From: Streptomyces sp. NBC_01233
GTDB lineage: Bacteria > Actinomycetota > Actinomycetes > Streptomycetales > Streptomycetaceae
Assembly (NCBI RefSeq): GCF_035989305.1
Contig: NZ_CP108514.1
Span: 868,001 to 932,000 of the forward strand
Length of the DNA stretch: 64,000 nt
Direction: 5' to 3'
Each line of letters begins with the position of its first letter. Position 1 is the stretch's first letter. The notes under the pieces were generated by a model, which saw nothing but the letters and a program-made list of their open reading frames with translations, searched no databases and was not told where the DNA came from. The translations under genes were made by a program, and so were the position numbers. Shown in pieces: positions 1 through 64,000 of this stretch.

Positions 1-1395
1 CTGGGCCTCATCCGCGAAGACCTCGGCACCTCGACCGCGAACGTGAGCTGGGTGACCACCGCCACCCTGCTGTCGGCGGCCGTCTTCACCCCGCTGCTGG
101 GCCGGTTCGGTGACCAGCACGGCAAGAAGCCCACCCTGGTGGCCGTGCTCGGCGTCATGGTCGTCGGCTCCGTGATCGCGGCGCTGGCGTCCTCGCTGCC
201 CCTGCTGATCCTGGGCCGGGTGCTCCAGGGAGCCGCCACCGCGATCTTCCCGCTGGCCCTCTCGGTCCTGCGCGAAGAGGTCCGGCCGCAGAAGCTGCCG
301 GGCGCGATGGCGCTGGTCAGCGGCACGCTGGCGTTCGGCAGCGGCCTCGCGCTCGTCGCGACCGGGCTGCTCACCTCCGGGTCCGACGCGGACTACCGCA
401 ACGCCTTCTGGATGGCGACCGGCTTCGCGGTCCTCGCCCTGCTCGCGGTCGTCTTCCTGGTGCCCGCCACCCGCCACAAGACGGGCGGGCGCACCGACTT
501 CCTCGGCGCGCTGACCCTCGGCCTCGCGCTGCTGCTGCTCCTGCTGCCGATCTCCCAGGGGCACGAGTGGGGCTGGGGCTCCGCCCGCACGCTGGGCAGC
601 TTCGCCGGCGCCGCCGTCATGACCGCCGTCTGGGTGCTGGTCGAGCGCAAGGTCCGCGAGCCGCTCGTCGACATGAAGATGTTCGTCCACCGCCCGGTGC
701 TCATGGCCAACCTGGCCGGCGTCCTCGTCGGCTTCGGAATGTTCGCGAACTTCCTGGGCGTCTCGTACCTCGTCCAGATGCCCGAGGCGCTCACCGGCTA
801 CGGCTTCGACGCGTCGATCCTGCGCGCCTCCGTGCAGTTCCTGCTGCCCGGTGCCATCGTCTCGCTGCTCGCCTCGCCGGTGGGCGGCCAGATCGTGCGC
901 CACCGCGGTCCGCGCACGGCGCTGGCCCTGGCCGCCGCACTCGGCGCGACCGGCTTCGCCTGGCTGGTCCTGGACCACCAGCACAGCATCTCGGTGATCG
1001 GCGCCGGACTGGTCGTCGGTGCGGCCGTCAGCTTCGGCTACGCGGCCATGCCCGCCGTGATCATGTCCAGCGTCCCGCACCACCAGAGCGGCATCGCCAA
1101 CGGCATCAACTCGATCTCCCGCTCCACGGGCAGCGCGATCGGCAGCGCCGTGGTCACCACGATCCTGGCCTCGAAGACCATCGAGCACCTGCCGGCGGGC
1201 GTGCCCCCGCTGCCCGCCGAGTCCGGGTTCACCCTCACCTTCGGGATCGGGGCCGTGGCGTTCGCACTGGTCGCGGTGATCAGCTGGATCGGCCTGCGGG
1301 GCGGGCACCGCACCGTGGTGGCGGCCGCGCAGGCCGGGACGGCCGAGGAGGCCGCGGCCGCCGAGCAGCGCGAGGCCGCCGAAGCCACCCGCTGA
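1..1395 (+). CDS. MFS drug transporter, DHA2-like (5' partial)
   Basis: Major facilitator transporter of the inner membrane, probably a proton-driven drug or metabolite exporter. The reading frame is open from base 1, so the true start lies outside the window; the GTG at 43 is internal. The motif-A loop (GRFGDQHGKK) follows the second visible membrane segment, and about a dozen hydrophobic segments follow, ending in an alanine/glutamate-rich cytoplasmic tail. The length and the long central hydrophobic stretch fit the 14-helix DHA2 group. Substrate cannot be told from sequence. Confidence 0.9.
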   Translation: MGLIREDLGTSTANVSWVTTATLLSAAVFTPLLGRFGDQHGKKPTLVAVLGVMVVGSVIAALASSLPLLILGRVLQGAATAIFPLALSVLREEVRPQKLPGAMALVSGTLAFGSGLALVATGLLTSGSDADYRNAFWMATGFAVLALLAVVFLVPATRHKTGGRTDFLGALTLGLALLLLLLPISQGHEWGWGSARTLGSFAGAAVMTAVWVLVERKVREPLVDMKMFVHRPVLMANLAGVLVGFGMFANFLGVSYLVQMPEALTGYGFDASILRASVQFLLPGAIVSLLASPVGGQIVRHRGPRTALALAAALGATGFAWLVLDHQHSISVIGAGLVVGAAVSFGYAAMPAVIMSSVPHHQSGIANGINSISRSTGSAIGSAVVTTILASKTIEHLPAGVPPLPAESGFTLTFGIGAVAFALVAVISWIGLRGGHRTVVAAAQAGTAEEAAAAEQREAAEATR

Positions 1396-1476
1396 CCGAC
1401 CCACCGCCGGCCCGGCGGTCCCCCTGCCGCGTGTCGCTCACGGCGGGGGGACCGCCGGGCCTTGCATGGTGGGTGC

Positions 1477-1995
1477 ATGAAGGCTACGGACGTCATCGCC
1501 GACGGGTTCGGACGCATCGGGGAGATCGTGCACGAGGTCGTGGACGGGGTCCCGGCGGAGCTGCTCAACGCGCGCGTGGACCCGGCGGCGAACTCGATCA
1601 CCTGGCTGGTCTGGCACCTGACCCGCATCCAGGACGACCACATCGCCGACGCGGCCGGCCGGGAACAGGTGTGGCGGACCGGGGACTGGGCGGACCGGTT
1701 CGCCCTGCCGCTGCCCGCCGCGGCCACCGGGTACGGCCACTCGGCGCGCCAGGCGGGCACGGTGCGGGTGGACTCGGGCGCGCTGCTGCTGGGGTACTTC
1801 GACGCGGTGCACGAACAGAGCCTGCGGTTCGTCCGGGGGCTCGCCGCCGCCGATCTGGACCGGGTGGTCGACGAACGCTGGGACCCGCCGGTCACCCTCG
1901 GGGTGCGCCTGGTCAGCGTACTGGCCGACGACCTGCAGCACGCCGGGCAGGCGGCCTTCGTCCGCGGCGTGCTGGAGCGGACCGGGGACTCCTGA
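1477..1995 (+). CDS. DinB-superfamily protein
   Basis: A 172-residue helical protein of the DinB/DUF664 type, a four-helix bundle that in many members binds a metal through three histidines and in actinobacteria often acts as a mycothiol-dependent transferase. Candidate metal-binding histidines sit in the WHLTRIQDDH segment (about residues 44-53) and in QHAGQAAF near residue 155. The ATG at 1477 is preferred over an in-frame TTG five codons upstream because conserved sequence starts there. It stands alone; the following 176 bases up to the convergent ferredoxin reductase hold no gene. Substrate unknown. Confidence 0.75.
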   Translation: MKATDVIADGFGRIGEIVHEVVDGVPAELLNARVDPAANSITWLVWHLTRIQDDHIADAAGREQVWRTGDWADRFALPLPAAATGYGHSARQAGTVRVDSGALLLGYFDAVHEQSLRFVRGLAAADLDRVVDERWDPPVTLGVRLVSVLADDLQHAGQAAFVRGVLERTGDS

Positions 1996-2171
1996 CGGGC
2001 CCGCCGCTCTCGGCGTTCTCGGCGTTCCCAGCCCCGACCGGTACCGTCCCGTTGCCCGGACAGCGTGGTACGGCCGGCCCTCAAAGGCCCCGTCACGGTC
2101 CGCGCGTGCTCCGGCAGGACCGCTCCGCGCGGTGGGGCCGGGACCCCGTCCGGGTCCCGGCCCCCATCTCG

Positions 2172-3533
2172 CTACGCCCCGCTCGCGTCGAGCATGTCCT
2201 CGCGCTCGACGATCTTCACGCGCTCGCGGCCCTGGGGCTCACCGAGGGCCTTCTCGGCCGCGTCCAGCCGGTGCCAGCCCTCCCACGTGGTGTAGCGGAC
2301 GCTGCGCTCGGCGAGGAAGGCCTCGACGGCCTCCGGCGCGGGTACGGCAGGCGCGCTCAGGCGGCCTTCCGCGTGGTCGGCGAGCAGGTTCGCGACCGTC
2401 TCGTTCGCGTCGCCCTTGGTGTGGCCGATCAGGCCGACCGGGCCGCGCCGGATCCAGCCGGTGACGTACGTCGACTGCAGGTGGGCACCGGCTTCGATCA
2501 CGCGGCCGCCCTTGTCCGGGACGGTGCCGGAGTCGACGTCCCAGGGAAGCTTCGGAAGCTCGTCGGAGAGGTAGCCCACGGCCCGGTAGACGGACTGGAC
2601 GTCCCAGTCGGTGAACCGGCCGGTGCCCTTGACATTGCCCGTGCCGTCGAGCTCGGTGCGCTCGGTGCGCAGTCCGACGACCTTGCCGTCCTCGCCGAGG
2701 ATTTCGGCGGGCGACTCGAAGAAGTGCAGGAACAGCTTGTGCGGCCGCTCGCCGATGTCCCGGATCGCCCAGTTCTCCAGGGTCTTGGCGACCATGTCGG
2801 CCTGCTTGTTGGCACGGCGGGTGGCTATGGAGCCCTCGTCGTAGTCGATGTCCTCGGGGTTGACGATGACCTCGATGTTGGGCGAGTGGTCCAGCTCACG
2901 GAGCTCCATGGGGCTGAACTTGGCCTGGGCGGGACCGCGACGCCCGAAGACGTGCACCTCGAGCGCCTTGTTGGCCTTGAGGCCGTCGTGGACGTTCGCC
3001 GGGATCTCGGTCGGCAGCAGCTCGTCGGCCGTCTTCGCGAGGATGCGCGCGACGTCGAGGGCGACGTTGCCGACGCCGAGCACGGCGACCTTCTCGGCCT
3101 CCAGCGGCCAGGTGCGCGGGACGTCCGGGTGGCCGTCGTACCAGGAGACGAAGTCGGCGGCGCCGTAGGAGCCGTCGAGCTCGACGCCCGGGATGGTCAG
3201 CGCCCGGTCGGCCGTGGCGCCGGTGGAGAAGATCACGGCGTCGTAGAAGGACTGCAGCTCGTCGAGGCTGATGTCGTTCGGGTAGTCGACGTTGCCGAAG
3301 AGGCGGACCTGCGGCTTGTCGAGGACCTGGTGCAGGGCGGTGATGATGCCCTTGATGCGCGGGTGGTCGGGGGCGACGCCGTACCGGATCAGGCCGAAGG
3401 GCGCCGGCATCCGCTCGAAGAGGTCGATGGACACACCGGGCTCGACGGCGGCCTCGGACTTCAGCAGCGCGTCGGCGGCGTAGATTCCGGCGGGGCCGGC
3501 ACCGACGATTGCTACCCGCAGAGGGCGAGGCAT
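2172..3533 (-). CDS. FprA-type ferredoxin/adrenodoxin-like NADP reductase
   Basis: FAD enzyme that passes electrons between NADPH and ferredoxin, typically to feed cytochromes P450 or iron-sulphur biogenesis. The 453-residue product has an N-terminal FAD-binding GxGxxG at residues 11-16 (VGAGPAG), a second dinucleotide fold (VLGVGNVALDVAR) near residue 155 and a C-terminal GWIRRGPVGLIGHTKGDA segment typical of the mycobacterial FprA/adrenodoxin reductase family. The ATG at 3533 is used; longer in-frame extension has no coding character. An iron box 50 bases upstream suggests control by the DmdR/IdeR iron repressor. Confidence 0.9.
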   Translation of the reverse strand: MPRPLRVAIVGAGPAGIYAADALLKSEAAVEPGVSIDLFERMPAPFGLIRYGVAPDHPRIKGIITALHQVLDKPQVRLFGNVDYPNDISLDELQSFYDAVIFSTGATADRALTIPGVELDGSYGAADFVSWYDGHPDVPRTWPLEAEKVAVLGVGNVALDVARILAKTADELLPTEIPANVHDGLKANKALEVHVFGRRGPAQAKFSPMELRELDHSPNIEVIVNPEDIDYDEGSIATRRANKQADMVAKTLENWAIRDIGERPHKLFLHFFESPAEILGEDGKVVGLRTERTELDGTGNVKGTGRFTDWDVQSVYRAVGYLSDELPKLPWDVDSGTVPDKGGRVIEAGAHLQSTYVTGWIRRGPVGLIGHTKGDANETVANLLADHAEGRLSAPAVPAPEAVEAFLAERSVRYTTWEGWHRLDAAEKALGEPQGRERVKIVEREDMLDASGA

Positions 3534-3584
3534 GGCAGGGGTTCCCTTCGAGCGACGGCAAGGTGGATCAAGGGGAACCCTAAA

Positions 3585-3603
3585 CGAAGGTAAGCCTAAC
3601 CCG
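3585..3603 (-). promoter_or_regulatory. Putative iron box (DmdR1/IdeR operator)
   Basis: Read on the minus strand the 19 bases contain GGTTAGGCTTACCT, an imperfect palindrome matching the core of the actinobacterial IdeR/DmdR1 consensus TTAGGTTAGGCTAACCTAA. It lies about 50 bases upstream of the FprA-type reductase start. The match is by eye; the outer bases diverge. Confidence 0.6.
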
Positions 3604-3740
3604 GCACCCGGTATCGCTTTATGACCCCATAAACAAAACTTATGACCTCCCCAAGCCCCCCTTGGGGTCACGGCGAACTCGCTGGTCAGCGGGCACGCCA
3701 CCTGACAGACTGAAACGGCTTGATCACCCCAGGAGGACTA

Positions 3741-3932
3741 ATGGCTGACGAAACCGACACCCCGCAGGACGAATCCCCGGCCGATGAGGCCAAGCGCAAG
3801 TTCCGGGAGGCCCTGGAGCGCAACGCGGCGAACGCCCAGTCCCAGCAGGCGCACCAGAGCCGGGCGAAGGTCCAGGGTGCCAGCAGCGGCCCCGGCGGCA
3901 AGAACAAGAAGGTCCGCCGCAAGACCGGCTGA
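3741..3932 (+). CDS. DUF5302 small charged protein
   Basis: A 63-residue hydrophilic protein with an acidic N-terminus (ADETDTPQDESP), a helical middle rich in Ala, Glu and Arg and a basic Lys/Arg tail (GGKNKKVRRKTG). This layout is that of the DUF5302 family, common in Streptomyces and of unknown role. The start is fixed by a strong ribosome site, AGGAGG at 3731-3736, five bases before the ATG. It is transcribed divergently from the ferredoxin reductase, so the iron box between them might touch both promoters. Confidence 0.8.
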   Translation: MADETDTPQDESPADEAKRKFREALERNAANAQSQQAHQSRAKVQGASSGPGGKNKKVRRKTG

Positions 3933-4106
3933 CCCTCGGACCCGAGGAGCTCAGTCTCGCCGCCGCGGCGGCGGGACCGGGCGACTCCACCCGCCATTGG
4001 GCCACCCGGGTGAGGGAGGATAACCCTTGGCACCGTCAGCAGTTGATCAGCTCGTCCCGCCGAGGGCAGCTATCTCATGCGACAGTGCGACAGAAGGATC
4101 CCCCAC

Positions 4107-4520
4107 ATGTTCAAGAAGTTCATGGCCACCGCCGCCGTCACCGCCTCCGTGCTCGGCGCAGGTGCCGCACTCGCCTCCCCGGCCATGGCCATCGGCAACG
4201 ACGAGGGCGTCAACACCGTCAACGGGAACGGCGCCGCACAGATCTACGGCAACCAGGAGACCCACGGCAAGATGAGCCCGCAGCTCAGCGCGGTCCAGGG
4301 TTCCCTCAACAAGCTCTGCATCGGCCTGCCGGCCAAGGTCAACGCCCAGTCCCTGTTCGCGGTCATCGCCAACATCGGCGTCCAGGACATCAACGTCCTG
4401 TCCAACCCGCAGAACCAGCAGTGCACCGAGAACTCCACCCAGGCGAAGGGTGACGAGGCGGCCTCGCACATCCTCAGCAACATCCCGGTCCTCTCCGGCA
4501 ACGTCTCCGCCGGCAGCTGA
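4107..4520 (+). CDS. Rodlin
   Basis: Secreted structural protein of the rodlet layer on aerial hyphae and spores; rodlins organise chaplin fibrils into paired rods. The 137-residue product has a signal peptide (residues 1-29, ending PAMA-I), then the rodlin pattern: NGNGAAQIYGNQ, a central MSPQLSAVQGSLNKLC and a second cysteine in NPQNQQC. AAGGA about ten bases upstream fixes the ATG at 4107. In S. coelicolor rodlins come as a divergent pair (rdlA/rdlB); here only one is present locally. A perfect hairpin terminator follows. Confidence 0.9.
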   Translation: MFKKFMATAAVTASVLGAGAALASPAMAIGNDEGVNTVNGNGAAQIYGNQETHGKMSPQLSAVQGSLNKLCIGLPAKVNAQSLFAVIANIGVQDINVLSNPQNQQCTENSTQAKGDEAASHILSNIPVLSGNVSAGS

Positions 4521-4532
4521 TCGACCCGATTC

Positions 4533-4569
4533 CGCGCCGGTGTCACGCGTTACGCGTGACACCGGCGCG
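4533..4569 (+). terminator. Hairpin terminator after the rodlin gene
   Basis: A perfect 18-base inverted repeat (cgcgccggtgtcacgcgt and its complement, one base between the arms) followed by TTTCATTT. It begins 12 bases after the rodlin stop and separates it from the chitinase promoter. Confidence 0.9.
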
Positions 4570-4576
4570 TTTCATT

Positions 4577-4588
4577 TGGTCTAGACCT
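4577..4588 (+). promoter_or_regulatory. dre-like DasR operator in front of chitinase
   Basis: TGGTCTAGACCT matches 11 of 12 bases of the core TGGTCTAGACCA of the DasR-responsive element and also resembles the direct-repeat elements of known Streptomyces chitinase promoters. A TTGACA that could serve as -35 overlaps its end (4588-4593). The site is about 80 bases before the chitinase GTG. DasR repression relieved by amino-sugar phosphates is therefore the likely control. Confidence 0.75.
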
Positions 4589-4666
4589 TGACAGGTACAG
4601 ACCATTCTCGCTTCAGTGGGCACTGTTGCCTCCCACGGCAATTCCCCCCACTGAAGGAGCAGTTAC

Positions 4667-5587
4667 GTGATACGTGCGTTTCGCCGCCGTGCCCTCTCCC
4701 TGGCCGCCGCCGCAGCCGTCACGGTGGGCCTCGTCATCGCCCTCCCCTCCTCCCCCGCCTCGGCGGCCGCCCCCTGCACCGGTGCCTGGGCCTCGTCCGC
4801 CGTCTACACCAACGGCATGAGCGCCTCGTACGGCGGACACAACTGGCAGACGAAGTGGTGGACCCAGGGCGAGACGCCCGGCACCACCGGCCAGTGGGGC
4901 GTCTGGTCGGACCAGGGCGTCTGCGGCGGCGGGGGCCAGGACCCGGACCCCGACCCCGGCAACCCGTCCGGATTCGTGGTCTCCGAGGCCCAGTTCAACC
5001 AGATGTTCCCGAATCGGAACCCGTTCTACACCTACAACGGCCTGGTCGCGGCGCTGTCCGCCTACCCCGGCTTCGCCAGGACCGGCGACGACACCGTGAA
5101 GCGGCGCGAGGCCGCCGCCTTCCTCGCGAACGTCTCCCACGAGACCGGCGGGCTCGTGCACATCGTCGAGCAGAACACCGCGAACTACCCCCACTACTGC
5201 GACGCGAGCCAGCCGTACGGCTGTCCGGCGGGACAGGCGGCGTACTACGGCCGCGGGCCCATCCAGCTGAGCTGGAACTTCAACTACAAGGCGGCCGGTG
5301 ACGCGCTGGGCATCAACCTCCTCGCCAACCCGTACCTCGTGGAGCAGGATCCGGCCGTCGCCATGAAGACGGCGCTCTGGTACTGGAACACCCAGAACGG
5401 CCCGGGCACGATGACCGCCCACGCCGCGATGGTGAACGGCGCGGGCTTCGGCGAGACCATCCGCTCCATCAACGGCTCGCTGGAGTGCAACGGGGGCAAT
5501 CCCGCCCAGGTCCAGAGCCGGATCTCGAAGTACCAGAGCTTCACGCAGCTGCTGGGGGTGACCCCGGGGAACAACCTGGGCTGCTGA
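4667..5587 (+). CDS. Secreted GH19 chitinase with chitin-binding domain
   Basis: Extracellular endochitinase. The 306-residue precursor has a signal peptide (about residues 1-34, arginine-rich start then a long Ala/Val core), a short CBM5/12-type chitin-binding module with surface tryptophans (ACTGAW-like start, WWTQGETPG, WGVWSD), a Gly/Asp/Pro linker and a GH19 catalytic domain of about 200 residues. The family acid is in SHETGG, and YGRGPIQLSWN is the GH19 signature. GAAGGAG precedes the GTG start. This matches the ChiF/ChiG type of Streptomyces. It is regulated through the upstream dre-like site. Confidence 0.93.
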   Translation: MIRAFRRRALSLAAAAAVTVGLVIALPSSPASAAAPCTGAWASSAVYTNGMSASYGGHNWQTKWWTQGETPGTTGQWGVWSDQGVCGGGGQDPDPDPGNPSGFVVSEAQFNQMFPNRNPFYTYNGLVAALSAYPGFARTGDDTVKRREAAAFLANVSHETGGLVHIVEQNTANYPHYCDASQPYGCPAGQAAYYGRGPIQLSWNFNYKAAGDALGINLLANPYLVEQDPAVAMKTALWYWNTQNGPGTMTAHAAMVNGAGFGETIRSINGSLECNGGNPAQVQSRISKYQSFTQLLGVTPGNNLGC

Positions 5588-5599
5588 TCCGCGGCGCGG

Positions 5600-8368
5600 T
5601 CAGCGGGTGCGCAGGGCGGTCGCGAGCTGGGCGCGTGAGCGGACGTCGAGCTTCTGGTAGATACGGGTCAGCCGTGCCTCCACCGTCTTGACGCTGAGGA
5701 ACAGCTTCGCCGCGGCCTCCTGGTTGCTGGCGCCCTGGCTGACGAGCAGGGCGAGCCGGATCTCGGCCTCGGTCAGCACCGCGGCCGCCGGCACCTGCGC
5801 ACCGCCTCCCTCGCCGGGAGCCGGTTCCCTGGCGAGCTCCGTCCAGGGAGCCGCCCCGGCCAGGGCGAACACCTCGGCTGCCGTCCGCAGCGCCGCGCGG
5901 GCGGGGGCGCGCCGGCGCCGGCGGCGCTCCACCCGGGCGAGGGCGAGCAGCGTACGGCCGCGCTCCAGCGGCAGCTGCAGGGCGTCGAACCGCTGGGCCG
6001 TGGCCTCCAGCAGGTGGACGGCCGCGTCGGCCTCGCCCTGGGCGGACAGGCACAGGCCCCGGGCCCGGTCGAGCGCGGCGACGACCCCGGTGCGGCCGAG
6101 GCTAAGGGCGACGGTACGGACCCGGTCGAGGAGTTCGGCGGCCTCGCCGGGTGCGTCCGCGGCGATCAGGGCCTCGGCGAGCTCCCCGTGCCAGCGCAGG
6201 ACCGAGGGATCCACCACCTGCTGGGCGGCCTCCAGCGCGGCGACGCGGCGCAGGGTGGCGACCGCTTTCGCCGCCTCTCCGGTGGCCAGTTCGACCAGGC
6301 CGAGCGCGTGCAGGCTGCGGGAGAGGAAGACCTGGTCCTGCTCCTCCTGTGAGGCCTGGATGCCGCGCCGGGCGTAGCCGGCGGCGCGCGCGAAGCTGCC
6401 GCCCGTGGCCTCGGCCATCGCGGCGACGTACCAGGCGGGGCCGGGCGACAGGCCCGCCTCGATCGTCAGCTCCAGGGCCCGGCGGGCGTGGGCGGAGGCG
6501 GCCTCGCAGCGGCCGCTGCGCAGTTCCACCTCGGTGAGGCTGCGCAGCACCTCGAAGACGTCCTCGGCGGAGCCGGTGCGCTGGACCGCCGGGAGCAGGA
6601 CCATCAGCTGCCGGCGGGCGTCGGCGAGGCGGTCGTCGAAGAGGGCGTGCCGGACGGCGAGGTACTGCGGTGCGTTGCGCATCCCCAGCGGCACCTCGGG
6701 CGCGGGCAGGGCGAGCGCCTCGGCCAGGATCTCCTCGGCGTCCGTGTCCCCGAGGATGCGGCCCATCCGGGCCCGTACGGTCAGGGCCATGGCCTCGGCG
6801 GTCTGGTCGCCGCCGAGCGCGGCGAGGCGGCCGGCCTCGGCCGCGGCGTCGCGGGAGCGGACCGGGTCGCCGTCGCTGAGGTTGTGCTTCCAGGCGATCC
6901 GCAGCTGGACGGCTGCCTGGAGCGAGGGGTCGCCGGCGGCCTCGTCCATGGCGTACGCGAAGGTCTCGTCGAGGGCGCCCAGGGCCTGGCCGGCGGCGTC
7001 GATCACGGCGAGCCGGGCACGAACCCGGTCGGCGGACGAGGCGTCGCGGGCCAGGACGGCGCGCGTGGCGCGGCGCGCGAGGTCGGCCCGGCCGGCCCAG
7101 CCGGCGTCCTCGGCGGCCGCGACGAGCCGGGCCAGTTCCTCGCCGGCCAGCCAGGACGGCGTGCGTTCGGCGGCGAGCAGGCCGAGTTCGGCGGCGAGGA
7201 CCCGCTGGCCCCGGCGCCGGCAGACCGCGGCGGCCTCGGTGATCTCCGCGGCCAGCCACTGGTCGGGGGTGTCCACGGCGAGCGCGCGGTGGCGTACGGC
7301 CTGGACGGGGTCGTCGACGGCGGCGGCCAGGGCCGCGTGCCCGGCGGCGCGTTCGGGCCAGCCCGCGTCGGCGGCGAGGGCGGTGGGCAGGGCGCCGGCG
7401 GTGAACTCGACGGTGCCGTCCTCCCCCACCCTGACCAGTGCGGCCCGTTCCGCCTCGGCCAGCTCCGCCTCGGCGTCGGGGCGGCCGGCCCGGCGGAGCA
7501 GGGAGGTGGTGGGGCGGGAGGCGAGGGCTGCGAGCAGCAGGGTGCGGCGGGCCTGGGCGGGGACCCCGGCGAGGAGCCGGCGGGCCACCTCGCGGGCCTG
7601 TCCGGAGACGGGCAGCGGGTCGGCGTGGTGGGCGCTGCTGTCGCGGGCCTCGGCGGCTTCGGCCAGGGAGTGGCCGAGGGCGAGGGCGAGGCGCGGGTTG
7701 CCGCCGCTGGCCTGGTGGATGCGGCCGGCGAGGCGGGCGGGGAGGCAGTGGCGGACGAGGAGCTCGGCGACCTCGTCCGCGCCGAGCGGGGGGACCCGGA
7801 CCGCGGGGACGCCGGGTCCGCAGAGGGTTTCGCCCACGGGGGCTCCGCCCTGGACGCATTCGGCGACCAGGACCCGGACGCGGGGCGGGGTGAGGCGCAG
7901 CGCGAAGCGGAGGAGGTCGGTGCTCTCGGCGTCGAGCCACTGGGCGTTGTCGAGGACGAGCAGGACGGGCTGGCGGGCGGCCAGGGTGCGGAGCACTTCG
8001 ACGACGGCGAGGCGCAGCGCGATGTGGTCGCGGCCGGCGCGGGGGGCGTCTGCCTCGCGGCGCAGCAGGGCGATGGCCGTGCGCTGGGGGCCGGAGAGCT
8101 GGTCCAGGGCGGCGCCGGGGACGGACGCGAGGAGGGCGGCGGCGGACGCTTCGGGTATCCACTGGTCGGCGGCCTCGGGGGCGAGGCGGAGCACGCTCTC
8201 GCGGCGGGATTCGGCCGCGGCCGCGACGGCGCGGACGACCTCGGTCTTGCCCGCGCCCGCGGGTCCGGTGAGCAGGGCCCGGCCGTGTGTGCTCAGCGCA
8301 TGGTCGACCGCCTTGATGAGTTCACCGTGTCCGACACTCGTGTCAGCGTTCCCCGTCGCCGCCACCAC
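5600..8368 (-). CDS. LuxR-family LAL transcriptional regulator with AAA ATPase domain
   Basis: Large ATP-binding regulator of the LuxR (LAL/MalT-like) class, 922 residues. The N-terminal P-loop is clear (GPAGAGKT, residues 35-42) with a Walker B (VLLVLDNAQWLD) near residue 140. A long alpha-helical tetratrico-like middle follows, and the C-terminal 60 residues form a LuxR helix-turn-helix (EAEIRLALLVSQGASNQEAA, then VKTVEARLTRIYQKL). Such proteins often control secreted enzymes or secondary metabolism. It reads away from the chitinase (convergent, 12 bases apart) and lies downstream of the protease gene. The GTG at 8368 is chosen; GTG at 8365 is as good. Confidence 0.88.
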   Translation of the reverse strand: MVAATGNADTSVGHGELIKAVDHALSTHGRALLTGPAGAGKTEVVRAVAAAAESRRESVLRLAPEAADQWIPEASAAALLASVPGAALDQLSGPQRTAIALLRREADAPRAGRDHIALRLAVVEVLRTLAARQPVLLVLDNAQWLDAESTDLLRFALRLTPPRVRVLVAECVQGGAPVGETLCGPGVPAVRVPPLGADEVAELLVRHCLPARLAGRIHQASGGNPRLALALGHSLAEAAEARDSSAHHADPLPVSGQAREVARRLLAGVPAQARRTLLLAALASRPTTSLLRRAGRPDAEAELAEAERAALVRVGEDGTVEFTAGALPTALAADAGWPERAAGHAALAAAVDDPVQAVRHRALAVDTPDQWLAAEITEAAAVCRRRGQRVLAAELGLLAAERTPSWLAGEELARLVAAAEDAGWAGRADLARRATRAVLARDASSADRVRARLAVIDAAGQALGALDETFAYAMDEAAGDPSLQAAVQLRIAWKHNLSDGDPVRSRDAAAEAGRLAALGGDQTAEAMALTVRARMGRILGDTDAEEILAEALALPAPEVPLGMRNAPQYLAVRHALFDDRLADARRQLMVLLPAVQRTGSAEDVFEVLRSLTEVELRSGRCEAASAHARRALELTIEAGLSPGPAWYVAAMAEATGGSFARAAGYARRGIQASQEEQDQVFLSRSLHALGLVELATGEAAKAVATLRRVAALEAAQQVVDPSVLRWHGELAEALIAADAPGEAAELLDRVRTVALSLGRTGVVAALDRARGLCLSAQGEADAAVHLLEATAQRFDALQLPLERGRTLLALARVERRRRRRAPARAALRTAAEVFALAGAAPWTELAREPAPGEGGGAQVPAAAVLTEAEIRLALLVSQGASNQEAAAKLFLSVKTVEARLTRIYQKLDVRSRAQLATALRTR

Positions 8369-8497
8369 GCACAGCCACCAGCCTTTCGCTCCCCAGCTCC
8401 TGTGCCCTTCCTGTGAGAGGCGACAATACGAGGTCGGATGGCGGGCGGACCCGGATTGTGACGCAGAAATCAGTCACGTCCCGGGAAAACCCGTCGG

Positions 8498-8526
8498 ACC
8501 TGCCGATACGAGGTGTATCAGCAGGT
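8498..8526. promoter_or_regulatory. Inverted repeat between protease and LAL gene
   Basis: Arms ACCTGCCGATAC and GTATCAGCAGGT (11 of 12 bases paired) around GAGGT. It lies 130 bases upstream of the LAL regulator start and 90 bases past the protease stop. It has no T-run, so it may be an operator rather than a terminator. Confidence 0.45.
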
Positions 8527-8615
8527 CCGGGGATCATTGCTGGTCCGTACTATCGGCCCGTCAGGCCGAGTTGGCGGCCGGACCGGGAACCGGCCGGAAG
8601 CCGGTCACCGGCGCC

Positions 8616-10424
8616 TCAGAACGCGAGGTTCCAGGAGTCGATCTTGCCGGTGTCGCCGCCGGCGTTGTCGTTCACACGGAGCTTCCAGGTGCCGTTGGCG
8701 ACCTCGGAGGAGGCGTTGACGGTGAAGACCTGGTTGATGTTGTCCGTGCTGCCGCCGGCCCGGTTGTGGAGCGTGTAGACGCTGCCGTCGGGGGCCACGA
8801 GGTCGACCTTGAGGTCACCGATGTAGGTGTGGACGATGTTCACACCGACCTTGAGGGTGGCCGGGGCGTTGCCGGTCTTGCCCGTGACGGTGATCGGGCT
8901 CTCCACGGTGGTGTTGTCACCGATGGCGAAGTCCGTGCCGTTCTCGAAGGCCGGGGTGGGCGGGGTCGAGGTGACGGCGGCGACGGTCGCGGCGGCGTCG
9001 GCGAGACCGGTGCCGCAGCCGCCGGTGCAGGTGCCGGCCAGCGGACGGGCGTTCGTCTTGATCGCCGACTCGATCTGCGCCGGGGTCAGCGAGGAGTTCG
9101 CCGACTTCAGCAGGGCGGCGAGGCCCGCGACGTGCGGGGCGGCCATGCTGGTGCCCTGGTAGGGCTTGTAGTTCTCCGCGCCGGGGGTGGTGGTGCCCGC
9201 GTTCAGCGTGGAGAGGATGGCGTTCTCGGGGGTGGTGACGGTGCCGGGCGTGTCGGTGGCGCGGCGGGTCTCACCGCCCGGGGCGGCGACGTCGATGATC
9301 GCGCCGTAGTTCGAGTAGTACGAGCGGTCGCCCGCGCGGTTGCTCGAGGCGACGTTGATCACGTTGTTGCAGCTGGCGGGCGAGAAGTTGGCCGCGTCCG
9401 CGTTGCTGTTGCCGGCGGCGACGACCACGGTCGTACCGCGGGCGACGGCGGCGTTGATGGCGTTCTGGTAGCTGGTGCCGCAGGTGCCCGAGCCGCCGAG
9501 GCTCATGTTGATGACCTTGGCCGGGGTGGCGTTGGCCGGGACACCGGCCACGGAGCCGCCGGAGGCCCAGGTGATGGCGTCGACGATGTCCGACGTGGCT
9601 CCGCCGCACTTGCCGAGCACGCGGACGGGCTGGATCTTCGCGCCGTACGCGATGCCGGCGACGCCCTTGGAGTTGTTCGTGGCCGCGGCGATGGTGCCCG
9701 CGACGTGGGTGCCGTGCCAGGAGGAGTTGCTGGCCTTGGAGCCGAGGCCGCACTCGCCGTCGGTGGCGTTCCAGTCACCCTGGTCGGCGGGGTTGTTGTC
9801 GCGACCGTTGCCGTCACGGGCGTCGGCGGAGCTGGAGATGAAGTCGTAGCCCGCGACGATGTTCGGCGCGACGTCCGAGTGGGCGACGTAGCCGGTGTCG
9901 ATCACGGCGACGGTGACGCCGGAGCCGGTGGTCTTGTCCCAGGCGGCGGGAACGTTCATGCCGGCGGTGGGCTCGAAGAGGTCCCACTGCTTGGCGTACT
10001 CGGTGTCGTTCGGGGTGACGGCCTGGGCGTAGGCGCGGGAGTCCGGCTCGACGTAGGCGACGTCCGGGTCGGCGCGGAACTGGGCCATCACGTCGGCCGC
10101 GTCGGCCGGGGCCACGGTCCCGCCGAGGTTGACCAGGGCCGCTCCGGTGCCGAGGCGGCGGTCGAACTTCGCCTTCTTGCCGGCCTTCTTGCCCTTGGCG
10201 GCGGCGTCGTCGGCGGCCGCGGTGTTCGAGCTGGCCTCGGTGGCCGAGGACTTGTAGCCGACGATGAGGTTCTGGACCGGCGCGGTGGCGGCGACCGTGG
10301 CGGCCGGCGCCGTGCCGGGGGCCTCGACGGCCGCGGCCACCGAGGCGGTGGCGGTGGCGGAGCCGGCGAGCAGGGTGACGGAGATGGCCGCCACGGATAT
10401 GAGCCGACGTCTGGAAGCGTGCAC
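8616..10424 (-). CDS. Secreted subtilisin-like (S8) serine protease with P-domain
   Basis: Exported protease of 602 residues. Order: signal peptide (1-30), propeptide-inhibitor I9-like region (VQNLIVGYKS to YVEPDSRAYAQ), S8 catalytic domain with Asp in VAVIDTGYV, His in SWHGTHVAGT and Ser in YQGTSMAAPHVAG, then a C-terminal proprotein-convertase P-domain (VESPITVTG to WNLAF). The start is GTG at 10424 with AAGGGGAA just upstream; the in-frame extension further upstream crosses non-coding sequence. Four cysteine-containing segments suggest disulphides. The neighbouring LAL gene is in the same orientation downstream and could be its regulator, which is an inference. Confidence 0.93.
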   Translation of the reverse strand: MHASRRRLISVAAISVTLLAGSATATASVAAAVEAPGTAPAATVAATAPVQNLIVGYKSSATEASSNTAAADDAAAKGKKAGKKAKFDRRLGTGAALVNLGGTVAPADAADVMAQFRADPDVAYVEPDSRAYAQAVTPNDTEYAKQWDLFEPTAGMNVPAAWDKTTGSGVTVAVIDTGYVAHSDVAPNIVAGYDFISSSADARDGNGRDNNPADQGDWNATDGECGLGSKASNSSWHGTHVAGTIAAATNNSKGVAGIAYGAKIQPVRVLGKCGGATSDIVDAITWASGGSVAGVPANATPAKVINMSLGGSGTCGTSYQNAINAAVARGTTVVVAAGNSNADAANFSPASCNNVINVASSNRAGDRSYYSNYGAIIDVAAPGGETRRATDTPGTVTTPENAILSTLNAGTTTPGAENYKPYQGTSMAAPHVAGLAALLKSANSSLTPAQIESAIKTNARPLAGTCTGGCGTGLADAAATVAAVTSTPPTPAFENGTDFAIGDNTTVESPITVTGKTGNAPATLKVGVNIVHTYIGDLKVDLVAPDGSVYTLHNRAGGSTDNINQVFTVNASSEVANGTWKLRVNDNAGGDTGKIDSWNLAF

Positions 10425-10869
10425 GTGTTCCCCTTCGCGGGCCGTTTCCGGGCAGGCCGGAGCGGCCGGTCGGTGCAGTGTGGGAGGTTCCGGCGGCCGC
10501 GGGGCCGGGAGCGAGTTGGTCGGTCTCGCCCCGGCCGCCGCCGCGCGCCACGTTGTCCCGGCCGCAACGGCGGGGCAGGGGCAACGGCGGTCCCGGCGCT
10601 CCCCCGGACGGTGGGGCGTACACGCCATGTGGGGTTGGCGTGTGAACCGCCCGGCCTGGGGAAGATCGCCGGTGGGCAGACAGTAGGCAACGCGGCGATG
10701 AACTCGATACGGGGAAAACCCTTGTCCGCCCCTGCCGCACCCCCCGGGGGTCCCTCGGGCCCGCGGTGACCAGGGGTTCCGACGGTGCGCCGGGTGCCCG
10801 CGGGGGCCTCCCGGCATCCCGTCCGGTGAGGGGCCGGCCCTCACCGGACGGTCCGCGGGGACCGGGCCG

Positions 10870-11079
10870 TCAGCCGAGGCGGACCTCCGCCCCCGCTTCC
10901 CCGGCGCGGTCGAGCAGCAGCGCGTCCAGCCGCCGGCGGTCCACCTGGAAGCCGCGCCAGGGGCCGCCCGCGTCCCGCCCGAACGGCTCGAACCGGGGCT
11001 CCGTGCCCCACCCGACCGTGATCCCCTCGTGCCGGGCAGCGAGCGACCGGGGTTGCCGCCGAACGGGCTGTCCGGCCGG
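10870..11079 (-). pseudogene. Remnant of an FAD-dependent monooxygenase
   Basis: Between the protease and the DUF1838 gene a minus-strand frame with no start reads as a piece of a flavin monooxygenase or halogenase-like protein: WGTEPRFEPFGRDAGG, then GFQVDRRRLDALLLDRAGEA and a stop at 10870. The GxxVDRxxLDxLLLxxAxxxGA pattern is the conserved stretch after the FAD-binding motif in this superfamily. Neither the N-terminal GxGxxG domain nor the C-terminal half is present, so this is a decayed fragment. The rest of the 10425-11083 gap shows no gene. Confidence 0.55.
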
Positions 11080-11083
11080 CCCG

Positions 11084-11833
11084 CTAGCTGGGCGGGAAGA
11101 GCTTGCGGAAGTAGGTCCAGCTGGTCTCGTTCGGTTCGCTCCACTTCTCCGGGGCGTGGGCGAATTCCGGGTGGTGGTCCGCGATGTAGGCGCGGGTGCG
11201 CTCGGGGACCTGCGCGTACGTGTCGAGTTTGCGGCCCCGGCAGTGGAAGGTGAGGCCGCCCGGGCGCGCGCCCTGCTCCATCCACGGCAGCCACGGGGAC
11301 ATCCGCGTCCAGGACATCGTCGAGGGGACGCTCGCCTCGTCGGTGCCCATCACCGACGCGGGTGCGAAGAACTGGAAGAGCTCCAGTGCCCGGTAGGTGT
11401 CGTCGGCCGACTGGGCCGGGTACTCCTCGACCGGCAGGGGGGAGGGGTAGGCGAGCGGGATCTCCAGGCTGAAGCAGACCTGGTCGCCCAGGTCGGTCAC
11501 GGGCACCGGGAACGGCCGCCACTTCTGGTTGGCCGGGTCGTTCCAGACGTGGACCACCGGCTTGTCCTCCCAGGTCTCCGCGATCTCCCGGGTCCGGGGG
11601 TCCAGGTAGAACGCGGCCTCCCTGGAGAGCAGCTGGTAGCCGCCGGTCTCCTCGTCCGCGACGAGGCGGGCGACATTGAGCCCTTCGAAGCCGAGGAGGC
11701 GCCGGTAGGGCTCGCCCGGGGCCCAGGAGTGGACATCACCGGTCCACCAGAAGGTGACCTCGCGGCCGTCCAGCGAGGCGCGGGTGCGGGCGAATGCTTG
11801 CAGGAGCTCGGCGGGTGTCGCGGCTGATGTCAT
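11084..11833 (-). CDS. DUF1838 family protein
   Basis: A 249-residue soluble protein, Trp- and aromatic-rich, with the layout of DUF1838 proteins: TFWWTGDVHSWAPGE near the start, LLGFEGLNVAR, and a C-terminal PNETSWTYFRKLFPP. Function unknown; homologues occur beside oxidoreductases. The ATG at 11833 is supported by the start of conserved sequence. It is divergent from the DUF1996 gene across 181 bases. Confidence 0.75.
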   Translation of the reverse strand: MTSAATPAELLQAFARTRASLDGREVTFWWTGDVHSWAPGEPYRRLLGFEGLNVARLVADEETGGYQLLSREAAFYLDPRTREIAETWEDKPVVHVWNDPANQKWRPFPVPVTDLGDQVCFSLEIPLAYPSPLPVEEYPAQSADDTYRALELFQFFAPASVMGTDEASVPSTMSWTRMSPWLPWMEQGARPGGLTFHCRGRKLDTYAQVPERTRAYIADHHPEFAHAPEKWSEPNETSWTYFRKLFPPS

Positions 11834-12014
11834 GCGCCCCACTCTGCGCGGTCGCGGCACGGCCGGGCAAGCACCCGCACGGACAACCGGAGCCCCCTCC
11901 AAGGGGTTTGAGTGGCTGGTGGGGACGGGTGGGTCCGGTGGTCGGCGGCCGGGCGGCGACGGCCATGCGGATGCCAGGTTGACGGCGGTCGCGCCACCGG
12001 CAACCGTGACCGCC

Positions 12015-13013
12015 ATGGGGAAAGAACGCCGACTGCTCACACTCGTCATCTGCCTGGTCCTGGGGGGCGGACTGGCCGCTGCGGTGCTGGGTGCCTCGCG
12101 AGCGGCCGGTCCGCACGGGGGGACCGTGGCAGGGCGTCCGGCGCCCTCCGACTACGTGGACATACGCGACGTTCCACGCGTCGCGGCCGCCCCTCCCGCC
12201 CCGGGTGCCGACGGATCCACCGGCTCGGTGGTGGTGGACTGCGGCCGCAACGAGCAGGGCCACTACAACGAGGACAATCTGGTGGTCTCGCCCGGCCTGC
12301 GGGCCGGCGCCCACCACACGCACGCGTACGTGGGCAACCTGTCCACGGACGCGATGTCGACCGAAGCCTCCCTCGACGCGGCCGCCACGAGCTGCACGGG
12401 CGGCGACCGGTCGACGTACTACTGGCCCGTCCTGCGGCGCCTCGACCGGCCGGGCACTCGCCCCCACGAGCACTCGGCGGGGCACGGGAACACGGGCGAG
12501 GTCCTCCCGGAGGTCTCGGTCCTGGTGGAGTTCCGCGGCAGCCCGGTGAGCAAGGTGGTGGCCATGCCGCGCTTCCTGCGCGGCATGACGGGCGACGCCG
12601 TCGCGTACACGGCGGCCGGCGACGCCGACGTACGGGCCCGCTGGGGGTGTTCCGGCTCCCCGGACCGGTCCACCACCCGCTACCCGCGCTGCCCCGAGGA
12701 CGAGCGGGTCACCCGCACCCTGGTCTTTCCGAGCTGCTGGAACGGCATCGACACCGCCGGCGCCGGACACCGCTCGCACCTGCGCTTCCCCGGCACGAAC
12801 GGCGTCTGCCCGCCGGACTTCTTCCCGGTGCCCGAACTGCGCGTCTCCCTCGCCTACGAGGTCCCCGCGGGGGTGCCCGTCGCGCTCGACTCCTTCCCCG
12901 AGCAGCGGCACAGCCCGAAGACGGACCACGCGATGTTCGTCAACGCGATGACCGACCGGCAGATGGCCGCGGTCGTCGGCTGCCTCAACGAGGGCCGCGC
13001 CTGCCGGACCTGA
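12015..13013 (+). CDS. Secreted DUF1996 protein
   Basis: A 332-residue exported protein with an N-terminal membrane/signal segment (LLTLVICLVLGGGLAAAVLG, residues 7-26) and a DUF1996 domain: HHTHAYVGN, YYWPVL, RTLVFPSCWNG, and a C-terminal MFVNAMTDRQM. DUF1996 proteins occur in fungi and actinobacteria as extracellular wall-associated proteins of unknown activity. Conserved His and Cys residues (SCTGGD, WGCSG, RYPRCPED) suggest a disulphide-stabilised fold. It is followed after 83 bases by the ECF sigma gene. Confidence 0.85.
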   Translation: MGKERRLLTLVICLVLGGGLAAAVLGASRAAGPHGGTVAGRPAPSDYVDIRDVPRVAAAPPAPGADGSTGSVVVDCGRNEQGHYNEDNLVVSPGLRAGAHHTHAYVGNLSTDAMSTEASLDAAATSCTGGDRSTYYWPVLRRLDRPGTRPHEHSAGHGNTGEVLPEVSVLVEFRGSPVSKVVAMPRFLRGMTGDAVAYTAAGDADVRARWGCSGSPDRSTTRYPRCPEDERVTRTLVFPSCWNGIDTAGAGHRSHLRFPGTNGVCPPDFFPVPELRVSLAYEVPAGVPVALDSFPEQRHSPKTDHAMFVNAMTDRQMAAVVGCLNEGRACRT

Positions 13014-13096
13014 GTGACACAGGTCACGTGAACCGTGCGGGCGCCGGTCGCGTGTTCCGACCGCACCACCTAAGCGAGGAAGACGGAGAGGGTGAG

Positions 13097-13708
13097 ATGG
13101 CCGGACCACTGTGGCCCCGCACTCGGCGGGGCTCGACCGATGAGGTACTGATCAAGTCGGTGTACGAGGAGCACGGTCACGCCCTGCTCGCGTACGCCAC
13201 CCGGCTGACCGGGGACCGGGCCGCCGCCGAGGATGTCGTCCAGGAGACGCTCATCCGGGCCTGGCGGCATTCCGAAGTCCTGGTCAACGGAAAGGGTTCG
13301 GTGCGCGGCTGGCTGCTCACCGTGACCCGCAACATCATCACCGACCGCTACCGGGCCAAGGCCGCGCGGCCGCCGGAGGTCTCCGGGGCCTCGGCCACGC
13401 CTCCGGTGGAGGCGGACCACGCCGACGCGGTGGTGGACAGCATGACGGTCCTGGGGGCCCTCGACCAGCTGTCGCCGGAACACCGTGACGTCCTCAGGGA
13501 GTTGTACTACCGGCAGCTCAGCGTGGCGGAGGCGGCCGACGCCCTCGGCATCCCGGCGGGCACGGTCAAATCGCGTTCGCACTACGCGCTCAAGGCCCTG
13601 CGCGACGTCTTCAGGGACCAGCGTTCCAAGGACAGCAGCTTCAGAGATGGCAAACGACCGGGCGGGCCGCCCCAGCGGCCGGCCGGACTGCGTGAGGTGG
13701 TGGCATGA
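13097..13708 (+). CDS. ECF RNA polymerase sigma factor
   Basis: Group 4 sigma factor, 203 residues. Region 2 is visible as HALLAYATRLTGDRAAAEDVVQETLIRAWRH (about residues 28-58 in pieces) with the RGWLLTVTRNIITDRYRAK stretch, and region 4 as LDQLSPEHRDVL, YYRQLSVAEAADALGIPAGT and VKSRSHYALKALR. It overlaps the next gene by four bases (ATGA), the usual coupling of a sigma factor with its anti-sigma factor. GAGAGGG upstream serves as ribosome site. The target promoters are unknown. Confidence 0.93.
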   Translation: MAGPLWPRTRRGSTDEVLIKSVYEEHGHALLAYATRLTGDRAAAEDVVQETLIRAWRHSEVLVNGKGSVRGWLLTVTRNIITDRYRAKAARPPEVSGASATPPVEADHADAVVDSMTVLGALDQLSPEHRDVLRELYYRQLSVAEAADALGIPAGTVKSRSHYALKALRDVFRDQRSKDSSFRDGKRPGGPPQRPAGLREVVA

Positions 13709-14430
13709 ACCGGCAGCGGCACGAGGAGGAACTGCTCGGCCCGTACGTGCTCGGCGTCCTGGACGCCGAGGAGGTCCGCCGGATCGAGGATCACATGAGC
13801 GGATGCGTGCAGTGCCGGGAGGAGTTGGCCGCGTTGCGCGAGATGGAAGCGGCACTGGGCGAGGTGCCCGAGGAGGCGTTCCTCGACGGACCGCCGCAGG
13901 GCGGGGACCTGCTGCTCCAGCGCACCCTGCGGCAGATGCGCGGTGAGCGGGCCGGTGCCGAGCGCCGGCGCGCGGGGTTCGCGGGACTGGCCGTGGCCGC
14001 CTCGCTGGCCGCCGTGTTCTGGGCCGGTACGGCACTGGGCGCCGGCGATCCCGATTCCGTCGCCCTGCCCGCGCCGCCGTCCCCGACGGCTTCGGCGGAC
14101 CCTTCGCCGCCGCCCGCCGGGACCAAGCTGCTCTCCGCGACCGATCCGGGCACGGGCGTGCGGATGACCGTGCAGATGACGCCGGCCGCCAAGTGGGTGC
14201 GGTTGCACGCGGCGGTCACGGGAGTGCCGCGGGGCGAGCGGTGCCGGCTGATCGTGGTCTCCAAGGACGGTACGCGCACGACCGCGGGCGGCTGGGTCGT
14301 GGGCGGCCAGGAGAACGGCGAGGGCAAGGGCGCCTCGCTGGACGGTTCGGCGGCGGTGGATCCGGCCAACGTCAAGGCGGTCCTCGTGGAGAACGAGGCG
14401 GGCCGGACCTTCGTGTCCGTACCGGCCTGA
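13705..14430 (+). CDS. Zinc-finger anti-sigma factor (membrane-anchored)
   Basis: A 241-residue single-pass membrane protein expected to hold the upstream ECF factor inactive. The N-terminal anti-sigma domain carries the zinc-binding H-x3-C-x2-C (HMSGCVQC, residues 31-38); a membrane segment (GLAVAASLAAVFWAGTALGA) lies near residue 105; a Pro/Ser linker leads to an extracytoplasmic beta domain (VRMTVQMTPAAKWVRLHA) like that of RskA-type sensors. It is translated from an ATG overlapping the sigma stop codon. A terminator hairpin follows. Confidence 0.9.
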   Translation: MNRQRHEEELLGPYVLGVLDAEEVRRIEDHMSGCVQCREELAALREMEAALGEVPEEAFLDGPPQGGDLLLQRTLRQMRGERAGAERRRAGFAGLAVAASLAAVFWAGTALGAGDPDSVALPAPPSPTASADPSPPPAGTKLLSATDPGTGVRMTVQMTPAAKWVRLHAAVTGVPRGERCRLIVVSKDGTRTTAGGWVVGGQENGEGKGASLDGSAAVDPANVKAVLVENEAGRTFVSVPA

Positions 14431-14442
14431 CCGGGGTGTGAC

Positions 14443-14475
14443 GGAGCCCGGGAGCATATCCAGTTCCCGGGCTCC
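14443..14475 (+). terminator. Hairpin terminator after the anti-sigma gene
   Basis: Perfect 11-base arms GGAGCCCGGGA and TCCCGGGCTCC around an 11-base loop, 13 bases past the anti-sigma stop; no clear U-tract, as is common in Streptomyces. Confidence 0.8.
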
Positions 14476-14525
14476 TGCGTGCCACCCAATTGCGCACACC
14501 GGCACGTTTAAGAGTCGCGGATCAT

Positions 14526-14603
14526 TCTGAGATCGACGTGTTCTACCTTTGAACTACCGCGCCACGAGAGAGGCGCAGAGGGGACTTGAACCCCCATCCA
14601 TCG
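14526..14603 (-). tRNA. Candidate permuted tRNA gene, second copy (Gly-like D-arm)
   Basis: On the minus strand the 3' half comes first. Anticodon-stem 3' strand CGATG (14603-14599), short variable loop, T-arm GGGGG-TTCAAGT-CCCCT (14595-14579), acceptor 3' strand CTGCGCC and T73 (14578-14571); then seven spacer bases (14570-14564); then acceptor 5' strand GGCGCGG (14563-14557), T8 A9, D-arm GTTC-AAAGGTA-GAAC (14554-14540), A26 and anticodon-stem 5' strand CGTCG (14538-14534). The acceptor pairs over all seven positions (one G-U) and the anticodon stem over five (one G-U). T8, A14, G18, G19, A21, T54-C56, A58 and C61 are all present. No CCA is encoded. In the normal order no acceptor can form. 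The anticodon is unresolved: loop ATCTCAG would give CUC, but splicing could change it. Confidence 0.65.
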
Positions 14604-14664
14604 ATGATCGTCCACGCTCGGTCGATCCGGTGTTCGGCGGCGAATACTGAGACTGGAGCGAGAA

Positions 14665-14752
14665 TCTGAGATTAACGGGGCCGCCTCTACCGGCTTGGGC
14701 CACCCCGGCACGCAATGCCGGGGGAGGGATTCGAACCCCCAACTGACACCCC
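14665..14752 (-). tRNA. Candidate permuted tRNA gene, first copy (possible UAA anticodon)
   Basis: Minus strand, 3' half first: anticodon-stem 3' strand GGGGT (14752-14748), variable loop GTCAGTT, T-arm GGGGG-TTCGAAT-CCCTC (14740-14724), acceptor 3' strand CCCCGGC and A73 (14723-14716). After six spacer bases (14715-14710) the 5' half follows: acceptor GCCGGGG (14709-14703), T8 G9, three-pair D-stem GCC/GGC around a 12-base D-loop with A14, A15, G18, G19 and A21, G26, then anticodon-stem GCCCC (14681-14677) and loop GTTAATC. The acceptor pairs perfectly; GCCCC/GGGGT pairs with one G-U. Tertiary pairs T8-A14, A15-T48, G18-T55, G19-C56, T54-A58 are all possible. If the halves join inside the loop the anticodon reads UAA (leucine), but the short variable loop is not leucine-like. 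Confidence 0.7.
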
Positions 14753-14779
14753 TGTTCAGCTTCAACATCAGTTTCAGCT

Positions 14780-14793
14780 TGCGCTCTCGCGCA
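14780..14793 (-). other. GAGA-tetraloop hairpin upstream of the permuted tRNA pair
   Basis: TGCGC-GAGA-GCGCA on the minus strand is a perfect five-pair stem closed by a GNRA tetraloop. It abuts the larger hairpin at 14794-14815 and lies 27 bases before the first tRNA 3' half, so it may be part of the leader of that transcript. Confidence 0.6.
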
Positions 14794-14815
14794 CCCCCTG
14801 CAGACGTACAGGGGG
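14794..14815 (-). terminator. Hairpin after the 14827-15558 gene
   Basis: Seven-base arms CCCCCTG and CAGGGGG with an 8-base loop, starting 11 bases after the stop of the minus-strand hypothetical gene. It may terminate that gene or, stacked with the adjacent tetraloop hairpin, form a processing structure ahead of the permuted tRNAs. Confidence 0.6.
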
Positions 14816-14826
14816 AGATTTCGAGG

Positions 14827-15558
14827 CTACCTGAACAGGTAGCCGAACACCGCGTCCCCGACCCGCTGGTCGGTGACCTCGGCGCTGTTGGCCTCCTCGC
14901 GGGCGAACTTGACGGCCTGCTGGAGCTTCTCCACGCGGTCGAGCAGCTCGTTGACCCGGCGGGCGGGCAGGGCACCGGAGAACTTCACGGTCGTCCAGTA
15001 CCCGACCGGGACGTCCTCGTAGTAGACCTCGACCTGCGCCGGGTGCTTCTCGGTGGCCTCGGCCTTGACGTGGTTGCGCGGCACCTTCTTGGTACGGATC
15101 GTGCGCACCGCGTCCGTCTTCCACGAGTCCGTCGACGGGTCGAGGTTCCAGGACTCGGAGGCGTCCAGCACCGGCAGCTTCCGCACGAAGGTGTGCATGT
15201 CCGTCAGCTGCTTCTCCAGGAAGAGCAGGTACGGCACGGGCACCTGCGCCAGCAGGACCGTCCCGTCCACGACGACGTCGGCGGCCGCGGTGCGGTTCGC
15301 CCAGTCCTTGGTCGCCGTCACGTCGAACAGCCGCGTCAGGGTCCCCGCGGTCGCCCGCAGCACGTCCTCCGCCTTGACCTGCACCCGCGTGGACTCGGGC
15401 GGCAGCTGCTCGCCCTCCTCGTCCTTGGGCTGGTAGGTCCGGGAGATGCCGGCCAGCAGGGCGGGCTTCTGGACGTCGTGGTGAGCTTGCGTGAGCTCCT
15501 GGAGGGACTTGGACTTGACGCCCTTTTCCACTGCGATGATCTGATTCAGCTTCGGCAC
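14827..15558 (-). CDS. Conserved hypothetical protein
   Basis: A 243-residue soluble protein that I do not assign to a function. It begins MPKLNQIIAVEKGVKSKSLQ and has a mixed alpha/beta composition, a Trp/Asp-rich centre (LDASESWNLDPSTDSWKTD) and a C-terminal coiled-coil-like helix (VNELLDRVEKLQQAVKFARE). Proteins of this look are widespread single-copy genes in Streptomyces. It is the nearest gene upstream of the permuted tRNA pair on the same strand, so read-through could supply their transcript. No signal peptide or membrane segment. Confidence 0.7.
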   Translation of the reverse strand: MPKLNQIIAVEKGVKSKSLQELTQAHHDVQKPALLAGISRTYQPKDEEGEQLPPESTRVQVKAEDVLRATAGTLTRLFDVTATKDWANRTAAADVVVDGTVLLAQVPVPYLLFLEKQLTDMHTFVRKLPVLDASESWNLDPSTDSWKTDAVRTIRTKKVPRNHVKAEATEKHPAQVEVYYEDVPVGYWTTVKFSGALPARRVNELLDRVEKLQQAVKFAREEANSAEVTDQRVGDAVFGYLFR

Positions 15559-15567
15559 GCGATCAAA

Positions 15568-16986
15568 CTAGCAGCCGATTGTCCGATCATTCACCGGGAT
15601 TTCCGGCACCCCGGCCCGGTCGAGCATGCGGCGCATGTCCTCGGCGGGGAGCGCCGGGTTGGCCGCGGCGGCCGCCGCCGCGTCCCGGTCGGGACCGGCG
15701 AGCAGTTCGCGGATCCGGGCCACGGGGAGCCGCGGGTCCCGGCCGGCGTCCGCGCGCGTCTCCGGGTCCCGGCTGAGCCGGTCCAGGAGCTCCGGCTCCA
15801 GACCGGGGTCGCGCAGGGCCAGGCGCCGGCCCCTCGGGTCCGGGCAGTCGCCGAGGCGCGCGGCGAGCCCGGCGGCGGGGAAGCCCGGCCGGGTGACCAG
15901 CATGCCCACGGCGCGGTGGGTGCCGTTCAGATAGAGGTCGAAGAGCAGCTCGGGCGGCGGTTCCGGGTGGAACTCGGCGAGCAGCAGCCGTACGGCGAAG
16001 TCATCGTCGTGCGCGAGCAGTTCGACGGCTTCGGCCGGCAGACCGCGGCAGACCGCGGCGCTGCGCCGCAGCCAGGTGTGCGGGGACCGGGCGCACCGTC
16101 GCAGGAACCCGGCGTCCTCGCGGCGCTCCCACACCCAGTCGAGAGTGGACAACCGGTCCTCGGCGCCGACCGTGTAGTCGATGGCGGCGCGCTCGGACTC
16201 GCTCAGTTCGGGGCGGGCGGACACCTGGAGCCGGACCCGCGGGTCGGGGTCGACGGCCAGCCGCGCCACCAGGTCGGGCGGGAGCGAGGGGTTGGCGGCG
16301 ATCGCCGCGAGCCGTTCGCCTTGCGCGACCACGCGTTCGGCGAGTTCCCGGGTGAGCCGGCCCCTCGCCAGGACCTCGGCCACCTGCCACCCGTCCCCCA
16401 GCCGGCCGACGAGCCACGCGGTCCGTTCCTCGTCCTCGTGGCAGACGTGCCGGGCGGCGGCCTGCCGGACGTCCGGGCCCTCGTCGTGGAGGAGCCGCTC
16501 CCGGGCCTCGTCCGCGAGCCGGTCCCAGGCACGGCAGGCCGCCTGCCGGAACACCGGATCCTCGTGGTCCGCGAGTCCCGCCAGGACGTGGGCGGGCGTG
16601 GGGCCCCACGTGACCAGTTCGCTGCGCACCAGGCCCCTGGGATGGTCGAGCAGCCGCTCGTACGCCCAGTCGGGCAGCGGGGCCACGCGCCGCCGGTAGG
16701 CCAAGGGGCCGTGCGCGAGGGCGAGGTGGACCGCCGGGGCCGGGTCGTCGACCAGCCGGGCACGCTGGTCGGGGTCGGCGTTGCCGTTCTCGGCGAAGGC
16801 GCTCCGGACATGGCGGTCCGGGTGGACCAGAACGGCCTCGATCACCTCCTGCGGCACAACCGCGCGCCGTGCAACCGCTCGTCGCACCCACTCGTCTTCG
16901 TGGCCGAGCAGACGCAGCAGCACGTCCGCCGGTGCGGCCGTGTTCCCGGCGAGCCCGTGCAGCAGCCCCGTCCACCGAACGCCCAT
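15568..16986 (-). CDS. HEAT/LRV-repeat protein
   Basis: A 472-residue protein built from about 15 helical repeats of 24-30 residues, recognised by recurring LLGHEDEWVRRAVARR, LVHPDRHVRSAFAEN, ALPAEDMRRML and similar units (D/NP..P..VR..LA pattern of leucine-rich-repeat variant or HEAT repeats). Such scaffolds bind proteins or nucleic acids. No catalytic motif is seen. The start is ATG at 16986. A paralogue with the same repeat type is at 56885-58246. It ends 9 bases before the start of the 14827-15558 gene and may be co-transcribed with it. Confidence 0.8.
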   Translation of the reverse strand: MGVRWTGLLHGLAGNTAAPADVLLRLLGHEDEWVRRAVARRAVVPQEVIEAVLVHPDRHVRSAFAENGNADPDQRARLVDDPAPAVHLALAHGPLAYRRRVAPLPDWAYERLLDHPRGLVRSELVTWGPTPAHVLAGLADHEDPVFRQAACRAWDRLADEARERLLHDEGPDVRQAAARHVCHEDEERTAWLVGRLGDGWQVAEVLARGRLTRELAERVVAQGERLAAIAANPSLPPDLVARLAVDPDPRVRLQVSARPELSESERAAIDYTVGAEDRLSTLDWVWERREDAGFLRRCARSPHTWLRRSAAVCRGLPAEAVELLAHDDDFAVRLLLAEFHPEPPPELLFDLYLNGTHRAVGMLVTRPGFPAAGLAARLGDCPDPRGRRLALRDPGLEPELLDRLSRDPETRADAGRDPRLPVARIRELLAGPDRDAAAAAAANPALPAEDMRRMLDRAGVPEIPVNDRTIGC

Positions 16987-17136
16987 GCCCGATCCCTCCC
17001 CCGTTGATCCAAAACGGGCAGCGTAGCAAGGAAGCCCACACGCGGACCGATCATCACATTGCGGTCCATGACATCCTGTGACGTCACAACTCGCCGGACG
17101 GAATCGGCGGACGTCCGGGGAATATGGGGAAGGTCG

Positions 17137-18066
17137 ATGAGGCTCTGCTTCCTGGTGGAGGAGCACTACCGCCACGACGGCATGCCGAACGAGGTGATCG
17201 GGCAGCTGACCGCGTGGGGGCACCGGGTGGACGTGGTGCGGCCGGGCGGGTCGCTGCTGCGCATGTCCGAGGCCGTGGACGCGGGGGCGCACGACGCCTG
17301 GGTGCTCAAGACCGTCTCCGGCGGGCCGGGTCTCACGCTGCTCGAAGCCGCCGCCGCGGCCGGGATGACCACCGTCAACGACGCCCGGTCCATCCGGGGC
17401 GTACGGGACAAGGCGCTGGCCGCCGCCATCGGGCGCGGCCGGGGGCTGCCGCTGCCGACCACGTACGCGGTGGCCTGCCCCGAACTGCTCAGGGAGATAC
17501 CGGCGGCGGAGTACCCGCTCGTCGTCAAGCCCGCCGACGGAAGCTCCGGACGGGCCGTGCGCATGGTGTCCTCGCCGGAGCGGCTGGAGACGATGCTTCC
17601 CCTCCTTGCGGGCGAGGGCATGCTGATCGCCCAGCCGTACGTGCCCAACGCGGGCACGGACATCAAGGTGTACGGGGTCGGCGGCGAGCTCTTCGCGACC
17701 GAGCGCTGCTCCCCGCTGCACCCGGACCCCTCGGTGCGGGAGCGCCGGGTGCCGCTGTCGGCCGAGGTGGCGGCGATCGCCGCCGAGGTGGGGGCGGTCT
17801 ACGGGCTGGACCTGTACGGGGTGGACGTGCTCCTGGGCCCGCACGGGCCGGTGGTCGTCGACGTGAACGACTTCCCGAGCTTCCGTCAGGTGCCGGACGC
17901 GGCGGCGCGGGTGGCGCGGGCGGTACTGGGGCTGGCGCGGGCGGGCGGCGCCACGCGGCCGACGGCGCCCGTGGCGCTGCCGTACGCGCTGCCCCTGTCG
18001 ATCCCGGCTCAGGTCTCGGCTCAGGTCTCGGCTCAGGTCTCGGCCGTGGGGGGCGACGGCGCATGA
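17137..18066 (+). CDS. ATP-grasp ligase (RimK-like), first of a pair
   Basis: A 309-residue ATP-grasp enzyme, the fold that joins a carboxylate to an amine or thiol through an acyl-phosphate. Visible: an N-terminal Rossmann-like half (MRLCFLVEEHYRHDGMPNE), the ATP-binding lysine strand YPLVVKPADGSSGRAV, a second strand YVPNAGTDIKVYGVGG and the metal-binding D-x-N in VVVDVNDFPSFR. The C-terminus has three exact AQVS repeats from a tandem DNA repeat. GGGGAAGG precedes the ATG. It overlaps the next ATP-grasp gene by four bases. Substrate unknown. Confidence 0.85.
   Translation: MRLCFLVEEHYRHDGMPNEVIGQLTAWGHRVDVVRPGGSLLRMSEAVDAGAHDAWVLKTVSGGPGLTLLEAAAAAGMTTVNDARSIRGVRDKALAAAIGRGRGLPLPTTYAVACPELLREIPAAEYPLVVKPADGSSGRAVRMVSSPERLETMLPLLAGEGMLIAQPYVPNAGTDIKVYGVGGELFATERCSPLHPDPSVRERRVPLSAEVAAIAAEVGAVYGLDLYGVDVLLGPHGPVVVDVNDFPSFRQVPDAAARVARAVLGLARAGGATRPTAPVALPYALPLSIPAQVSAQVSAQVSAVGGDGA
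18007..18042 (+). repeat. Three-copy 12-base tandem repeat inside the ATP-grasp gene
   Basis: GCTCAGGTCTCG occurs three times in a row, adding AQVS units near the C-terminus of the first ATP-grasp protein, a likely polymorphic site. Confidence 0.9.
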
Positions 18067-18878
18067 GGATCGGCCTGATCACCCCGGAGCCCGGGCATCC
18101 GCTGCTGGCGGACACCACCGCGCTGCTGGCCCCGGAGCACACGGTCGAGGCCCTCGACCCGGTCACGCTCGGGGAGGTGCCGCTGCCGCCGGCCGACGTG
18201 TACCTGCTGAAGTCGCGGACGCCGCACGCGCTGGGGCTCGCACGCCACCTGGAGCGACAGGGGGCGCCGGTGGTGAACTCCGCGGCGGCCACCGCGCTGT
18301 GCCAGGACCGTACGGAGATGGCGGAGCTCGCCCTGCGCGCCGGGCTGCCCTTCGCCCCGACCCGGACCCACGGATCCCTCTCGACCTGGGCGGCCGAGGC
18401 ACGGCTCGACGCCCCCGTGGTCGTCAAGAGCCGACGCAGCCGCCGGGGCGACCTCGTCGCCCGCGTGGACGACGCGGCCCGCCTGCGGGAGTTGGCGCGG
18501 GAGTGGCCGCACGAGCCGGTCGTCGTGCAGGACCACGCGCCCAACAACGGCTGGGACCACAAGCTGTGGGCGATAGGGGACCAGGTCTTCTCGGCCCTGC
18601 GCCGCTCCGAGCTCTCCCCCGGGGGCCGCGGCCCCACCCGGCCCCTGCCGGCGGCCGAACTGCCCCCGGGATGGGCCGGCCTGGTGCGTGAGGTGGGCAC
18701 GGTGTTCGCGCTCGACGTCTACGGAGTGGACATCATCGACACCGGCGGCGGTACACCGCTGATCGTGGACGTCAACGCCTTCCCCGGGATCCGGGGACAG
18801 GCCGGCGCCCCGGAGGCCCTCGCGGCGCTGGCCCTGCGCCGGGCCGCGGAGCGGACCCGAGGAGCGGCCGAGCAGTAG
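18063..18878 (+). CDS. ATP-grasp ligase (RimK-like), second of a pair
   Basis: A 271-residue ATP-grasp protein, translationally coupled to the first (ATGA overlap). It shows the lysine strand APVVVKSRRSRRGDLVARV, the strand PVVVQDHAPNNGWDHKLWAIG and the metal site LIVDVNAFPGIRG. The N-terminal part contains YLLKSRTPHALGLARHLE. The two ligases are diverged, so they likely act on successive steps or form a heteromer, which is an inference. A small transporter gene follows 94 bases later and may export or import the product. Confidence 0.85.
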   Translation: MRIGLITPEPGHPLLADTTALLAPEHTVEALDPVTLGEVPLPPADVYLLKSRTPHALGLARHLERQGAPVVNSAAATALCQDRTEMAELALRAGLPFAPTRTHGSLSTWAAEARLDAPVVVKSRRSRRGDLVARVDDAARLRELAREWPHEPVVVQDHAPNNGWDHKLWAIGDQVFSALRRSELSPGGRGPTRPLPAAELPPGWAGLVREVGTVFALDVYGVDIIDTGGGTPLIVDVNAFPGIRGQAGAPEALAALALRRAAERTRGAAEQ

Positions 18879-18972
18879 GCGTGCGGGTCCGGACGGGGGA
18901 ATGCGCGGGATGCGCGGGCCCCCGTCCGGTGTCGTGGCGCGGCCCGGTGGCGGGGGCGGTGAGGATCGGGGC

Positions 18973-19827
18973 ATGGGCGTCGTCCTGCCGGTCCTCTTCG
19001 CGCTGTTCGCGGCGCTCAGCAACGCGCTCGCCACCGTGCTCCAGCGGCGGGCGGCGCTCACCGTGCCGCAGAGCGACGGCTTCCGCTTCGGTCTGGTCCT
19101 CGACCTGCTACGGCGGCCCGTGTGGGTCGGCGGGATCCTGGCCGTGATCGCGGCCGGGGTCGGGCAGGCCGTCGCACTGGCCACGGGCGCGCTGGCCCTC
19201 GTACAGCCGCTGTTCGTGCTGGAGCTGCCGCTGGCCCTGCTGATCGCCTCACTGGTGACGCGCCAACGGCTGCCGGGGGCGTTGTGGCTGGCCGTGGCGG
19301 GGGTGGTGGCGGGGCTCGGGATCGCGCTGGTGGCCGCCTCGCCCCAGGGCAACCGTACGGACGCGCCGCCCGCGCGGTGGGCGGTGGCCCTGACGGCCTG
19401 CGCGGTCGTCGTGGCCCTGCTGGCCGTGGCCGGGCTGCGCCGCCCGCCCGGCCGCTCGCGGGCCGGCTGCCTCGGCGCGGCCACCGCCGTCTGCTACGCG
19501 CTCACCGCCGCCCTGATGAAGTCCGCGGTGCACGTCCTCGACGACGGCGGCATCGGCGCGTTCCTGACCACCTGGGAGACGTACGCCTTCGGCGCGAGCG
19601 GGATCTGCGCCCTGCTGCTGCTCGAACACGCCATGCAGGGCGGTCCGCTGGTCGCGTCGCAGCCCGCGCTGACCCTCGGCGACGCGAGCATCAGCATCGC
19701 GCTGGGCGTGGTCCTCTACGAGGAACACCTGCGGTCGGGCTGGTGGTTGCTCCCCTAGCTGCTGGGCATCGCCCTGATCTGCGCGGGGGTGCTGGCCCTC
19801 GCGAGGGCCGGGGACGACGCGCCCTGA
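18973..19827 (+). pseudogene. DMT/EamA-like membrane transporter interrupted by in-frame TAG
   Basis: The frame encodes a drug/metabolite-transporter-type membrane protein of nine or ten helices beginning [20 protein letters not shown]. It stops at TAG (19756-19758) in the middle of the last helix, yet the same frame continues with [20 protein letters not shown] to a TGA at 19827, which completes the expected final membrane segment. Either a nonsense mutation, a base error in the sequence, or stop-codon read-through. A protein ending at the TAG would still keep nine-tenths of the fold. Confidence 0.7.
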
Positions 19828-19871
19828 GGACGGGGGTAGCGTGCCGGTCAGTCGAGCGGAGGGCGGGAGCC

Positions 19872-20927
19872 ATGCGAGCGGTGGTCTTCGAGCGGTACGG
19901 GGAGCAGGCCGAGGTCAGGGACGTGCCGGAGCCGCGTCCGGCGGCGGGCGGCGTGGTCGTGCGGGTGGAGGCCACCGGGCTGTGCCGCAGCGACTGGCAC
20001 GGGTGGATGGGTCACGATCCGGACATCGTGCTGCCGCACGTGCCCGGGCACGAACTGGCGGGCGTGGTCGAGGCGGTGGGGGCCGGGGTCTCGAACTGGC
20101 GGGTCGGCGACCGGGTCACGGCCCCGTTCGTGTGCGCCTGCGGAAGCTGCGCCGACTGCGCGGCGGGTGACCACCAGGTCTGCGCGCGGCAGACACAGCC
20201 CGGGTTCACCCACTGGGGGTCCTTCGCCGAGTACGTGGCCCTGGACCACGCCGACGTGAACCTGGTGGCCGTACCCCGGGAACTCTCGTACGCCACGGCG
20301 GCCGGGCTCGGCTGCCGCTTCGCGACGGCGTTCCGGGCGGTGGTGGCGCAGGGCAGGGTCGCGGCGGGCGAGTGGGTCAGCGTGTACGGCTGCGGCGGAG
20401 TGGGCCTCTCCGCCGTGATGATCGCGGCGGCGGCCGGGGCACGGGTGGTCGCCGTGGACACCGCGCCGGGAGCCCTGGAGCTGGCACGGAAGTTCGGCGC
20501 CGTGCACGGTGTGGACGCCGCGGCCCACGCCGACACCGCTGCCGTGATACGGGAGTTGACCGGTGGTGGCGCACACCTCTCGCTCGACGCACTGGGCTCG
20601 CCGGTGACGGCGGCGGCCTCGGTGAGCGGTCTGCGCCGCCGGGGCAGGCACGTGCAGGTGGGGCTGCTTCCGACGGCGGCCGGCACGGCGGCCCTGCCGA
20701 TGGACCGGGTGATCGGCTGGGAGCTGGAGATCCTGGGGAGCCACGGGATGGCGGCGCACGCCTACCCGCCGATGATGGAGCTGGTCCGGGGCGGGGTGCT
20801 GCGCCCGGACCTGCTGGTCACCTCGACGATCCCGCTGGAGGCTGCCCCGGCAGCGCTGGCCGCGATGGGCTCGGCCGCAGGAGCCGGGGTCACCGTCATC
20901 CTGCCGGGATCGGGGGCGCGGGGCTGA
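19872..20927 (+). CDS. Zinc-dependent alcohol dehydrogenase family protein
   Basis: A 351-residue medium-chain dehydrogenase that oxidises an alcohol (or reduces an aldehyde) with NAD(P). Catalytic zinc ligands: Cys in GLCRSDWHG, His-Glu in PGHELAG. Structural zinc site: [17 protein letters not shown] (four cysteines). Nucleotide-binding GCGGVGLSA lies near residue 175, followed by an acidic residue (VAVDT) that favours NAD. The ATG at 19872 follows GGGAG. Substrate not identifiable. Confidence 0.9.
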
Positions 20928-20972
20928 GCTACGATCCCCGCGCAGAACATGTGAACGACGCGGGAATGGCGG

Positions 20973-21407
20973 GTGGTGGGCGTGAGCGCCGGTGGCAGAG
21001 TGCCGGGGGCCGTGGCCGTGGTGCTGGTGGGCGGCCTGCTGCTGAGCGGCTGTTCGGGCGCCGCGGACGGCGGCGCCCCACCGGCGCAGGAGAAGCCGCC
21101 GACGCCGACCACGAGCGCCGGCCCGGCGACGGACCCGCCGGCCCCCACGGCCTCGCAGCCGGCCGCCCCGGAGCCCTCCGCCACGGCCGCACCCCCGGCG
21201 CCGGCCCCGAAGTCCTCGGCCGGCCGCGGGTCGGGGCCGGCGCCGAAGCGGAGCACGGCGGGTTCGCCGAAGGTCCCGCAGAACCCCTACCGGGGGCCCA
21301 CCCCGCCGCCGGCGCCCACCCACGTCCCGACGATGGACTGGAAGCCGACCCCCTTCGACCCGGACGACCCCTCGATCCCGACGTACACGTTGCCGCCGCT
21401 GCGCTAG
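20973..21407 (+). CDS. Proline-rich lipoprotein
   Basis: A 144-residue protein with a type II signal peptide and lipobox LLLSGC (cysteine at about residue 27), then a long low-complexity Pro/Ala/Ser/Thr stalk and a short C-terminal segment (PTMDWKPTPFDPDDPSIPTY). Likely anchored to the outer face of the membrane with the stalk crossing the wall. Role unknown. Three in-frame GTG codons (20973, 20976, 20982) compete as start. It overlaps the convergent maleate isomerase gene by four bases. Confidence 0.7.
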   Translation: MVGVSAGGRVPGAVAVVLVGGLLLSGCSGAADGGAPPAQEKPPTPTTSAGPATDPPAPTASQPAAPEPSATAAPPAPAPKSSAGRGSGPAPKRSTAGSPKVPQNPYRGPTPPPAPTHVPTMDWKPTPFDPDDPSIPTYTLPPLR

Positions 21408-22183
21408 GCCGGAAGGGCGGCCCGTGCGTACTTGCCCGACAGCAGGTGGCCCGCCCCCGGGGCCACGGCGTCGAGGTCCAGGGCGCGGAGCAGCTGGTGG
21501 GCGGTGCAGACCGCCGCGGAGACGACCGGCTTGCCCAGGAGCTGTTCGGCCTCCTCGATGGCGCCCAGGGACGGCATCTGCACGCAGGCGGAGAGCACCA
21601 CGGCGTCGGCGTCCGAGTACTCCAGCGCCCGCGCGAGGCCCGGCAACCGGGCCGGGTCGTGGGCGGCGACGTCGAGGTTGTCCGGGATCTCGAGGGCCTC
21701 GTAGTCGAGGACTTCGATGCCCTCGTGGGTGAGGTAGTCCACGACGGTCCGCGTGAGCGGGCGCATGTAGGGGGCCAGCAGCGCGATCTTCTTGGCTCCG
21801 ATGGTGTGCAGCCCGTGAACGAGGGCTCCGGCGCTGGTGACGACGGGGGCGGGCGCCCCGTTCTCGGCGGTGCGGGTGTGCAGCCGCTGTTCCGCGGTCC
21901 GGTGGTAGCCGAGGCCCATGCTCATGATGGCGACCAGGCAGGCGTAGCCGAGCACGTCGACCCGGGCGTCGGACAGTTCCACGGCGCAGCGGTCGGAGTC
22001 CGCGTCCATGGCCCTGAGCTGTTCCGGGGTCACGTGGGTCATGCGCATCCGGCTGGAGTGGAAGGTGAAGCGCTCGTCGGGTGCGACGGCCTGGCGGGCC
22101 CGGAGGATGGCCGGGACCTCGGTTTCCATGGTGACGTTGGAGCTCGGCACGATCTGGCCGATGCGGTAGGTACGGGGTGCCAC
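21404..22183 (-). CDS. Maleate cis-trans isomerase
   Basis: A 259-residue Asp/Glu racemase superfamily enzyme expected to convert maleate to fumarate. Two cysteine sites typical of the fold are present, in LGYACLVAIMSMG and in VLSACVQMPSLG, and IGQIVPSSNVTMETE is the maleate isomerase N-terminal pattern. It is the last gene of the six-gene aromatic operon, 10 bases after the FAH-family hydrolase. Its presence implies that maleylpyruvate is hydrolysed directly to maleate and pyruvate, without prior cis-trans isomerisation. GTG start. Confidence 0.88.
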   Translation of the reverse strand: MAPRTYRIGQIVPSSNVTMETEVPAILRARQAVAPDERFTFHSSRMRMTHVTPEQLRAMDADSDRCAVELSDARVDVLGYACLVAIMSMGLGYHRTAEQRLHTRTAENGAPAPVVTSAGALVHGLHTIGAKKIALLAPYMRPLTRTVVDYLTHEGIEVLDYEALEIPDNLDVAAHDPARLPGLARALEYSDADAVVLSACVQMPSLGAIEEAEQLLGKPVVSAAVCTAHQLLRALDLDAVAPGAGHLLSGKYARAALPA

Positions 22184-22193
22184 GGGGTGCTCC

Positions 22194-23105
22194 TCAGCGG
22201 GCGTCGACGACGGGGTTGGTCAGGGTGCCGATCAGCTCGACGGTGGCCTCCACCGTGTCACCGGGGGTGAGGAACTCCGGCGGGACCATGCCGGCGCCGA
22301 CGCCGGAGGGCGAGCCCGTCGCGATGACGTCGCCGGGTTCCAGGGTCATGCCGGAGCTGATGTCGGCGATGAGGCGGGCGATCGGGAAGAGCATGTGGCG
22401 CGTGTTCGACTTCTGCTTGGTGACGCCGTTGACGCGCAGCGAGAGGTCGAGTGCCATGGGGTCGCGGATCTCGTCGCGCGTCACGATCACCGGGCCGAAG
22501 GGGGCGTAGGAGTCCTGGCCCTTGGAGAAGAACCACTGGCCGGAGCGGCGCTGGTCGCGGGCGCTGATGTCGTTGATGATGCTGAAGCCGAAGATGTGGT
22601 CGTACGCTTCCTCCTCGCTCACCCGGTGGGCGGTGCGGCCGATGACGACGGCGAGTTCGCATTCCCAGTCCAGCTGGGTGGTCAGGTCGGCGTTGTGCAG
22701 GATCGGCTGGCCCGGTCCGGTGACGGCGGTGGCGGGCTTGCCGAAGAGGACCGGGCGCGGCGGCAGGTCCTTGTCGGTGTCGAGGCTGCGGCTGGACTCC
22801 TCGACGTGCTCGATGTAGTTGAGGCCGACACCGATGATCTTGCCGGGGCGCAGCGGGGCGCGCAGGGTCACGTCCTCCAGCCGGTGGACGGCGTCGGCGG
22901 GCCGTCCGGCGGGGTCGGCGGCGAGCAGCTGCCGGGCCGCTTCCTCCGCGGCCGGGCCGGCCTGGACGAAGGACAGCAGGTCGTGCGGGAGCCGCGCGCC
23001 GGCGTGGTCGGCCAGGACCGCCAGGTCGAGGACGAGGCCGTCGGCCTCGACGCCCAGGCGTTCGGTGGTTCCGGTGGTTCCGGTGGTGAAGGTCAGCAAG
23101 CGCAT
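22194..23105 (-). CDS. Fumarylacetoacetate hydrolase family protein, probable maleylpyruvate/fumarylpyruvate hydrolase
   Basis: A 303-residue FAH-family C-C hydrolase. The metal-binding glutamates are in LDWECELAVVIG with the paired Asp in FSIINDISARD; GKIIGVGLNY and VIATGSPSGVG are also diagnostic. In this operon it should split the ring-cleavage product of gentisate. As a maleate isomerase follows and no maleylpyruvate isomerase is present, direct hydrolysis to maleate and pyruvate is the simplest reading. Gap to the upstream dioxygenase is 18 bases, to the isomerase 10. Confidence 0.88.
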   Translation of the reverse strand: MRLLTFTTGTTGTTERLGVEADGLVLDLAVLADHAGARLPHDLLSFVQAGPAAEEAARQLLAADPAGRPADAVHRLEDVTLRAPLRPGKIIGVGLNYIEHVEESSRSLDTDKDLPPRPVLFGKPATAVTGPGQPILHNADLTTQLDWECELAVVIGRTAHRVSEEEAYDHIFGFSIINDISARDQRRSGQWFFSKGQDSYAPFGPVIVTRDEIRDPMALDLSLRVNGVTKQKSNTRHMLFPIARLIADISSGMTLEPGDVIATGSPSGVGAGMVPPEFLTPGDTVEATVELIGTLTNPVVDAR

Positions 23106-23123
23106 GCTGGGGCTCCTCGTGGG

Positions 23124-24242
23124 TCAGGCGGCGGTGACGGGCTGGTGCCCGCCGTTGTCGGCGTACGCCTCTTCCCGGTGGAAACCGAGCGAGCGCATGA
23201 CGGGGAAGTCGTTGAAGGAGAAGAGGCAGGCGTCCTCGGCCGGGTCGAGGTTGTGGTGCTCGTGCCAGGCCCAGGAGGGGACGCAGAAGATGTCGCCCTG
23301 CTTCCACTCGAAGCGCTGTCCGGCGATCACCGAGACTCCGCGGCCCTTGGCTGCCGTGTAGATCACCGAGCCGGTGTGGCGGTGGGCGAGGGTGGCCTGG
23401 CCGGGGCGCAGCAGCTGCATGTGCGCGCCCATGGTGGGCATGACCGGCCCGCCCGTCACCGGGTTGGTGTACTCGGCGATGACCCCGTCGTAGGGGGAGC
23501 CCTCGGTCGCCTCGGCGAGGCCCCGCAACGCCTCGTAGGTGGGCTCCCAGGGGTAGGCGAGCAGCGGGGAGTACGGCCGGGTCCACTTCTCCACCCCGTA
23601 CGGCAAGAGGTTCGCTCCGTAGGTCAGGACCGAGGAGTTGATCACCTTCCCCGGGGTCTGGTACAGCTCGGGGTGGACCTCGTAGAAGCCGGCGTCCAGG
23701 GCGTTGACCAGCGGGATGTCGAGTCCGTCCTGCCAGATGACGGGGCCGTCCTCGGCGTCGTTCCCGTGCTCGTGCCAGGTGCCGTTCGGGGTGATGGCGA
23801 AGTCGCGGGGGCCGACCTTGAGCTTCTGGCCGTCGACGATCGTCCAGGCCCCGGTGCCCTCGTGGACGAAGCGCAGGGCGGCGGCCTGGTGGCGGTGGGC
23901 GGTCATGGCCTCGCCGGGGCCCATGATCTGCAGGCCGGTGTAGAGGAGCCCCGCCGCGGCGCTGACCTCCTTTCGGCCCGGGTTGACGAGCATGACGACG
24001 CGGCGGCCGGCGTCGTCGCCCTTGACGAGGCCGAGGGCCTTGAGGACGTGGGGGCGCAGCTCCTCGTAGCGCCACAGCACGGGCACGGACCGGGGCTGTG
24101 GGTACCAGGGCTCGATGTCGTTGGCCACGGTCCACAGGGCGCCGGCGTCGAGGGCGCCGAGCTCGTCGTAGTACGCGGTGAGTTCGGGGGTGTCGGAGAC
24201 CCGGGCGCGGCCGAGCATGGTGTCGTCCTGCTCGCTGGTCAT
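23124..24242 (-). CDS. sdgD: Gentisate 1,2-dioxygenase
   Basis: A 372-residue bicupin iron(II) dioxygenase that opens gentisate to maleylpyruvate. The first cupin has HRHQAAALRFVHEG and TWHEHGND, the second LAHRHTGSVIYTA and AWHEHHN; the metal-binding histidines of the family are in the first. The ATG at 24242 overlaps the stop of the nitrilase gene (ATGA). The gene symbol follows the salicylate-degrading cluster sdgABCD described for Streptomyces sp. WA46; orthology is inferred from order and family. Confidence 0.9.
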   Translation of the reverse strand: MTSEQDDTMLGRARVSDTPELTAYYDELGALDAGALWTVANDIEPWYPQPRSVPVLWRYEELRPHVLKALGLVKGDDAGRRVVMLVNPGRKEVSAAAGLLYTGLQIMGPGEAMTAHRHQAAALRFVHEGTGAWTIVDGQKLKVGPRDFAITPNGTWHEHGNDAEDGPVIWQDGLDIPLVNALDAGFYEVHPELYQTPGKVINSSVLTYGANLLPYGVEKWTRPYSPLLAYPWEPTYEALRGLAEATEGSPYDGVIAEYTNPVTGGPVMPTMGAHMQLLRPGQATLAHRHTGSVIYTAAKGRGVSVIAGQRFEWKQGDIFCVPSWAWHEHHNLDPAEDACLFSFNDFPVMRSLGFHREEAYADNGGHQPVTAA

Positions 24243-25258
24243 GCGTCCTCCTCAGGGGCGGCGGTGTCGGTGAAGGGGGCCGGGGGCACGGTGAAGGTCA
24301 CGGGCAGCCGGGGGCGGTTGTCGACTTCGAGGCGGAAGATGTCGAAGCGGTTGTAGTGACCGGTGATGTCGTGCATCTGCTTGGGTTGGATGCACCGGGC
24401 GAGGTCGATCTCGCCGTAGACGATCCCCTCGTCGTCCACGAGGGGTTCGGTGACCGGGCGGCCGTCGGGGCCGAAGATGCCGGACAGTGCGCTGCGGGGA
24501 CGGGTGAACTGCTTGCGCAGTTCCTCGTCGTCCCCGGCGAGCATGTCGACGATCTCCGGGGAGACGGTGGAGCAGGCGACGACGGAGAAGACCTTGCCCT
24601 CGAAGCTGTGGGCGGCGGTGCGGACGGCGATCGCGTCGGCCATGTCGTAGTCGGCGGGGGCCACGGGCAGGGCGATGTAGCAGGAGGCGTGGACGAGTTC
24701 GCCCTGCGCGAGGAGGGTGAAGCGGGCCAGGGTGTTGGTGTTCTCGCCGCAGGCGAGCGCGCCGAGGGGGCCGACGGGTGTGCGGTGGACGACGAGTGAG
24801 CTGCCGTCCCCGCCGGTCCAGGTGAGCTTCTCGGCCCAGGTCGGCACCAGTTTGCGGTGGACGCCGAGGAGGGCGCCGTCGGGTCCGATGGTCAGCAGGG
24901 TGTTGTAGAGGACGCCGAGGCTGTGCGGGGCACGCTCGTTGACCCCGATGACGAGGACGATCCCGTGCTGGCGGGCCGCCGCGCGCAGGGCGTCGACGTG
25001 CGGGCCGGGGATGTCGACGGAGGACCGCTGGAGGCGCTCGAACCAGGGGGAGCCCTGGACCGGGTTCATCGTCCAGTTCCAGTAGGGGTAGCCGGGGACG
25101 AACACCTCCGGGAATACGACGAGTTCGGCTCCGTGGACCGCGGCCTCGGCGATCAGGGCGACGGCCTTGTCGACGGTGGCGGCGGGGTCGAGGTAGACGG
25201 GTGCGGCCTGGACGGCCGCCGCCGTGAATCGGGGCAGGTTCTCCCTGTCCGTGGGCAT
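24239..25258 (-). CDS. Nitrilase family carbon-nitrogen hydrolase
   Basis: A 339-residue nitrilase. The catalytic triad is visible: Glu in FPEVFVPGYPYW, Lys in HRKLVPT and Cys in ACGENTN. The CGENxN context and the length favour a true nitrilase (nitrile to acid plus ammonia) over an amidase. It is embedded between the salicylyl-CoA hydroxylase and gentisate dioxygenase genes, 12 bases after the former and overlapping the latter, so its substrate is probably an aromatic nitrile whose acid enters the pathway. That is an inference. Confidence 0.88.
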   Translation of the reverse strand: MPTDRENLPRFTAAAVQAAPVYLDPAATVDKAVALIAEAAVHGAELVVFPEVFVPGYPYWNWTMNPVQGSPWFERLQRSSVDIPGPHVDALRAAARQHGIVLVIGVNERAPHSLGVLYNTLLTIGPDGALLGVHRKLVPTWAEKLTWTGGDGSSLVVHRTPVGPLGALACGENTNTLARFTLLAQGELVHASCYIALPVAPADYDMADAIAVRTAAHSFEGKVFSVVACSTVSPEIVDMLAGDDEELRKQFTRPRSALSGIFGPDGRPVTEPLVDDEGIVYGEIDLARCIQPKQMHDITGHYNRFDIFRLEVDNRPRLPVTFTVPPAPFTDTAAPEEDA

Positions 25259-25270
25259 GGGAACCTCCGG

Positions 25271-27583
25271 CTATCGGGGGACGGGAGCGGGCGCCGGGGC
25301 GGCGGCGCGCGGCAGCCAGCGGCGGTGGGCGGACGCGGCGGGCTGCCGCAGGAGCTCGAGGCGGGGCGGGATCCGGTCGGTGCGGGCCGACGGGGGCCGG
25401 CCGCTGCCGGCCCGCCAGGCACGCGCCCAGGGTGCGGCGGGGCCCTGGTAGCCCTGGGCCGCGGCGGCGTGCAGGGTCCACAGCGGGTCGTGGATCTGCG
25501 CGCGGCCGACGCCGCACAGGTCCGCCCGGCCGGCCAGGATGATCGAGTTCACGTCGTCGTAGGTGGAGATCGCGCCGACCGCGATGGTGGGGACCCCGGT
25601 GGCGTTGCGGATGAGGTCGGCGTACGGGGTCTGGTAGCTGCGGCCGTAGCGGGGCCGCTCGTGGGAGACGACCTCGCCGGTGGAGACGTCGACCGCGTCG
25701 GCGCCCGCACCGGCGAGCGCCCGTGCGATCGCGACCGCGTCGGCCTCGCTGGTGCCGCCCTCGGCCCAGTCGGCGGCGGAGATCCGCACGAGCAGCGCCT
25801 TGCCGGCCGGCCACACCTCCCGTACGGCACGCAGTACTTCGAGCGGCAGCCGCAGCCGGCCTTCGAGGTCGCCGCCGTACTCGTCGGTCCGCCGGTTCGT
25901 CAGCGGGGACAGGAAGCCGGAGAGCAGGTGACCGTGCCCGTACTGGAGTTCCAGTACGTCGAAGCCGGCCCGGTCGGCGCGCCGGGCCGCGCTCGCGAAG
26001 TCCCGTACGAGAGCGTCCATGTCGGCCCGGTCGGCCTCGCGCGGCACGGGGCTCCGCTCGTCCCAGGCCAGCGGGGAAGCGGCGATCGGCTGCCGGTCGT
26101 GCGCGGCCGCGCGGCGTCCGGCGTGCGTGAGCTGGATGCCGAGGCAGGTGTCGGACTGGCCGTGGACGAAGCCGGTGATGCGCCGCCAGGCCGTTTCCTG
26201 CTCGTCGTTCCACAGGCCGGGGCAACCGGGGGTGGCCCGGCCGTCGGCGCTGACGGCCGTCATCCCGGCGAGGACCAGGCCGGCGCCGCCGAGGGCCTGC
26301 GTACTGAGGTGGACGAGGTCGAAGTCGCCGGGGACGCCTTCGCGCGCGGTGTGCAGGGCGGTGGGCGGGACGACGACCCGGTTGCGCAGCAGCAGTCCGC
26401 CGAGCGGGTAGGGCCGGAACATCGGCGGCACGGTCGAGGAGCGGTTGACCGCGGTGGTGAACTTCTCGTCGCGCACGCGCAGGTTGTCGTAGGTGACGCG
26501 GCGGCTCCGGGTGAGGAGGTTGAAGGCGAACTGGTGCGGGTCCTGGCCGGTGTAGCGGTCGATGTGCTCGAACCACTCCAGGCTGGCCTGGGCGGCGCGC
26601 TGGGTGGACTCCACCACCGGCCTGCGCTCCTCCTCGTACGCGGCGAGCGCGGTCGGCACGTCCGGGTGTTCGTGCAGGCTGGCGGCGAGGACGAGGGCGT
26701 CCTCCATGGCGAGCTTGGTGCCGGAGCCGATGGAGAAGTGCGCGGTGTGGGCGGCGTCCCCGAGGAGGACGACGTTCTCGTGGCGCCAGGTGCGGTTGCG
26801 GACCGTGGTGAAGCGGAGCCACTTGGAGTTGTTGGGGAGGAGGCGGTGGCCGTCGAGGTGGTCCGCGAGGAGTTCCTCGCAGCGCCGGATGCTGTCCTCG
26901 TCGCTGGTGCCCGGCGGGTGGTCGAGGGCGGCGAACTCCTCGAAGCCGGCGCGCCGCCACGCCTCCTCCTCCATCTCCACGATGAAGGTGGAGCGGGTGG
27001 CGTCGTAGGGGTACGCGTGCACCTGGAGGGTGCCGAAGTCGTGCTCGTCGACGATGAAGGTGAACGCTTCGAAGACCTTGTCCGTGCCCAGCCACATGTA
27101 GCGGCCGGTGCGTTCGTCGAGGTCGGTGCCGAAGGTGTCGGCGTAGGCGGCGCGGGTGGCCGACCGTACGCCGTCGCACGCCACCACCAGGTCGTAGGAC
27201 GCGGCGAGTTCGGCGGCGGGCGGGGCCTGGGTGCGGTAGCGGACGTCCACCGCCAGGGCGGCGCAGCGCTCCTGGAGGATCCGCAGCAGGTGCCGGCGGC
27301 CGAGGGCGGCGAAGCCGTGCCCGCCCGAGGTGAGGGTGGAGCCCCGGTAGCGGACGTCGACGTCGGTCCAGCGGGCGAACTCGGCGGACATGGCCGCGTG
27401 GATCTCGCGGTCGGCCTGGGCGATGCCGTCGAGCGTCTCGTCGGAGAAGACGACCCCGAAGCCGAACGTGTCGTCGGGGGCGTTGCGTTCCCAGACGGTG
27501 ACCTCCCAGTGCGGGGAGAGCTGCTTGGTGAGGGCCGCGAAGTACAGTCCGCCGGGCCCTCCTCCTATGACTGCGACGCGCAC
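25271..27583 (-). CDS. sdgC: Bifunctional salicylyl-CoA 5-hydroxylase / flavin oxidoreductase
   Basis: A 770-residue two-domain flavoprotein. Residues 1-370 form an FAD aromatic hydroxylase (GGGPGG at 8-13, a DG motif in VVACDGVRSATR, and VVLLGDAAHTAHFSIGSG); residues 395-770 form an Old-Yellow-Enzyme-like FMN domain (RNRVVVPPTAL, GIQLTHAGRR, DVLELQYGHGHL). This architecture is that of salicylyl-CoA 5-hydroxylase and 2-aminobenzoyl-CoA monooxygenase/reductase; the gentisate dioxygenase downstream favours salicylyl-CoA. Start GTG at 27583 with AGGAGG seven bases before it, overlapping the ligase gene by 19 bases. Confidence 0.9.
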   Translation of the reverse strand: MRVAVIGGGPGGLYFAALTKQLSPHWEVTVWERNAPDDTFGFGVVFSDETLDGIAQADREIHAAMSAEFARWTDVDVRYRGSTLTSGGHGFAALGRRHLLRILQERCAALAVDVRYRTQAPPAAELAASYDLVVACDGVRSATRAAYADTFGTDLDERTGRYMWLGTDKVFEAFTFIVDEHDFGTLQVHAYPYDATRSTFIVEMEEEAWRRAGFEEFAALDHPPGTSDEDSIRRCEELLADHLDGHRLLPNNSKWLRFTTVRNRTWRHENVVLLGDAAHTAHFSIGSGTKLAMEDALVLAASLHEHPDVPTALAAYEEERRPVVESTQRAAQASLEWFEHIDRYTGQDPHQFAFNLLTRSRRVTYDNLRVRDEKFTTAVNRSSTVPPMFRPYPLGGLLLRNRVVVPPTALHTAREGVPGDFDLVHLSTQALGGAGLVLAGMTAVSADGRATPGCPGLWNDEQETAWRRITGFVHGQSDTCLGIQLTHAGRRAAAHDRQPIAASPLAWDERSPVPREADRADMDALVRDFASAARRADRAGFDVLELQYGHGHLLSGFLSPLTNRRTDEYGGDLEGRLRLPLEVLRAVREVWPAGKALLVRISAADWAEGGTSEADAVAIARALAGAGADAVDVSTGEVVSHERPRYGRSYQTPYADLIRNATGVPTIAVGAISTYDDVNSIILAGRADLCGVGRAQIHDPLWTLHAAAAQGYQGPAAPWARAWRAGSGRPPSARTDRIPPRLELLRQPAASAHRRWLPRAAAPAPAPVPR

Positions 27584-29754
27584 GCCGTACCTCCTGGTGA
27601 TTGCGCGGGTTCCGCGCGGGTGGTGAGCAGTTCGGGTTCCTGCGGCCCCGCCGTGCCCAGCCGTTCCCGTACGTCGGCGGGCCAGGGGGTCGACCCGGTC
27701 GCGTGGGAGGCCGAGTGGGCGATGACCATGCGGCCGGTGGCCGCCTCCACGCCCTGTTCGCCGCGCACGGTGAAGGCGTAGTGCAGGGAGGCCGAACCGA
27801 CCTTGGTGACCTGCAGTTCGGTGCGCACCGCGTCCCCGAACCAGAGCCGGGCCCGGTAGTCGGCCTCGAAGTGGACCCGGGGCGTGCTGCCGAACAGGTG
27901 GGACAGGCCGAGGCGGTGGAGCAGGACGGCCTCGGCCGCCTCGACCCAGCGCACGACGGTGGAGTGGTGGTAGTGGCCGGCCGCGTCGGTGTCGGTCCAT
28001 TCGACGCGGCGTTCGACGACGACGCTGGGCGGCAGGGGCGCCGGGGCGGACGGAGGTGCCGCCGGGGCCAGTGCCGCCGGGGCCAGTGCCGCCGCGGAGA
28101 GGGCGCGCTCGCGCAGTGCGCCGCGCCGGAGCTTCCCGGTGCCGGTGCGCGGCAGTTCGGTGACGAATTCGACGGCGCGCGGGTACTTGTACGGGGCGAT
28201 CGTCTGCTTGACGTGGTCCTGGAGCTCACGGACGGTCCCCTCGGCCGCCGGGACACCGGCGCCCAGGACGACGTAGGCCTTGACGACCATGCCGCGCCGC
28301 GTGTCCGGGGCTCCGACGACCGCGCACTCCTCCACGTAGGGGTGGGTGGCGAGGGCCTTCTCCACCTCGGGGCCCGCGATGTTGTAGCCGGAGGAGACGA
28401 TCATGTCGTCGCTGCGGGCGACGTACCAGAAGTAGCCCTCCGCGTCGCGGATGTAGGTGTCGCCGGTGATGTTCCAGCCGTTCCTGACGTACGAGGCCTG
28501 GCGCGGGTCCGCGAGGTAGCGGCAGCCGGTCGGGCCGGTGACCGCCAGCAGGCCGGGCTGTCCGTCGGGGACGGGATCGCCGTGCTCGTCGACGACGGCG
28601 GCGCGGTAGCCGGGGACGGGGCGGCCGGTGGAACCGGGCCGGATGTCCTCGTCGGCCGCGGAGATGAAGACGTGCAGCATCTCGGTGGCGCCGATGCCGT
28701 CGATGATGCGCAGCCCGGTGGCGGCGTGGAACTCGTGCCAGACCGCGGCCGGCAGCGCTTCCCCGGCGGACACGCAGCGGCGCAGCCCGGCCAGCCGGTC
28801 CACCGCCCCTGCCTCCATGATCGCGCGGTAGGCCGTGGGCGCGGTGAACAGCACGGTCACGCCGTGGGCCGCGACGAGTTCGGCCAGTTGCAGCGGGGGC
28901 GCCTGCTCGATCAGCAGGGTGGCTGCCCCGGCGTAGAGGGGGAAGACCACCAGTCCGCCGAGCCCGAAGGTGAAGGCGAGCGGCGGTGTGCCGGTGAAGA
29001 CGTCGTCCGGGCGGGGCTTGAGGACGTGCCGGGAGAAGGTGTCGGCGTTGGCGAGCACGTCGCGGTGGAAGTGCAGGGTCGCCTTGGGGCGACCGGTCGT
29101 GCCGGAGGTGAAGGCGATCAGCGCCACGTCGTCCGCGGCGGTGGCCACGGTGTCGAACCGGCCGTCCTTGGCCGCGCAGCGCGCGGTCAGGTCCGTCGGT
29201 CCGGGACCGCCGTAGGTGAGGACGGGCAGGTCCGGCAGCTCCGGCAGGTCCGGCAGGTCCGGCGAGTCCGCCCCGCCGGGGCGGCGGGCCGGGTCGAGCT
29301 CGTCGGCGTAGCGGTGGTCGCACACGGCGAGCAGGGGCCGGCTGATGTCGGTGAGCTCGGCGAGCTCGGACGCGCGGAGCATCGGCATGGTGGTGACGGC
29401 GACCCCGCCGGCCTTCAGGACCCCGAACCACGTCGCGACGAGCCAGGGGTTGTTGGGGCCGCGCAGCAGGACGCGGTTGCCGGGCACGAGGCCGAAGTCC
29501 TCGGTGAGGACCTGGGCGACCTGGTTGGCACGGTGCTGCAGTTCGCCGTAGGTCCAGCGCTCGGTCGGGGTGAGCAGACAGGGGCGGTCGGGGCCCAGCC
29601 GTTCGACGGCGTCGTCGAGCAGGCGCTGAGCGCAGTTGAGCCGGTCCGGGTAGTCCAACTCCGGTAGTTCGAAGTGGAGTTCGGGCCAGAGAGCGAAGGG
29701 CGGCAGCCGGTCCCGACAGAAGGAATCGGCATGCACGGAAGGGGAGAGCTCCAT
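27565..29754 (-). CDS. Aryl-CoA ligase (salicylate-CoA ligase type) fused to hot-dog thioesterase
   Basis: A 729-residue fusion. Residues 1-540 are an AMP-forming acyl-CoA ligase of the benzoate-CoA ligase group: P-loop FTSGTTGRPKATLHFHRD, A8 region ITGDTYIRDAEGY and the catalytic lysine in TGTGKLRR. After an Ala/Pro linker, residues 575-720 are a 4-hydroxybenzoyl-CoA-thioesterase-like hot-dog domain (EWTDTDAAGHYHHSTVVRWV). Expected work: activate salicylate to its CoA thioester and, after hydroxylation, release gentisate. ATG at 29754 with GAGGTG upstream is preferred to a TTG 15 bases earlier. First gene of the operon. Confidence 0.88.
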   Translation of the reverse strand: MELSPSVHADSFCRDRLPPFALWPELHFELPELDYPDRLNCAQRLLDDAVERLGPDRPCLLTPTERWTYGELQHRANQVAQVLTEDFGLVPGNRVLLRGPNNPWLVATWFGVLKAGGVAVTTMPMLRASELAELTDISRPLLAVCDHRYADELDPARRPGGADSPDLPDLPELPDLPVLTYGGPGPTDLTARCAAKDGRFDTVATAADDVALIAFTSGTTGRPKATLHFHRDVLANADTFSRHVLKPRPDDVFTGTPPLAFTFGLGGLVVFPLYAGAATLLIEQAPPLQLAELVAAHGVTVLFTAPTAYRAIMEAGAVDRLAGLRRCVSAGEALPAAVWHEFHAATGLRIIDGIGATEMLHVFISAADEDIRPGSTGRPVPGYRAAVVDEHGDPVPDGQPGLLAVTGPTGCRYLADPRQASYVRNGWNITGDTYIRDAEGYFWYVARSDDMIVSSGYNIAGPEVEKALATHPYVEECAVVGAPDTRRGMVVKAYVVLGAGVPAAEGTVRELQDHVKQTIAPYKYPRAVEFVTELPRTGTGKLRRGALRERALSAAALAPAALAPAAPPSAPAPLPPSVVVERRVEWTDTDAAGHYHHSTVVRWVEAAEAVLLHRLGLSHLFGSTPRVHFEADYRARLWFGDAVRTELQVTKVGSASLHYAFTVRGEQGVEAATGRMVIAHSASHATGSTPWPADVRERLGTAGPQEPELLTTRAEPAQSPGGTACASQS

Positions 29755-29796
29755 GGGGCGGCACCTCAATCAGGGAGCAGCGGGGAGATGGGGAGC

Positions 29797-29845
29797 AAGA
29801 TATGTCGAATATTTGGCGTCCGTCAACATCTCGCGATATCCAAGA
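29797..29845 (-). promoter_or_regulatory. Promoter and operator-like element of the salicylate operon
   Basis: On the minus strand TTGACG (29826-29821) and TATCTT (29802-29797) are 18 bases apart and fit a vegetative promoter. The spacer and flank (ATATCG, then TTGACGGACGC, then AAAT) recur at 37627-37670 upstream of the carboxylesterase gene, with the same -35 and spacer length. TTGACGGACGCCAA is an imperfect palindrome (TTGnCGnnCGnCAA), so a shared repressor site over the promoter is likely. Confidence 0.65.
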
Positions 29846-29891
29846 GGCGAGGCGGCGGTGCACACCCCCGGCCCCTCCCCCGGTCGCCGCC

Positions 29892-30332
29892 TCAGACCGC
29901 GGGAATGCACACCCGGACCGACTTCCCGAACTCATGTGCCGTGACGGAGAGTTCGCCACCCAGCTCGGCCGTCAGCAGCTGCACGATCAGCAGTCCGCGC
30001 CCACCTTCGGACTCCGGGTCGATCTCGGCGCGCGGAGCGGGCAGCCGCGGCAGGCCGGCGCCCCGATCGGCGACCTCCAGCCGGAGCCAGCCCCCGCCGA
30101 CGGCCACGCCGACCCGCATCCGGCCGGCTCCCGCGTGCCGGACGACGTTGCCGACGAGTTCACTGACGGCCAGCAACAGGACGTCGACCGCGTCACAAGG
30201 GACCCGCCAGTCTTCGAGCGCGGCGCGCACGCGGGCCCTGACCTGCGGGACACTCGCGGCGACGGGGTCGGCGACCCAGTGGACGAAGCTCCGCACCGCG
30301 GGAGGAGCGGAACTGCCGGTGGTGGTGAGCAT
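29892..30332 (-). CDS. RsbW-like ATP-binding anti-sigma/regulatory kinase
   Basis: A 146-residue GHKL-type ATPase domain of the anti-sigma kinase family numerous in Streptomyces. The N-box is VDVLLLAVSELVGNVVRHAG, the G1 box VADRGAGLP and the G2 region EGGRGLLIVQLL. Partners are usually an anti-sigma-factor antagonist and an alternative sigma factor, neither of which is adjacent. ATG at 30332 follows GGAG; an upstream GTG at 30368 is possible. It is convergent with nothing and divergent from the alpha/beta hydrolase. Confidence 0.85.
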   Translation of the reverse strand: MLTTTGSSAPPAVRSFVHWVADPVAASVPQVRARVRAALEDWRVPCDAVDVLLLAVSELVGNVVRHAGAGRMRVGVAVGGGWLRLEVADRGAGLPRLPAPRAEIDPESEGGRGLLIVQLLTAELGGELSVTAHEFGKSVRVCIPAV

Positions 30333-30376
30333 GAGGCGCTCCGGAGAGGGGGAAGGCGGCGCGTCCACTGGTGCGT

Positions 30377-30462
30377 CTCGTGTAACTGCTCCAGAAGTCA
30401 GATCCCCTCTGGGCTTGTAGTCAGCGGAAATGCGTCGCTAGAGTCCGTGATTACACGTGTAA
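30377..30462. promoter_or_regulatory. TTACACGTGTAA palindrome and half-site
   Basis: A perfect 12-base palindrome TTACACGTGTAA at 30451-30462 lies about 100 bases before the alpha/beta hydrolase start; a half-site (CTCGTGTAA) is at 30377-30385. LacI-family operators are palindromes with a central CG, and similar sequences occur beside the lacI gene (35933) and upstream of the disrupted MFS gene (39133, 39244). Assignment to that LacI protein is an inference. Confidence 0.5.
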
Positions 30463-30562
30463 CAAGCTACGCCTCCCCCGGCGACTCGCGCAAGCATTTC
30501 GGACATACGACGCGAAGCCTGCACGCCGCCCCCGCCGGGACCGCCGCATTGGAAGGGCCGCA

Positions 30563-31516
30563 ATGACGCAATCTCCTCCCACCGAGTTCGATCTCGCCGA
30601 CATGACCTGGCCGCCCCCGCCGTACCAGTCCCCCGTGCCGCCCGTGACCGGCGCGGACGGCGTGCGCCGGTTCGACGGGGTCACGTACGCGACCACCCCC
30701 GGCTACCGCCCCCGCCTGCTCGACGTCCAGGTGCCCGCGGGCGAGGGGCCGTTCCCGGCGGTCGTCTGGATCCACGGCGGCGGCTGGCTGGACGGCGACC
30801 GCCGCTACCCGCCGCCGACCGTGCCCGCCGCGCTCCTGCACGGGGCGGTACTGTCGGCCGGACTCGCACTCGTCTCCATCGACTACCGGCACAGCCTCGA
30901 AGCGCCCTTCCCGGCCCAGCTGCACGACGTGAAGGCCGCGATCCGCTACGTCCGCGCGTTCGCCGGCACCCTCGGCATCGACCCGGACCGGATCGGCGTC
31001 TGGGGCGAGTCCGCGGGCGGCCACCTGGCGGCGCTCGCCGGACTCGTCGGCCCCGACAGTCCGCAGGCCGCGGCGCTGGAGGGCACGCACGGCGTCGGCT
31101 CCGGCGACACCGGGGTCCTCGCGGTCGTCGACTGGTACGGCGTCTCCGACCTGGTCGCCCTGGCCGCGCACCCCATGCCGGCCATGCCGTCCGGGATGGA
31201 GTTCCCCGATCCCTACGAGGCGCTGCTGGGCGCCTCCGTGGCCGAGAATCCGGAGGCCGCCCGCACGGCGAGCCCGGTGACGTACGCCGGGGACGCGACC
31301 CCGCCGCCGTTCCTGCTGGTGCACGGGACCCGGGACGGCCTGGTGCCGTACAGCCAGAGCGAGGTCCTCGCCGAGGCCCTGAAGGGCGCCGGGGGCGAGG
31401 TCACCCTGCAGCCCGTGGACGGCGCCGACCACATCTTCCTCGGAGCCCCGGACATCACGCCGATCGTCGAGGAGAGCGTGGCCTTCCTGGCCCGGCACCT
31501 CGGCGCGGGGGCCTGA
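30563..31516 (+). CDS. Alpha/beta hydrolase (hormone-sensitive lipase type)
   Basis: A 317-residue esterase/lipase of the HSL group. The oxyanion-hole motif is IHGGGW (about residues 73-78), the nucleophile serine in GESAGG, the acid in HGTRDGLVPYSQ and the histidine in GADHIFLG. No signal peptide, so it acts in the cytoplasm. It probably cleaves small acyl or aryl esters. The palindromic operator upstream suggests co-control with the LacI/carboxylesterase locus, so it may feed the same catabolic function. Confidence 0.9.
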   Translation: MTQSPPTEFDLADMTWPPPPYQSPVPPVTGADGVRRFDGVTYATTPGYRPRLLDVQVPAGEGPFPAVVWIHGGGWLDGDRRYPPPTVPAALLHGAVLSAGLALVSIDYRHSLEAPFPAQLHDVKAAIRYVRAFAGTLGIDPDRIGVWGESAGGHLAALAGLVGPDSPQAAALEGTHGVGSGDTGVLAVVDWYGVSDLVALAAHPMPAMPSGMEFPDPYEALLGASVAENPEAARTASPVTYAGDATPPPFLLVHGTRDGLVPYSQSEVLAEALKGAGGEVTLQPVDGADHIFLGAPDITPIVEESVAFLARHLGAGA

Positions 31517-31665
31517 CGGCCGGTCCCGCGGACGCGTTCCGCCGCGGGGGCGCGGCCCGGCCGCGCCTCCCGCGTTCCCTCGAACGCCTCCCCCGCTCCT
31601 CCCCTCCCCCTCCCTTCAGAGCACACACGGCCGCGGGCGCTCCCGCGGCCGCGAGAGGCACAGCC

Positions 31666-32436
31666 ATGCCCGGCACTCCGGTCACCACCCCGAACGACAG
31701 ACCCGACGGCCCCCGCGCAGCCGCCCGCCGCGCCGGGCCCGGGGCGTCCCCGCGCCGCGGCCGCGGCGTCCTCGTCGCGGCCCTCCTGCTCCTGACGGCC
31801 GCCGTGGCGCCGGGCCTCGTGGTCCGGTCCGACGTCACGCATCCGCCCTTCCAGGGGCTGGACGAACGCTGGCTGGTCTGGATGGGCGGTCCCCACGAGG
31901 GCCCGTACCTGGCCGCCGCCACGGCGCTGGACTGGTTCGGCGGCCCGGTCGGCGCCCTCGTCCCGCTGACCCTGCTGGCCGTGCTGCTCGTCCGCAGGCG
32001 CTGGGCGTCGGCCGGCTTCCTGCTCGCCGGCTACCTCGGCGGCAACATGCTCGTCGTACAGGGACTCAAGCACCTGGTGGACCGGCCGCGACCGGCCGAC
32101 CCCCTGGTCCGTGTCGACCACGGCTCCTTCCCGTCCGGCCACGCGGCCACGGCGGCGCTCCTCGTCGTCACCGTGGGCGTGCTCCTGGTCCCCGCCGCCC
32201 GTCGGCGGGCCTGGTGGTTCGGGGGCGCGGCCTTCACTCTGGCCATGATGTGGAGCCGCACCTGGCTGCACGCGCACTGGCTCACCGACACGGCGGCCGG
32301 CGCCGCCGCGGGCGCGGGCGCGGGCCTGCTGGTGTGGTGGCTCTTCCAGCCGGCCCTCGCCCGGGAACGCGTACGTGCCCGCGACCGTCGGGGGGCGGCC
32401 GCGGGCACGGGCTCGGTGGTGACCGACGGCGGATGA
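31666..32436 (+). CDS. PAP2 phosphatase family membrane protein
   Basis: A 256-residue membrane phosphatase of the PAP2 type, acting on lipid phosphates or undecaprenyl diphosphate at the outer membrane face. The three signature motifs are present: KHLVDRPRP, FPSGH and SRTWLHAHWLTD. About six membrane segments, preceded by a Pro/Arg-rich cytoplasmic N-terminus. A close paralogue lies at 37695-38447 in opposite orientation. A hairpin terminator follows at 32471. Confidence 0.9.
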   Translation: MPGTPVTTPNDRPDGPRAAARRAGPGASPRRGRGVLVAALLLLTAAVAPGLVVRSDVTHPPFQGLDERWLVWMGGPHEGPYLAAATALDWFGGPVGALVPLTLLAVLLVRRRWASAGFLLAGYLGGNMLVVQGLKHLVDRPRPADPLVRVDHGSFPSGHAATAALLVVTVGVLLVPAARRRAWWFGGAAFTLAMMWSRTWLHAHWLTDTAAGAAAGAGAGLLVWWLFQPALARERVRARDRRGAAAGTGSVVTDGG

Positions 32437-32470
32437 CCGCCCGAGGTCCACGCCTCACACCGAGGCGGCG

Positions 32471-32517
32471 AAGCGCCCCGTGTCCCCCACAGCAGGTGCG
32501 GGCGCCACGGGGCGCTT
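32471..32517 (+). terminator. Hairpin terminator after the PAP2 gene
   Basis: Perfect 12-base arms AAGCGCCCCGTG and CACGGGGCGCTT with a 23-base loop, ending in CTTTCC, 35 bases after the PAP2 stop. Confidence 0.8.
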
Positions 32518-32679
32518 TCCGTCTCCAGGCCCGCCGTGGCCGTCCTCAGACGGCGAGCGGGAAACCGGCGGTCCGCCTCTTGTTGCTCTTGAGACCGTCA
32601 ACTTGACCCGGTCCTGAAGGGCCGGGCTTGGAGGTAGCGCCCAACTGGCTGCTGGGTTGGCTCCTCCGTCCAGACACCC

Positions 32680-33843
32680 CTATGGGGTGGCAGGGACGCG
32701 TGACTCACGCCCCGCTGTCCACACGGTCTCGCCCTTGCGGCGGATGTTGTGGGACGCGTTGTCGTCCGCGTGCATGAGGGCCCCGCAGGACCGGCACGCG
32801 AGCGTCGCTTGATCGGCGCGGTTGCGCCGGTCGATGTGGCCGCACTCGGAGCATTGCCGGCTGGTGTACGCCGGATCGACGTACACCAGCGGCACCCCGG
32901 CCCGCTTCGCCTTGTACTCAACGAAGGCGGCGAGCTGGTGGAAGCTCCACGAGTGCAGGGAGGTCCGCTGGTCCTTGCGGAGCCGTACCCGGCTTCGGAT
33001 GCCCGTGAGGTCTTCCAGGGCGATACCGGAGCCGGTGCGTTCAGCGGTGGTGACGATGGTCTTGGAGACGATGTGGTTGACGTTGGCGGTGTGCCGGGCT
33101 TCCTTGCGGGAGCGCTTCTTGAGGAGGCGCTTCGCGGACTTGGTGCCCTTGGCCTGCAACTTCCTGCGCAGATCGAGCTGTCGTTTCCGGTGCCGGTTCA
33201 AGCCGCGACCGGCGGCCCGGTAGCCGGTGGAGGTGGTGGCGATGTTGGCGATGCCGAGGTCGACTCCGATGAACCCGTCAGGCTCGTACTGCTCGGCCTC
33301 GGGGATGTCGCAGACGGCGATCAGGTAGAACACGCCGTCGCGTTCGATCAGGTCGGACTCGCCCTTGCGGTGCTCGCGGAGCATCTTGAGCGCGTCCGGG
33401 GAGCAGGCGAAGCGAACGCTTTTGAGCCGTCCGGCCGTCGTCCAGATCGACACGGTTCCGGCGTCGTACTGCCAACTCAAACACCGGTCGTCGTACGGCT
33501 GCGCGGCCTGGGGCCGGAACGTGATCGGCTTCGACTCCGCCTTGACCCTGCGCTTCGATCCCGGCTTGCCCAGGTTCCCGGCCGTGATGTTCGCCTTCAA
33601 CGTGGTGTAGGCGTCACGGGTCTTCTTGATGACGTGCTGAGCGGCTTGCGCCCCGAGCCCGCGCGCCTTCAACTCGGCGTAGGTGTGCTTGCGCAGCTCG
33701 TACTCACGCGGCACACCGTGCTCGAACGCCACACCGGACACCCAGCACGCGGCCTCGTTGACCGTGCGCAGGGTGGAGCGCAGCGCGGCGGCCTGCTCGG
33801 CCTCCGGCAACAGCTTCACCTGCGCCACGATCTTCACACCCAT
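32680..33843 (-). CDS. tnpB: TnpB RNA-guided endonuclease (IS200/IS605), copy 1
   Basis: A 387-residue TnpB/OrfB protein, ancestor-like to Cas12, which in characterised members cuts DNA with a guide RNA from the element end. RuvC residues: Asp in GVDLGIANIATT, Glu in GIALEDLTGI and Asp in HADDNASHNI. A zinc ribbon CSECGHIDRRN/CRSCG lies near the C-terminus. All appear intact, so it is probably active. Its 3' end approaches the 32603 element end, where a guide RNA would be expected. It is identical in amino acids to copy 2. Confidence 0.93.
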   Translation of the reverse strand: MGVKIVAQVKLLPEAEQAAALRSTLRTVNEAACWVSGVAFEHGVPREYELRKHTYAELKARGLGAQAAQHVIKKTRDAYTTLKANITAGNLGKPGSKRRVKAESKPITFRPQAAQPYDDRCLSWQYDAGTVSIWTTAGRLKSVRFACSPDALKMLREHRKGESDLIERDGVFYLIAVCDIPEAEQYEPDGFIGVDLGIANIATTSTGYRAAGRGLNRHRKRQLDLRRKLQAKGTKSAKRLLKKRSRKEARHTANVNHIVSKTIVTTAERTGSGIALEDLTGIRSRVRLRKDQRTSLHSWSFHQLAAFVEYKAKRAGVPLVYVDPAYTSRQCSECGHIDRRNRADQATLACRSCGALMHADDNASHNIRRKGETVWTAGRESRVPATP

Positions 33844-33860
33844 GATCGTAGCATTGGTCT

Positions 33861-34289
33861 ATGTCACCACGCTGGGAGCCAAACCCCAACACTCGTAGGG
33901 GTAGAACCGTCGTCTACAGCCTCCATGCACACTTGGTCTTCACACCAAAGTATCGGCGCGGCCCGTTCACGGACGAGATCCTGACGCGCTGCGAAGAAGT
34001 CATGCGGGCCGTCTGTGCCGACTTCGAGACCGAACTGGTCGAGTTCAACGGCGAGCACGACCACGTGCACCTCCTCGTGCACTACCCGCCGAAGGTCGCC
34101 CTGTCCCGCCTGGTCGGCTCCCTCAAGGGCGTATCAGCCCGCAGGCTCCGGCAGGAGTTCCCCGACCACATCCGCAAGTACCTGTGGGGAGATCACTTCT
34201 GGTCGCCGTCCTACTTCGCGGCGTCCTGCGGCGGCGCACCGCTGGCAATCATCAAGGAGTACATCGAGCAGCAGAAACGTCCGCGTTAG
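33861..34289 (+). CDS. tnpA: TnpA Y1 transposase (IS200/IS605), copy 1
   Basis: A 142-residue HUH single-strand transposase. The HUH pair is in EHDHVHLLVHYPP, and the catalytic tyrosine is in IIKEYIEQQ near the C-terminus. It starts 17 bases from the divergent tnpB start, so both promoters overlap. Complete and apparently functional. Identical to copy 2. Confidence 0.93.
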   Translation: MSPRWEPNPNTRRGRTVVYSLHAHLVFTPKYRRGPFTDEILTRCEEVMRAVCADFETELVEFNGEHDHVHLLVHYPPKVALSRLVGSLKGVSARRLRQEFPDHIRKYLWGDHFWSPSYFAASCGGAPLAIIKEYIEQQKRPR

Positions 34290-34351
34290 CCTGCGGGTCA
34301 GAGCAGTCCAGAGAAGCGATTCCTCCCGGGCCTGAAGGCCCGGGTTCCTCG

Positions 34352-34693
34352 CTAGACATGCTGAATACCGCGGACGTGGTGGACCACCGCGTAGATCTCC
34401 TCGCCGCCGGACTCGGTCCCGAGCTGATCGCGGGTGCGCAGGATGGAGAACGTTCGCGTCTCCTCGGTCGACTGCGGGAAGAAGAACCTTGGTTCCAGAT
34501 CGAACAGGCGATCGTCACCGCCGCCGAGGACTTCCCCCTTGTCGCTTTCGAACAGCGCAACGCTGTCGAACCAGCCCTCCGGGAAGAGCAGTTCGTTCGG
34601 CGCATAGAAGATGGTGTACGAAACCTGGATCTCATAAAATCCGGTGCCCGTGTTGACGATCCCGAGGGTGGGCGTGTCCTTGTAACCAGACAT
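34352..34693 (-). pseudogene. Small hypothetical protein truncated by IS copy 1
   Basis: From ATG 34693 (AAGGAA upstream) a frame reads MSGYKDTPTLGIVNTGTGFY and on to GGEEIYAVVHHVRGI, about 110 residues of unrecognised beta-rich character. The last residues (QHV and stop) are supplied by the IS end, so the native C-terminus is lost. Across the element the sequence at 32602 downwards continues in frame as DGLKSNKEADRR, supporting the inferred insertion point, but no stop follows soon, so the original 3' end has probably decayed too. Confidence 0.6.
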
Positions 34694-34874
34694 GGCGCAT
34701 TTCCTTCGTCGAGAAACAGCGGGATGCCGTCCGGCCGCATTGCCGGCGGGATGCTGCTTCGATCCGTGGTCCCAGTAGGCCCCGGGGCGGCCCGTCCGGT
34801 CACGTCGCTGGAATTCGTCGCTTGACACCGCGGCCCGCGGCTGCGGCGTGCCTGCGCACGCGGATGGCCCTCGC

Positions 34875-35885
34875 TCAGGAGGTCAGGCGGGGCACCAGGA
34901 CGGCTTCCACGGCCGGGACCGGCACCGCCGTACCCGTCTCGATCAGCTCGTGCAGGGCGCCCGCGATCTGCGCCGCCGACGGCATGTCCAGCCGGACCGT
35001 GGTGAGCGCGGGCTGCTGGAGTGCGGAGAGGACGAGGTCGTCACAGCCGACGAGGGCGACCTCGTCCGGTACGACGATGCCCTCGGCCTGCAGCGCGTGC
35101 AGCAGCAGCGCGGCGTACTCGTCGTTGTACGTGAAGACGGCGTCCAGCCCGAGGCTGCGCCAGCGTCGGGCGAGAGCGCTCGCGGACTCCCGCGTGTAGG
35201 CCAGTTCCACCGGGGTGACGGTCGCCATGTGCCGGGCCGCGACGGACTCTGCGCCCGCGAGGCGCGGTTGCGCGAGGGTGGCGAGGCCCCTCTCCTGGGG
35301 CATGACCACGCCGATCCTGGTCCGGCCGCGCTCGATGAGGTGCTCGGCCGCGGTGGCGCCGATGTGGGTGTGGTCGAAGCCGATGGTGTGCACGCCCTCG
35401 ACGGGGTGGGACGCGAAGGCCAGCAGGCCGCGCACTCCGGCGCGGCCCAGCAGCTCGGCCGCCTGGGGGGTGAAGCGGTCGCCGTCCAGCGCGACGACGG
35501 CCGCGGGGCGCAGCTCGGCCCAGGCACGGGCGGCGTCGACGGGGTCGGCGAAGCGGCCCGCGTGGAGCACGGCCGTGTAGCCGAGGCGGTCCAGCTCGCT
35601 GTGCAGGTCGTCGACCCAGTCGCTGACGAGGCGGCCGATCGCGGAGATCGACGAGGGCATCAGGACGAGGTTGCTGCGGCCGGCGCGCAGGGACCGGGCG
35701 GCGGCGTGCGGTACGTAGCCGAGCTGCCGCGCCGCGTCGAGCACCCGGGCCCGGGTGCCCGCACTGACCCGGTGGCCCTGGGTGTCGTTGAGGACGAAGG
35801 AGACCGTGGCGCGCGACACCCCGGCGAGGCGGGCCACGTCGGCGCTGGTGATCGACGCGGGGACGGCGTGTGTCTCTTTGGCCAT
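34875..35885 (-). CDS. LacI-family transcriptional regulator
   Basis: A 336-residue repressor. The N-terminal helix-turn-helix is classical (SADVARLAGVSRATVSFVLN) with the hinge helix RVLDAARQLGYVPHAAARSLR, followed by a periplasmic-binding-protein-like ligand domain. GAGGGA precedes the ATG. It lies 56 bases downstream of the carboxylesterase gene in the same orientation and may be co-transcribed. A TTACACG element sits in the gap. The ligand is not evident; targets may include the esterase, the hydrolase at 30563 and the MFS gene at 39382. Confidence 0.9.
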   Translation of the reverse strand: MAKETHAVPASITSADVARLAGVSRATVSFVLNDTQGHRVSAGTRARVLDAARQLGYVPHAAARSLRAGRSNLVLMPSSISAIGRLVSDWVDDLHSELDRLGYTAVLHAGRFADPVDAARAWAELRPAAVVALDGDRFTPQAAELLGRAGVRGLLAFASHPVEGVHTIGFDHTHIGATAAEHLIERGRTRIGVVMPQERGLATLAQPRLAGAESVAARHMATVTPVELAYTRESASALARRWRSLGLDAVFTYNDEYAALLLHALQAEGIVVPDEVALVGCDDLVLSALQQPALTTVRLDMPSAAQIAGALHELIETGTAVPVPAVEAVLVPRLTS

Positions 35886-35930
35886 GACGTCCCTCGATGC
35901 TCCTTCTGCGCTGCTTGCTCCTTGCTTTCA

Positions 35931-35945
35931 GGTTACACGAGTTAG
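35931..35945. promoter_or_regulatory. TTACACGAGTTA element in front of lacI
   Basis: GGTTACACGAGTTAG lies 46-60 bases upstream of the lacI start and overlaps the stop of the carboxylesterase gene. It shares TTACACG with the palindrome at 30451-30462. Possible autoregulatory operator. Confidence 0.4.
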
Positions 35946-37579
35946 GTCAAGGGAGCGGAGGTGTGCACAGACGTGCGGGCGGGGCCGTGCAGGAGCCGGG
36001 AGGCGCCCGCAAGGTCGCCGAGCGCGGTGACGACGGAGTCGAAGCGCATCGTGGTGCGCGCGTCGCTGTCGTACGGCTGCCAGTGCGGCAGGTCCGGATG
36101 GTTCGGGTCGCCGGTGCGGACGAAGGCGATCCAGGCCCGGTGCATGGCGTACGCGAGGCCGTCGCGGACGGCGGGAGCGAGGCCGTCGCGGATCGCGGGA
36201 GCGAGTCCGGCCAGGAAGGGCGCGTGCGCCCACTGGTCGAAATTGTCGAAGACGAAGGGGAGTTCGAGGCAGTGCGCGGCGCCGAGCCGGCCCTCGTGGG
36301 CGGGGGTGGGCAGGTCGAACTGGTAGGCCCAGACGGGGTTGCCCGATGCGGCCCTGGCCTCGGCCAGCCGGACGGCGGGGACCCGGAAGAGCTCGTCGGT
36401 GATGAGGTCCATGAGCACGTCGGCCGGACGCGCGCCGGGCCGGGCGTGCTCGTACGCCGCGTACACATCGGCCGCGGCTTCGGTCCCGAAGGTCTCCGCG
36501 ATCCGGTCGGTCACCTGCTCCCGGGTGGCGGCGGCGTACCCCTCGTCGAGGGCGAATCCGAAGTTGGCCTCTTCCCTCGTCCAGCCGATCATGACGTCGA
36601 TGCCGGCCGCCGCTCCGTTCAGCAGCGCCTGCGCCGGGTGGCTGCGGAGGGTGATCCCGTCGATCACGGGCAGGAAGGGCGTGGGCCAGTACCCCCACCG
36701 CATCGTCTGCGCGAAGAGTCCGGCGGCCGCCCCGATCAGCTCCTGCCACGGCAGGGTGCGCAGCTCGGCCAGATCCTTGGCGCCTGCCAGCTCCAGGTAG
36801 GCGGCGGTGCGCTCCAGGTAGTCGTCCGGGGCGGGGAGGTCCAGGCCGAAGGGCGGGCTCTGCAGGACCACCCGCCGGATCAGCCCCTGCGTCTCGGGGT
36901 GTCCGGCGAGGGCGGCGGTGGACACCGCGCCGCCCGATTGTCCGGCGACCGTGATGAGCTCCGGGTCGCCGCCGAAGGAGGTGATGTTCTCCTTCACCCA
37001 GCGCAGGGCGGCGAGCTGATCGGAGAGCCAGTGGTTGGCGCCCGCGCCGCTCGCGCTGTGCACGTCGCCACCCTCGGCCCCGTCGCCCGCCTCACCCTCC
37101 TCGCCCTCACCGGTGTAGAGGTAACCCAGTGGCCCGATGCGGTAGTTGATGCTCACGACGACGAGATCGCCGTCGCGCGCGAAGGTCTCGCCGGAGTAGC
37201 CGGGCAGCGAGCCGGAGCCGGACACGAAGCCGCCGCCGTGGATCCAGACGAGCACCGGGCGGCGCCCGCCGTCGGCGGCGGGCGTCCAGACGTTGAGGGT
37301 CAGGCAGTCCTCGTCGAACGGCGGCGACCCGTGCCCGCCGAGGACCGGGTCGCCGCCTTCCCGGTACATCTGCGGTGCACTCGGGCCGTCGGCGGTGGCG
37401 TCCCGCGTGCCGCTCCAGCCGGCGTGCGGCTGCGCGGGCCGCCAACGCAGGTCGCCGACCGGAGGTGCGGCGTAGGGCACGGCCCGGAAGACGGTGACTC
37501 CGCGCTCGGTCGCGCCGCGCAGGCGCCCCGCGGGGAGGTCCACCACCGTCGTCTGGTCCTGACCTGGGGAGTGGGGCAT
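35942..37579 (-). CDS. Type B carboxylesterase
   Basis: A 545-residue carboxylesterase/para-nitrobenzyl-esterase-like enzyme without signal peptide, hence cytoplasmic. Key sites: EDCLTLNVWTP, the oxyanion loop WIHGGGF, nucleophile serine in VAGQSGGAVS, and the C-terminal histidine segment AAHCLELPFVF. An acidic insert (GEGEEGEAGDGAEGG, near residue 160) is unusual. It shares a promoter element with the salicylate operon, so it may release salicylate or a related acid from esters. Followed by lacI. Confidence 0.9.
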   Translation of the reverse strand: MPHSPGQDQTTVVDLPAGRLRGATERGVTVFRAVPYAAPPVGDLRWRPAQPHAGWSGTRDATADGPSAPQMYREGGDPVLGGHGSPPFDEDCLTLNVWTPAADGGRRPVLVWIHGGGFVSGSGSLPGYSGETFARDGDLVVVSINYRIGPLGYLYTGEGEEGEAGDGAEGGDVHSASGAGANHWLSDQLAALRWVKENITSFGGDPELITVAGQSGGAVSTAALAGHPETQGLIRRVVLQSPPFGLDLPAPDDYLERTAAYLELAGAKDLAELRTLPWQELIGAAAGLFAQTMRWGYWPTPFLPVIDGITLRSHPAQALLNGAAAGIDVMIGWTREEANFGFALDEGYAAATREQVTDRIAETFGTEAAADVYAAYEHARPGARPADVLMDLITDELFRVPAVRLAEARAASGNPVWAYQFDLPTPAHEGRLGAAHCLELPFVFDNFDQWAHAPFLAGLAPAIRDGLAPAVRDGLAYAMHRAWIAFVRTGDPNHPDLPHWQPYDSDARTTMRFDSVVTALGDLAGASRLLHGPARTSVHTSAPLT

Positions 37580-37626
37580 GAGCCGGTCCTTCCTGAGTGC
37601 AGCGCACCGGATGCGCGAGCACAGCG

Positions 37627-37670
37627 AGACTATGGCGCAAATTTAGCGTCCGTCAATACTGCACGATATA
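37627..37670 (-). promoter_or_regulatory. Promoter and operator-like element of the carboxylesterase gene
   Basis: Minus strand TTGACG (37656-37651) and TAGTCT (37632-37627), 18 bases apart, about 50 bases before the ATG at 37579. Flank and spacer (ATATCG, TTGACGGACGC, AAAT) match the promoter region at 29797-29845. Confidence 0.65.
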
Positions 37671-37694
37671 TTGAGGCTCCTTCCGGGTCCCGCC

Positions 37695-38447
37695 TCACAG
37701 CCACAGGCTGTCCGAGGCCATCCGCTCCGCCTCGACCTCCAACAACGGCTTGAAGACCCGCCACAGCACGAGGCAGGCTCCCGCGCCGAGGAGCACGCCG
37801 GCGAAGGTGTCGCTGAGCCACTGGGCGTGCAGCCAGGTACGGCTCCCCATCATGGCGAGGACGTACGAGGCCCCGATCGCCCACCACCAGCGTCGCGCAC
37901 GGGGCGGGAACACGACCACCGCGACCACGATCACGAGCGTCACCGCGCTGAACACCTGCCCGGAGGGGTACGAGCCGTCGTTGACCAGGACCCACGGGTG
38001 CGGCGGACGCGGGCGGTCGGCCAGTTGCTTGAGCGGCAGGACGAGGAAGACGTTGGTGACGACGGCCGCCGAGAGGACGAACAGCCCCGAGCGCCAGCGC
38101 CCGTAGACGCAGAGGCAGCCGATCAGCGCGAGCGGCAGGACCAGGCCGAACGGGCCGCCGAGCCGGTCGAGGAAGAGGGCGGCCCCGCCGAGCCCGTCCG
38201 ACCCGCCGGATTCCTCGGCCGAGGAATCGTTCACCGAGGCGGCCCAGCGGTCGTCGAGCTCCTGGAAGAAGGGCTGCTGGTCCATCCGGAGCAGCAGCGC
38301 GACCAGGAGCGCGAGGAGCAACAGGCCGGCCCCGAGGGCGAGCGCGTGGCGCGGTGGGGCGGCGGGGAGGTGGTGCCGGGGAGGGCGGGAGGGGCGGGAG
38401 GGGCGGGGCGGGCGAGGTGGCGGCGTGAGGGAGGGCGAGGGGAACAT
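37695..38447 (-). CDS. PAP2 phosphatase family membrane protein, second copy
   Basis: A 250-residue membrane phosphatase with KQLADRPRP, YPSGQ and SRTWLHAQWLSD. Note Gln instead of His in the second motif (PSGQ rather than PSGH), which removes the histidine thought to act as general acid, so activity may be altered. A Pro/Arg-rich N-terminus of about 35 residues precedes the first helix. Paralogue of the gene at 31666. A 7-base tandem array lies 113 bases upstream of the start. Confidence 0.85.
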   Translation of the reverse strand: MFPSPSLTPPPRPPRPSRPSRPPRHHLPAAPPRHALALGAGLLLLALLVALLLRMDQQPFFQELDDRWAASVNDSSAEESGGSDGLGGAALFLDRLGGPFGLVLPLALIGCLCVYGRWRSGLFVLSAAVVTNVFLVLPLKQLADRPRPPHPWVLVNDGSYPSGQVFSAVTLVIVVAVVVFPPRARRWWWAIGASYVLAMMGSRTWLHAQWLSDTFAGVLLGAGACLVLWRVFKPLLEVEAERMASDSLWL

Positions 38448-38559
38448 GGCGGGCCTTTCACGGTCGTCTCCCCAGGCGGTGGGGGCACGCGGAGAGCAGG
38501 CACGGAAATGGGGAGGGGGAGGAAGCGGCGGGGGCGGGCGGAAGCGTGGGAGGAACACA

Positions 38560-38636
38560 GGGAGACGGGAGACGGGAGACGGGAGACGGGAGACGGGAGA
38601 CGGGAGACGGGAGACGGGAGACGGGAGACGGGAGAC
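38560..38636 (+). repeat. Tandem array of GGGAGAC, 11 copies
   Basis: Eleven exact head-to-tail copies of a 7-base unit (77 bases), continued by two or three degenerate GGGGGAC units to about 38654. The regular GGG runs on the plus strand could form a G-quadruplex. Located upstream of the PAP2 gene on the template side. Not CRISPR: the unit is too short and there are no spacers. Confidence 0.95.
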
Positions 38637-38654
38637 GGGGGACGGGGGACGGGG

Positions 38655-39381
38655 AGCGGAAGGCGCCAGGAGCGGGGGGCGCCGGGCCGCGGGGTACGGC
38701 CGAGGGGCTGCCCGCCGACCGGACCGGATCGGGGCCACCTCCGGTCCGGCGGATCACGAGGCGGACGAAGGAGTCCGCGCGGCGGGGCGCCTGCCGGCGG
38801 TGGCCGGGGAGAGGACGCGTGCCGGCTTCGCGAGCCCGGACCGATCGGCGGGGGCGCCCCTGAAGGACGCCCTGAGGTCCGGGTCGGCCCGCCGTGCCTG
38901 GTGGGCGCGCTCGCCACGTGGCACGAGCGGGAGCGGATACCGGCCGCGGGTACGAGTACGGGCTGCGACGTCGTGCAGACACCGCCGGCCACGCCCCGCC
39001 GTCCGGGCAGGACGCCCTTCGGCGACGGATAGTCGCGGTGCGGCACGGAGTATTGCCCATGCGTGACGGCCGCCACAAGTGCAAGAGAGTTTTTCGACAC
39101 ATCAGCCCTGCACAGCGACCTCAACGCGGTGGTTACACGTCTTTGCATCGCAACCCCGCAGTCGGTCACGATCTGCGCAACGACCGACCTCAACCCCTGG
39201 CGGAGCCCAGAAATGGGTGCTACACAGTCTCCAACGCACTTGGTGACACGTGTAACAACATCAAGAAGACCGCGGTCGTCCGCCCCACCCCCGGTGACAC
39301 CGCCGCCCGGCCTCCGCTCGCGGGGCGCCCCGCTCCCCCCACGCACCGCCACCTCCCCGCTCCGTCCCCCGAGGAGTCGTC
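38655..39381. other. Non-coding interval with operator-like sites
   Basis: No frame in this 727-base stretch looks like a gene. It holds a half-site TTACACGT at 39133-39140 and a near-palindrome TGACACGTGTAA at 39244-39255, the second 127 bases before the MFS start, both resembling the 30451 palindrome. Local GC drops around 39060-39260, consistent with a long regulatory region. Confidence 0.6.
39244..39255. promoter_or_regulatory. TGACACGTGTAA near-palindrome upstream of the MFS gene
   Basis: Differs from the perfect palindrome TTACACGTGTAA at 30451 by one base; a half-site lies 110 bases upstream. Candidate LacI-family operator. Confidence 0.45.
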
Positions 39382-39984
39382 ATGGCCACGCCCGAAGCCG
39401 TCGATACGCCCGTACCCCCGATGCCGGAACCCGTCCGCCAACGAGGGCTGCTGCCCCTGCTGCTGGTCGCCAACTCCGCTTTGATGGCCGTCTACATGGG
39501 TGTCGGCTCCGTCCTGCTGCCCACTCAGATCGCCGCGATCGCCCCCGATGACAAGGTCGCCGTCCTGGGACTGATCGGCGGCATCAGCGCGATCTTCGCC
39601 ACCGCCTTCAACCCGATCGCCGGAGCCCTCTCCGACCGCAGCGGCCGCCGCAACCCCTGGATCCTGGGCGGCGGCCTGGCCTCGCTCGCCTGTCTGGGCC
39701 TGCTCGGCAGCGTGAACACCGCGCTGCTCGTCGGCATCGGCTGGTGCCTGATCCAGGCGACCATGAACATCTACCAGGCCGCGGTCACCGCGATCGTCCC
39801 GGACCGGATCCCCGCCGCCCGGCGCGGCACCGCGTCCGCTCTGGTGGGGCTCGGTCTGCCCATCGGCGGCACGGTCGGCGTGCTCGTAGCCTCGAACACC
39901 TGTCAACTTGACCCGGTCCTGAAGGGCCGGGCTTGGAGGTAGCGCCCAACTGGCTGCTGGGTTGGCTCCTCCGTCCAGACACCC

Positions 39985-41148
39985 CTATGGGGTGGCAGGG
40001 ACGCGTGACTCACGCCCCGCTGTCCACACGGTCTCGCCCTTGCGGCGGATGTTGTGGGACGCGTTGTCGTCCGCGTGCATGAGGGCCCCGCAGGACCGGC
40101 ACGCGAGCGTCGCTTGATCGGCGCGGTTGCGCCGGTCGATGTGGCCGCACTCGGAGCATTGCCGGCTGGTGTACGCCGGATCGACGTACACCAGCGGCAC
40201 CCCGGCCCGCTTCGCCTTGTACTCAACGAAGGCGGCGAGCTGGTGGAAGCTCCACGAGTGCAGGGAGGTCCGCTGGTCCTTGCGGAGCCGTACCCGGCTT
40301 CGGATGCCCGTGAGGTCTTCCAGGGCGATACCGGAGCCGGTGCGTTCAGCGGTGGTGACGATGGTCTTGGAGACGATGTGGTTGACGTTGGCGGTGTGCC
40401 GGGCTTCCTTGCGGGAGCGCTTCTTGAGGAGGCGCTTCGCGGACTTGGTGCCCTTGGCCTGCAACTTCCTGCGCAGATCGAGCTGTCGTTTCCGGTGCCG
40501 GTTCAAGCCGCGACCGGCGGCCCGGTAGCCGGTGGAGGTGGTGGCGATGTTGGCGATGCCGAGGTCGACTCCGATGAACCCGTCAGGCTCGTACTGCTCG
40601 GCCTCGGGGATGTCGCAGACGGCGATCAGGTAGAACACGCCGTCGCGTTCGATCAGGTCGGACTCGCCCTTGCGGTGCTCGCGGAGCATCTTGAGCGCGT
40701 CCGGGGAGCAGGCGAAGCGAACGCTTTTGAGCCGTCCGGCCGTCGTCCAGATCGACACGGTTCCGGCGTCGTACTGCCAACTCAAACACCGGTCGTCGTA
40801 CGGCTGCGCGGCCTGGGGCCGGAACGTGATCGGCTTCGACTCCGCCTTGACCCTGCGCTTCGATCCCGGCTTGCCCAGGTTCCCGGCCGTGATGTTCGCC
40901 TTCAACGTGGTGTAGGCGTCACGGGTCTTCTTGATGACGTGCTGAGCGGCTTGCGCCCCGAGCCCGCGCGCCTTCAACTCGGCGTAGGTGTGCTTGCGCA
41001 GCTCGTACTCACGCGGCACACCGTGCTCGAACGCCACACCGGACACCCAGCACGCGGCCTCGTTGACCGTGCGCAGGGTGGAGCGCAGCGCGGCGGCCTG
41101 CTCGGCCTCCGGCAACAGCTTCACCTGCGCCACGATCTTCACACCCAT
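39985..41148 (-). CDS. tnpB: TnpB RNA-guided endonuclease (IS200/IS605), copy 2
   Basis: Amino-acid-identical to the tnpB at 32680-33843: 387 residues with the RuvC-type acidic residues (VDLGIAN, LEDLTG, ADDNASHN) and C-terminal zinc ribbon intact. Its 3' end points to the 39907 end of the element. Antisense to the host MFS gene. Confidence 0.93.
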   Translation of the reverse strand: MGVKIVAQVKLLPEAEQAAALRSTLRTVNEAACWVSGVAFEHGVPREYELRKHTYAELKARGLGAQAAQHVIKKTRDAYTTLKANITAGNLGKPGSKRRVKAESKPITFRPQAAQPYDDRCLSWQYDAGTVSIWTTAGRLKSVRFACSPDALKMLREHRKGESDLIERDGVFYLIAVCDIPEAEQYEPDGFIGVDLGIANIATTSTGYRAAGRGLNRHRKRQLDLRRKLQAKGTKSAKRLLKKRSRKEARHTANVNHIVSKTIVTTAERTGSGIALEDLTGIRSRVRLRKDQRTSLHSWSFHQLAAFVEYKAKRAGVPLVYVDPAYTSRQCSECGHIDRRNRADQATLACRSCGALMHADDNASHNIRRKGETVWTAGRESRVPATP

Positions 41149-41165
41149 GATCGTAGCATTGGTCT

Positions 41166-41594
41166 ATGTCACCACGCTGGGAGCCAAACCCCAACACTCG
41201 TAGGGGTAGAACCGTCGTCTACAGCCTCCATGCACACTTGGTCTTCACACCAAAGTATCGGCGCGGCCCGTTCACGGACGAGATCCTGACGCGCTGCGAA
41301 GAAGTCATGCGGGCCGTCTGTGCCGACTTCGAGACCGAACTGGTCGAGTTCAACGGCGAGCACGACCACGTGCACCTCCTCGTGCACTACCCGCCGAAGG
41401 TCGCCCTGTCCCGCCTGGTCGGCTCCCTCAAGGGCGTATCAGCCCGCAGGCTCCGGCAGGAGTTCCCCGACCACATCCGCAAGTACCTGTGGGGAGATCA
41501 CTTCTGGTCGCCGTCCTACTTCGCGGCGTCCTGCGGCGGCGCACCGCTGGCAATCATCAAGGAGTACATCGAGCAGCAGAAACGTCCGCGTTAG
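41166..41594 (+). CDS. tnpA: TnpA Y1 transposase (IS200/IS605), copy 2
   Basis: Identical to the tnpA at 33861-34289: 142 residues, HUH pair in HDHVHLL, catalytic Tyr in KEYIEQQ. Runs in the same direction as the disrupted MFS gene. Confidence 0.93.
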   Translation: MSPRWEPNPNTRRGRTVVYSLHAHLVFTPKYRRGPFTDEILTRCEEVMRAVCADFETELVEFNGEHDHVHLLVHYPPKVALSRLVGSLKGVSARRLRQEFPDHIRKYLWGDHFWSPSYFAASCGGAPLAIIKEYIEQQKRPR

Positions 41595-42213
41595 CCTGCG
41601 GGTCAGAGCAGTCCAGAGAAGCGATTCCTCCCGGGCCTGAAGGCCCGGGGTTCCTCGCTAGACATGCTGAACACCTGCGCACCGGCTATCTGATCCTCGG
41701 CGCGATCGTCGCCGTCTCCGCGCTGCTGCTCACCGGATTCTGCCGGGACGTCCCGCGCACCGAGTCCGCCGCCAAGGCGCCGACCGCGCCCAAGCGCGCC
41801 CAACTGGCCGCCTTCCTCTCGGCCTTGGGCAACCACGACTTCCGCTGGGCCTTCATCGGCCGCGCCCTGATGGTCCTCGGCTACTTCGCCGTCGTCGGGT
41901 ACCAGCTGTACATCCTCGACGACCACATCACGCTGCCCGCCGGACTCACCCCGCCGGCCGCGATGGCCGTCCTCACCCCGGTGTCGATGGTCGCGATGGC
42001 CCTCTCCACCGTGCTGGGCGGGCTGCTGTCCGACCGTCTGGACCGCCGCAAGGTGTTCGTCGGCGTATCGGCCGCCCTCGCCGGGCTGGTCATGGTGGTT
42101 CCCGTAGTCAGCCCGACGTGGACCGGCATGCTCGTCTTCAGCGCCCTCAACGGCCTCGCCTTCGGCTGCTTCATGGCCGTGGACACCGCGCTCGTCACCC
42201 TGGTGCTCCCTAG

Positions 42214-43600
42214 TACTGCAACCGCATGTGGCGTGACGGTCGGTGAGGTTGCTCGTTGTTGTGACTGTGTGATGAATCGCTGACGGTTGAGCAGATCGAG
42301 TCGTGGTCCGAGGGTGTAGCGGGGTTGCATGCCCGGTTCGGGCATCGTTTTGGCAGGTCGGAGCCACGTGATCGGGCTCTGGACTACATGACGGGCCTGC
42401 TTGCGCCGCTAGAGAAGAAGAACGGGTGGACGCTGGCCGAGCAGGTCGGCCAGCTCCGCCCGGACGGTGTGCAACGCCTGCTCAACCACTCCGAATGGGA
42501 CGAGAACGCGGTCCGCGACGATGTCCGGGACTTCGTCGTGGAGACCATCGGCGCCAAGGATGGCGTGCTCATCGGGGACGACACCGGGTTCCTGAAGAAG
42601 GGCACCAGGTCAGCAGGGGTCCAGCGGCAGTATTCCGGCACCGCTGGCCGCACCGAGAACTGCCAGATCGGCACCTTCCTCGCCTACGCATCCGCCAAAG
42701 GGCGGGCGCTGATCGACCGGGAACTCTACGTCCCGAAGTCCTGGACGGACGACCGCGACCGCTGCCGGGCAGCCGGGATCGACGACACCGTGCCGTTCGC
42801 CACGAAGATCGAGCACCTCAAGTGGATGCTGCAACGCGCCATCGACGCGGCTGTTCCCTTCGCCTGGGTCACCGCGGACGAGGCATACGGGCAGGTCAAA
42901 CACTTCCGTGCCTGGCTGGAAGAACGCCAGGCCGCGTATGTGCTGGCCACCAAGGTCAACGACACCGTGATCACCGCCGACGGCCGCGACGCGCGCGTCG
43001 ACGAGCTGATCGCGGCCCTGCCGAAGCAGGCATGGAAGCGGATCTCCGCCGGAGCAGGCGCCCACGGCCAGCGGATCTACCACTGGGCCCGCGTCGCGAT
43101 CCGGCCCACCTGGGAGGGCGGATCCGGGCACTGGGTGCTCGCCCGCCGCAACCTGTCCGACCCCACCGACATCGCCTACTACGTCTGCTACGGCCCCGTC
43201 ACTTCCCGGCTGAAAGACCTGGTCAGGACCGCCGGAGCCAGGTGGGCGGTGGAGGAGTGCTTCCAGACCGCGAAGGGTGAATGCGGGCTCGACCACTACC
43301 AGGTGCGGCTCTACCGGGCCTGGTACCGGCACATCACCCTCGCCATGGCCGTCCTGGCCTACCTCACGGCCATCCGTGCCGCAGAAGCCGCAAAAGGGGC
43401 AGCGGAGACGACGAGCAAGACCTCATACCCCTCAGCGTCCCGGAGATCCGCCGGATGATCGGGCACGTCGTCCTCACGCCCCGCTGCCACACCAACGAGC
43501 ACCGTCTCCACTGGTCACACTTCCGACGCCGCAGCCAGGCCCGAGCCCGCCGCTGCCATTACCAACGCCGAGGCCACGACCCACACATGCGGTTGCAGTA
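42214..43600 (+). mobile_element. IS701-like insertion sequence
   Basis: A 1387-base element with 17-base terminal inverted repeats TACTGCAACCGCATGTG (42214-42230 and, inverted, 43584-43600), flanked by a 4-base duplication CTAG (42210-42213 and 43601-43604). Removing the element and one CTAG restores the MFS frame exactly. CTAG targets and this size fit the IS701 family. Confidence 0.92.
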
Positions 43601-43604
43601 CTAG
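42325..43604 (+). CDS. IS701-family DDE transposase, two frames
   Basis: The main frame (42325-43458, about 377 residues) shows DDE-type motifs: IGDDTGFLKKG, WVTADEAYGQ and WAVEECFQTAKGECGLDHYQVR. After KGAAETTSK it drifts into unrelated sequence, while the -1 frame continues as DLIPLSVPEIRRMIG and WSHFRRRSQARARRCHY to a stop at 43602-43604, the usual C-terminus of this family. The shift would lie near GCAAAAGGGGC (43391-43401), where a tRNA on AAA could slip back one base. Either programmed frameshifting or a decayed copy. The family-like N-terminus also extends upstream of the TTG at 42325 (VEQIESWSEG) without a clear start. Confidence 0.75.
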
Positions 43605-43955
43605 GGCCGAGGACGCTGCCCGCGACATGGGCGTGCTCAACATCGCGAACGCGGGACCGCAGATCATCGCCCCCTTCGTCGCCTCGGCCGTCGTCACCGC
43701 ACTGGGCGGCTACACCCCGCTCTTCCTCGTCGGCGGAGCCCTCTCCCTGATCGGCGCGCTCGCGATCCTCCCGATCCGCAGCGTGCGCTGACCGCCCTCC
43801 TCCGGGCCCGCTCCCCCGGACCCGCTCCGGGCCCGTCCCGCGGGACCGGGTCCGGCCGGAACTCCGGCGGGCGCGCGCCGAGGGTCGCGCGCCCGCCGGG
43901 CTGCACCACGCACCACCGCTCACCCTCACCTCCCTCCGCTCTGAAGGAGCACTCT

Positions 43956-44879
43956 GTGAGACGCAAGCGAGTCCTGCCGCTGGCCGCCCTGATGCTGTGC
44001 ACACCGGCGCTGGCCGGCACGGCACCCGCGGTCGCCGCGCCGCAGACCGCGCCCGCGGCGGCGGACGCACCCGCCGGCCCGTTGCGGATCCTGCTCACCA
44101 ACGACGACGGCTACAACGCGCCGGGCATCCGCAAGGCCTTCGAGCGGCTGACCGCCGCCGGGCACGACGTCACGATCGTCGCCCCGGTCACCAACCAGAG
44201 CGGCACCGGCACCAAGATGATGAGCGCCCCCGCGATCTCGGTGAAGCACCCCGAGCCGAAGGTCTGGGCCGTCGACGGCACTCCGGGCGACTCCGTCGCC
44301 TTCGGGCTGGCCGAGGTTTTCGCCGGGAAGGCCCCCGACCTGGTCGTCTCCGGCACCAACTTCGGCCCGAACGTCGCCGGGCTCGCCACCCACTCCGGTA
44401 CGGTCGGCGGTGCCGTCGCCGCTCTGGAGTCCGGCGTGCCGGCCATCGCGCTGAGCACCGGCGGCCTGAGCGCGCCCGACCCGGTCACCACGGTCAACGC
44501 CATGGGGCCCACGCTCGATTTCGCGGTCAAGCTGATCGACCGGCTGCGGGTCCGGGCACGGTCCGGTCCCCTGCTGCCCAAGGGAGTCGGCCTGAACGTC
44601 AACCACCCTGTCGTCGGTGCGGACGGCAAGGGCACGGCCGCCGGTGTGGCCACCACCTTCCAGGACCCGCAGAACTTCCTCGAGCCGGACTTCACCGACG
44701 CGGGTGACGGCACCTGGAAGGTGACCGTGAAGGTGGCCCTGAAGCCCGCCGCCAAGGGCGGCGACATCGAGGCGGTGGCCGCCGGCAAGATCGCCGTCAG
44801 CCCGATGAACTCCGACTGGAACACCGGACCGGCGGACCACGCCGTGACCTCGGCCCTGATCACCGGGCTCCGTCCGTAG
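43956..44879 (+). CDS. surE: Secreted SurE-type 5'/3'-nucleotidase
   Basis: A 307-residue SurE phosphatase with an added signal peptide (residues 1-28), so it acts outside the membrane, unlike the classical cytosolic SurE. Metal site: LLTNDDGYNAPG with the double Asp; VAPVTNQSGTG and VSGTNFGPNVAG complete the active site. Such secreted forms are common in Streptomyces and scavenge phosphate from nucleotides. AAGGAG precedes the GTG. A perfect 16-base hairpin terminator follows. Confidence 0.9.
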   Translation: MRRKRVLPLAALMLCTPALAGTAPAVAAPQTAPAAADAPAGPLRILLTNDDGYNAPGIRKAFERLTAAGHDVTIVAPVTNQSGTGTKMMSAPAISVKHPEPKVWAVDGTPGDSVAFGLAEVFAGKAPDLVVSGTNFGPNVAGLATHSGTVGGAVAALESGVPAIALSTGGLSAPDPVTTVNAMGPTLDFAVKLIDRLRVRARSGPLLPKGVGLNVNHPVVGADGKGTAAGVATTFQDPQNFLEPDFTDAGDGTWKVTVKVALKPAAKGGDIEAVAAGKIAVSPMNSDWNTGPADHAVTSALITGLRP

Positions 44880-44889
44880 GACCGCGGAC

Positions 44890-44930
44890 CGGCCGGGGGC
44901 GGAGCGGGCACACGGCTCCGCCCCCGGCCG
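44890..44930 (+). terminator. Hairpin terminator after surE
   Basis: Perfect 16-base arms CGGCCGGGGGCGGAGC and GCTCCGCCCCCGGCCG with a 9-base loop, starting 10 bases past the surE stop. Confidence 0.85.
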
Positions 44931-45081
44931 CACCCGAGGCCGCCGAGGCCCCCGAGCCGGAGGCAGAAGCCCGAGGTCCGAGGTCCGAGGCCGCCCCGGC
45001 AGGAACGTGCCACACCCCGAACGCACCCGCACGCACCCGCTCACACCCGTGCGCGCACTCCGCACGACTCCAGGAGGACGG

Positions 45082-46704
45082 ATGAAGAGGCCCGGCAACC
45101 GGCTGTCTTCGGCAAGATCCCTGCTCGGCACGGCCCTCGCACTGGTGACCCTGCTCGCCTCGGCGCTTCCGGCGGCGGCCTCGCCGCCCTCACCCTCGGC
45201 ATCGGCCGACGGTTCGCCGCGCCCGGTCGTCGCCGTGGCGCAGGGCAACCTGCGCGGTCAATCACGCGACGGTGCACAGGATTTCCTCGGTGTCCCCTAC
45301 GCCGCTCCGCCGGTCGGGAACGCGCGGCTGCGGGCACCTCAGCCACCGCCCCGGTGGAACGGGGTGCGCGAGGCCGCGCAACAGGCGCCCGCGTGCCTGC
45401 AGTTCTCGCCGTTCGGCCTGGCCGATCCGCAGGCCGTCAGCGAGGACTGTCTGTATCTGGACGTCTACCGGCCCCGGACCGCCCGCCCCGGAGCCCGGCT
45501 CCCGGTGATCCTCTGGATGCACGGGGGTGCGTACAGCCAGGGAACGGGCACGCAGTTCGGCGGGCGCACCATGGCCGATCTCACCCAGAGCGTGGTCGTC
45601 AGCATCAACTACCGGCTGGGACAGCTCGGTTATCTGGCCCTTCCCGGGCTGGGCCGGGAGAACGCCCGGCGTTCCGGGTCCTTCGGCCTGATGGACCAGC
45701 TCGCGGCGCTGCAGTGGACCCGGCAGAACGTCGGCGCGTTCGGCGGGAATCCGGGCAACGTGACGATCTCCGGGCAGTCCGCGGGCAGCGGTTCCGTCTG
45801 CGCGCTGCTGGCCGCCCCCTCGGCCGCGGGCCTCTTCCACCGGGCGGTGCTGCAGAGCGGTCCGTGCACCCTGCTGCGTACGCCGGACGGCGCGGCTGCC
45901 GAGGGGCAGGCGCGGTCCTTCGCCGCCCGCGCGGGATGCACCGTTGCGGAGGAGGCGGCCGCCTGCCTGCGCGCCGCCTCAGGGGCGGCGCTGGTCGAGG
46001 CGGCCCGTACGCTGCCCACCCCGGGCCCGGCGTCCGGTGACGGCCTGCTGCCGCTCCCACCCGCGCAGGCCATCGGAGACGGCACGTGGAACAAGGTGCC
46101 GGTACTCATCGGGAGCACCCGCGCCGAGGCCCGTTTCTTCGTCGCGCTGACGCAGCCGCGGCTGACGGCGGAGCAGTACACGGCGCAGATCCTGGCGGAC
46201 CACGGGGCTGCGGGCCCCGAGGTGCTGGCCCGCTATCCGGTCGCGGCGCACGGCTCGCCGTACCTGGCGCTGTCGGCCGTCATGACGGACTCGACCTTCG
46301 CGTGCCACACGGCGTGGACCGCTCAGCTCTTCGCTTCCCAAGTTCCGACGTACGTCTACGAGTTCGACGACCCGCAGTCGCCCACCCTCGCCGGGGCGCA
46401 GGTGCCGGGCCTGGACGAGTCGAACGCGCACAGCGCGGAGCTCGCCTATCTGCACGACTTCACCATGGGCGAACGCCCGCTGACCCCGGTCCAGACCGCG
46501 CTCGGCACCCGGATGAAGCGCTACTGGGCCGCGTTCGCACGCTTCGGCGCTCCGGTCGCAGCGGGTCAGACACCGTGGCCGGCGGCCGGCGCCGCCGCCG
46601 GTACGGTCCTCACCCTGAATCCGTCGGCGACGCGGACGACCTCGTCCTTCGGCGAGGACCACCAGTGCTCCTTCTGGCGGACCCAGCCTCCCCGGCCCCT
46701 CTGA
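45082..46704 (+). CDS. Secreted type B carboxylesterase
   Basis: A 540-residue exported carboxylesterase with a signal peptide (residues 1-33) and the family motifs EDCLYLDVYRP, WMHGGAYSQG, the nucleophile in ISGQSAGSGS and the histidine region SNAHSAELAYLHDF. AGGAGG six bases before the ATG is a strong ribosome site. Cysteines consistent with the conserved disulphide loops are present. It is a relative of the cytoplasmic esterase at 35942 but diverged. Likely cleaves extracellular esters. Confidence 0.9.
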   Translation: MKRPGNRLSSARSLLGTALALVTLLASALPAAASPPSPSASADGSPRPVVAVAQGNLRGQSRDGAQDFLGVPYAAPPVGNARLRAPQPPPRWNGVREAAQQAPACLQFSPFGLADPQAVSEDCLYLDVYRPRTARPGARLPVILWMHGGAYSQGTGTQFGGRTMADLTQSVVVSINYRLGQLGYLALPGLGRENARRSGSFGLMDQLAALQWTRQNVGAFGGNPGNVTISGQSAGSGSVCALLAAPSAAGLFHRAVLQSGPCTLLRTPDGAAAEGQARSFAARAGCTVAEEAAACLRAASGAALVEAARTLPTPGPASGDGLLPLPPAQAIGDGTWNKVPVLIGSTRAEARFFVALTQPRLTAEQYTAQILADHGAAGPEVLARYPVAAHGSPYLALSAVMTDSTFACHTAWTAQLFASQVPTYVYEFDDPQSPTLAGAQVPGLDESNAHSAELAYLHDFTMGERPLTPVQTALGTRMKRYWAAFARFGAPVAAGQTPWPAAGAAAGTVLTLNPSATRTTSSFGEDHQCSFWRTQPPRPL

Positions 46705-46792
46705 TCCGTTCCGGGCGCCCGTGCGGGACGGCCCTGCTCCGCCGGCCCGTCGAGTCGTGGCCGGCGGGACCGGGCCGCCCGTACGGGGGAGT

Positions 46793-47878
46793 TCAGGCGG
46801 CCCGGTCCTCGCGGAGCCGGCGGCGGCGTCGGACCACAGCGAAGAAGGAGCCCGCGAGCGCCACCAGGACGGCCGACACCGTCAGGAGCCAGACGGGTAT
46901 GCCGTCCCCCACGGTGAGCAGCTCGTTGTGGTAGACGGCCCTGCGGTACGGGGTGTCCTTGGCGGTGGCGCGCAGTTCGTGGTCGGCGTCGATGCGGGCC
47001 GGCTCCGGGAACTCCTGGTCGATCGCGGTCAGGAACACCGCCTTGCCGCCCGCCAGTTCGGCGATCGGGCCGTCCTTCGGGTGCACGGTCCCCGCGAAGG
47101 TCACCTTCGGCGCGGAGCCGCCGATCGGGGACGCGGGTTCCATGCGGTGGTCGGCGAGCACGTACAGGCCGAGTGACTGGGGCGTCTTCGCCATGCGGGA
47201 GAGCCGCATCGGGTAGACCAGACGGTCGCTCTCGAAGCGGATCCTCAGCGGGTCGAGGTCGCCGCGCAGCACCTTGCCCTGCTGGCGGGGGGCGAGCCGT
47301 ACCGCCACGTACTCCCACCGCTGGTCGACGTACGGCTGGACTTCGGCGGCGAGCCGGTCGGGGAGCTTGAAGCCGTTGGTCTCCAGCCAGGTCTTCAGGG
47401 CGTCCGGGTCGGTGGCGGTGAGCCGGGCGACGTCGAAGTCGCCGAGCTGTTCGCGGCCGACGACGCCGACGGACGCGTCCGCGGCGCCCGGGGGTGCGGC
47501 GCCGGCGAGCTCGCCCCGGCCGGCGGAGAAGGGCCAGTCCCGGTCGCGCGGCCAGAAGTAGTGCCGGGCCTTGCGCTCGGGCCGGGTCAGGTCCCTCAGT
47601 TCGCCGAACATGTCGCCGTCGCCCAGCTCCACCGTGGCCCGCCCCGGCACCGGCATGATCCAGGCGGCCCGGTGGGCGTCCCCGCCGACGGTGAAACGCA
47701 TGACGATCTGCTCGGTGCGGCCGTCCCAGCGCACGACGGACGTCTCCCGGTCGACACCGATCCGGGACTGGCCGTCGGGAACCATGGCCCCGCATCCGCA
47801 CGCGTACGCGGGGTTGACCAGGGCGCCGAGCTGCGTGACGAGCAGGGCGAGGAGCAGGGCCGGAATTCTTCGTTTCAT
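46793..47878 (-). CDS. DUF2330 domain membrane-anchored protein
   Basis: A 361-residue protein with a signal peptide ending in a Cys-rich start of the mature part (AYACGCGAMV), the DUF2330 pattern (VVRWDGRTEQIVMRF, WIMPVPGRA) and a C-terminal membrane anchor (PVWLLTVSAVLVALAGSFFAVV) followed by arginines. It is exposed outside the cell; function unknown. ATG at 47878 is favoured over GTG at 47884. Confidence 0.85.
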   Translation of the reverse strand: MKRRIPALLLALLVTQLGALVNPAYACGCGAMVPDGQSRIGVDRETSVVRWDGRTEQIVMRFTVGGDAHRAAWIMPVPGRATVELGDGDMFGELRDLTRPERKARHYFWPRDRDWPFSAGRGELAGAAPPGAADASVGVVGREQLGDFDVARLTATDPDALKTWLETNGFKLPDRLAAEVQPYVDQRWEYVAVRLAPRQQGKVLRGDLDPLRIRFESDRLVYPMRLSRMAKTPQSLGLYVLADHRMEPASPIGGSAPKVTFAGTVHPKDGPIAELAGGKAVFLTAIDQEFPEPARIDADHELRATAKDTPYRRAVYHNELLTVGDGIPVWLLTVSAVLVALAGSFFAVVRRRRRLREDRAA

Positions 47879-47964
47879 CCACACGGGGGCTCAGACGACG
47901 GTGCTGGTGATCCGGTTCCGACCCCCCTCGCAGAGCGGTCGGCCCTGGGCTCATACTGTGCCCC

Positions 47965-48477
47965 ATGAGGGGGAGCGAGAAGCAGCAGCGTGCTCTGCTG
48001 CGCCAGGGCGCGGCGGCGCGCAGTCCGCTGGTTCCGGACGCGGTGGAGGCGGAGATCGCCCGGCACGACTGGGATTCGACGGAATGCGGCTGCGGCCGTT
48101 CGGCGGGCCACCTGGTGGCCGCCGTGCGGGATGCCGCCGAGGGCCATCCGGCCGCGTTCCACGCGCTGGAGGGCCACGTCTTCTTCGCGGAGAACCTGAA
48201 ACCGCCCGCTCCGGCGGTGTGCGCCGTGCTGATGGCCGTGTGGGCCGCGCAGCCGCCTCGGCAGGCGACCCGCGAGGCACTGCTGTGGACGCTGCTGGCC
48301 CTGCTGTGCACGGTGGACGACGGCGGCACCCACGAGGCCGGGCTGCACGGGCAGTGCGTCGCCTTCATCCGCACCGGCACCGTCGGCTTCCGCCGCGAAC
48401 TCACCGCGGCCCCCGGCTCGGGACCCGCCGCCTACGCGGAGGGCATCCTCGAGATCCTCGGCCTGCCGGCCTCCTAG
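47965..48477 (+). CDS. Hypothetical protein
   Basis: A 170-residue soluble, helix-rich protein I do not recognise. Conserved-looking parts are ECGCGRSAGHLVAAVRDAAE and VDDGGTHEAGLHGQCV with several Cys and His. Divergent from the DUF2330 gene with an 86-base gap. Codon use is typical of the genome. Confidence 0.65.
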   Translation: MRGSEKQQRALLRQGAAARSPLVPDAVEAEIARHDWDSTECGCGRSAGHLVAAVRDAAEGHPAAFHALEGHVFFAENLKPPAPAVCAVLMAVWAAQPPRQATREALLWTLLALLCTVDDGGTHEAGLHGQCVAFIRTGTVGFRRELTAAPGSGPAAYAEGILEILGLPAS

Positions 48478-48594
48478 GGGTGTCCTGCCCTCCAGGTCAG
48501 AGCGTTACGGGTGCCGTCGGGCAGCGGTGGTGCCAGGCTGGGAGGAGATGTGGCCCGGCGTGAGCGGGCGTCCTGCGGACCGTGAGGAGACCGC

Positions 48595-49152
48595 ATGAAC
48601 GGCACAACGCAGGCAGGCGTGGCCAGGGCCACGACCCTCTGGCTCGCGACGGGCGCCGTGACCTGCGGCCTGTTGCTGGCCGCGGGTCACGGCGCCGCGG
48701 CGCAGCAGCCGGACGGGCTGCGGGCACCCGCCCCGCCCTGCACGAACACACAGCTCCTCGCGGACAGCGCGCAGCAGATCCGCGGCAGCCGGGTGCGGAT
48801 CACCTTGATCAACGAAGGTCCGGAGGCGTGCTCCCTGAAGGGGTTCCCCACCGTCGCCCTCGCCGGTCAGGGCTCGCCGGACCGCAACAGGCCCCTGAAC
48901 GTGGTCCCTCAGGGCCAGGCGCGCCCCGTGGAGCTGCAGGTCGGCGGCCGGGCCTGGACCCAGCTCACCTTCACCCCGGTGCTCGGGGAGGCCGACGGGT
49001 ACTGCGCCTCCGGAGCAGAGCCGACCGTCGCGCCCTCGATCGTGCTGGGCGTGGGAGGCGGCGGGCTCCAGGTTTCGCCCGACGACGGCGGGCAGTTCGC
49101 GCTCTGCGGCACCACCGTCCGCGCCACGGCCTTCCGCGCCGGCGGTTCCTGA
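48595..49152 (+). CDS. Secreted DUF4232 protein
   Basis: A 185-residue exported protein with signal peptide (1-36) and a DUF4232 beta-sandwich domain (CTNTQLLADS, VRITLINEGPEACSLKGFP, and a C-terminal paired cysteine in FALCGTTVRA). Common surface proteins of actinobacteria with unknown role. AGGAG precedes the ATG. Two disulphides are likely from the four mature cysteines. Confidence 0.85.
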   Translation: MNGTTQAGVARATTLWLATGAVTCGLLLAAGHGAAAQQPDGLRAPAPPCTNTQLLADSAQQIRGSRVRITLINEGPEACSLKGFPTVALAGQGSPDRNRPLNVVPQGQARPVELQVGGRAWTQLTFTPVLGEADGYCASGAEPTVAPSIVLGVGGGGLQVSPDDGGQFALCGTTVRATAFRAGGS

Positions 49153-49262
49153 GGACGTCGCCGACCCGGATCCCCAGGGGTGTGTTGCCGATCGGGCCGG
49201 GCGGGGGTGGTCGGACCCCTTCGAACGGCGGCCCGACCACCCCACCGCAATGCCTTCCCGGC

Positions 49263-50114
49263 CTAGAGGCCGATCGAGCGGTACTCGTCCAGTACGGCGA
49301 AGCCGGTGCTGTCGTACAGGCTCATCGCGACCTCGTTGCCGCCGAAGACGTTGAACATCATCGCCTCGTCGCCGCCCTGCCGGGCGGCCCACTCGCCGAC
49401 GGCCATCGCGGCCCGGCCGTATCCCTTGCCGCGCTGCTCCTCGTACACCTCCAGCGAGAAGCCGAAGGTCACGCCCGGAAGGAAGCCGTGGTTCACCCAG
49501 CCGGCGCCGACCGCCCGGCCGTGGGCCTCCATCACGTAGAAGGCGTGGCCGGGGGTCAGGTATCCCTGCGGGAGGTAACGGGCGAAGTCCTGGTCGGACT
49601 TCGCCTTGGCCTGCTCCGGGGTCAGGACTCCGGACCTGACGATGTCCGCGATGTACCCGGCCTCCTCGGCGGCGTACCAGGCCGGGTACTCCTCCTCGGT
49701 GAGCGGGCGGACCGTCAGGCCCGGCGGCAGCTCCGGCCGTTCGGCCGTGGCACGCATCCGGATCTGTCTCCGTACGGGGTAGTCGGCGAACGCCCCCGCT
49801 CCGCCGGTGAGCCGGACCTCCACCCGCTGCGCTCCGTGCTCGGCGCACCACCGCTCGGCCCACTCGCGCCCCCGCGGCGCCGTCAGGTCATGGATCCGGC
49901 CCACGGTCGCACCGTTGTCCTGCGTCACCCCGACGGCGATCCATCCGGTGCCGTCCGTGGCGACCGTCCAGCCGTCGATGTCCTCCACGGCCCGTTCCAG
50001 CAGGGCCCGGGCCAGCGGCTCCGAGCACCCCGCAGCCCGGTACCCGGCCAGCACCCGCTCCTCGAACCCACCCCGCCACTCGCCCTGGTCGGGGACGATC
50101 TGTATCCCGTTCAT
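49263..50114 (-). CDS. GNAT family N-acetyltransferase
   Basis: A 283-residue protein with a C-terminal GNAT domain: acetyl-CoA binding pattern EVYEEQRGKGYGRAAMAVGEW (about residues 228-248) and FNVFGGNEVAMSLYDSTGF. The N-terminal half looks like a degenerate second GNAT fold. Substrate unknown. Stand-alone gene. Confidence 0.85.
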   Translation of the reverse strand: MNGIQIVPDQGEWRGGFEERVLAGYRAAGCSEPLARALLERAVEDIDGWTVATDGTGWIAVGVTQDNGATVGRIHDLTAPRGREWAERWCAEHGAQRVEVRLTGGAGAFADYPVRRQIRMRATAERPELPPGLTVRPLTEEEYPAWYAAEEAGYIADIVRSGVLTPEQAKAKSDQDFARYLPQGYLTPGHAFYVMEAHGRAVGAGWVNHGFLPGVTFGFSLEVYEEQRGKGYGRAAMAVGEWAARQGGDEAMMFNVFGGNEVAMSLYDSTGFAVLDEYRSIGL

Positions 50115-50309
50115 CCGCCCACCCTAGGCATGGCCGCCCCCCCACCCGTCGAACCTTTTCCGGTCCTCCTGGTTCGCCGGACGCCGCCGACTCCAGCGCC
50201 GGTACGCACGCAAGGCCGAGCACCTCCTGGCCTTCGCCCGGATCGCGTCGACCCTGATCTGCTGCCGCAGGTCAACCAAAGGAGGTGATGCTCACTAACA
50301 TCGCCTCCC

Positions 50310-50861
50310 ATGATCACAGCAGTCGTCACCATCGTGCTGGCGTTCGTCGGCTATGGAGCCACGTACATCAACGGCTTGCGCCTGTCGCAGCGCCAAGAAC
50401 GCCTCGCTCGCTTGAACCGGCAGCTCAGCGACTTCTACGGACCGCTGTTCGCCCTCACGGAAGCCAACAGCCGCATCTTCGGCGCGTTCATGGAGCGCAA
50501 CGCTCGTCCTGACGGCAGGTCGCCCTTCGTGCATGAGATACCCCCTTCCGACGAGGAACTCGCCGAGTGGCGGTTGTGGGTCAGGACCGTCTTCCTCCCG
50601 AACATTCAGGCGATGCGCGACCTGGTCATCAAGCGCGCTGACCTCGTGAGCGAACCAGAGATGCCGCCGATTCTGCTCCAGCTGTGCGCACACGTTTCCG
50701 GCTACGAGATCACGGCCGCCCGGTGGGAGCAGGGGAGCTATGACGAGCACCTGTCCGTGGTGCCCTTCCCCAGTGAGGAGATAGCCGCGTACGCGCGGAA
50801 CGGGTTCGCAGGCCTGAAGCAGGAACAGGGCCGTTTGCTCGGGCGACGGCAGGACGGCTGA
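50310..50861 (+). CDS. Membrane-anchored hypothetical protein
   Basis: A 183-residue protein with an N-terminal membrane helix (ITAVVTIVLAFVGYGATYI), then a cytosolic helical region (RQERLARLNRQLSDFYGPLF, LVIKRADLVSE). I do not recognise a catalytic motif. Base composition is lower in GC than the neighbours, which suggests acquisition by transfer. A perfect anti-SD match AAAGGAGGT lies unusually far upstream (about 24 bases before this ATG); an alternative start nearby would give a different frame. Related small membrane proteins occur in accessory regions of actinobacteria. Confidence 0.6.
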   Translation: MITAVVTIVLAFVGYGATYINGLRLSQRQERLARLNRQLSDFYGPLFALTEANSRIFGAFMERNARPDGRSPFVHEIPPSDEELAEWRLWVRTVFLPNIQAMRDLVIKRADLVSEPEMPPILLQLCAHVSGYEITAARWEQGSYDEHLSVVPFPSEEIAAYARNGFAGLKQEQGRLLGRRQDG

Positions 50862-50878
50862 CCAAGAGAAGCGACCTT

Positions 50879-51538
50879 TCAGTGGGTAGCCGGCAGGCAG
50901 CTCCTGAGGAGTTCGGGGGTGGCCTCCTCCAGGGAGCGGGCGAAGACCCGCTTCGGTGAGGCGGGGACGGCCAGCAGCGAAGGCACGACCAGGACCCCGC
51001 AGCCGGCCGCCTCCGCGGAGGCGGCGCCGTCCGGCGAGTCCTCCACCGCCACGCACGCCTGCGGTACGAGGCCCAGCCGTCCGGCGGCCGCCCGGTACGG
51101 GTCCGGGTGCGGCTTGGTCCGGGCCGTGTCGTCGGCGGACAGGGTGAAGGCGAAGGGGACATGGGCCAGCGAGCCCCCGACCACCGAGTCCACGACCACC
51201 CGCGGGGAGGCGCTGACCAGGGCGAAGGGCACGCCCTGCGCCGTGAGCGCGGTCAGCAGCCGCTGGGCGCCGGGCCGCATCGGCGCCCCCGCCTCCACCC
51301 GGCGGAAGAAGGTGTCGGTGAGGGCCGCGCCCACCTCGTACGGGTCTCCCCCTCCCGAGACCCGTACGAGGTGGGCGGCGGTGTCCTCCACCGCGCGGCC
51401 GACCACCTCGGGCGCGTCCGCGTCGGTGAGCCGGTGGCCGAGGCCGTCGGCCACCTCCTCGGTGGCCCGCCACCACAGCCCCTCGGTGTCGACGAGGGTG
51501 CCGTCCATGTCGAACAGGACCGCGGCGAGGGCGCTCAC
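50879..51538 (-). CDS. HAD-superfamily phosphatase (beta-phosphoglucomutase-like)
   Basis: A 219-residue HAD hydrolase of subfamily IA: DxD motif in LFDMDGTLVDTEG, the Ser/Thr site in FALVSASPR, the lysine in TKPHPDPY and the acidic pair in AVEDSPDGAAS. It overlaps the ABC ATPase gene by four bases (GTG start within the stop), so it belongs to the importer operon and probably dephosphorylates the imported compound. Last gene of the operon. Confidence 0.88.
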   Translation of the reverse strand: MSALAAVLFDMDGTLVDTEGLWWRATEEVADGLGHRLTDADAPEVVGRAVEDTAAHLVRVSGGGDPYEVGAALTDTFFRRVEAGAPMRPGAQRLLTALTAQGVPFALVSASPRVVVDSVVGGSLAHVPFAFTLSADDTARTKPHPDPYRAAAGRLGLVPQACVAVEDSPDGAASAEAAGCGVLVVPSLLAVPASPKRVFARSLEEATPELLRSCLPATH

Positions 51539-52650
51539 ACGGACCTGGCCAGGACGAGCACCGGCCGCTCGGCCAGTCCCACGGCGGCCCGCGCACCGGG
51601 CACCAGGGCTCCGGCGTCCCGCGAGGGCAGGTCCGCCTTGACCGGTACCCCGCCGGGCAGTTCCAGGTGGAGCCTGGTCACGGAGCCGAAGAAGGAGGCG
51701 GAGACCACGGTGGCCGTGCCCTGCGCGTCGGCGGTCGCCGTCACGTTCTCGGGTCGTACGAGGACCTCCACGTCCGGCGTCGGCGGCACCGGGCCGTCCA
51801 CCGGCAGGCGCGCTCCCGCGACCTCCACCAGGCCCGAGCCGGCGAGCCGCCCGGGCAGCCGGTTCATGGTGCCGACGAACTCGGCGACGAAGGGGGTCGC
51901 GGGGCGGTCGTACAGCTCGGCCGGGGCCGCGCACTGCTCCAGCCTGCCGGCGTTCAGGACGGCGACCCGGTCGGCCATCGACAGCGCCTCCTCCTGGTCG
52001 TGCGTGACGAACACGGTGGTGATGCCGAGGGAGAGCTGGAGCCGGCGGATCTCCTCGCGCAGGTTCGACCGCACCTTGGCGTCCAGCGCGGAGAGCGGCT
52101 CGTCGAGCAGCAGCACCCTCGGGCGCAGGGCCAGCGCGCGGGCGAGCGCGACGCGCTGCTGCTGGCCGCCCGACATCTGGTGCGGGTAGCGGTCGCCGTG
52201 GTCGGGGAGGCCGACCAGGTCGAGCAGTTCGGCGGCCCGTTCGCGGCGCTGCGCCGCCCCGACCTTGCGTACGCGTAGTCCGAAGGCGACGTTGTCGCGG
52301 GCGTTGAGGTGGGGGAAGAGGCTGTACGACTGGAAGACCATGCCGGCGTCGCGGCGGTTGGCCGGGACCCGGGTGATGTCCTGTCCGTCGACGAGGACTT
52401 CACCGGAGTCGGGCTGCTCGAAGCCGGCGACGACGCGCAGGGCGGTGGTCTTTCCGCAGCCCGACGGGCCGAGCAGGGCCAGGAACTCGCCGGGCTCGAC
52501 GGTCAGGTCGAGGCCGTCGAGGGCGACGGCGGAGCCGAACGCCCTGCGCAGGCCGCGGAATTCGACGCGTGCGCCGCCCGTCGGCTCGGTGCGGTCCGCG
52601 GGCTCGGTGGCGTCCGCCGGCTTCCCGGCCGCGGGGAGGGTGGTGGGCAT
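51535..52650 (-). CDS. ABC importer ATP-binding protein (PotA/FbpC/phosphonate type)
   Basis: A 371-residue ATPase: Walker A GPSGCGKTT, signature MSGGQQQRVALARA, Walker B VLLLDEPLSALD and a C-terminal TOBE-like regulatory domain (VRPENVTATADAQG). This CUT1/POPT arrangement serves iron, spermidine, sulphate or 2-aminoethylphosphonate importers. With the two permeases and the binding protein it makes a complete importer. An Asp/Glu/Pro-rich N-terminal tail of 25 residues is not typical. Confidence 0.9.
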   Translation of the reverse strand: MPTTLPAAGKPADATEPADRTEPTGGARVEFRGLRRAFGSAVALDGLDLTVEPGEFLALLGPSGCGKTTALRVVAGFEQPDSGEVLVDGQDITRVPANRRDAGMVFQSYSLFPHLNARDNVAFGLRVRKVGAAQRRERAAELLDLVGLPDHGDRYPHQMSGGQQQRVALARALALRPRVLLLDEPLSALDAKVRSNLREEIRRLQLSLGITTVFVTHDQEEALSMADRVAVLNAGRLEQCAAPAELYDRPATPFVAEFVGTMNRLPGRLAGSGLVEVAGARLPVDGPVPPTPDVEVLVRPENVTATADAQGTATVVSASFFGSVTRLHLELPGGVPVKADLPSRDAGALVPGARAAVGLAERPVLVLARSV

Positions 52651-52655
52651 GGGGG

Positions 52656-53639
52656 TCAGGACTCCTTGCGGGAGGGGGTGGCGGGGGCGGCCGCGGCGGT
52701 GGCGGGGGCGGTCCCCGCCCGTGAAAGGGCGATCAGCAGCAGCCAGGTGATGAGGAGGCTGAGGATGGAGACGGCCACCGACATGCGGGCCTGGGCTCCG
52801 GAGATCGAGACGATCCACACGGCGAACGGCCGGAACCCCAGGAGGGAGGCGATGGTGAACTCCCCGAGCACCAGGGCCAGGGTGAGGAAGGCGGCGCCGG
52901 CGAGCGAGGCCCGCAGGTTCGGCAGGAGCACGCGCAGGACGACGTACGGCCAGCTCGCGCCGCAGCTGCGGGCGGCCTCGGCCAGCGTCGGCACGTCGAC
53001 GGCGCGCATGCCCGCGTCGAGTGAGCGGTAGACGAAGGGCAGCGCCAGGACGGTGTAGGCGAGGACCAGGACGACGGGGAACTTCTCGTTCTGGACGGCG
53101 ATGAAGGTCTGGTAGAGCGGGGTCCGCGACAGGTGTTCCGGTCCCCAGCGCAGCACGGTGGTTATTCCGGTGACCAGGGCGATCGGCGGCACCACCAACG
53201 GCAGCATGCACATCACCTCGACGACCGGGCGCAGCCGCGGGGAGCCGATGCGTACGGCCACCAGCGCGGGCACCGCGAGCAGCAGCGACAGTGCGATGGT
53301 GGCGGCGGCGAGGCCGAGGGAGAGCAGCAGGCTCTCGGTGAAGCCGTCGGCGGAGAGCAGTTCGCCGTACGCCTCGAAGGTGATTCCCCGGCCGGGCACG
53401 TGCACGGTGAACACGAAGGAGGCGAGGAGCGGGCCGAGGAAGTAGACGCCGGCCAGGGCGAGGACGGCTCCGCGCCAGATCCCGGGGCGGCGGGCGCCTC
53501 GGCCCTGCCGGGCCGGCGGGGCGGAAGCGGGGGCCGGGACCGGGACCGGGGAGTTGCCTCGCGCGGGCCCGTCCGTGCGGTCGTCCGCCCGGAGCTCGCC
53601 GGGCGGGACGGCCCGGGCCGGCGGGGCGGGTGTGTTCAT
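52656..53639 (-). CDS. ABC importer permease, second subunit
   Basis: A 327-residue permease with six membrane helices and the EAA loop DVPTLAEAARSCGASWPYVVLRVLLP, which docks the ATPase. The N-terminal 50 residues are Pro/Ala-rich. The start at 53639 overlaps the stop of the first permease gene (ATGA); an ATG nine bases upstream is possible. Confidence 0.88.
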   Translation of the reverse strand: MNTPAPPARAVPPGELRADDRTDGPARGNSPVPVPAPASAPPARQGRGARRPGIWRGAVLALAGVYFLGPLLASFVFTVHVPGRGITFEAYGELLSADGFTESLLLSLGLAAATIALSLLLAVPALVAVRIGSPRLRPVVEVMCMLPLVVPPIALVTGITTVLRWGPEHLSRTPLYQTFIAVQNEKFPVVLVLAYTVLALPFVYRSLDAGMRAVDVPTLAEAARSCGASWPYVVLRVLLPNLRASLAGAAFLTLALVLGEFTIASLLGFRPFAVWIVSISGAQARMSVAVSILSLLITWLLLIALSRAGTAPATAAAAPATPSRKES

Positions 53640-54523
53640 CGCAGCCATCGGGCGCTCCGTCGCTGGAGGGGCAGGTAGACCGCCATGACCAGGCCGGCGA
53701 TCAGGATCATGTCGAGGCCCAGGGCGAGCGCCACGTTCTCCTGGCCGGTGAGCACGTTCCCGGACAGCGCGTCCGCGATCTTGAGCGTGACGAGCGGTAC
53801 GGAGCCGCCGACGAGGGCCGCGGCCGTGGCGTGGGCGGCGAAGGCGGTGCCGAAGAGCAGCACGAACCCGCCGAGCAGGGAGGGGGCGAGCACCGGCAGG
53901 CCGACGTGGCGCCAGAACTGCCATCCGGTGGCCCCGCTGCTCTGAGCGGCTTCGCGCCATTGCGGACGCAGCCCGTCCAGCGCCGGGGCGATCACCAGCA
54001 CCATCAGCGGGATCAGGAAGTACAGGTAGACCACGGTGAGGCCGGTGAAGGAGTACAGGCTCCAGCCGAGGCTGCCGAGATCGGCGAGCTGGGTGACGAC
54101 TCCGGAGATGCCGACGGTGGCGATGAAGGCGAACGCGAGCGGTACCCCGCCGAAGTTGGCGAGTACGCCCGAGGCGGTCAGTGCCGCGCTGCGCAGGCCC
54201 TTGGAGCGGGAGGTGACCACGGCCTGGGCGATGACGACGCCGAGTACTCCGCCGACGAGTGCGGTGAGGGCGGAGAGCTGGACGCTGCCGACGAGCGAGC
54301 CGAGGTAGGGCCCCTGGAGCGAGCGCGCGAGGTGTTCGCCGGTCAGCCGGGTGGCGCCGCTCGCCCGGTCGGTGCGGGTGACCGCACCGAAGGCCATGGC
54401 GCCGAGCGGGATGCCGAAGCAGAGCCCGGTGAAGACGAGGAGCGGGAGGGCCGCGAGCCAGGTGCGCGGGCCGCGCCGCCGGCGGCTGGTGCCGCCGGCG
54501 GCGCGTGAGTCGGAGGTGGACAT
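53636..54523 (-). CDS. ABC importer permease, first subunit
   Basis: A 295-residue permease with six helices and the EAA loop WREAAQSSGATGWQFWRHVGLPVLAP. The start overlaps the stop of the binding-protein gene. Operon order binding protein, permease, permease, ATPase, HAD hydrolase is seen in actinobacterial aminoethylphosphonate- or spermidine-like importers. Confidence 0.88.
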   Translation of the reverse strand: MSTSDSRAAGGTSRRRRGPRTWLAALPLLVFTGLCFGIPLGAMAFGAVTRTDRASGATRLTGEHLARSLQGPYLGSLVGSVQLSALTALVGGVLGVVIAQAVVTSRSKGLRSAALTASGVLANFGGVPLAFAFIATVGISGVVTQLADLGSLGWSLYSFTGLTVVYLYFLIPLMVLVIAPALDGLRPQWREAAQSSGATGWQFWRHVGLPVLAPSLLGGFVLLFGTAFAAHATAAALVGGSVPLVTLKIADALSGNVLTGQENVALALGLDMILIAGLVMAVYLPLQRRSARWLR

Positions 54524-55683
54524 CAGGAGAGTGCCTTGTCCCACTTCTCGGCGAGGGTGGCCTTGGCCCGGTCGAGCTCCGCGGAGGCCGGGAAGGCCGG
54601 GGTGCCCTGGACCTGCGGGAGCTTGGTGACGGCGTCCTTGTCGGCGGTGCCGTCCTCGGTCATGAGGGGCAGCAGCACCGGGCGGGCGTGTCCCTTGAGC
54701 CAGAGGTTCTGGCCCTCGGCGCTGTAGAGGAACTCCATCCACAGGCGGGCGGCCGCCGGGTTCGGCGCGTCCACGTTGATGGCCTGCGAGTAGAACTGGG
54801 CGAAGACGCCGTCGGCGGGGACGGTGACCTTCCAGTCGACGCCCTTGCCCTTGAACTGCTCGGCGTAGCCGGCGTTCAGGTAGTCCCAGTCGATGGAGAT
54901 GGGCGTCTCGCCCTTCTCGACGGTGGCCGGGGTGGACTCGACGGGAATGAAGTTGCCGCTCTTCTTCAGCTGTCCGAAGAAGTCGATGCCCGGCTGGATG
55001 TCCGCGAAGGAGCCCTTGTTGGCGAGCGAGGCCGCGTAGACGCCGCCGAAGGCCGAACCGGACTTGGTGGGGTTGCCGTTGAGGGCGACCTTGCCCTTGT
55101 ACTCCGGCTTGAGGAGATCGGCGAAGGTCTTCGGGCAGGTGGCGATGCGGGCCGCGTCGCAGCCGATGGAGACGTAGCCGCCGTAGTCGTTGTACCAGCG
55201 GGCGTCGGCGTCCTTCTGGGAGACGGGGATCTTGTCCCAGGCGGTGACCTTGTACGGGGCGAAGAGCTTCTCGGCGGCGCCGCTGCGGGCGAAGGCGATG
55301 CCGAGGTCCAGCACGTCGGGGGCGCGGTCCTGGCCCTTGCGGGACTTGACCGCGGCTATCTCGTCGGCGCTGGAGGCGTCCGGGTTCTCGCTGTTCACCT
55401 TGATCTTGTACTTGGCCTCGAAGGCCTTGATGATCTCGCCGTAGTTCGCCCAGTCCGGCGGCAGCGCGATCACATTGAGCTTGCCCTCCTTCTGGGCGGC
55501 GGCGACGAGGGCCTCCATCGAGCCGAAGTCGGCCACCGAGGCCGCGGCGCTCGGCTGTACGCCGGTCTTGGCGCCGGCGCCGCCGGACTTCTGGTCGGGT
55601 GCCGCACCACACGCGCTGAGCGTGGTGAGTACGGCGGCGCTGAGCAGTACGGCCGCACCGCGACGGGCGGAGGAACTGAGCAC
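54523..55683 (-). CDS. ABC importer substrate-binding lipoprotein
   Basis: A 386-residue type 2 solute-binding lipoprotein with lipobox LSAC (cysteine at about residue 26) and a fold of the Fe3+/spermidine/AEP class (PDVLDLGIAFARSG, GYVSIGCDAARI, GETPISIDWDYLNAGY). The ligand pocket cannot be read. The GTG start at 55683 is preferred to longer options because the signal peptide begins there. Divergent from the GntR regulator; the palindrome between them probably controls the operon. Confidence 0.88.
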   Translation of the reverse strand: MLSSSARRGAAVLLSAAVLTTLSACGAAPDQKSGGAGAKTGVQPSAAASVADFGSMEALVAAAQKEGKLNVIALPPDWANYGEIIKAFEAKYKIKVNSENPDASSADEIAAVKSRKGQDRAPDVLDLGIAFARSGAAEKLFAPYKVTAWDKIPVSQKDADARWYNDYGGYVSIGCDAARIATCPKTFADLLKPEYKGKVALNGNPTKSGSAFGGVYAASLANKGSFADIQPGIDFFGQLKKSGNFIPVESTPATVEKGETPISIDWDYLNAGYAEQFKGKGVDWKVTVPADGVFAQFYSQAINVDAPNPAAARLWMEFLYSAEGQNLWLKGHARPVLLPLMTEDGTADKDAVTKLPQVQGTPAFPASAELDRAKATLAEKWDKALS

Positions 55684-55711
55684 GGTCTCTCCCGGAGACG
55701 AGGGTGGGTTC

Positions 55712-55727
55712 ACTTGTCTGAACAAGT
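55712..55727. promoter_or_regulatory. Palindromic operator ACTTGT-N4-ACAAGT
   Basis: A perfect six-base inverted repeat with four central bases, 29 bases upstream of the binding-protein start. Its form matches operators of HutC/PhnF-type GntR regulators. A half-site ACAAGT occurs near 55817. The GntR/UTRA protein encoded divergently is the likely ligand. Confidence 0.65.
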
Positions 55728-55901
55728 TGGCACCAGTTCGCCCGGGCTCGCTGTACGGACGGTGAACGGCGCCCGTCTCCGGGAGCACGGCTCGACGAAG
55801 AGCTGAGAATGACCGGAACAAGTCGTGACAGGGCATGTTGGAATGATCATGGGTGCGGCATCGACCGGGATGATCCGCACGCACCGAGGGGGGCGAAGGG
55901 C

Positions 55902-56648
55902 ATGGGCACGGCCCGTTATCTGGAGATCGCCGATGCGCTGCGCCGGGCGATCCTCTCCGGCGAGCACCCGGTGGGTTCCCAGCTGCCCTCCGAGAGCGAC
56001 CTGGCCGCCCGCTGGTCCGCGTCGCGCGGCACGGTCCGCCAAGCGGTGGCCACGCTCGCCTCCGAGGGGCTGATCGGTTCCCGGCAGGGCGCGCGGAGGA
56101 TCGTTCTGCGCCACGAGCGCCGGCACAGCTTCGGCGAGCTGAACAACTTCGCCCAGTGGGCCGAGGGGGTCGGGCACGAGGCCGCCGGCCGCTTCCTCTC
56201 CCGCACCCGCCGGCCCGCGACCGTCGAGGAGGCGGAGCGGCTCGCGGTGGCGCCGGGTGCGGAGATCCTCGCGGTACTGCGGCTGCGCCTGCTCGACGGG
56301 GAGCCCACCATGGTCGAGCGGACGGCCTACCCCGACTGGGTCGCGGCAGCGGTGGAGGCCATGCCGGAGGACTGCCGCTCCGTCATGGACCGGCTGGCGG
56401 GCGGCTCCGGGGTCGTCGCCCACTACGGCGAGCACCTCATCGACGCCCTCCCGGCCGGCAGCGAGGACGCCCGGCTGCTGGCGATCCGGCGCGGCAGTCC
56501 GCTGCTGCGCCAGCGGCACGTCTCCGCCACGGCGACCGGCCGCCCGATCGAGTGGTCCGACGACCGCTACCGGGCCGGCAGCGTGACTTTCAGTGTGAGC
56601 AACTCGGCAGTAGCAACGCCCCTGGAACGGCGCGCCGGCGACGGCTGA
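55902..56648 (+). CDS. GntR-family regulator with UTRA domain
   Basis: A 248-residue HutC-subfamily regulator: winged helix-turn-helix (YLEIADALRRAILSGE, LPSESDLAARW, SRGTVRQAVATLASEGLI) and a C-terminal UTRA ligand-binding domain (AVLRLRLLDGEPTMVERTAYP). It is divergent from the ABC importer and probably represses it through the palindrome at 55712, with the imported solute or its phosphate as effector. ATG at 55902. Confidence 0.9.
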   Translation: MGTARYLEIADALRRAILSGEHPVGSQLPSESDLAARWSASRGTVRQAVATLASEGLIGSRQGARRIVLRHERRHSFGELNNFAQWAEGVGHEAAGRFLSRTRRPATVEEAERLAVAPGAEILAVLRLRLLDGEPTMVERTAYPDWVAAAVEAMPEDCRSVMDRLAGGSGVVAHYGEHLIDALPAGSEDARLLAIRRGSPLLRQRHVSATATGRPIEWSDDRYRAGSVTFSVSNSAVATPLERRAGDG

Positions 56649-56884
56649 TCAGGGCCCGGCCGATCCGGCGTTCGCACCCGGCGGCCAGTCGACCGCCCGG
56701 CCGCGGCCGATGACGAAAATCCGTTCGTGGCCCCGGCCCTGCCGCTGTATCGTCCCCACCGCAACCGACCAGCCGCTGAACGGGTGTCAAGGAAACCGCA
56801 GTTCGACGTGCGGCGGCTGAGAGTCCTGCGGGTAGCGGCCGAGGCCCCGCCAGCCGCAGCCGCACCACAGACCGGAGCCGGCCA

Positions 56885-58246
56885 GTGAACAACGTCCTGT
56901 GGGGCCTCGCCGCCAATCCCGCGCTGCCGCCCGAGCTGGTCGACCGGCTGATCGCGTGGGCCGTGGCGGAGCCCGACCCGTCCGAGGCCCTCGTCGAGGA
57001 CTCCGCCGATGACCTGGTCGACGATCTGGTCCGGGCGGCCCTGACCGGCCGCGCCGACCTCGGCCGCGCCCAAGTGGCGACCCTGGCCGCACGCGACGAG
57101 GACACCGCCGTGGGGCTCGCCCGCGGCGGGCACCTCACCGCCGCCGACGTCGACCCGGCGGCGCGGCCCTACGCCGCCCTCGCCCTCCTCGACGAGGGCC
57201 GCGGCCTGCCGGAGTGGGCCCGTCTGTTCGCGGCGGACCCCTCCCCCGACATCCGCTGGAAACTGGCCTCCTGCCCCGGCCTTCCCCCGGACGTCGTCAC
57301 GGCCCTCGCCGCCGACCCGGACGTGGAGGTCGTCACCGAACTGGCCCTCTGGACCGCCGAAGTACCCGAAGCCGACCGCCTCGCGCGGCACCCGCATCCC
57401 GAGGTGCGCGGCGCGGCGGCGGCCAACCCGGCCACACCTGCTGCTGCCGTGACCGCCCTCGCCGAGGACCCGGAACTGTCGGTGACCTGGGTGTTCGCCG
57501 AGCGCACCGATCTGCCGCAGGCCGTTTACGCGCGGACGGCCGCCGACCCGCGGCCCGGGGTCCGGGCCACGCTCGCGCAGAACCCCGGGATCGGGCCGGA
57601 GCTGATCCGGGTCCTGGCCGCCGACCCGGACGAGGACGTACGGCGGAGCCTGGCGCGGCATCCGCGGGTTCCGCTCGACGTGTTGGTGGAGCTGGCCACC
57701 ACGCTCCGGATCGGGCCGGCGCTGCTGCCGCGGATCGCCGCCGCCCCGCCCTGCGAGGTCGCGGAACTGGCCGCGTCCCCGCATGCGGCCGTACGGATGC
57801 TCGTGGCGCAGCGGCGCGATCTGCCGGCGGAGTTGCGCGACGCGCTGGCCGAGGACCGGGATGCGGCGGTGGTCCGCGCCGTCGCGCCGCACCCGGGCCT
57901 GTCCGAGGACCGGCTGCGCTCGATGGTCTCGCTCCACGGGGCACAGGTCCTCTCGGCGGTGGCCGCCAACCCGGACGCGTCCGGAGCCTTGCTGGAGCAC
58001 CTGACCGGGCATCGACCACCCGTGCGCAGGGTGTTCAAGGAGGTCGCCCGGCACCCGAACGCGACGGGCCCGGCCCTGCTCGCCTGCCTGGCGGACAGGA
58101 GGGCCCGTCCGCTGGCCGCCGCCCATCCGGCCCTCCCGGCGGCGACCGTCACCGCACTGCTCGCGGACGAGGACTCCTGGGTGGCCCATGAGGCCGCCGC
58201 CAACCCCGCGCTGCCGCGCACGGTGATGGCCGATCTGGTGCCCTGA
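56885..58246 (+). CDS. HEAT/LRV-repeat protein, second copy
   Basis: A 453-residue repeat protein with about 16 units of the pattern N/HP.VP...V..LA.DPD..VR (for example FAADPSPDIRWKLASCPGLP, LAADPDEDVRRSLARHPRVP). Same architecture as the protein at 15568-16986, but lacking its first repeats and with different ends. Binding scaffold of unknown partner. GTG start at 56885 with GGAG upstream. Isolated between non-coding gaps of 236 and 67 bases. Confidence 0.8.
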   Translation: MNNVLWGLAANPALPPELVDRLIAWAVAEPDPSEALVEDSADDLVDDLVRAALTGRADLGRAQVATLAARDEDTAVGLARGGHLTAADVDPAARPYAALALLDEGRGLPEWARLFAADPSPDIRWKLASCPGLPPDVVTALAADPDVEVVTELALWTAEVPEADRLARHPHPEVRGAAAANPATPAAAVTALAEDPELSVTWVFAERTDLPQAVYARTAADPRPGVRATLAQNPGIGPELIRVLAADPDEDVRRSLARHPRVPLDVLVELATTLRIGPALLPRIAAAPPCEVAELAASPHAAVRMLVAQRRDLPAELRDALAEDRDAAVVRAVAPHPGLSEDRLRSMVSLHGAQVLSAVAANPDASGALLEHLTGHRPPVRRVFKEVARHPNATGPALLACLADRRARPLAAAHPALPAATVTALLADEDSWVAHEAAANPALPRTVMADLVP

Positions 58247-58313
58247 CGGTCCGCCGGGCGGGACACTTTGGCCTCGGCCGTCACATCCCCTCCCCCGTCC
58301 GGGTCAGAGGAGC

Positions 58314-59597
58314 ATGACTGCCAAGAAGATCGTCCTCGCCCTCCCGCTGGCCGCCGCGCTCATGGCCGTGACCGCCACCGCTCCCGCCTCCGCCGCGCCC
58401 CACGGCCCCTGGCACAGCGCCTGGGGCGCCTCCCCGCAGGCCCCCGCCACCTCCCCCTGGTACCCCAACTGGTCCGAGGCGGGCTTCACCGGTGAGTCCG
58501 TGCGCCAGGTGGTCCGCGTCGGCGCCGAGGGGTCCGAGCTGCGCGTCCGGCTGACCAACGCCTACGGCACGGCCCCGCTGCGGCTCACCGGCGCGACGGT
58601 CGCCCGGACCGCCGGGGGCGCCGCCGTGCAGCCGGAGTCGGTCCGTGCGCTGCGCTTCGACGGGGCGCAGTCCGTCACGGTCCCGGCCGGCGGGCAGCTC
58701 TCCAGCGATCCGGTGGCCCTTCCCGTCAAGGCCTTCGAACAGCTCACCGTCACCTTCTACTTCGAGGGCCCGACCGGTCCGGCCACCTTCCACAACGTCG
58801 CCATGTCCCTGTCCTACAAAGCCTCCGGGGACCACCGTCGTGACCCGGCGGCGGACGCCTTCGCCGCCGCGCAGCCGAGCTTCTCCTGGTACTACCTGGC
58901 CGGCGTCGACGTGAAGAACATCCGTCCGAGCGGCCCCGGGAGGGCCGTCGTCACCTTCGGCGACTCCCTCACCGACGGCTTCGGGGCGACCCCCGGCTCC
59001 GATCGCCGCTACCCCGACGAGCTCGCCAAGCGCTTGGCCGACAACGGCCGTTCACGTCCTGTGCTGAACGCCGGCATCGGCGGGAACCAGGTCCTGAACG
59101 ACTCTGCGTGCTTCGGCGAGAGCGCCCTCGACCGGTTCCGGCGCGACGCGCTCGGCCGCCCGGACGTGGGAACCGTCATCCTCCTGGAGGGCACCAACGA
59201 CATCGTCCTGCCGGACTCCCCCACCCCCGACCACTGCACCGTGCCCAGCCCCAGGGTCACCGCCGAGGAGATCATCGCCGGATACCGGCAGCTCATCCGC
59301 GAGGCCCACCTCCGCGGGGTCGAGGTCATCGGCGCCACCATCCCGCCCTTCCACGGCTCGGCCTACTGGACCGAGCGCGGCGAGGACGTCCGTACGGCCG
59401 TGAACGCCTGGATCCGCACCAGCGGCGCGTACGACGGGGTGGTGGACTTCGACCGGGTGCTCGCCGCGCCCGCCGACCCGGCGCACCCCAAGGAGGTCAA
59501 GATCAAGGACGAGTACGCCTTGCGCGCCGACCGCCTCCACATGAACGACGCCGGGTACAAGGCGATGGCCGACGCCGTGGACCTCAACTCCCTCTGA
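58314..59597 (+). CDS. Secreted SGNH/GDSL esterase
   Basis: A 427-residue exported hydrolase: signal peptide (1-28), an N-terminal beta domain, then an SGNH domain with block I GDSLTDGFG, block III LLEGTNDI and block V DRLHMND carrying the catalytic Asp/His. Residue pattern fits extracellular esterases or lipases of Streptomyces. ATG at 58314. Confidence 0.92.
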   Translation: MTAKKIVLALPLAAALMAVTATAPASAAPHGPWHSAWGASPQAPATSPWYPNWSEAGFTGESVRQVVRVGAEGSELRVRLTNAYGTAPLRLTGATVARTAGGAAVQPESVRALRFDGAQSVTVPAGGQLSSDPVALPVKAFEQLTVTFYFEGPTGPATFHNVAMSLSYKASGDHRRDPAADAFAAAQPSFSWYYLAGVDVKNIRPSGPGRAVVTFGDSLTDGFGATPGSDRRYPDELAKRLADNGRSRPVLNAGIGGNQVLNDSACFGESALDRFRRDALGRPDVGTVILLEGTNDIVLPDSPTPDHCTVPSPRVTAEEIIAGYRQLIREAHLRGVEVIGATIPPFHGSAYWTERGEDVRTAVNAWIRTSGAYDGVVDFDRVLAAPADPAHPKEVKIKDEYALRADRLHMNDAGYKAMADAVDLNSL

Positions 59598-59722
59598 TCC
59601 CGGGCCTCTCGGCCCCCGTCTCCCGGCCCGCTCCCTCGGCCCGGCTCAAGTGGTTCGTCACTTCCCCGGGCCGGGGGTCGTTAGGGCCTGGGGGTTGATC
59701 CGGGGGACGAAGGGATGACGGT

Positions 59723-61201
59723 ATGCGGCAGTTTCCTCTGGAGATGCACCACGTGGCACCCGGCCGGGTGGTCGAGTGGCGGCTCCGGTCCACGGCGGCG
59801 GAGGCCGGCGGCACGGACGATCCGGCGAGCAGGAAGGCGTCCTTCAACCAGGACAAGCACTTCACCGTCGCCGAGGAGAGCCGGGCGGCCGACGACCCGG
59901 TCGCGTCCTGGGTCGCGGTCACCTTCGAAGTGACCGGCCCGCTGGACGAGGAGGCCATGGCGCAGTCCCTGCTGTCCTTCGTCCGGCGGCACGAGGTGCT
60001 GCGGTGCGCCTTCCGCCGGCTGGCCGGGGAGCTGGCCTGCGAGCCCTTCGACCCCGCAGGACTCTCCCTCGAGCCCCGGGACGTGGGCACCTTCGAGTCC
60101 GCCGAGCTGCTGAACGGATTCCTCGTCGAACGGTTCAAGCGGAGCATCGACACCCTCTCCTGGCCGCTGTTCATCATGGGCGCCGTGCTCCGCGAGGACT
60201 CCGCCACGGTCTACCTGGCCTTCGACCACATCGTCTGCGACGGCATGTCGATGCCCATCGTCGTCCGTGAGGTGCTGACCGCCTACGAGGCCCTGCGCCG
60301 CGGCGACGAGATCGCGCTGCCGCCCGCCCCGAGCTATCTCGACTTCGCCGACCAGCAGCGCCGCCGCTACCTGTCCATCGACGCCCGCGACGAACGCCTG
60401 GACTACTGGAAGGCCTTCATCGGCCGGGCCGGCGAGTTCTTCCCCCGCTTCCCGCTCGACCTGGGTGTCGAGCCGGACCGGATGTACCCGATCGTCAACG
60501 AGGCCTCGCTGCTGCTGGACGCCGGCGAGACCGAGGTGTTCGAGAAGACCTGCCTGACGGCCGGCGGCAAGCCCTTCATGGGGGTGCTCGCCTCCGTCGC
60601 CGTGTGCCTGCGCGAGGCGGGCGGGCCGGGCGTCTACCGGGGCCTCATGCCGGTCAGCGAACGCGGCCGGGGAACCTGGACGAACTCGGTGGGCTGGTTC
60701 GTCAACACCATGCCCATCGAGTTCGACGCCTCACCCGGCCGGGACTTCGCGCAGGTCATGACCTCGGTGCGGGCCGGCTTCACCGAGATGATCGGGCATC
60801 TCGACGTGCCGTTCGTACGGGCGTGGGAGCTGCTGGCACCCGAGGAGTTCGCCGCCCGCTCCTGGCCGTACCCGGTGAACTTCTTCTCGTACATCGACAT
60901 GCGCAAGTGCCCGGGCGCCGAGCGCCACGACGACTGGCGGCCCGCCACCCACGTGTGGTCGGCGCGCGCCAACGGGGCCTGTTCGTGGTTCCAGCGGGAC
61001 ACGGACGGGCTGCACATGAACTCGCTCTACGTCGACACCCCGGCGGCCCGCCGGACCATGGGCGACTTCCAGGCGGCGCTGCGCCTCACGGTCCAGGAGA
61101 TCGCCCGCACCGGCGGCTTCCGCCGGCCCATCGCGCTGACCCCGCCGCGGCGTCCGGTGGGGACCCCGCTGGACGTGGCCGCGTACGCCCGGCGCCGCTG
61201 A
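59723..61201 (+). CDS. Freestanding condensation-domain protein
   Basis: A 492-residue protein with the fold of NRPS condensation or PapA-like acyltransferases. The active-site motif reads FDHIVCDGMS, i.e. xHxxxDG with Asp in place of the first of the two usual histidines; the catalytic second His is kept. Other family parts are PLFIMGAVL, VGWFVNTMPIEF and DVPFVRAWELL. No adenylation or carrier domain is attached or adjacent, so it either acts in trans on a carrier-bound substrate or is a small-molecule acyltransferase. Stand-alone gene, convergent with the membrane protein at 61211. Confidence 0.85.
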   Translation: MRQFPLEMHHVAPGRVVEWRLRSTAAEAGGTDDPASRKASFNQDKHFTVAEESRAADDPVASWVAVTFEVTGPLDEEAMAQSLLSFVRRHEVLRCAFRRLAGELACEPFDPAGLSLEPRDVGTFESAELLNGFLVERFKRSIDTLSWPLFIMGAVLREDSATVYLAFDHIVCDGMSMPIVVREVLTAYEALRRGDEIALPPAPSYLDFADQQRRRYLSIDARDERLDYWKAFIGRAGEFFPRFPLDLGVEPDRMYPIVNEASLLLDAGETEVFEKTCLTAGGKPFMGVLASVAVCLREAGGPGVYRGLMPVSERGRGTWTNSVGWFVNTMPIEFDASPGRDFAQVMTSVRAGFTEMIGHLDVPFVRAWELLAPEEFAARSWPYPVNFFSYIDMRKCPGAERHDDWRPATHVWSARANGACSWFQRDTDGLHMNSLYVDTPAARRTMGDFQAALRLTVQEIARTGGFRRPIALTPPRRPVGTPLDVAAYARRR

Positions 61202-61210
61202 ACCGGGGGC

Positions 61211-61876
61211 CTACGGGGTGGCCGCCCGGGCGGCTCGCGGGGTGCTCCGCAGCAGGGCGATCCCGACGGCGAAGGCCCAGTGGACGAGGAGGGCTGCGGT
61301 CAGCGCCGTGTTGCCCCAGCCCACCGCGCTGTAGAAGTCGGCGGCGTCCGTGCCGAAGAACAGCGAGGGGACGAAGGCGAGGTTGACCGCGGCGACGCCG
61401 TAGGCCGTGTACCCGGTCCAGCGCGGCGGGACGCCGGCGCGCAGGATCGCGTACCCGGCGGCGGCGAGGAGCACCGCCGTCAGCAGCCGGGCGGCCGAGC
61501 CGTGCAGCAGCATGCCGGCGTGGGCGAGCGGGCCGTCGACGGTCGGATCGAGGTCCCCGCCGGGGTGCTCCAGGACGATGCCCGCCTCTACGGACGCGGC
61601 GACCAGGGTGACGGTGACGTAGGCCGGCCCGGCGCCGAAGACCAGGGTGGCGGGCCAGTCGAAGGCGGGGCCCGCGCCGCGGATGACGTGGCGCAGGCCC
61701 GCGAGGAAGGCCAGCAGGGCCGCGCAGGTGAGGAGGTTGAGGAGGATCCGGGCGAGGACGTAGCCGGCGGGCGGCGGGCCGGAGTGGACGAAGCAGAGTG
61801 GTACGGCGACGGCTGCGAGTGCGCCCGCCGCGACGCCGCAGATTCCCATGAGCCGTCGTACGTGGTTCTCGTTCAT
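61211..61876 (-). CDS. Membrane protein, DUF4386-like
   Basis: A 221-residue integral membrane protein with about six helices, starting MNENHVRRLMGICGVAAGAL. Layout and motifs resemble DUF4386 proteins of unknown function (tentative). The GGAAGG before the ATG at 61876 supports the start. It follows the remnant of a regulator (61897-62040). Confidence 0.7.
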   Translation of the reverse strand: MNENHVRRLMGICGVAAGALAAVAVPLCFVHSGPPPAGYVLARILLNLLTCAALLAFLAGLRHVIRGAGPAFDWPATLVFGAGPAYVTVTLVAASVEAGIVLEHPGGDLDPTVDGPLAHAGMLLHGSAARLLTAVLLAAAGYAILRAGVPPRWTGYTAYGVAAVNLAFVPSLFFGTDAADFYSAVGWGNTALTAALLVHWAFAVGIALLRSTPRAARAATP

Positions 61877-61896
61877 CGGTTTCCTTCCCTCGGTGG

Positions 61897-62040
61897 TCAG
61901 GACGTCTCGATGCCGTCGAGCAGCCGGGCGATGCCGCAGGCGACGATCGGGGCGACGTCGCCGTCCTCGTCCTCGTCGAGTCCCGGCTCGCCCGCGAGGG
62001 AACACACTTCGAGGGCAAGGGGGCGCCGTGCACAGCGAGT
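61897..62040 (-). pseudogene. C-terminal remnant of a TetR-type regulator
   Basis: A frame without start reads PLALEVCSLAGEPGLDEDED and VAPIVACGIARLLDGIETS before a TGA at 61897. The ending GIARLLDGIE after an EPGLDED segment is typical of TetR-family C-termini. The DNA-binding domain is missing and the sigma factor gene ends 20 bases upstream, so only the tail has survived. It may once have regulated the membrane protein gene. Confidence 0.5.
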
Positions 62041-62059
62041 TGGGGCCGTTGCTCCCTGC

Positions 62060-63295
62060 TCAGAGGCGGGCCGCGCGCCGCAGGAGCAGATTGCGCTCCT
62101 GCGCGTTGCGCGTCAGCGAGGCCGCGCGCTCGAACTCCGCCCGGGCCTCCTGCGGCCGGCCGAGCCGCTCCAGCAGGTCGCCCCGTACGGACGGCAGCAA
62201 GTGGTAGGTGCGCAGGGCCGGTTCCCGCGCCAGGGCGTCGACCAGCGGCAGGGCCGCCTCCGGCCCCTCGGCCATCGAGACCGCGACGGCCCGGTTGAGC
62301 TCCACCACCGGCGAGGGGATCAGCTGGACGAGCCGCGCGTAGAGCGCGGCGATCCGCGGCCAGTCCGTGTCCTCGTAGCGGACGGCCGCCGCGTGGCATC
62401 CGGCGATGGCGGCCTGGACGGAGTACGGGCCGTTCCCGGCGTGACCCAGGGCCCGGGCGCCGCGGGCGATGAGCATGCGGTTCCACCGGGCCCGGTTCTG
62501 GTCGGCGAGCAGGACCGGTTCCCCGTCGGGGCCGGTGCGGGTGGCGATCCGGGACGCCTGGAACTCCAGCAGCGCGGCCAGGCCGTGCACCTCGGGTTCC
62601 TGCGGCATCAGGCCGGCCAGGACGCGGGCCAGGCGCAGGGCGTCCTCGCAGAGGGCGGGGCGGACGAGGTCGTCCCCGGCGGTGGCCGAGTAGCCCTCGT
62701 TGAAGATGAGGTAGATGACCTCCAGGACCGAGGAGAGCCGTGCGTCGCGGTCGGCGCCGTACGGGACCTCGAAGGGCACCCCGGCCTTGGCCAGGGTCCG
62801 CTTCGCCCGGACGATGCGCTGGGCGACGGCGGGCTCGGCGGCGAGGAAGGCGCGGGCGATCTCCTGGGTCGTCAGCCCGCCCATCAGGCGCAGGGTGAGC
62901 GCGATCCGGCCCTCGGTGGCCAGGACGGGGTGGCAGGAGGTGAAGATCAGGCGCAGCAGGTCGTCGTCGATGTCATCGGGGTCCGCCGGTTCGGCGGGCG
63001 GCGGCGCGTCCTCCAGGGTCCGGCCGACCTCGGCGAGCTTGCGCACGTAGGTCTCCTTGCGGCGGACGAGGTCGATGGCGCGGTGTTTGGCGGTGGCCGT
63101 GAGCCAGGCGCCCGGCCGGTCCGGGACGCCGGACTCCGGCCACTGTTCGAGGGCGGCGACCAGGGCGTCCTGGGCGATCTCCTCGGCGATGCCGACGTCC
63201 CGCACGATCCGGGCGACGCCGGCGATGATCCGCGCGGACTCGATCCTGAACACCGCTTCGACCGCTTGGGCCGCACTCACTGCCGTCACGGCCAC
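62060..63295 (-). CDS. ECF42-type RNA polymerase sigma factor
   Basis: A 411-residue sigma factor: regions 2 and 4 in the first 180 residues (EEIAQDALVAALEQWP, RPGAWLTATAKHRAIDLVRR, GGLTTQEIARAFLAAEPAVAQR) followed by a 200-residue tetratrico-like C-terminal extension (LIFNEGYSAT, ELNRAVAVSMAEGPEA). This extension and the adjacent DGPF/YciI gene define the ECF42 group, in which the extension rather than an anti-sigma factor controls activity. It is separated by 53 bases from that gene. Confidence 0.92.
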   Translation of the reverse strand: MAVTAVSAAQAVEAVFRIESARIIAGVARIVRDVGIAEEIAQDALVAALEQWPESGVPDRPGAWLTATAKHRAIDLVRRKETYVRKLAEVGRTLEDAPPPAEPADPDDIDDDLLRLIFTSCHPVLATEGRIALTLRLMGGLTTQEIARAFLAAEPAVAQRIVRAKRTLAKAGVPFEVPYGADRDARLSSVLEVIYLIFNEGYSATAGDDLVRPALCEDALRLARVLAGLMPQEPEVHGLAALLEFQASRIATRTGPDGEPVLLADQNRARWNRMLIARGARALGHAGNGPYSVQAAIAGCHAAAVRYEDTDWPRIAALYARLVQLIPSPVVELNRAVAVSMAEGPEAALPLVDALAREPALRTYHLLPSVRGDLLERLGRPQEARAEFERAASLTRNAQERNLLLRRAARL

Positions 63296-63348
63296 CCATC
63301 AGAGCAGCCGTGACGAGGCAGGGCAAACGCGGCGCGGACGCCACGGGA

Positions 63349-63708
63349 TCACATCTCCTCGATCTCCCGGACCTCGGCGCTGACGTTCCACTCGGCCGGG
63401 TGGATCTCGAGGAACCGCTTGGTCCACTCGATGGCCTCCGCCTTGTCCTTGCACTGGATGAGGGAGTAGCCGCCGACGACCTCCTTGGTCTCGGTGAACG
63501 GGCCGTCGGTGTAGCTGATCTTCCCGCCGGACCAGTTGACCCGGGTTCCCTCGGGGGTGTGCAGCAGTCCGGCCGTGTCGAGCATGACGCCGGCCTTGTT
63601 GATCTCCTCCATGTAGGCGCCCATGTTCTGCAGGAACTCGGGCGGGAACTCGGTGTCGGTGGTGAGCTCCTGCTCATTGATGCGGATCATCGTCAGGAAG
63701 CGCGGCAT
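63349..63708 (-). CDS. YciI/DGPF-domain protein
   Basis: A 119-residue YCII-related protein with the DGPF signature (YTDGPFTETKEVVGGYSL) and an N-terminal MPRFLTMIRINEQE. Such proteins are the standard neighbours and regulon members of ECF42 sigma factors. Probably the first gene of the operon leading to the sigma factor. ATG 63708. Confidence 0.92.
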   Translation of the reverse strand: MPRFLTMIRINEQELTTDTEFPPEFLQNMGAYMEEINKAGVMLDTAGLLHTPEGTRVNWSGGKISYTDGPFTETKEVVGGYSLIQCKDKAEAIEWTKRFLEIHPAEWNVSAEVREIEEM

Positions 63709-63833
63709 GGTGACTCCTCGGTCGGGAGGGCGGGGACTCTCCCCGCCTCTCACCCCTGCGTCGAACGGGAGACACCCGGATCGACAGCCTCCGGGAAATT
63801 CTTCGAAGATTTTCCGCGCACGGCCACCGGAGG

Positions 63834-64000
63834 TCAGCGGCTGTCACCCGTCCAGTCCCAGTGGCGCGGGTCCGCGGCGCGGCGGCGGTAGTGGGCGCGG
63901 CCGCCCGCTCCGTAGCGCCCTATCTCGGTGGGGAGCCTGGCTTCCTCGGCGAGCTGGGGCGCGCTCCAGCCGGTGATGTCCAGGAGGAGCCCGTCGAGCG
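63834..64000 (-). CDS. Unidentified protein, C-terminal part (window edge)
   Basis: An open minus-strand frame enters from the window end and stops at 63834. The visible 54 residues include LLLDITGWSAPQLAEEARLP and end HYRRRAADPRHWDWTGDSR. I do not recognise the family. The codon pattern is typical of a real gene. Confidence 0.5.
   Translation of the reverse strand, partial: LDGLLLDITGWSAPQLAEEARLPTEIGRYGAGGRAHYRRRAADPRHWDWTGDSR

Follow-up and report, generated by a model that had tools for sequence, protein, structure and literature searches.

The locus lies in Streptomyces sp. NBC_01233 (assembly GCF_035989305.1, contig NZ_CP108514.1, positions 868,001-932,000), and we refer to this entire stretch of 64,000 nucleotides as the window and give positions within it. 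On the minus strand, a gene at 14827-15558 encodes a protein of 243 amino acids that scores 402.9 bits against Pfam family PF25283 (DUF7873) over residues 1-242, where the family cut-off is 27, which identifies it as a member of that family. After a gap of 10 bases from its stop codon, and on the same strand, comes a conserved, structured, predicted RNA element of approximately 375 nucleotides (14443-14816; the ends are as drawn from the alignment described below). A zf-HC2 gene of the anti-sigma type (13705-14430, plus strand) is convergent with the RNA element, and a frame beside it at about 12.9-13.7 kb on the plus strand reads like an ECF sigma factor. An Rfam search of the 64-kb window yields no match at gathering score, and ARAGORN identifies neither a tRNA nor a tmRNA anywhere in it.

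Within the RNA element, the minus strand carries the same series of parts twice: a T-arm, the 3' strand of an acceptor stem, a loop of 7-8 bases that includes position 73, the 5' strand of the acceptor stem, and a D-arm. A preliminary description of this DNA had reported this permuted order together with seven-pair acceptor stems, and our analysis confirms both at 14740-14683 and 14595-14540. In module 1, the T-arm (14740-14724) is followed by the acceptor 3' strand (14723-14717), the loop ATTGCGT with A at position 73 and without CCA (14716-14710), the acceptor 5' strand (14709-14703), and the D-arm (14700-14683); the acceptor strands CCCCGGC and GCCGGGG form 7/7 pairs. Module 2 consists of a T-arm (14595-14579), an acceptor 3' strand (14578-14572), the loop TCTCTCGT with U at position 73 (14571-14564), an acceptor 5' strand (14563-14557), and a D-arm (14554-14540), and its acceptor strands CTGCGCC and GGCGCGG likewise form 7/7 pairs. 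Each module has a T-loop of the form TTC.A and a D-loop with GG.

We examined covariation in a sequence-based alignment of the window with 80 genome loci (the best 80 of at least 583), which were picked by DUF7873 alone and all kept. Only the 69 rows with both modules entered the computation of the consensus structure, which therefore leans towards its own alignment; base pairs were then counted on all 81 rows. The predicted pairs are formed in 93.6% of 9010 cells, compared to 40.5-46.7% in slid controls in which the partners were moved by 1-3 columns. Double-sided changes are found at 54 of 115 pairs, compared to a mean of 37.0 in shuffled alignments, and none of 500 shuffles reaches as high a count. 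The compensatory changes that the preliminary description had called for are thus present, and they are clear in module 2, in which the acceptor stem is paired in 81/81 sequences with 6/7 pairs compensated, and the T stem is paired in 81/81 sequences with 4/5 pairs compensated. A single-sequence fold of 14428-14812 (z = -3.2) gives a similar picture, with a tighter loop on the acceptor hairpin of module 1 and a module 1 D-arm unlike that of the consensus.

The consensus begins with two small 5' hairpins (14816-14795 and 14793-14780; helices 1-4, of which helix 3 is paired in just 70% of cases). The CTGA-rich 5' strand of the domain 1 stem (14748-14778) and its 3' strand, which includes the conserved stretch CTCGCTCCAG (14646-14681), enclose module 1 (14683-14740; helices 8-10, 99.8-100% paired, with an invariant D stem); helices 7-5 form the stem below this module, and helix 7, directly beneath it, is paired in just 71%. 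The domain 2 stem (helices 11-15) has a 5' strand with the conserved CCGGATCGACCG (14599-14641) and a 3' strand with the conserved, unpaired CTTAAACG (14481-14538), and it encloses module 2 (14540-14595; helices 16-18, 100% paired). Under module 2, the stem continues through helix 15, with 5 of its 7 pairs compensated, and helix 14, with 8 of its 10 pairs compensated, into helices 13-11. The 3' terminal hairpin (14443-14475; helix 19) has a conserved loop around GGATA and double-sided changes at 8/13 pairs. It is possibly the transcript end, and a search for a T-tract terminator found none. Module 1 has been lost from 12/81 loci, in which module 2 and the 3' portion persist.

The anticodon arm is missing from both modules, and long covarying stems stand in its place: helices 15-11 carry module 2, and helices 7-5 carry module 1. 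Two points of the preliminary description do not survive this structure. It had held that the stems pair only once the two halves are joined, and in the consensus structure the arms are hairpins of the linear transcript. It had also read a five-pair anticodon stem, which turns out to be the start of a longer stem that has no anticodon loop (helices 14-15). The two halves do not rebuild a cloverleaf with an anticodon arm, as helices 14 and 15, which covary, continue into the long stem.

To measure how closely the RNA element is tied to its neighbor, relatives of DUF7873 were gathered with the protein as the sole criterion: in viral contigs, 18 loci plus the best 80 of 373; in bacterial genomes, 30 of 93 loci plus the best 80 of at least 583; and further ones in phage and plasmid records. 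Together with the window and seven phage or plasmid records, this gave 216 downstream stretches, of which 191 differ from one another over the first 600 bases. A detector that requires a T-arm, a 7-base acceptor hairpin, and a D-arm finds at least one module downstream of DUF7873 at 186/191 distinct loci and at least two at 143/191; it fires at 1/191 antisense strands and in 0/382 dinucleotide shuffles. At three of the five misses (loci L156, L192, and L214), the RNA is not seen in the 420 bases inspected, while the element is degenerate at L198 and seems to be split at L144 by an insert with an open reading frame in the acceptor region of module 1. Named phage and plasmid records, read separately, have modules in 11/12 cases, down to about 31% DUF7873 identity. 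They include Arthrobacter Racecar, Gordonia GodonK, Rhodococcus NiceHouse, Pseudanabaena Pam2 and PA-SR01, Klebsiella KpLz-2_45, Vibrio D517, and Rhizobium RHph_TM21B, a single module being present in several cases; in Microcoleus phage My-WqHQDG, modules were looked for and none was detected.

We also built a covariance model of domain 2, termed R1, from 39 sequences and searched it in 199 Streptomyces genomes. It matches on the same strand 19-344 nucleotides downstream of DUF7873 in 93/93 genomes that carry the gene, 6 of which contributed sequences to the model and one of which (G184) has a DUF7873 fragment only. The match covers the full model (1-151) in 92/93 carriers and spans 21-128 in the other. 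Among the matches listed (to E of about 5e-9), a full-length R1 match occurs in 0/106 Streptomyces genomes without DUF7873. R1 matches of any length are found in 189/199 genomes; the shorter ones (about 36-118, 25-123, and 45-108), inspected in the genome of the window, correspond to Y RNAs and to a pair of tandem tRNA genes. The modules are therefore conserved in related genomes, and the argument in the preliminary description that two independent cases make chance unlikely holds as far as chance is concerned; the two cases are not independent, being components of a single RNA element that accompanies DUF7873.

DUF7873 is found in 6/246 genomes of a sample across the phylum, all of them Streptomyces, and the names of the relatives found place it in other actinobacterial genera as well; the phages that carry it have actinobacterial, cyanobacterial, and proteobacterial hosts. 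The other genes near DUF7873 vary, with a homolog of the window's anti-sigma gene at 13/80 and of a HEAT-repeat gene at 4/80 genome loci (the best 80 of at least 583). A tRNA gene lies in the flank outside the element at 41/80 viral loci (the best 80 of 373) compared to 2/80 genome loci (the best 80 of at least 583). Since the phage carriers span phyla, the neighbors vary, and the viral flanks are rich in tRNA genes, the element was probably spread by phages and then kept in Streptomyces chromosomes. In that same set of 80 genome loci, a tRNA is called at 16, just 2 of these calls being outside the element. At genome loci such as L068, L072, and L074, the RNA element itself (around 3755-3847) draws weak tRNA calls from ARAGORN, for instance Val (aac), and such calls are a likely source of mis-annotation.

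Pfam gives PF25283, which has at least 7949 relatives, no function, and DUF7873 is not named in the open-access literature that we searched. An AlphaFold model of the protein (mean pLDDT 94.8, pTM 0.70) predicts long helices and two long strands (residues 151-166 and 175-190), and it would place the invariant K158 on the first long strand and the invariant H172 in the turn between the strands. Structure searches with this model returned no convincing relative. From linkage alone, we infer that DUF7873 binds RNA.

The acceptor loops of the family carry a second regularity. CCA occurs exactly at positions 74-76, where a mature tRNA ends, in 106/331 modules, compared to 59/3027 at all other loop offsets. 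At genome loci, it is found in 40/105 first modules and 0/88 second modules, and at viral and phage loci in 44/81 first and 22/55 second modules; neither of the window's own two modules encodes it. At loci with two or more modules, position 73 is A in 117/143 first modules and U in 99/143 second modules. On 26 distinct viral contigs with at least two tRNA genes outside the element, 24/45 modules have CCA compared to 14/210 tRNA genes, for which p is about 3e-12, a value that is too optimistic since the contigs are related. Without the distinct-contig and two-tRNA filters, the counts are 25/47 modules and 14/224 tRNA genes. In these phages, CCA is often encoded in the mimic, whereas most of their tRNA genes omit it and rely on the CCA-adding enzyme, which suggests that CCA in the mimic is under selection. 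RNase P recognizes RCCA according to excerpts of a published account (PMC9433436), which suggests it as the most natural predicted reader of the encoded CCA.

Several known kinds of RNA could give rise to such an arrangement. The preliminary description spoke of permuted tRNA genes, whose transcripts would be circularized and then cleaved to release two tRNAs able to decode, the route known from red algae and some archaea. Its permuted, tRNA-like order stands, and the order of the halves, the seven-pair acceptor stems, the tertiary bases, and the N73-CCA encoded in part of the family all agree with it. However, the anticodon loop is missing, and the strands that would form the anticodon arm pair instead into 7- and 10-pair covarying helices that run into the rest of the RNA, so that we regard actual tRNA genes as highly improbable here. 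To relics of ordinary tandem tRNA genes, in which the 3' half of one gene and the 5' half of the next mimic a permuted tRNA, we give almost no credence. The YrlA and R1 models do match two tandem genes in the same genome (C1:3131874-3131986; tRNA-Asn by eye), but this R1 match covers only 36-118, whereas 92/93 DUF7873 elements match 1-151, and in the element the anticodon arms are missing and the stems covary. The tandem tRNA-Asn pair (L218, 1517-1598, minus strand) scores 40.6 bits against YrlA and is a trap for scans for permuted tRNAs. The G3-U70 alanine identity pair is defining for tmRNA, and it is present in 0/81 module 2 and 0/69 module 1 sequences. This, together with ARAGORN's failure to find a tmRNA in the 64-kb window, argues against an aminoacylated, tmRNA-like RNA whose loops are opened by RNase P and 3' trimming and whose CCA ends are charged for a role in translation or ribosome rescue. 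The placement of N73-CCA, a U at position -1 in 164/331 modules, the resemblance of first modules to tRNA-Leu as their nearest tRNA in 82/142 cases, and the precedent of two-piece permuted tmRNA, as presented in part of PMC3978253, all speak for such an RNA, and we consider it unlikely but worth keeping in mind.

The modules might instead belong to a Y RNA that binds Ro, tethering PNPase or other enzymes to Ro/TROVE, with DUF7873 as an accessory. The two share the permuted T/acceptor/D architecture, and under permissive Rfam settings the window's modules score 30.1 and 27.3 bits against YrlA (RF02553), short of the gathering score of 69. That score separates poorly, because the Ro-linked Y RNAs of the same genome, at 40.9 and 37.8 bits, also fall below it. 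The genome does encode Ro, but its Ro/TROVE gene (C1:6684831-6686257, 529 amino acids) lies 5.8 Mb from the element and has two Y RNAs of its own adjoining it. Among 21 distinct Streptomyces TROVE places, we detected 14 modules, two of them probably spurious and the rest at 10/21 places; given these and the sub-cut-off Y RNAs here, RF02553 may miss Streptomyces Y RNAs. Most of the Ro-linked modules share the upstream motif GGTGCG[A/C]AGG...TACTTC, which by eye is not seen in the DUF7873 element, and close their acceptor hairpin with a loop of 3-5 bases; CCA stands at 74-76 in 0/14 of the modules detected. A tblastn search with the genome's own TROVE protein, to which divergent TROVE proteins are invisible, found a homolog within flanks of up to 3 kb at 0/80 genome loci (the best 80 of at least 583) and 1/80 viral loci (the best 80 of 373). 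The two genes are distributed independently among the 199 Streptomyces genomes (both in 49, DUF7873 only in 44, TROVE only in 46, neither in 60; p = 0.20). Taken together, these observations make a Ro-binding role for the element distinctly improbable. On one viral contig (L013/L205), a TROVE homolog lies near DUF7873 and its twin RNA, and because of this proximity a Ro link in some phages is possible.

The analysis shows the modules, their covariation, the long stems where anticodon arms would be, and a close association with DUF7873. From them, we judge it reasonably probable that the DNA 3' of DUF7873 encodes a conserved predicted RNA element whose two permuted tRNA-like modules, having no anticodon loop, serve as a tRNA mimic in complex with DUF7873 rather than as a source of tRNAs. 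The RNA would be transcribed with or after the DUF7873 gene, and DUF7873 would bind its conserved stem loops. The two elbow-plus-acceptor modules would then be presented to enzymes that handle tRNA, such as RNase P, tRNA-modifying enzymes, PNPase, and possibly EF-Tu, and the RNA would likely act as a tRNA decoy or scaffold, not as a tRNA. The acceptor loop, flanked by N73-CCA and by G1, is a predicted RNase P site, and cutting there could leave some copies nicked into two or three pieces whose ends resemble those of tRNA. Phages probably spread the element, often among their tRNA genes, before it came to be kept in Streptomyces chromosomes. A bolder form of this proposal, which we find doubtful but conceivable, is an RNA-protein machine invented by phages and kept by Streptomyces, in which one transcript folds into two inside-out tRNA bodies, RNase P opens both loops at N73-CCA, and the resulting multi-piece RNA, held together by its tRNA folds, has chargeable ends, lacks an anticodon, and is controlled by DUF7873.

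If the RNA does act with DUF7873 as a decoy or scaffold, the pair would be an RNA-protein partnership of a new kind. A dedicated RNA is now linked to an uncharacterized protein family of considerable size, the pair is placed in phages whose hosts are actinobacteria, cyanobacteria, and proteobacteria, and DUF7873 gains a testable role in a contest over tRNA during infection. The CCA contrast between the mimic and the tRNA genes of the same phage makes recognition by RNase P, or recognition that depends on CCA, directly testable. The findings also suggest that permuted tRNA mimicry extends beyond Ro/Y RNA particles.

The element has no match in Rfam 15 at gathering score and was not found in the open-access literature searched, and it can be compared with three known systems. 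In two-piece permuted tmRNA, the acceptor end is encoded in permuted order and there is no anticodon arm. The element resembles it in having a tRNA-like acceptor end in permuted order without an anticodon arm, but it lacks G3-U70, is not recognized as a tmRNA, has two modules, and is linked to DUF7873. In permuted tRNA genes of algae and archaea, the 3' half comes first and is separated from the 5' half by a short stretch at the acceptor end, as stated in the portion of PMC3978253 on which we draw; the element also encodes the 3' half upstream of the 5' half, but it has no anticodon loop and gives no evidence of cloverleaf splicing. The tRNA-like domain of bacterial Y RNAs is a circular permutation of tRNA, and YrlA, which acts with Rsr/Ro60, has its T, acceptor, and D arms permuted in this way and set on a long stem, according to sections of two reports (PMC11472068, PMC8394870). 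Unlike YrlA, the element has two modules in a single RNA, DUF7873 rather than Ro as its linked gene, other stem motifs, and acceptor loops of at least seven bases, often with N73-CCA. The plan of the module is thus already known from Y RNAs, whereas the partner, the doubling, the stem motifs, and the CCA-bearing loops are new to us.
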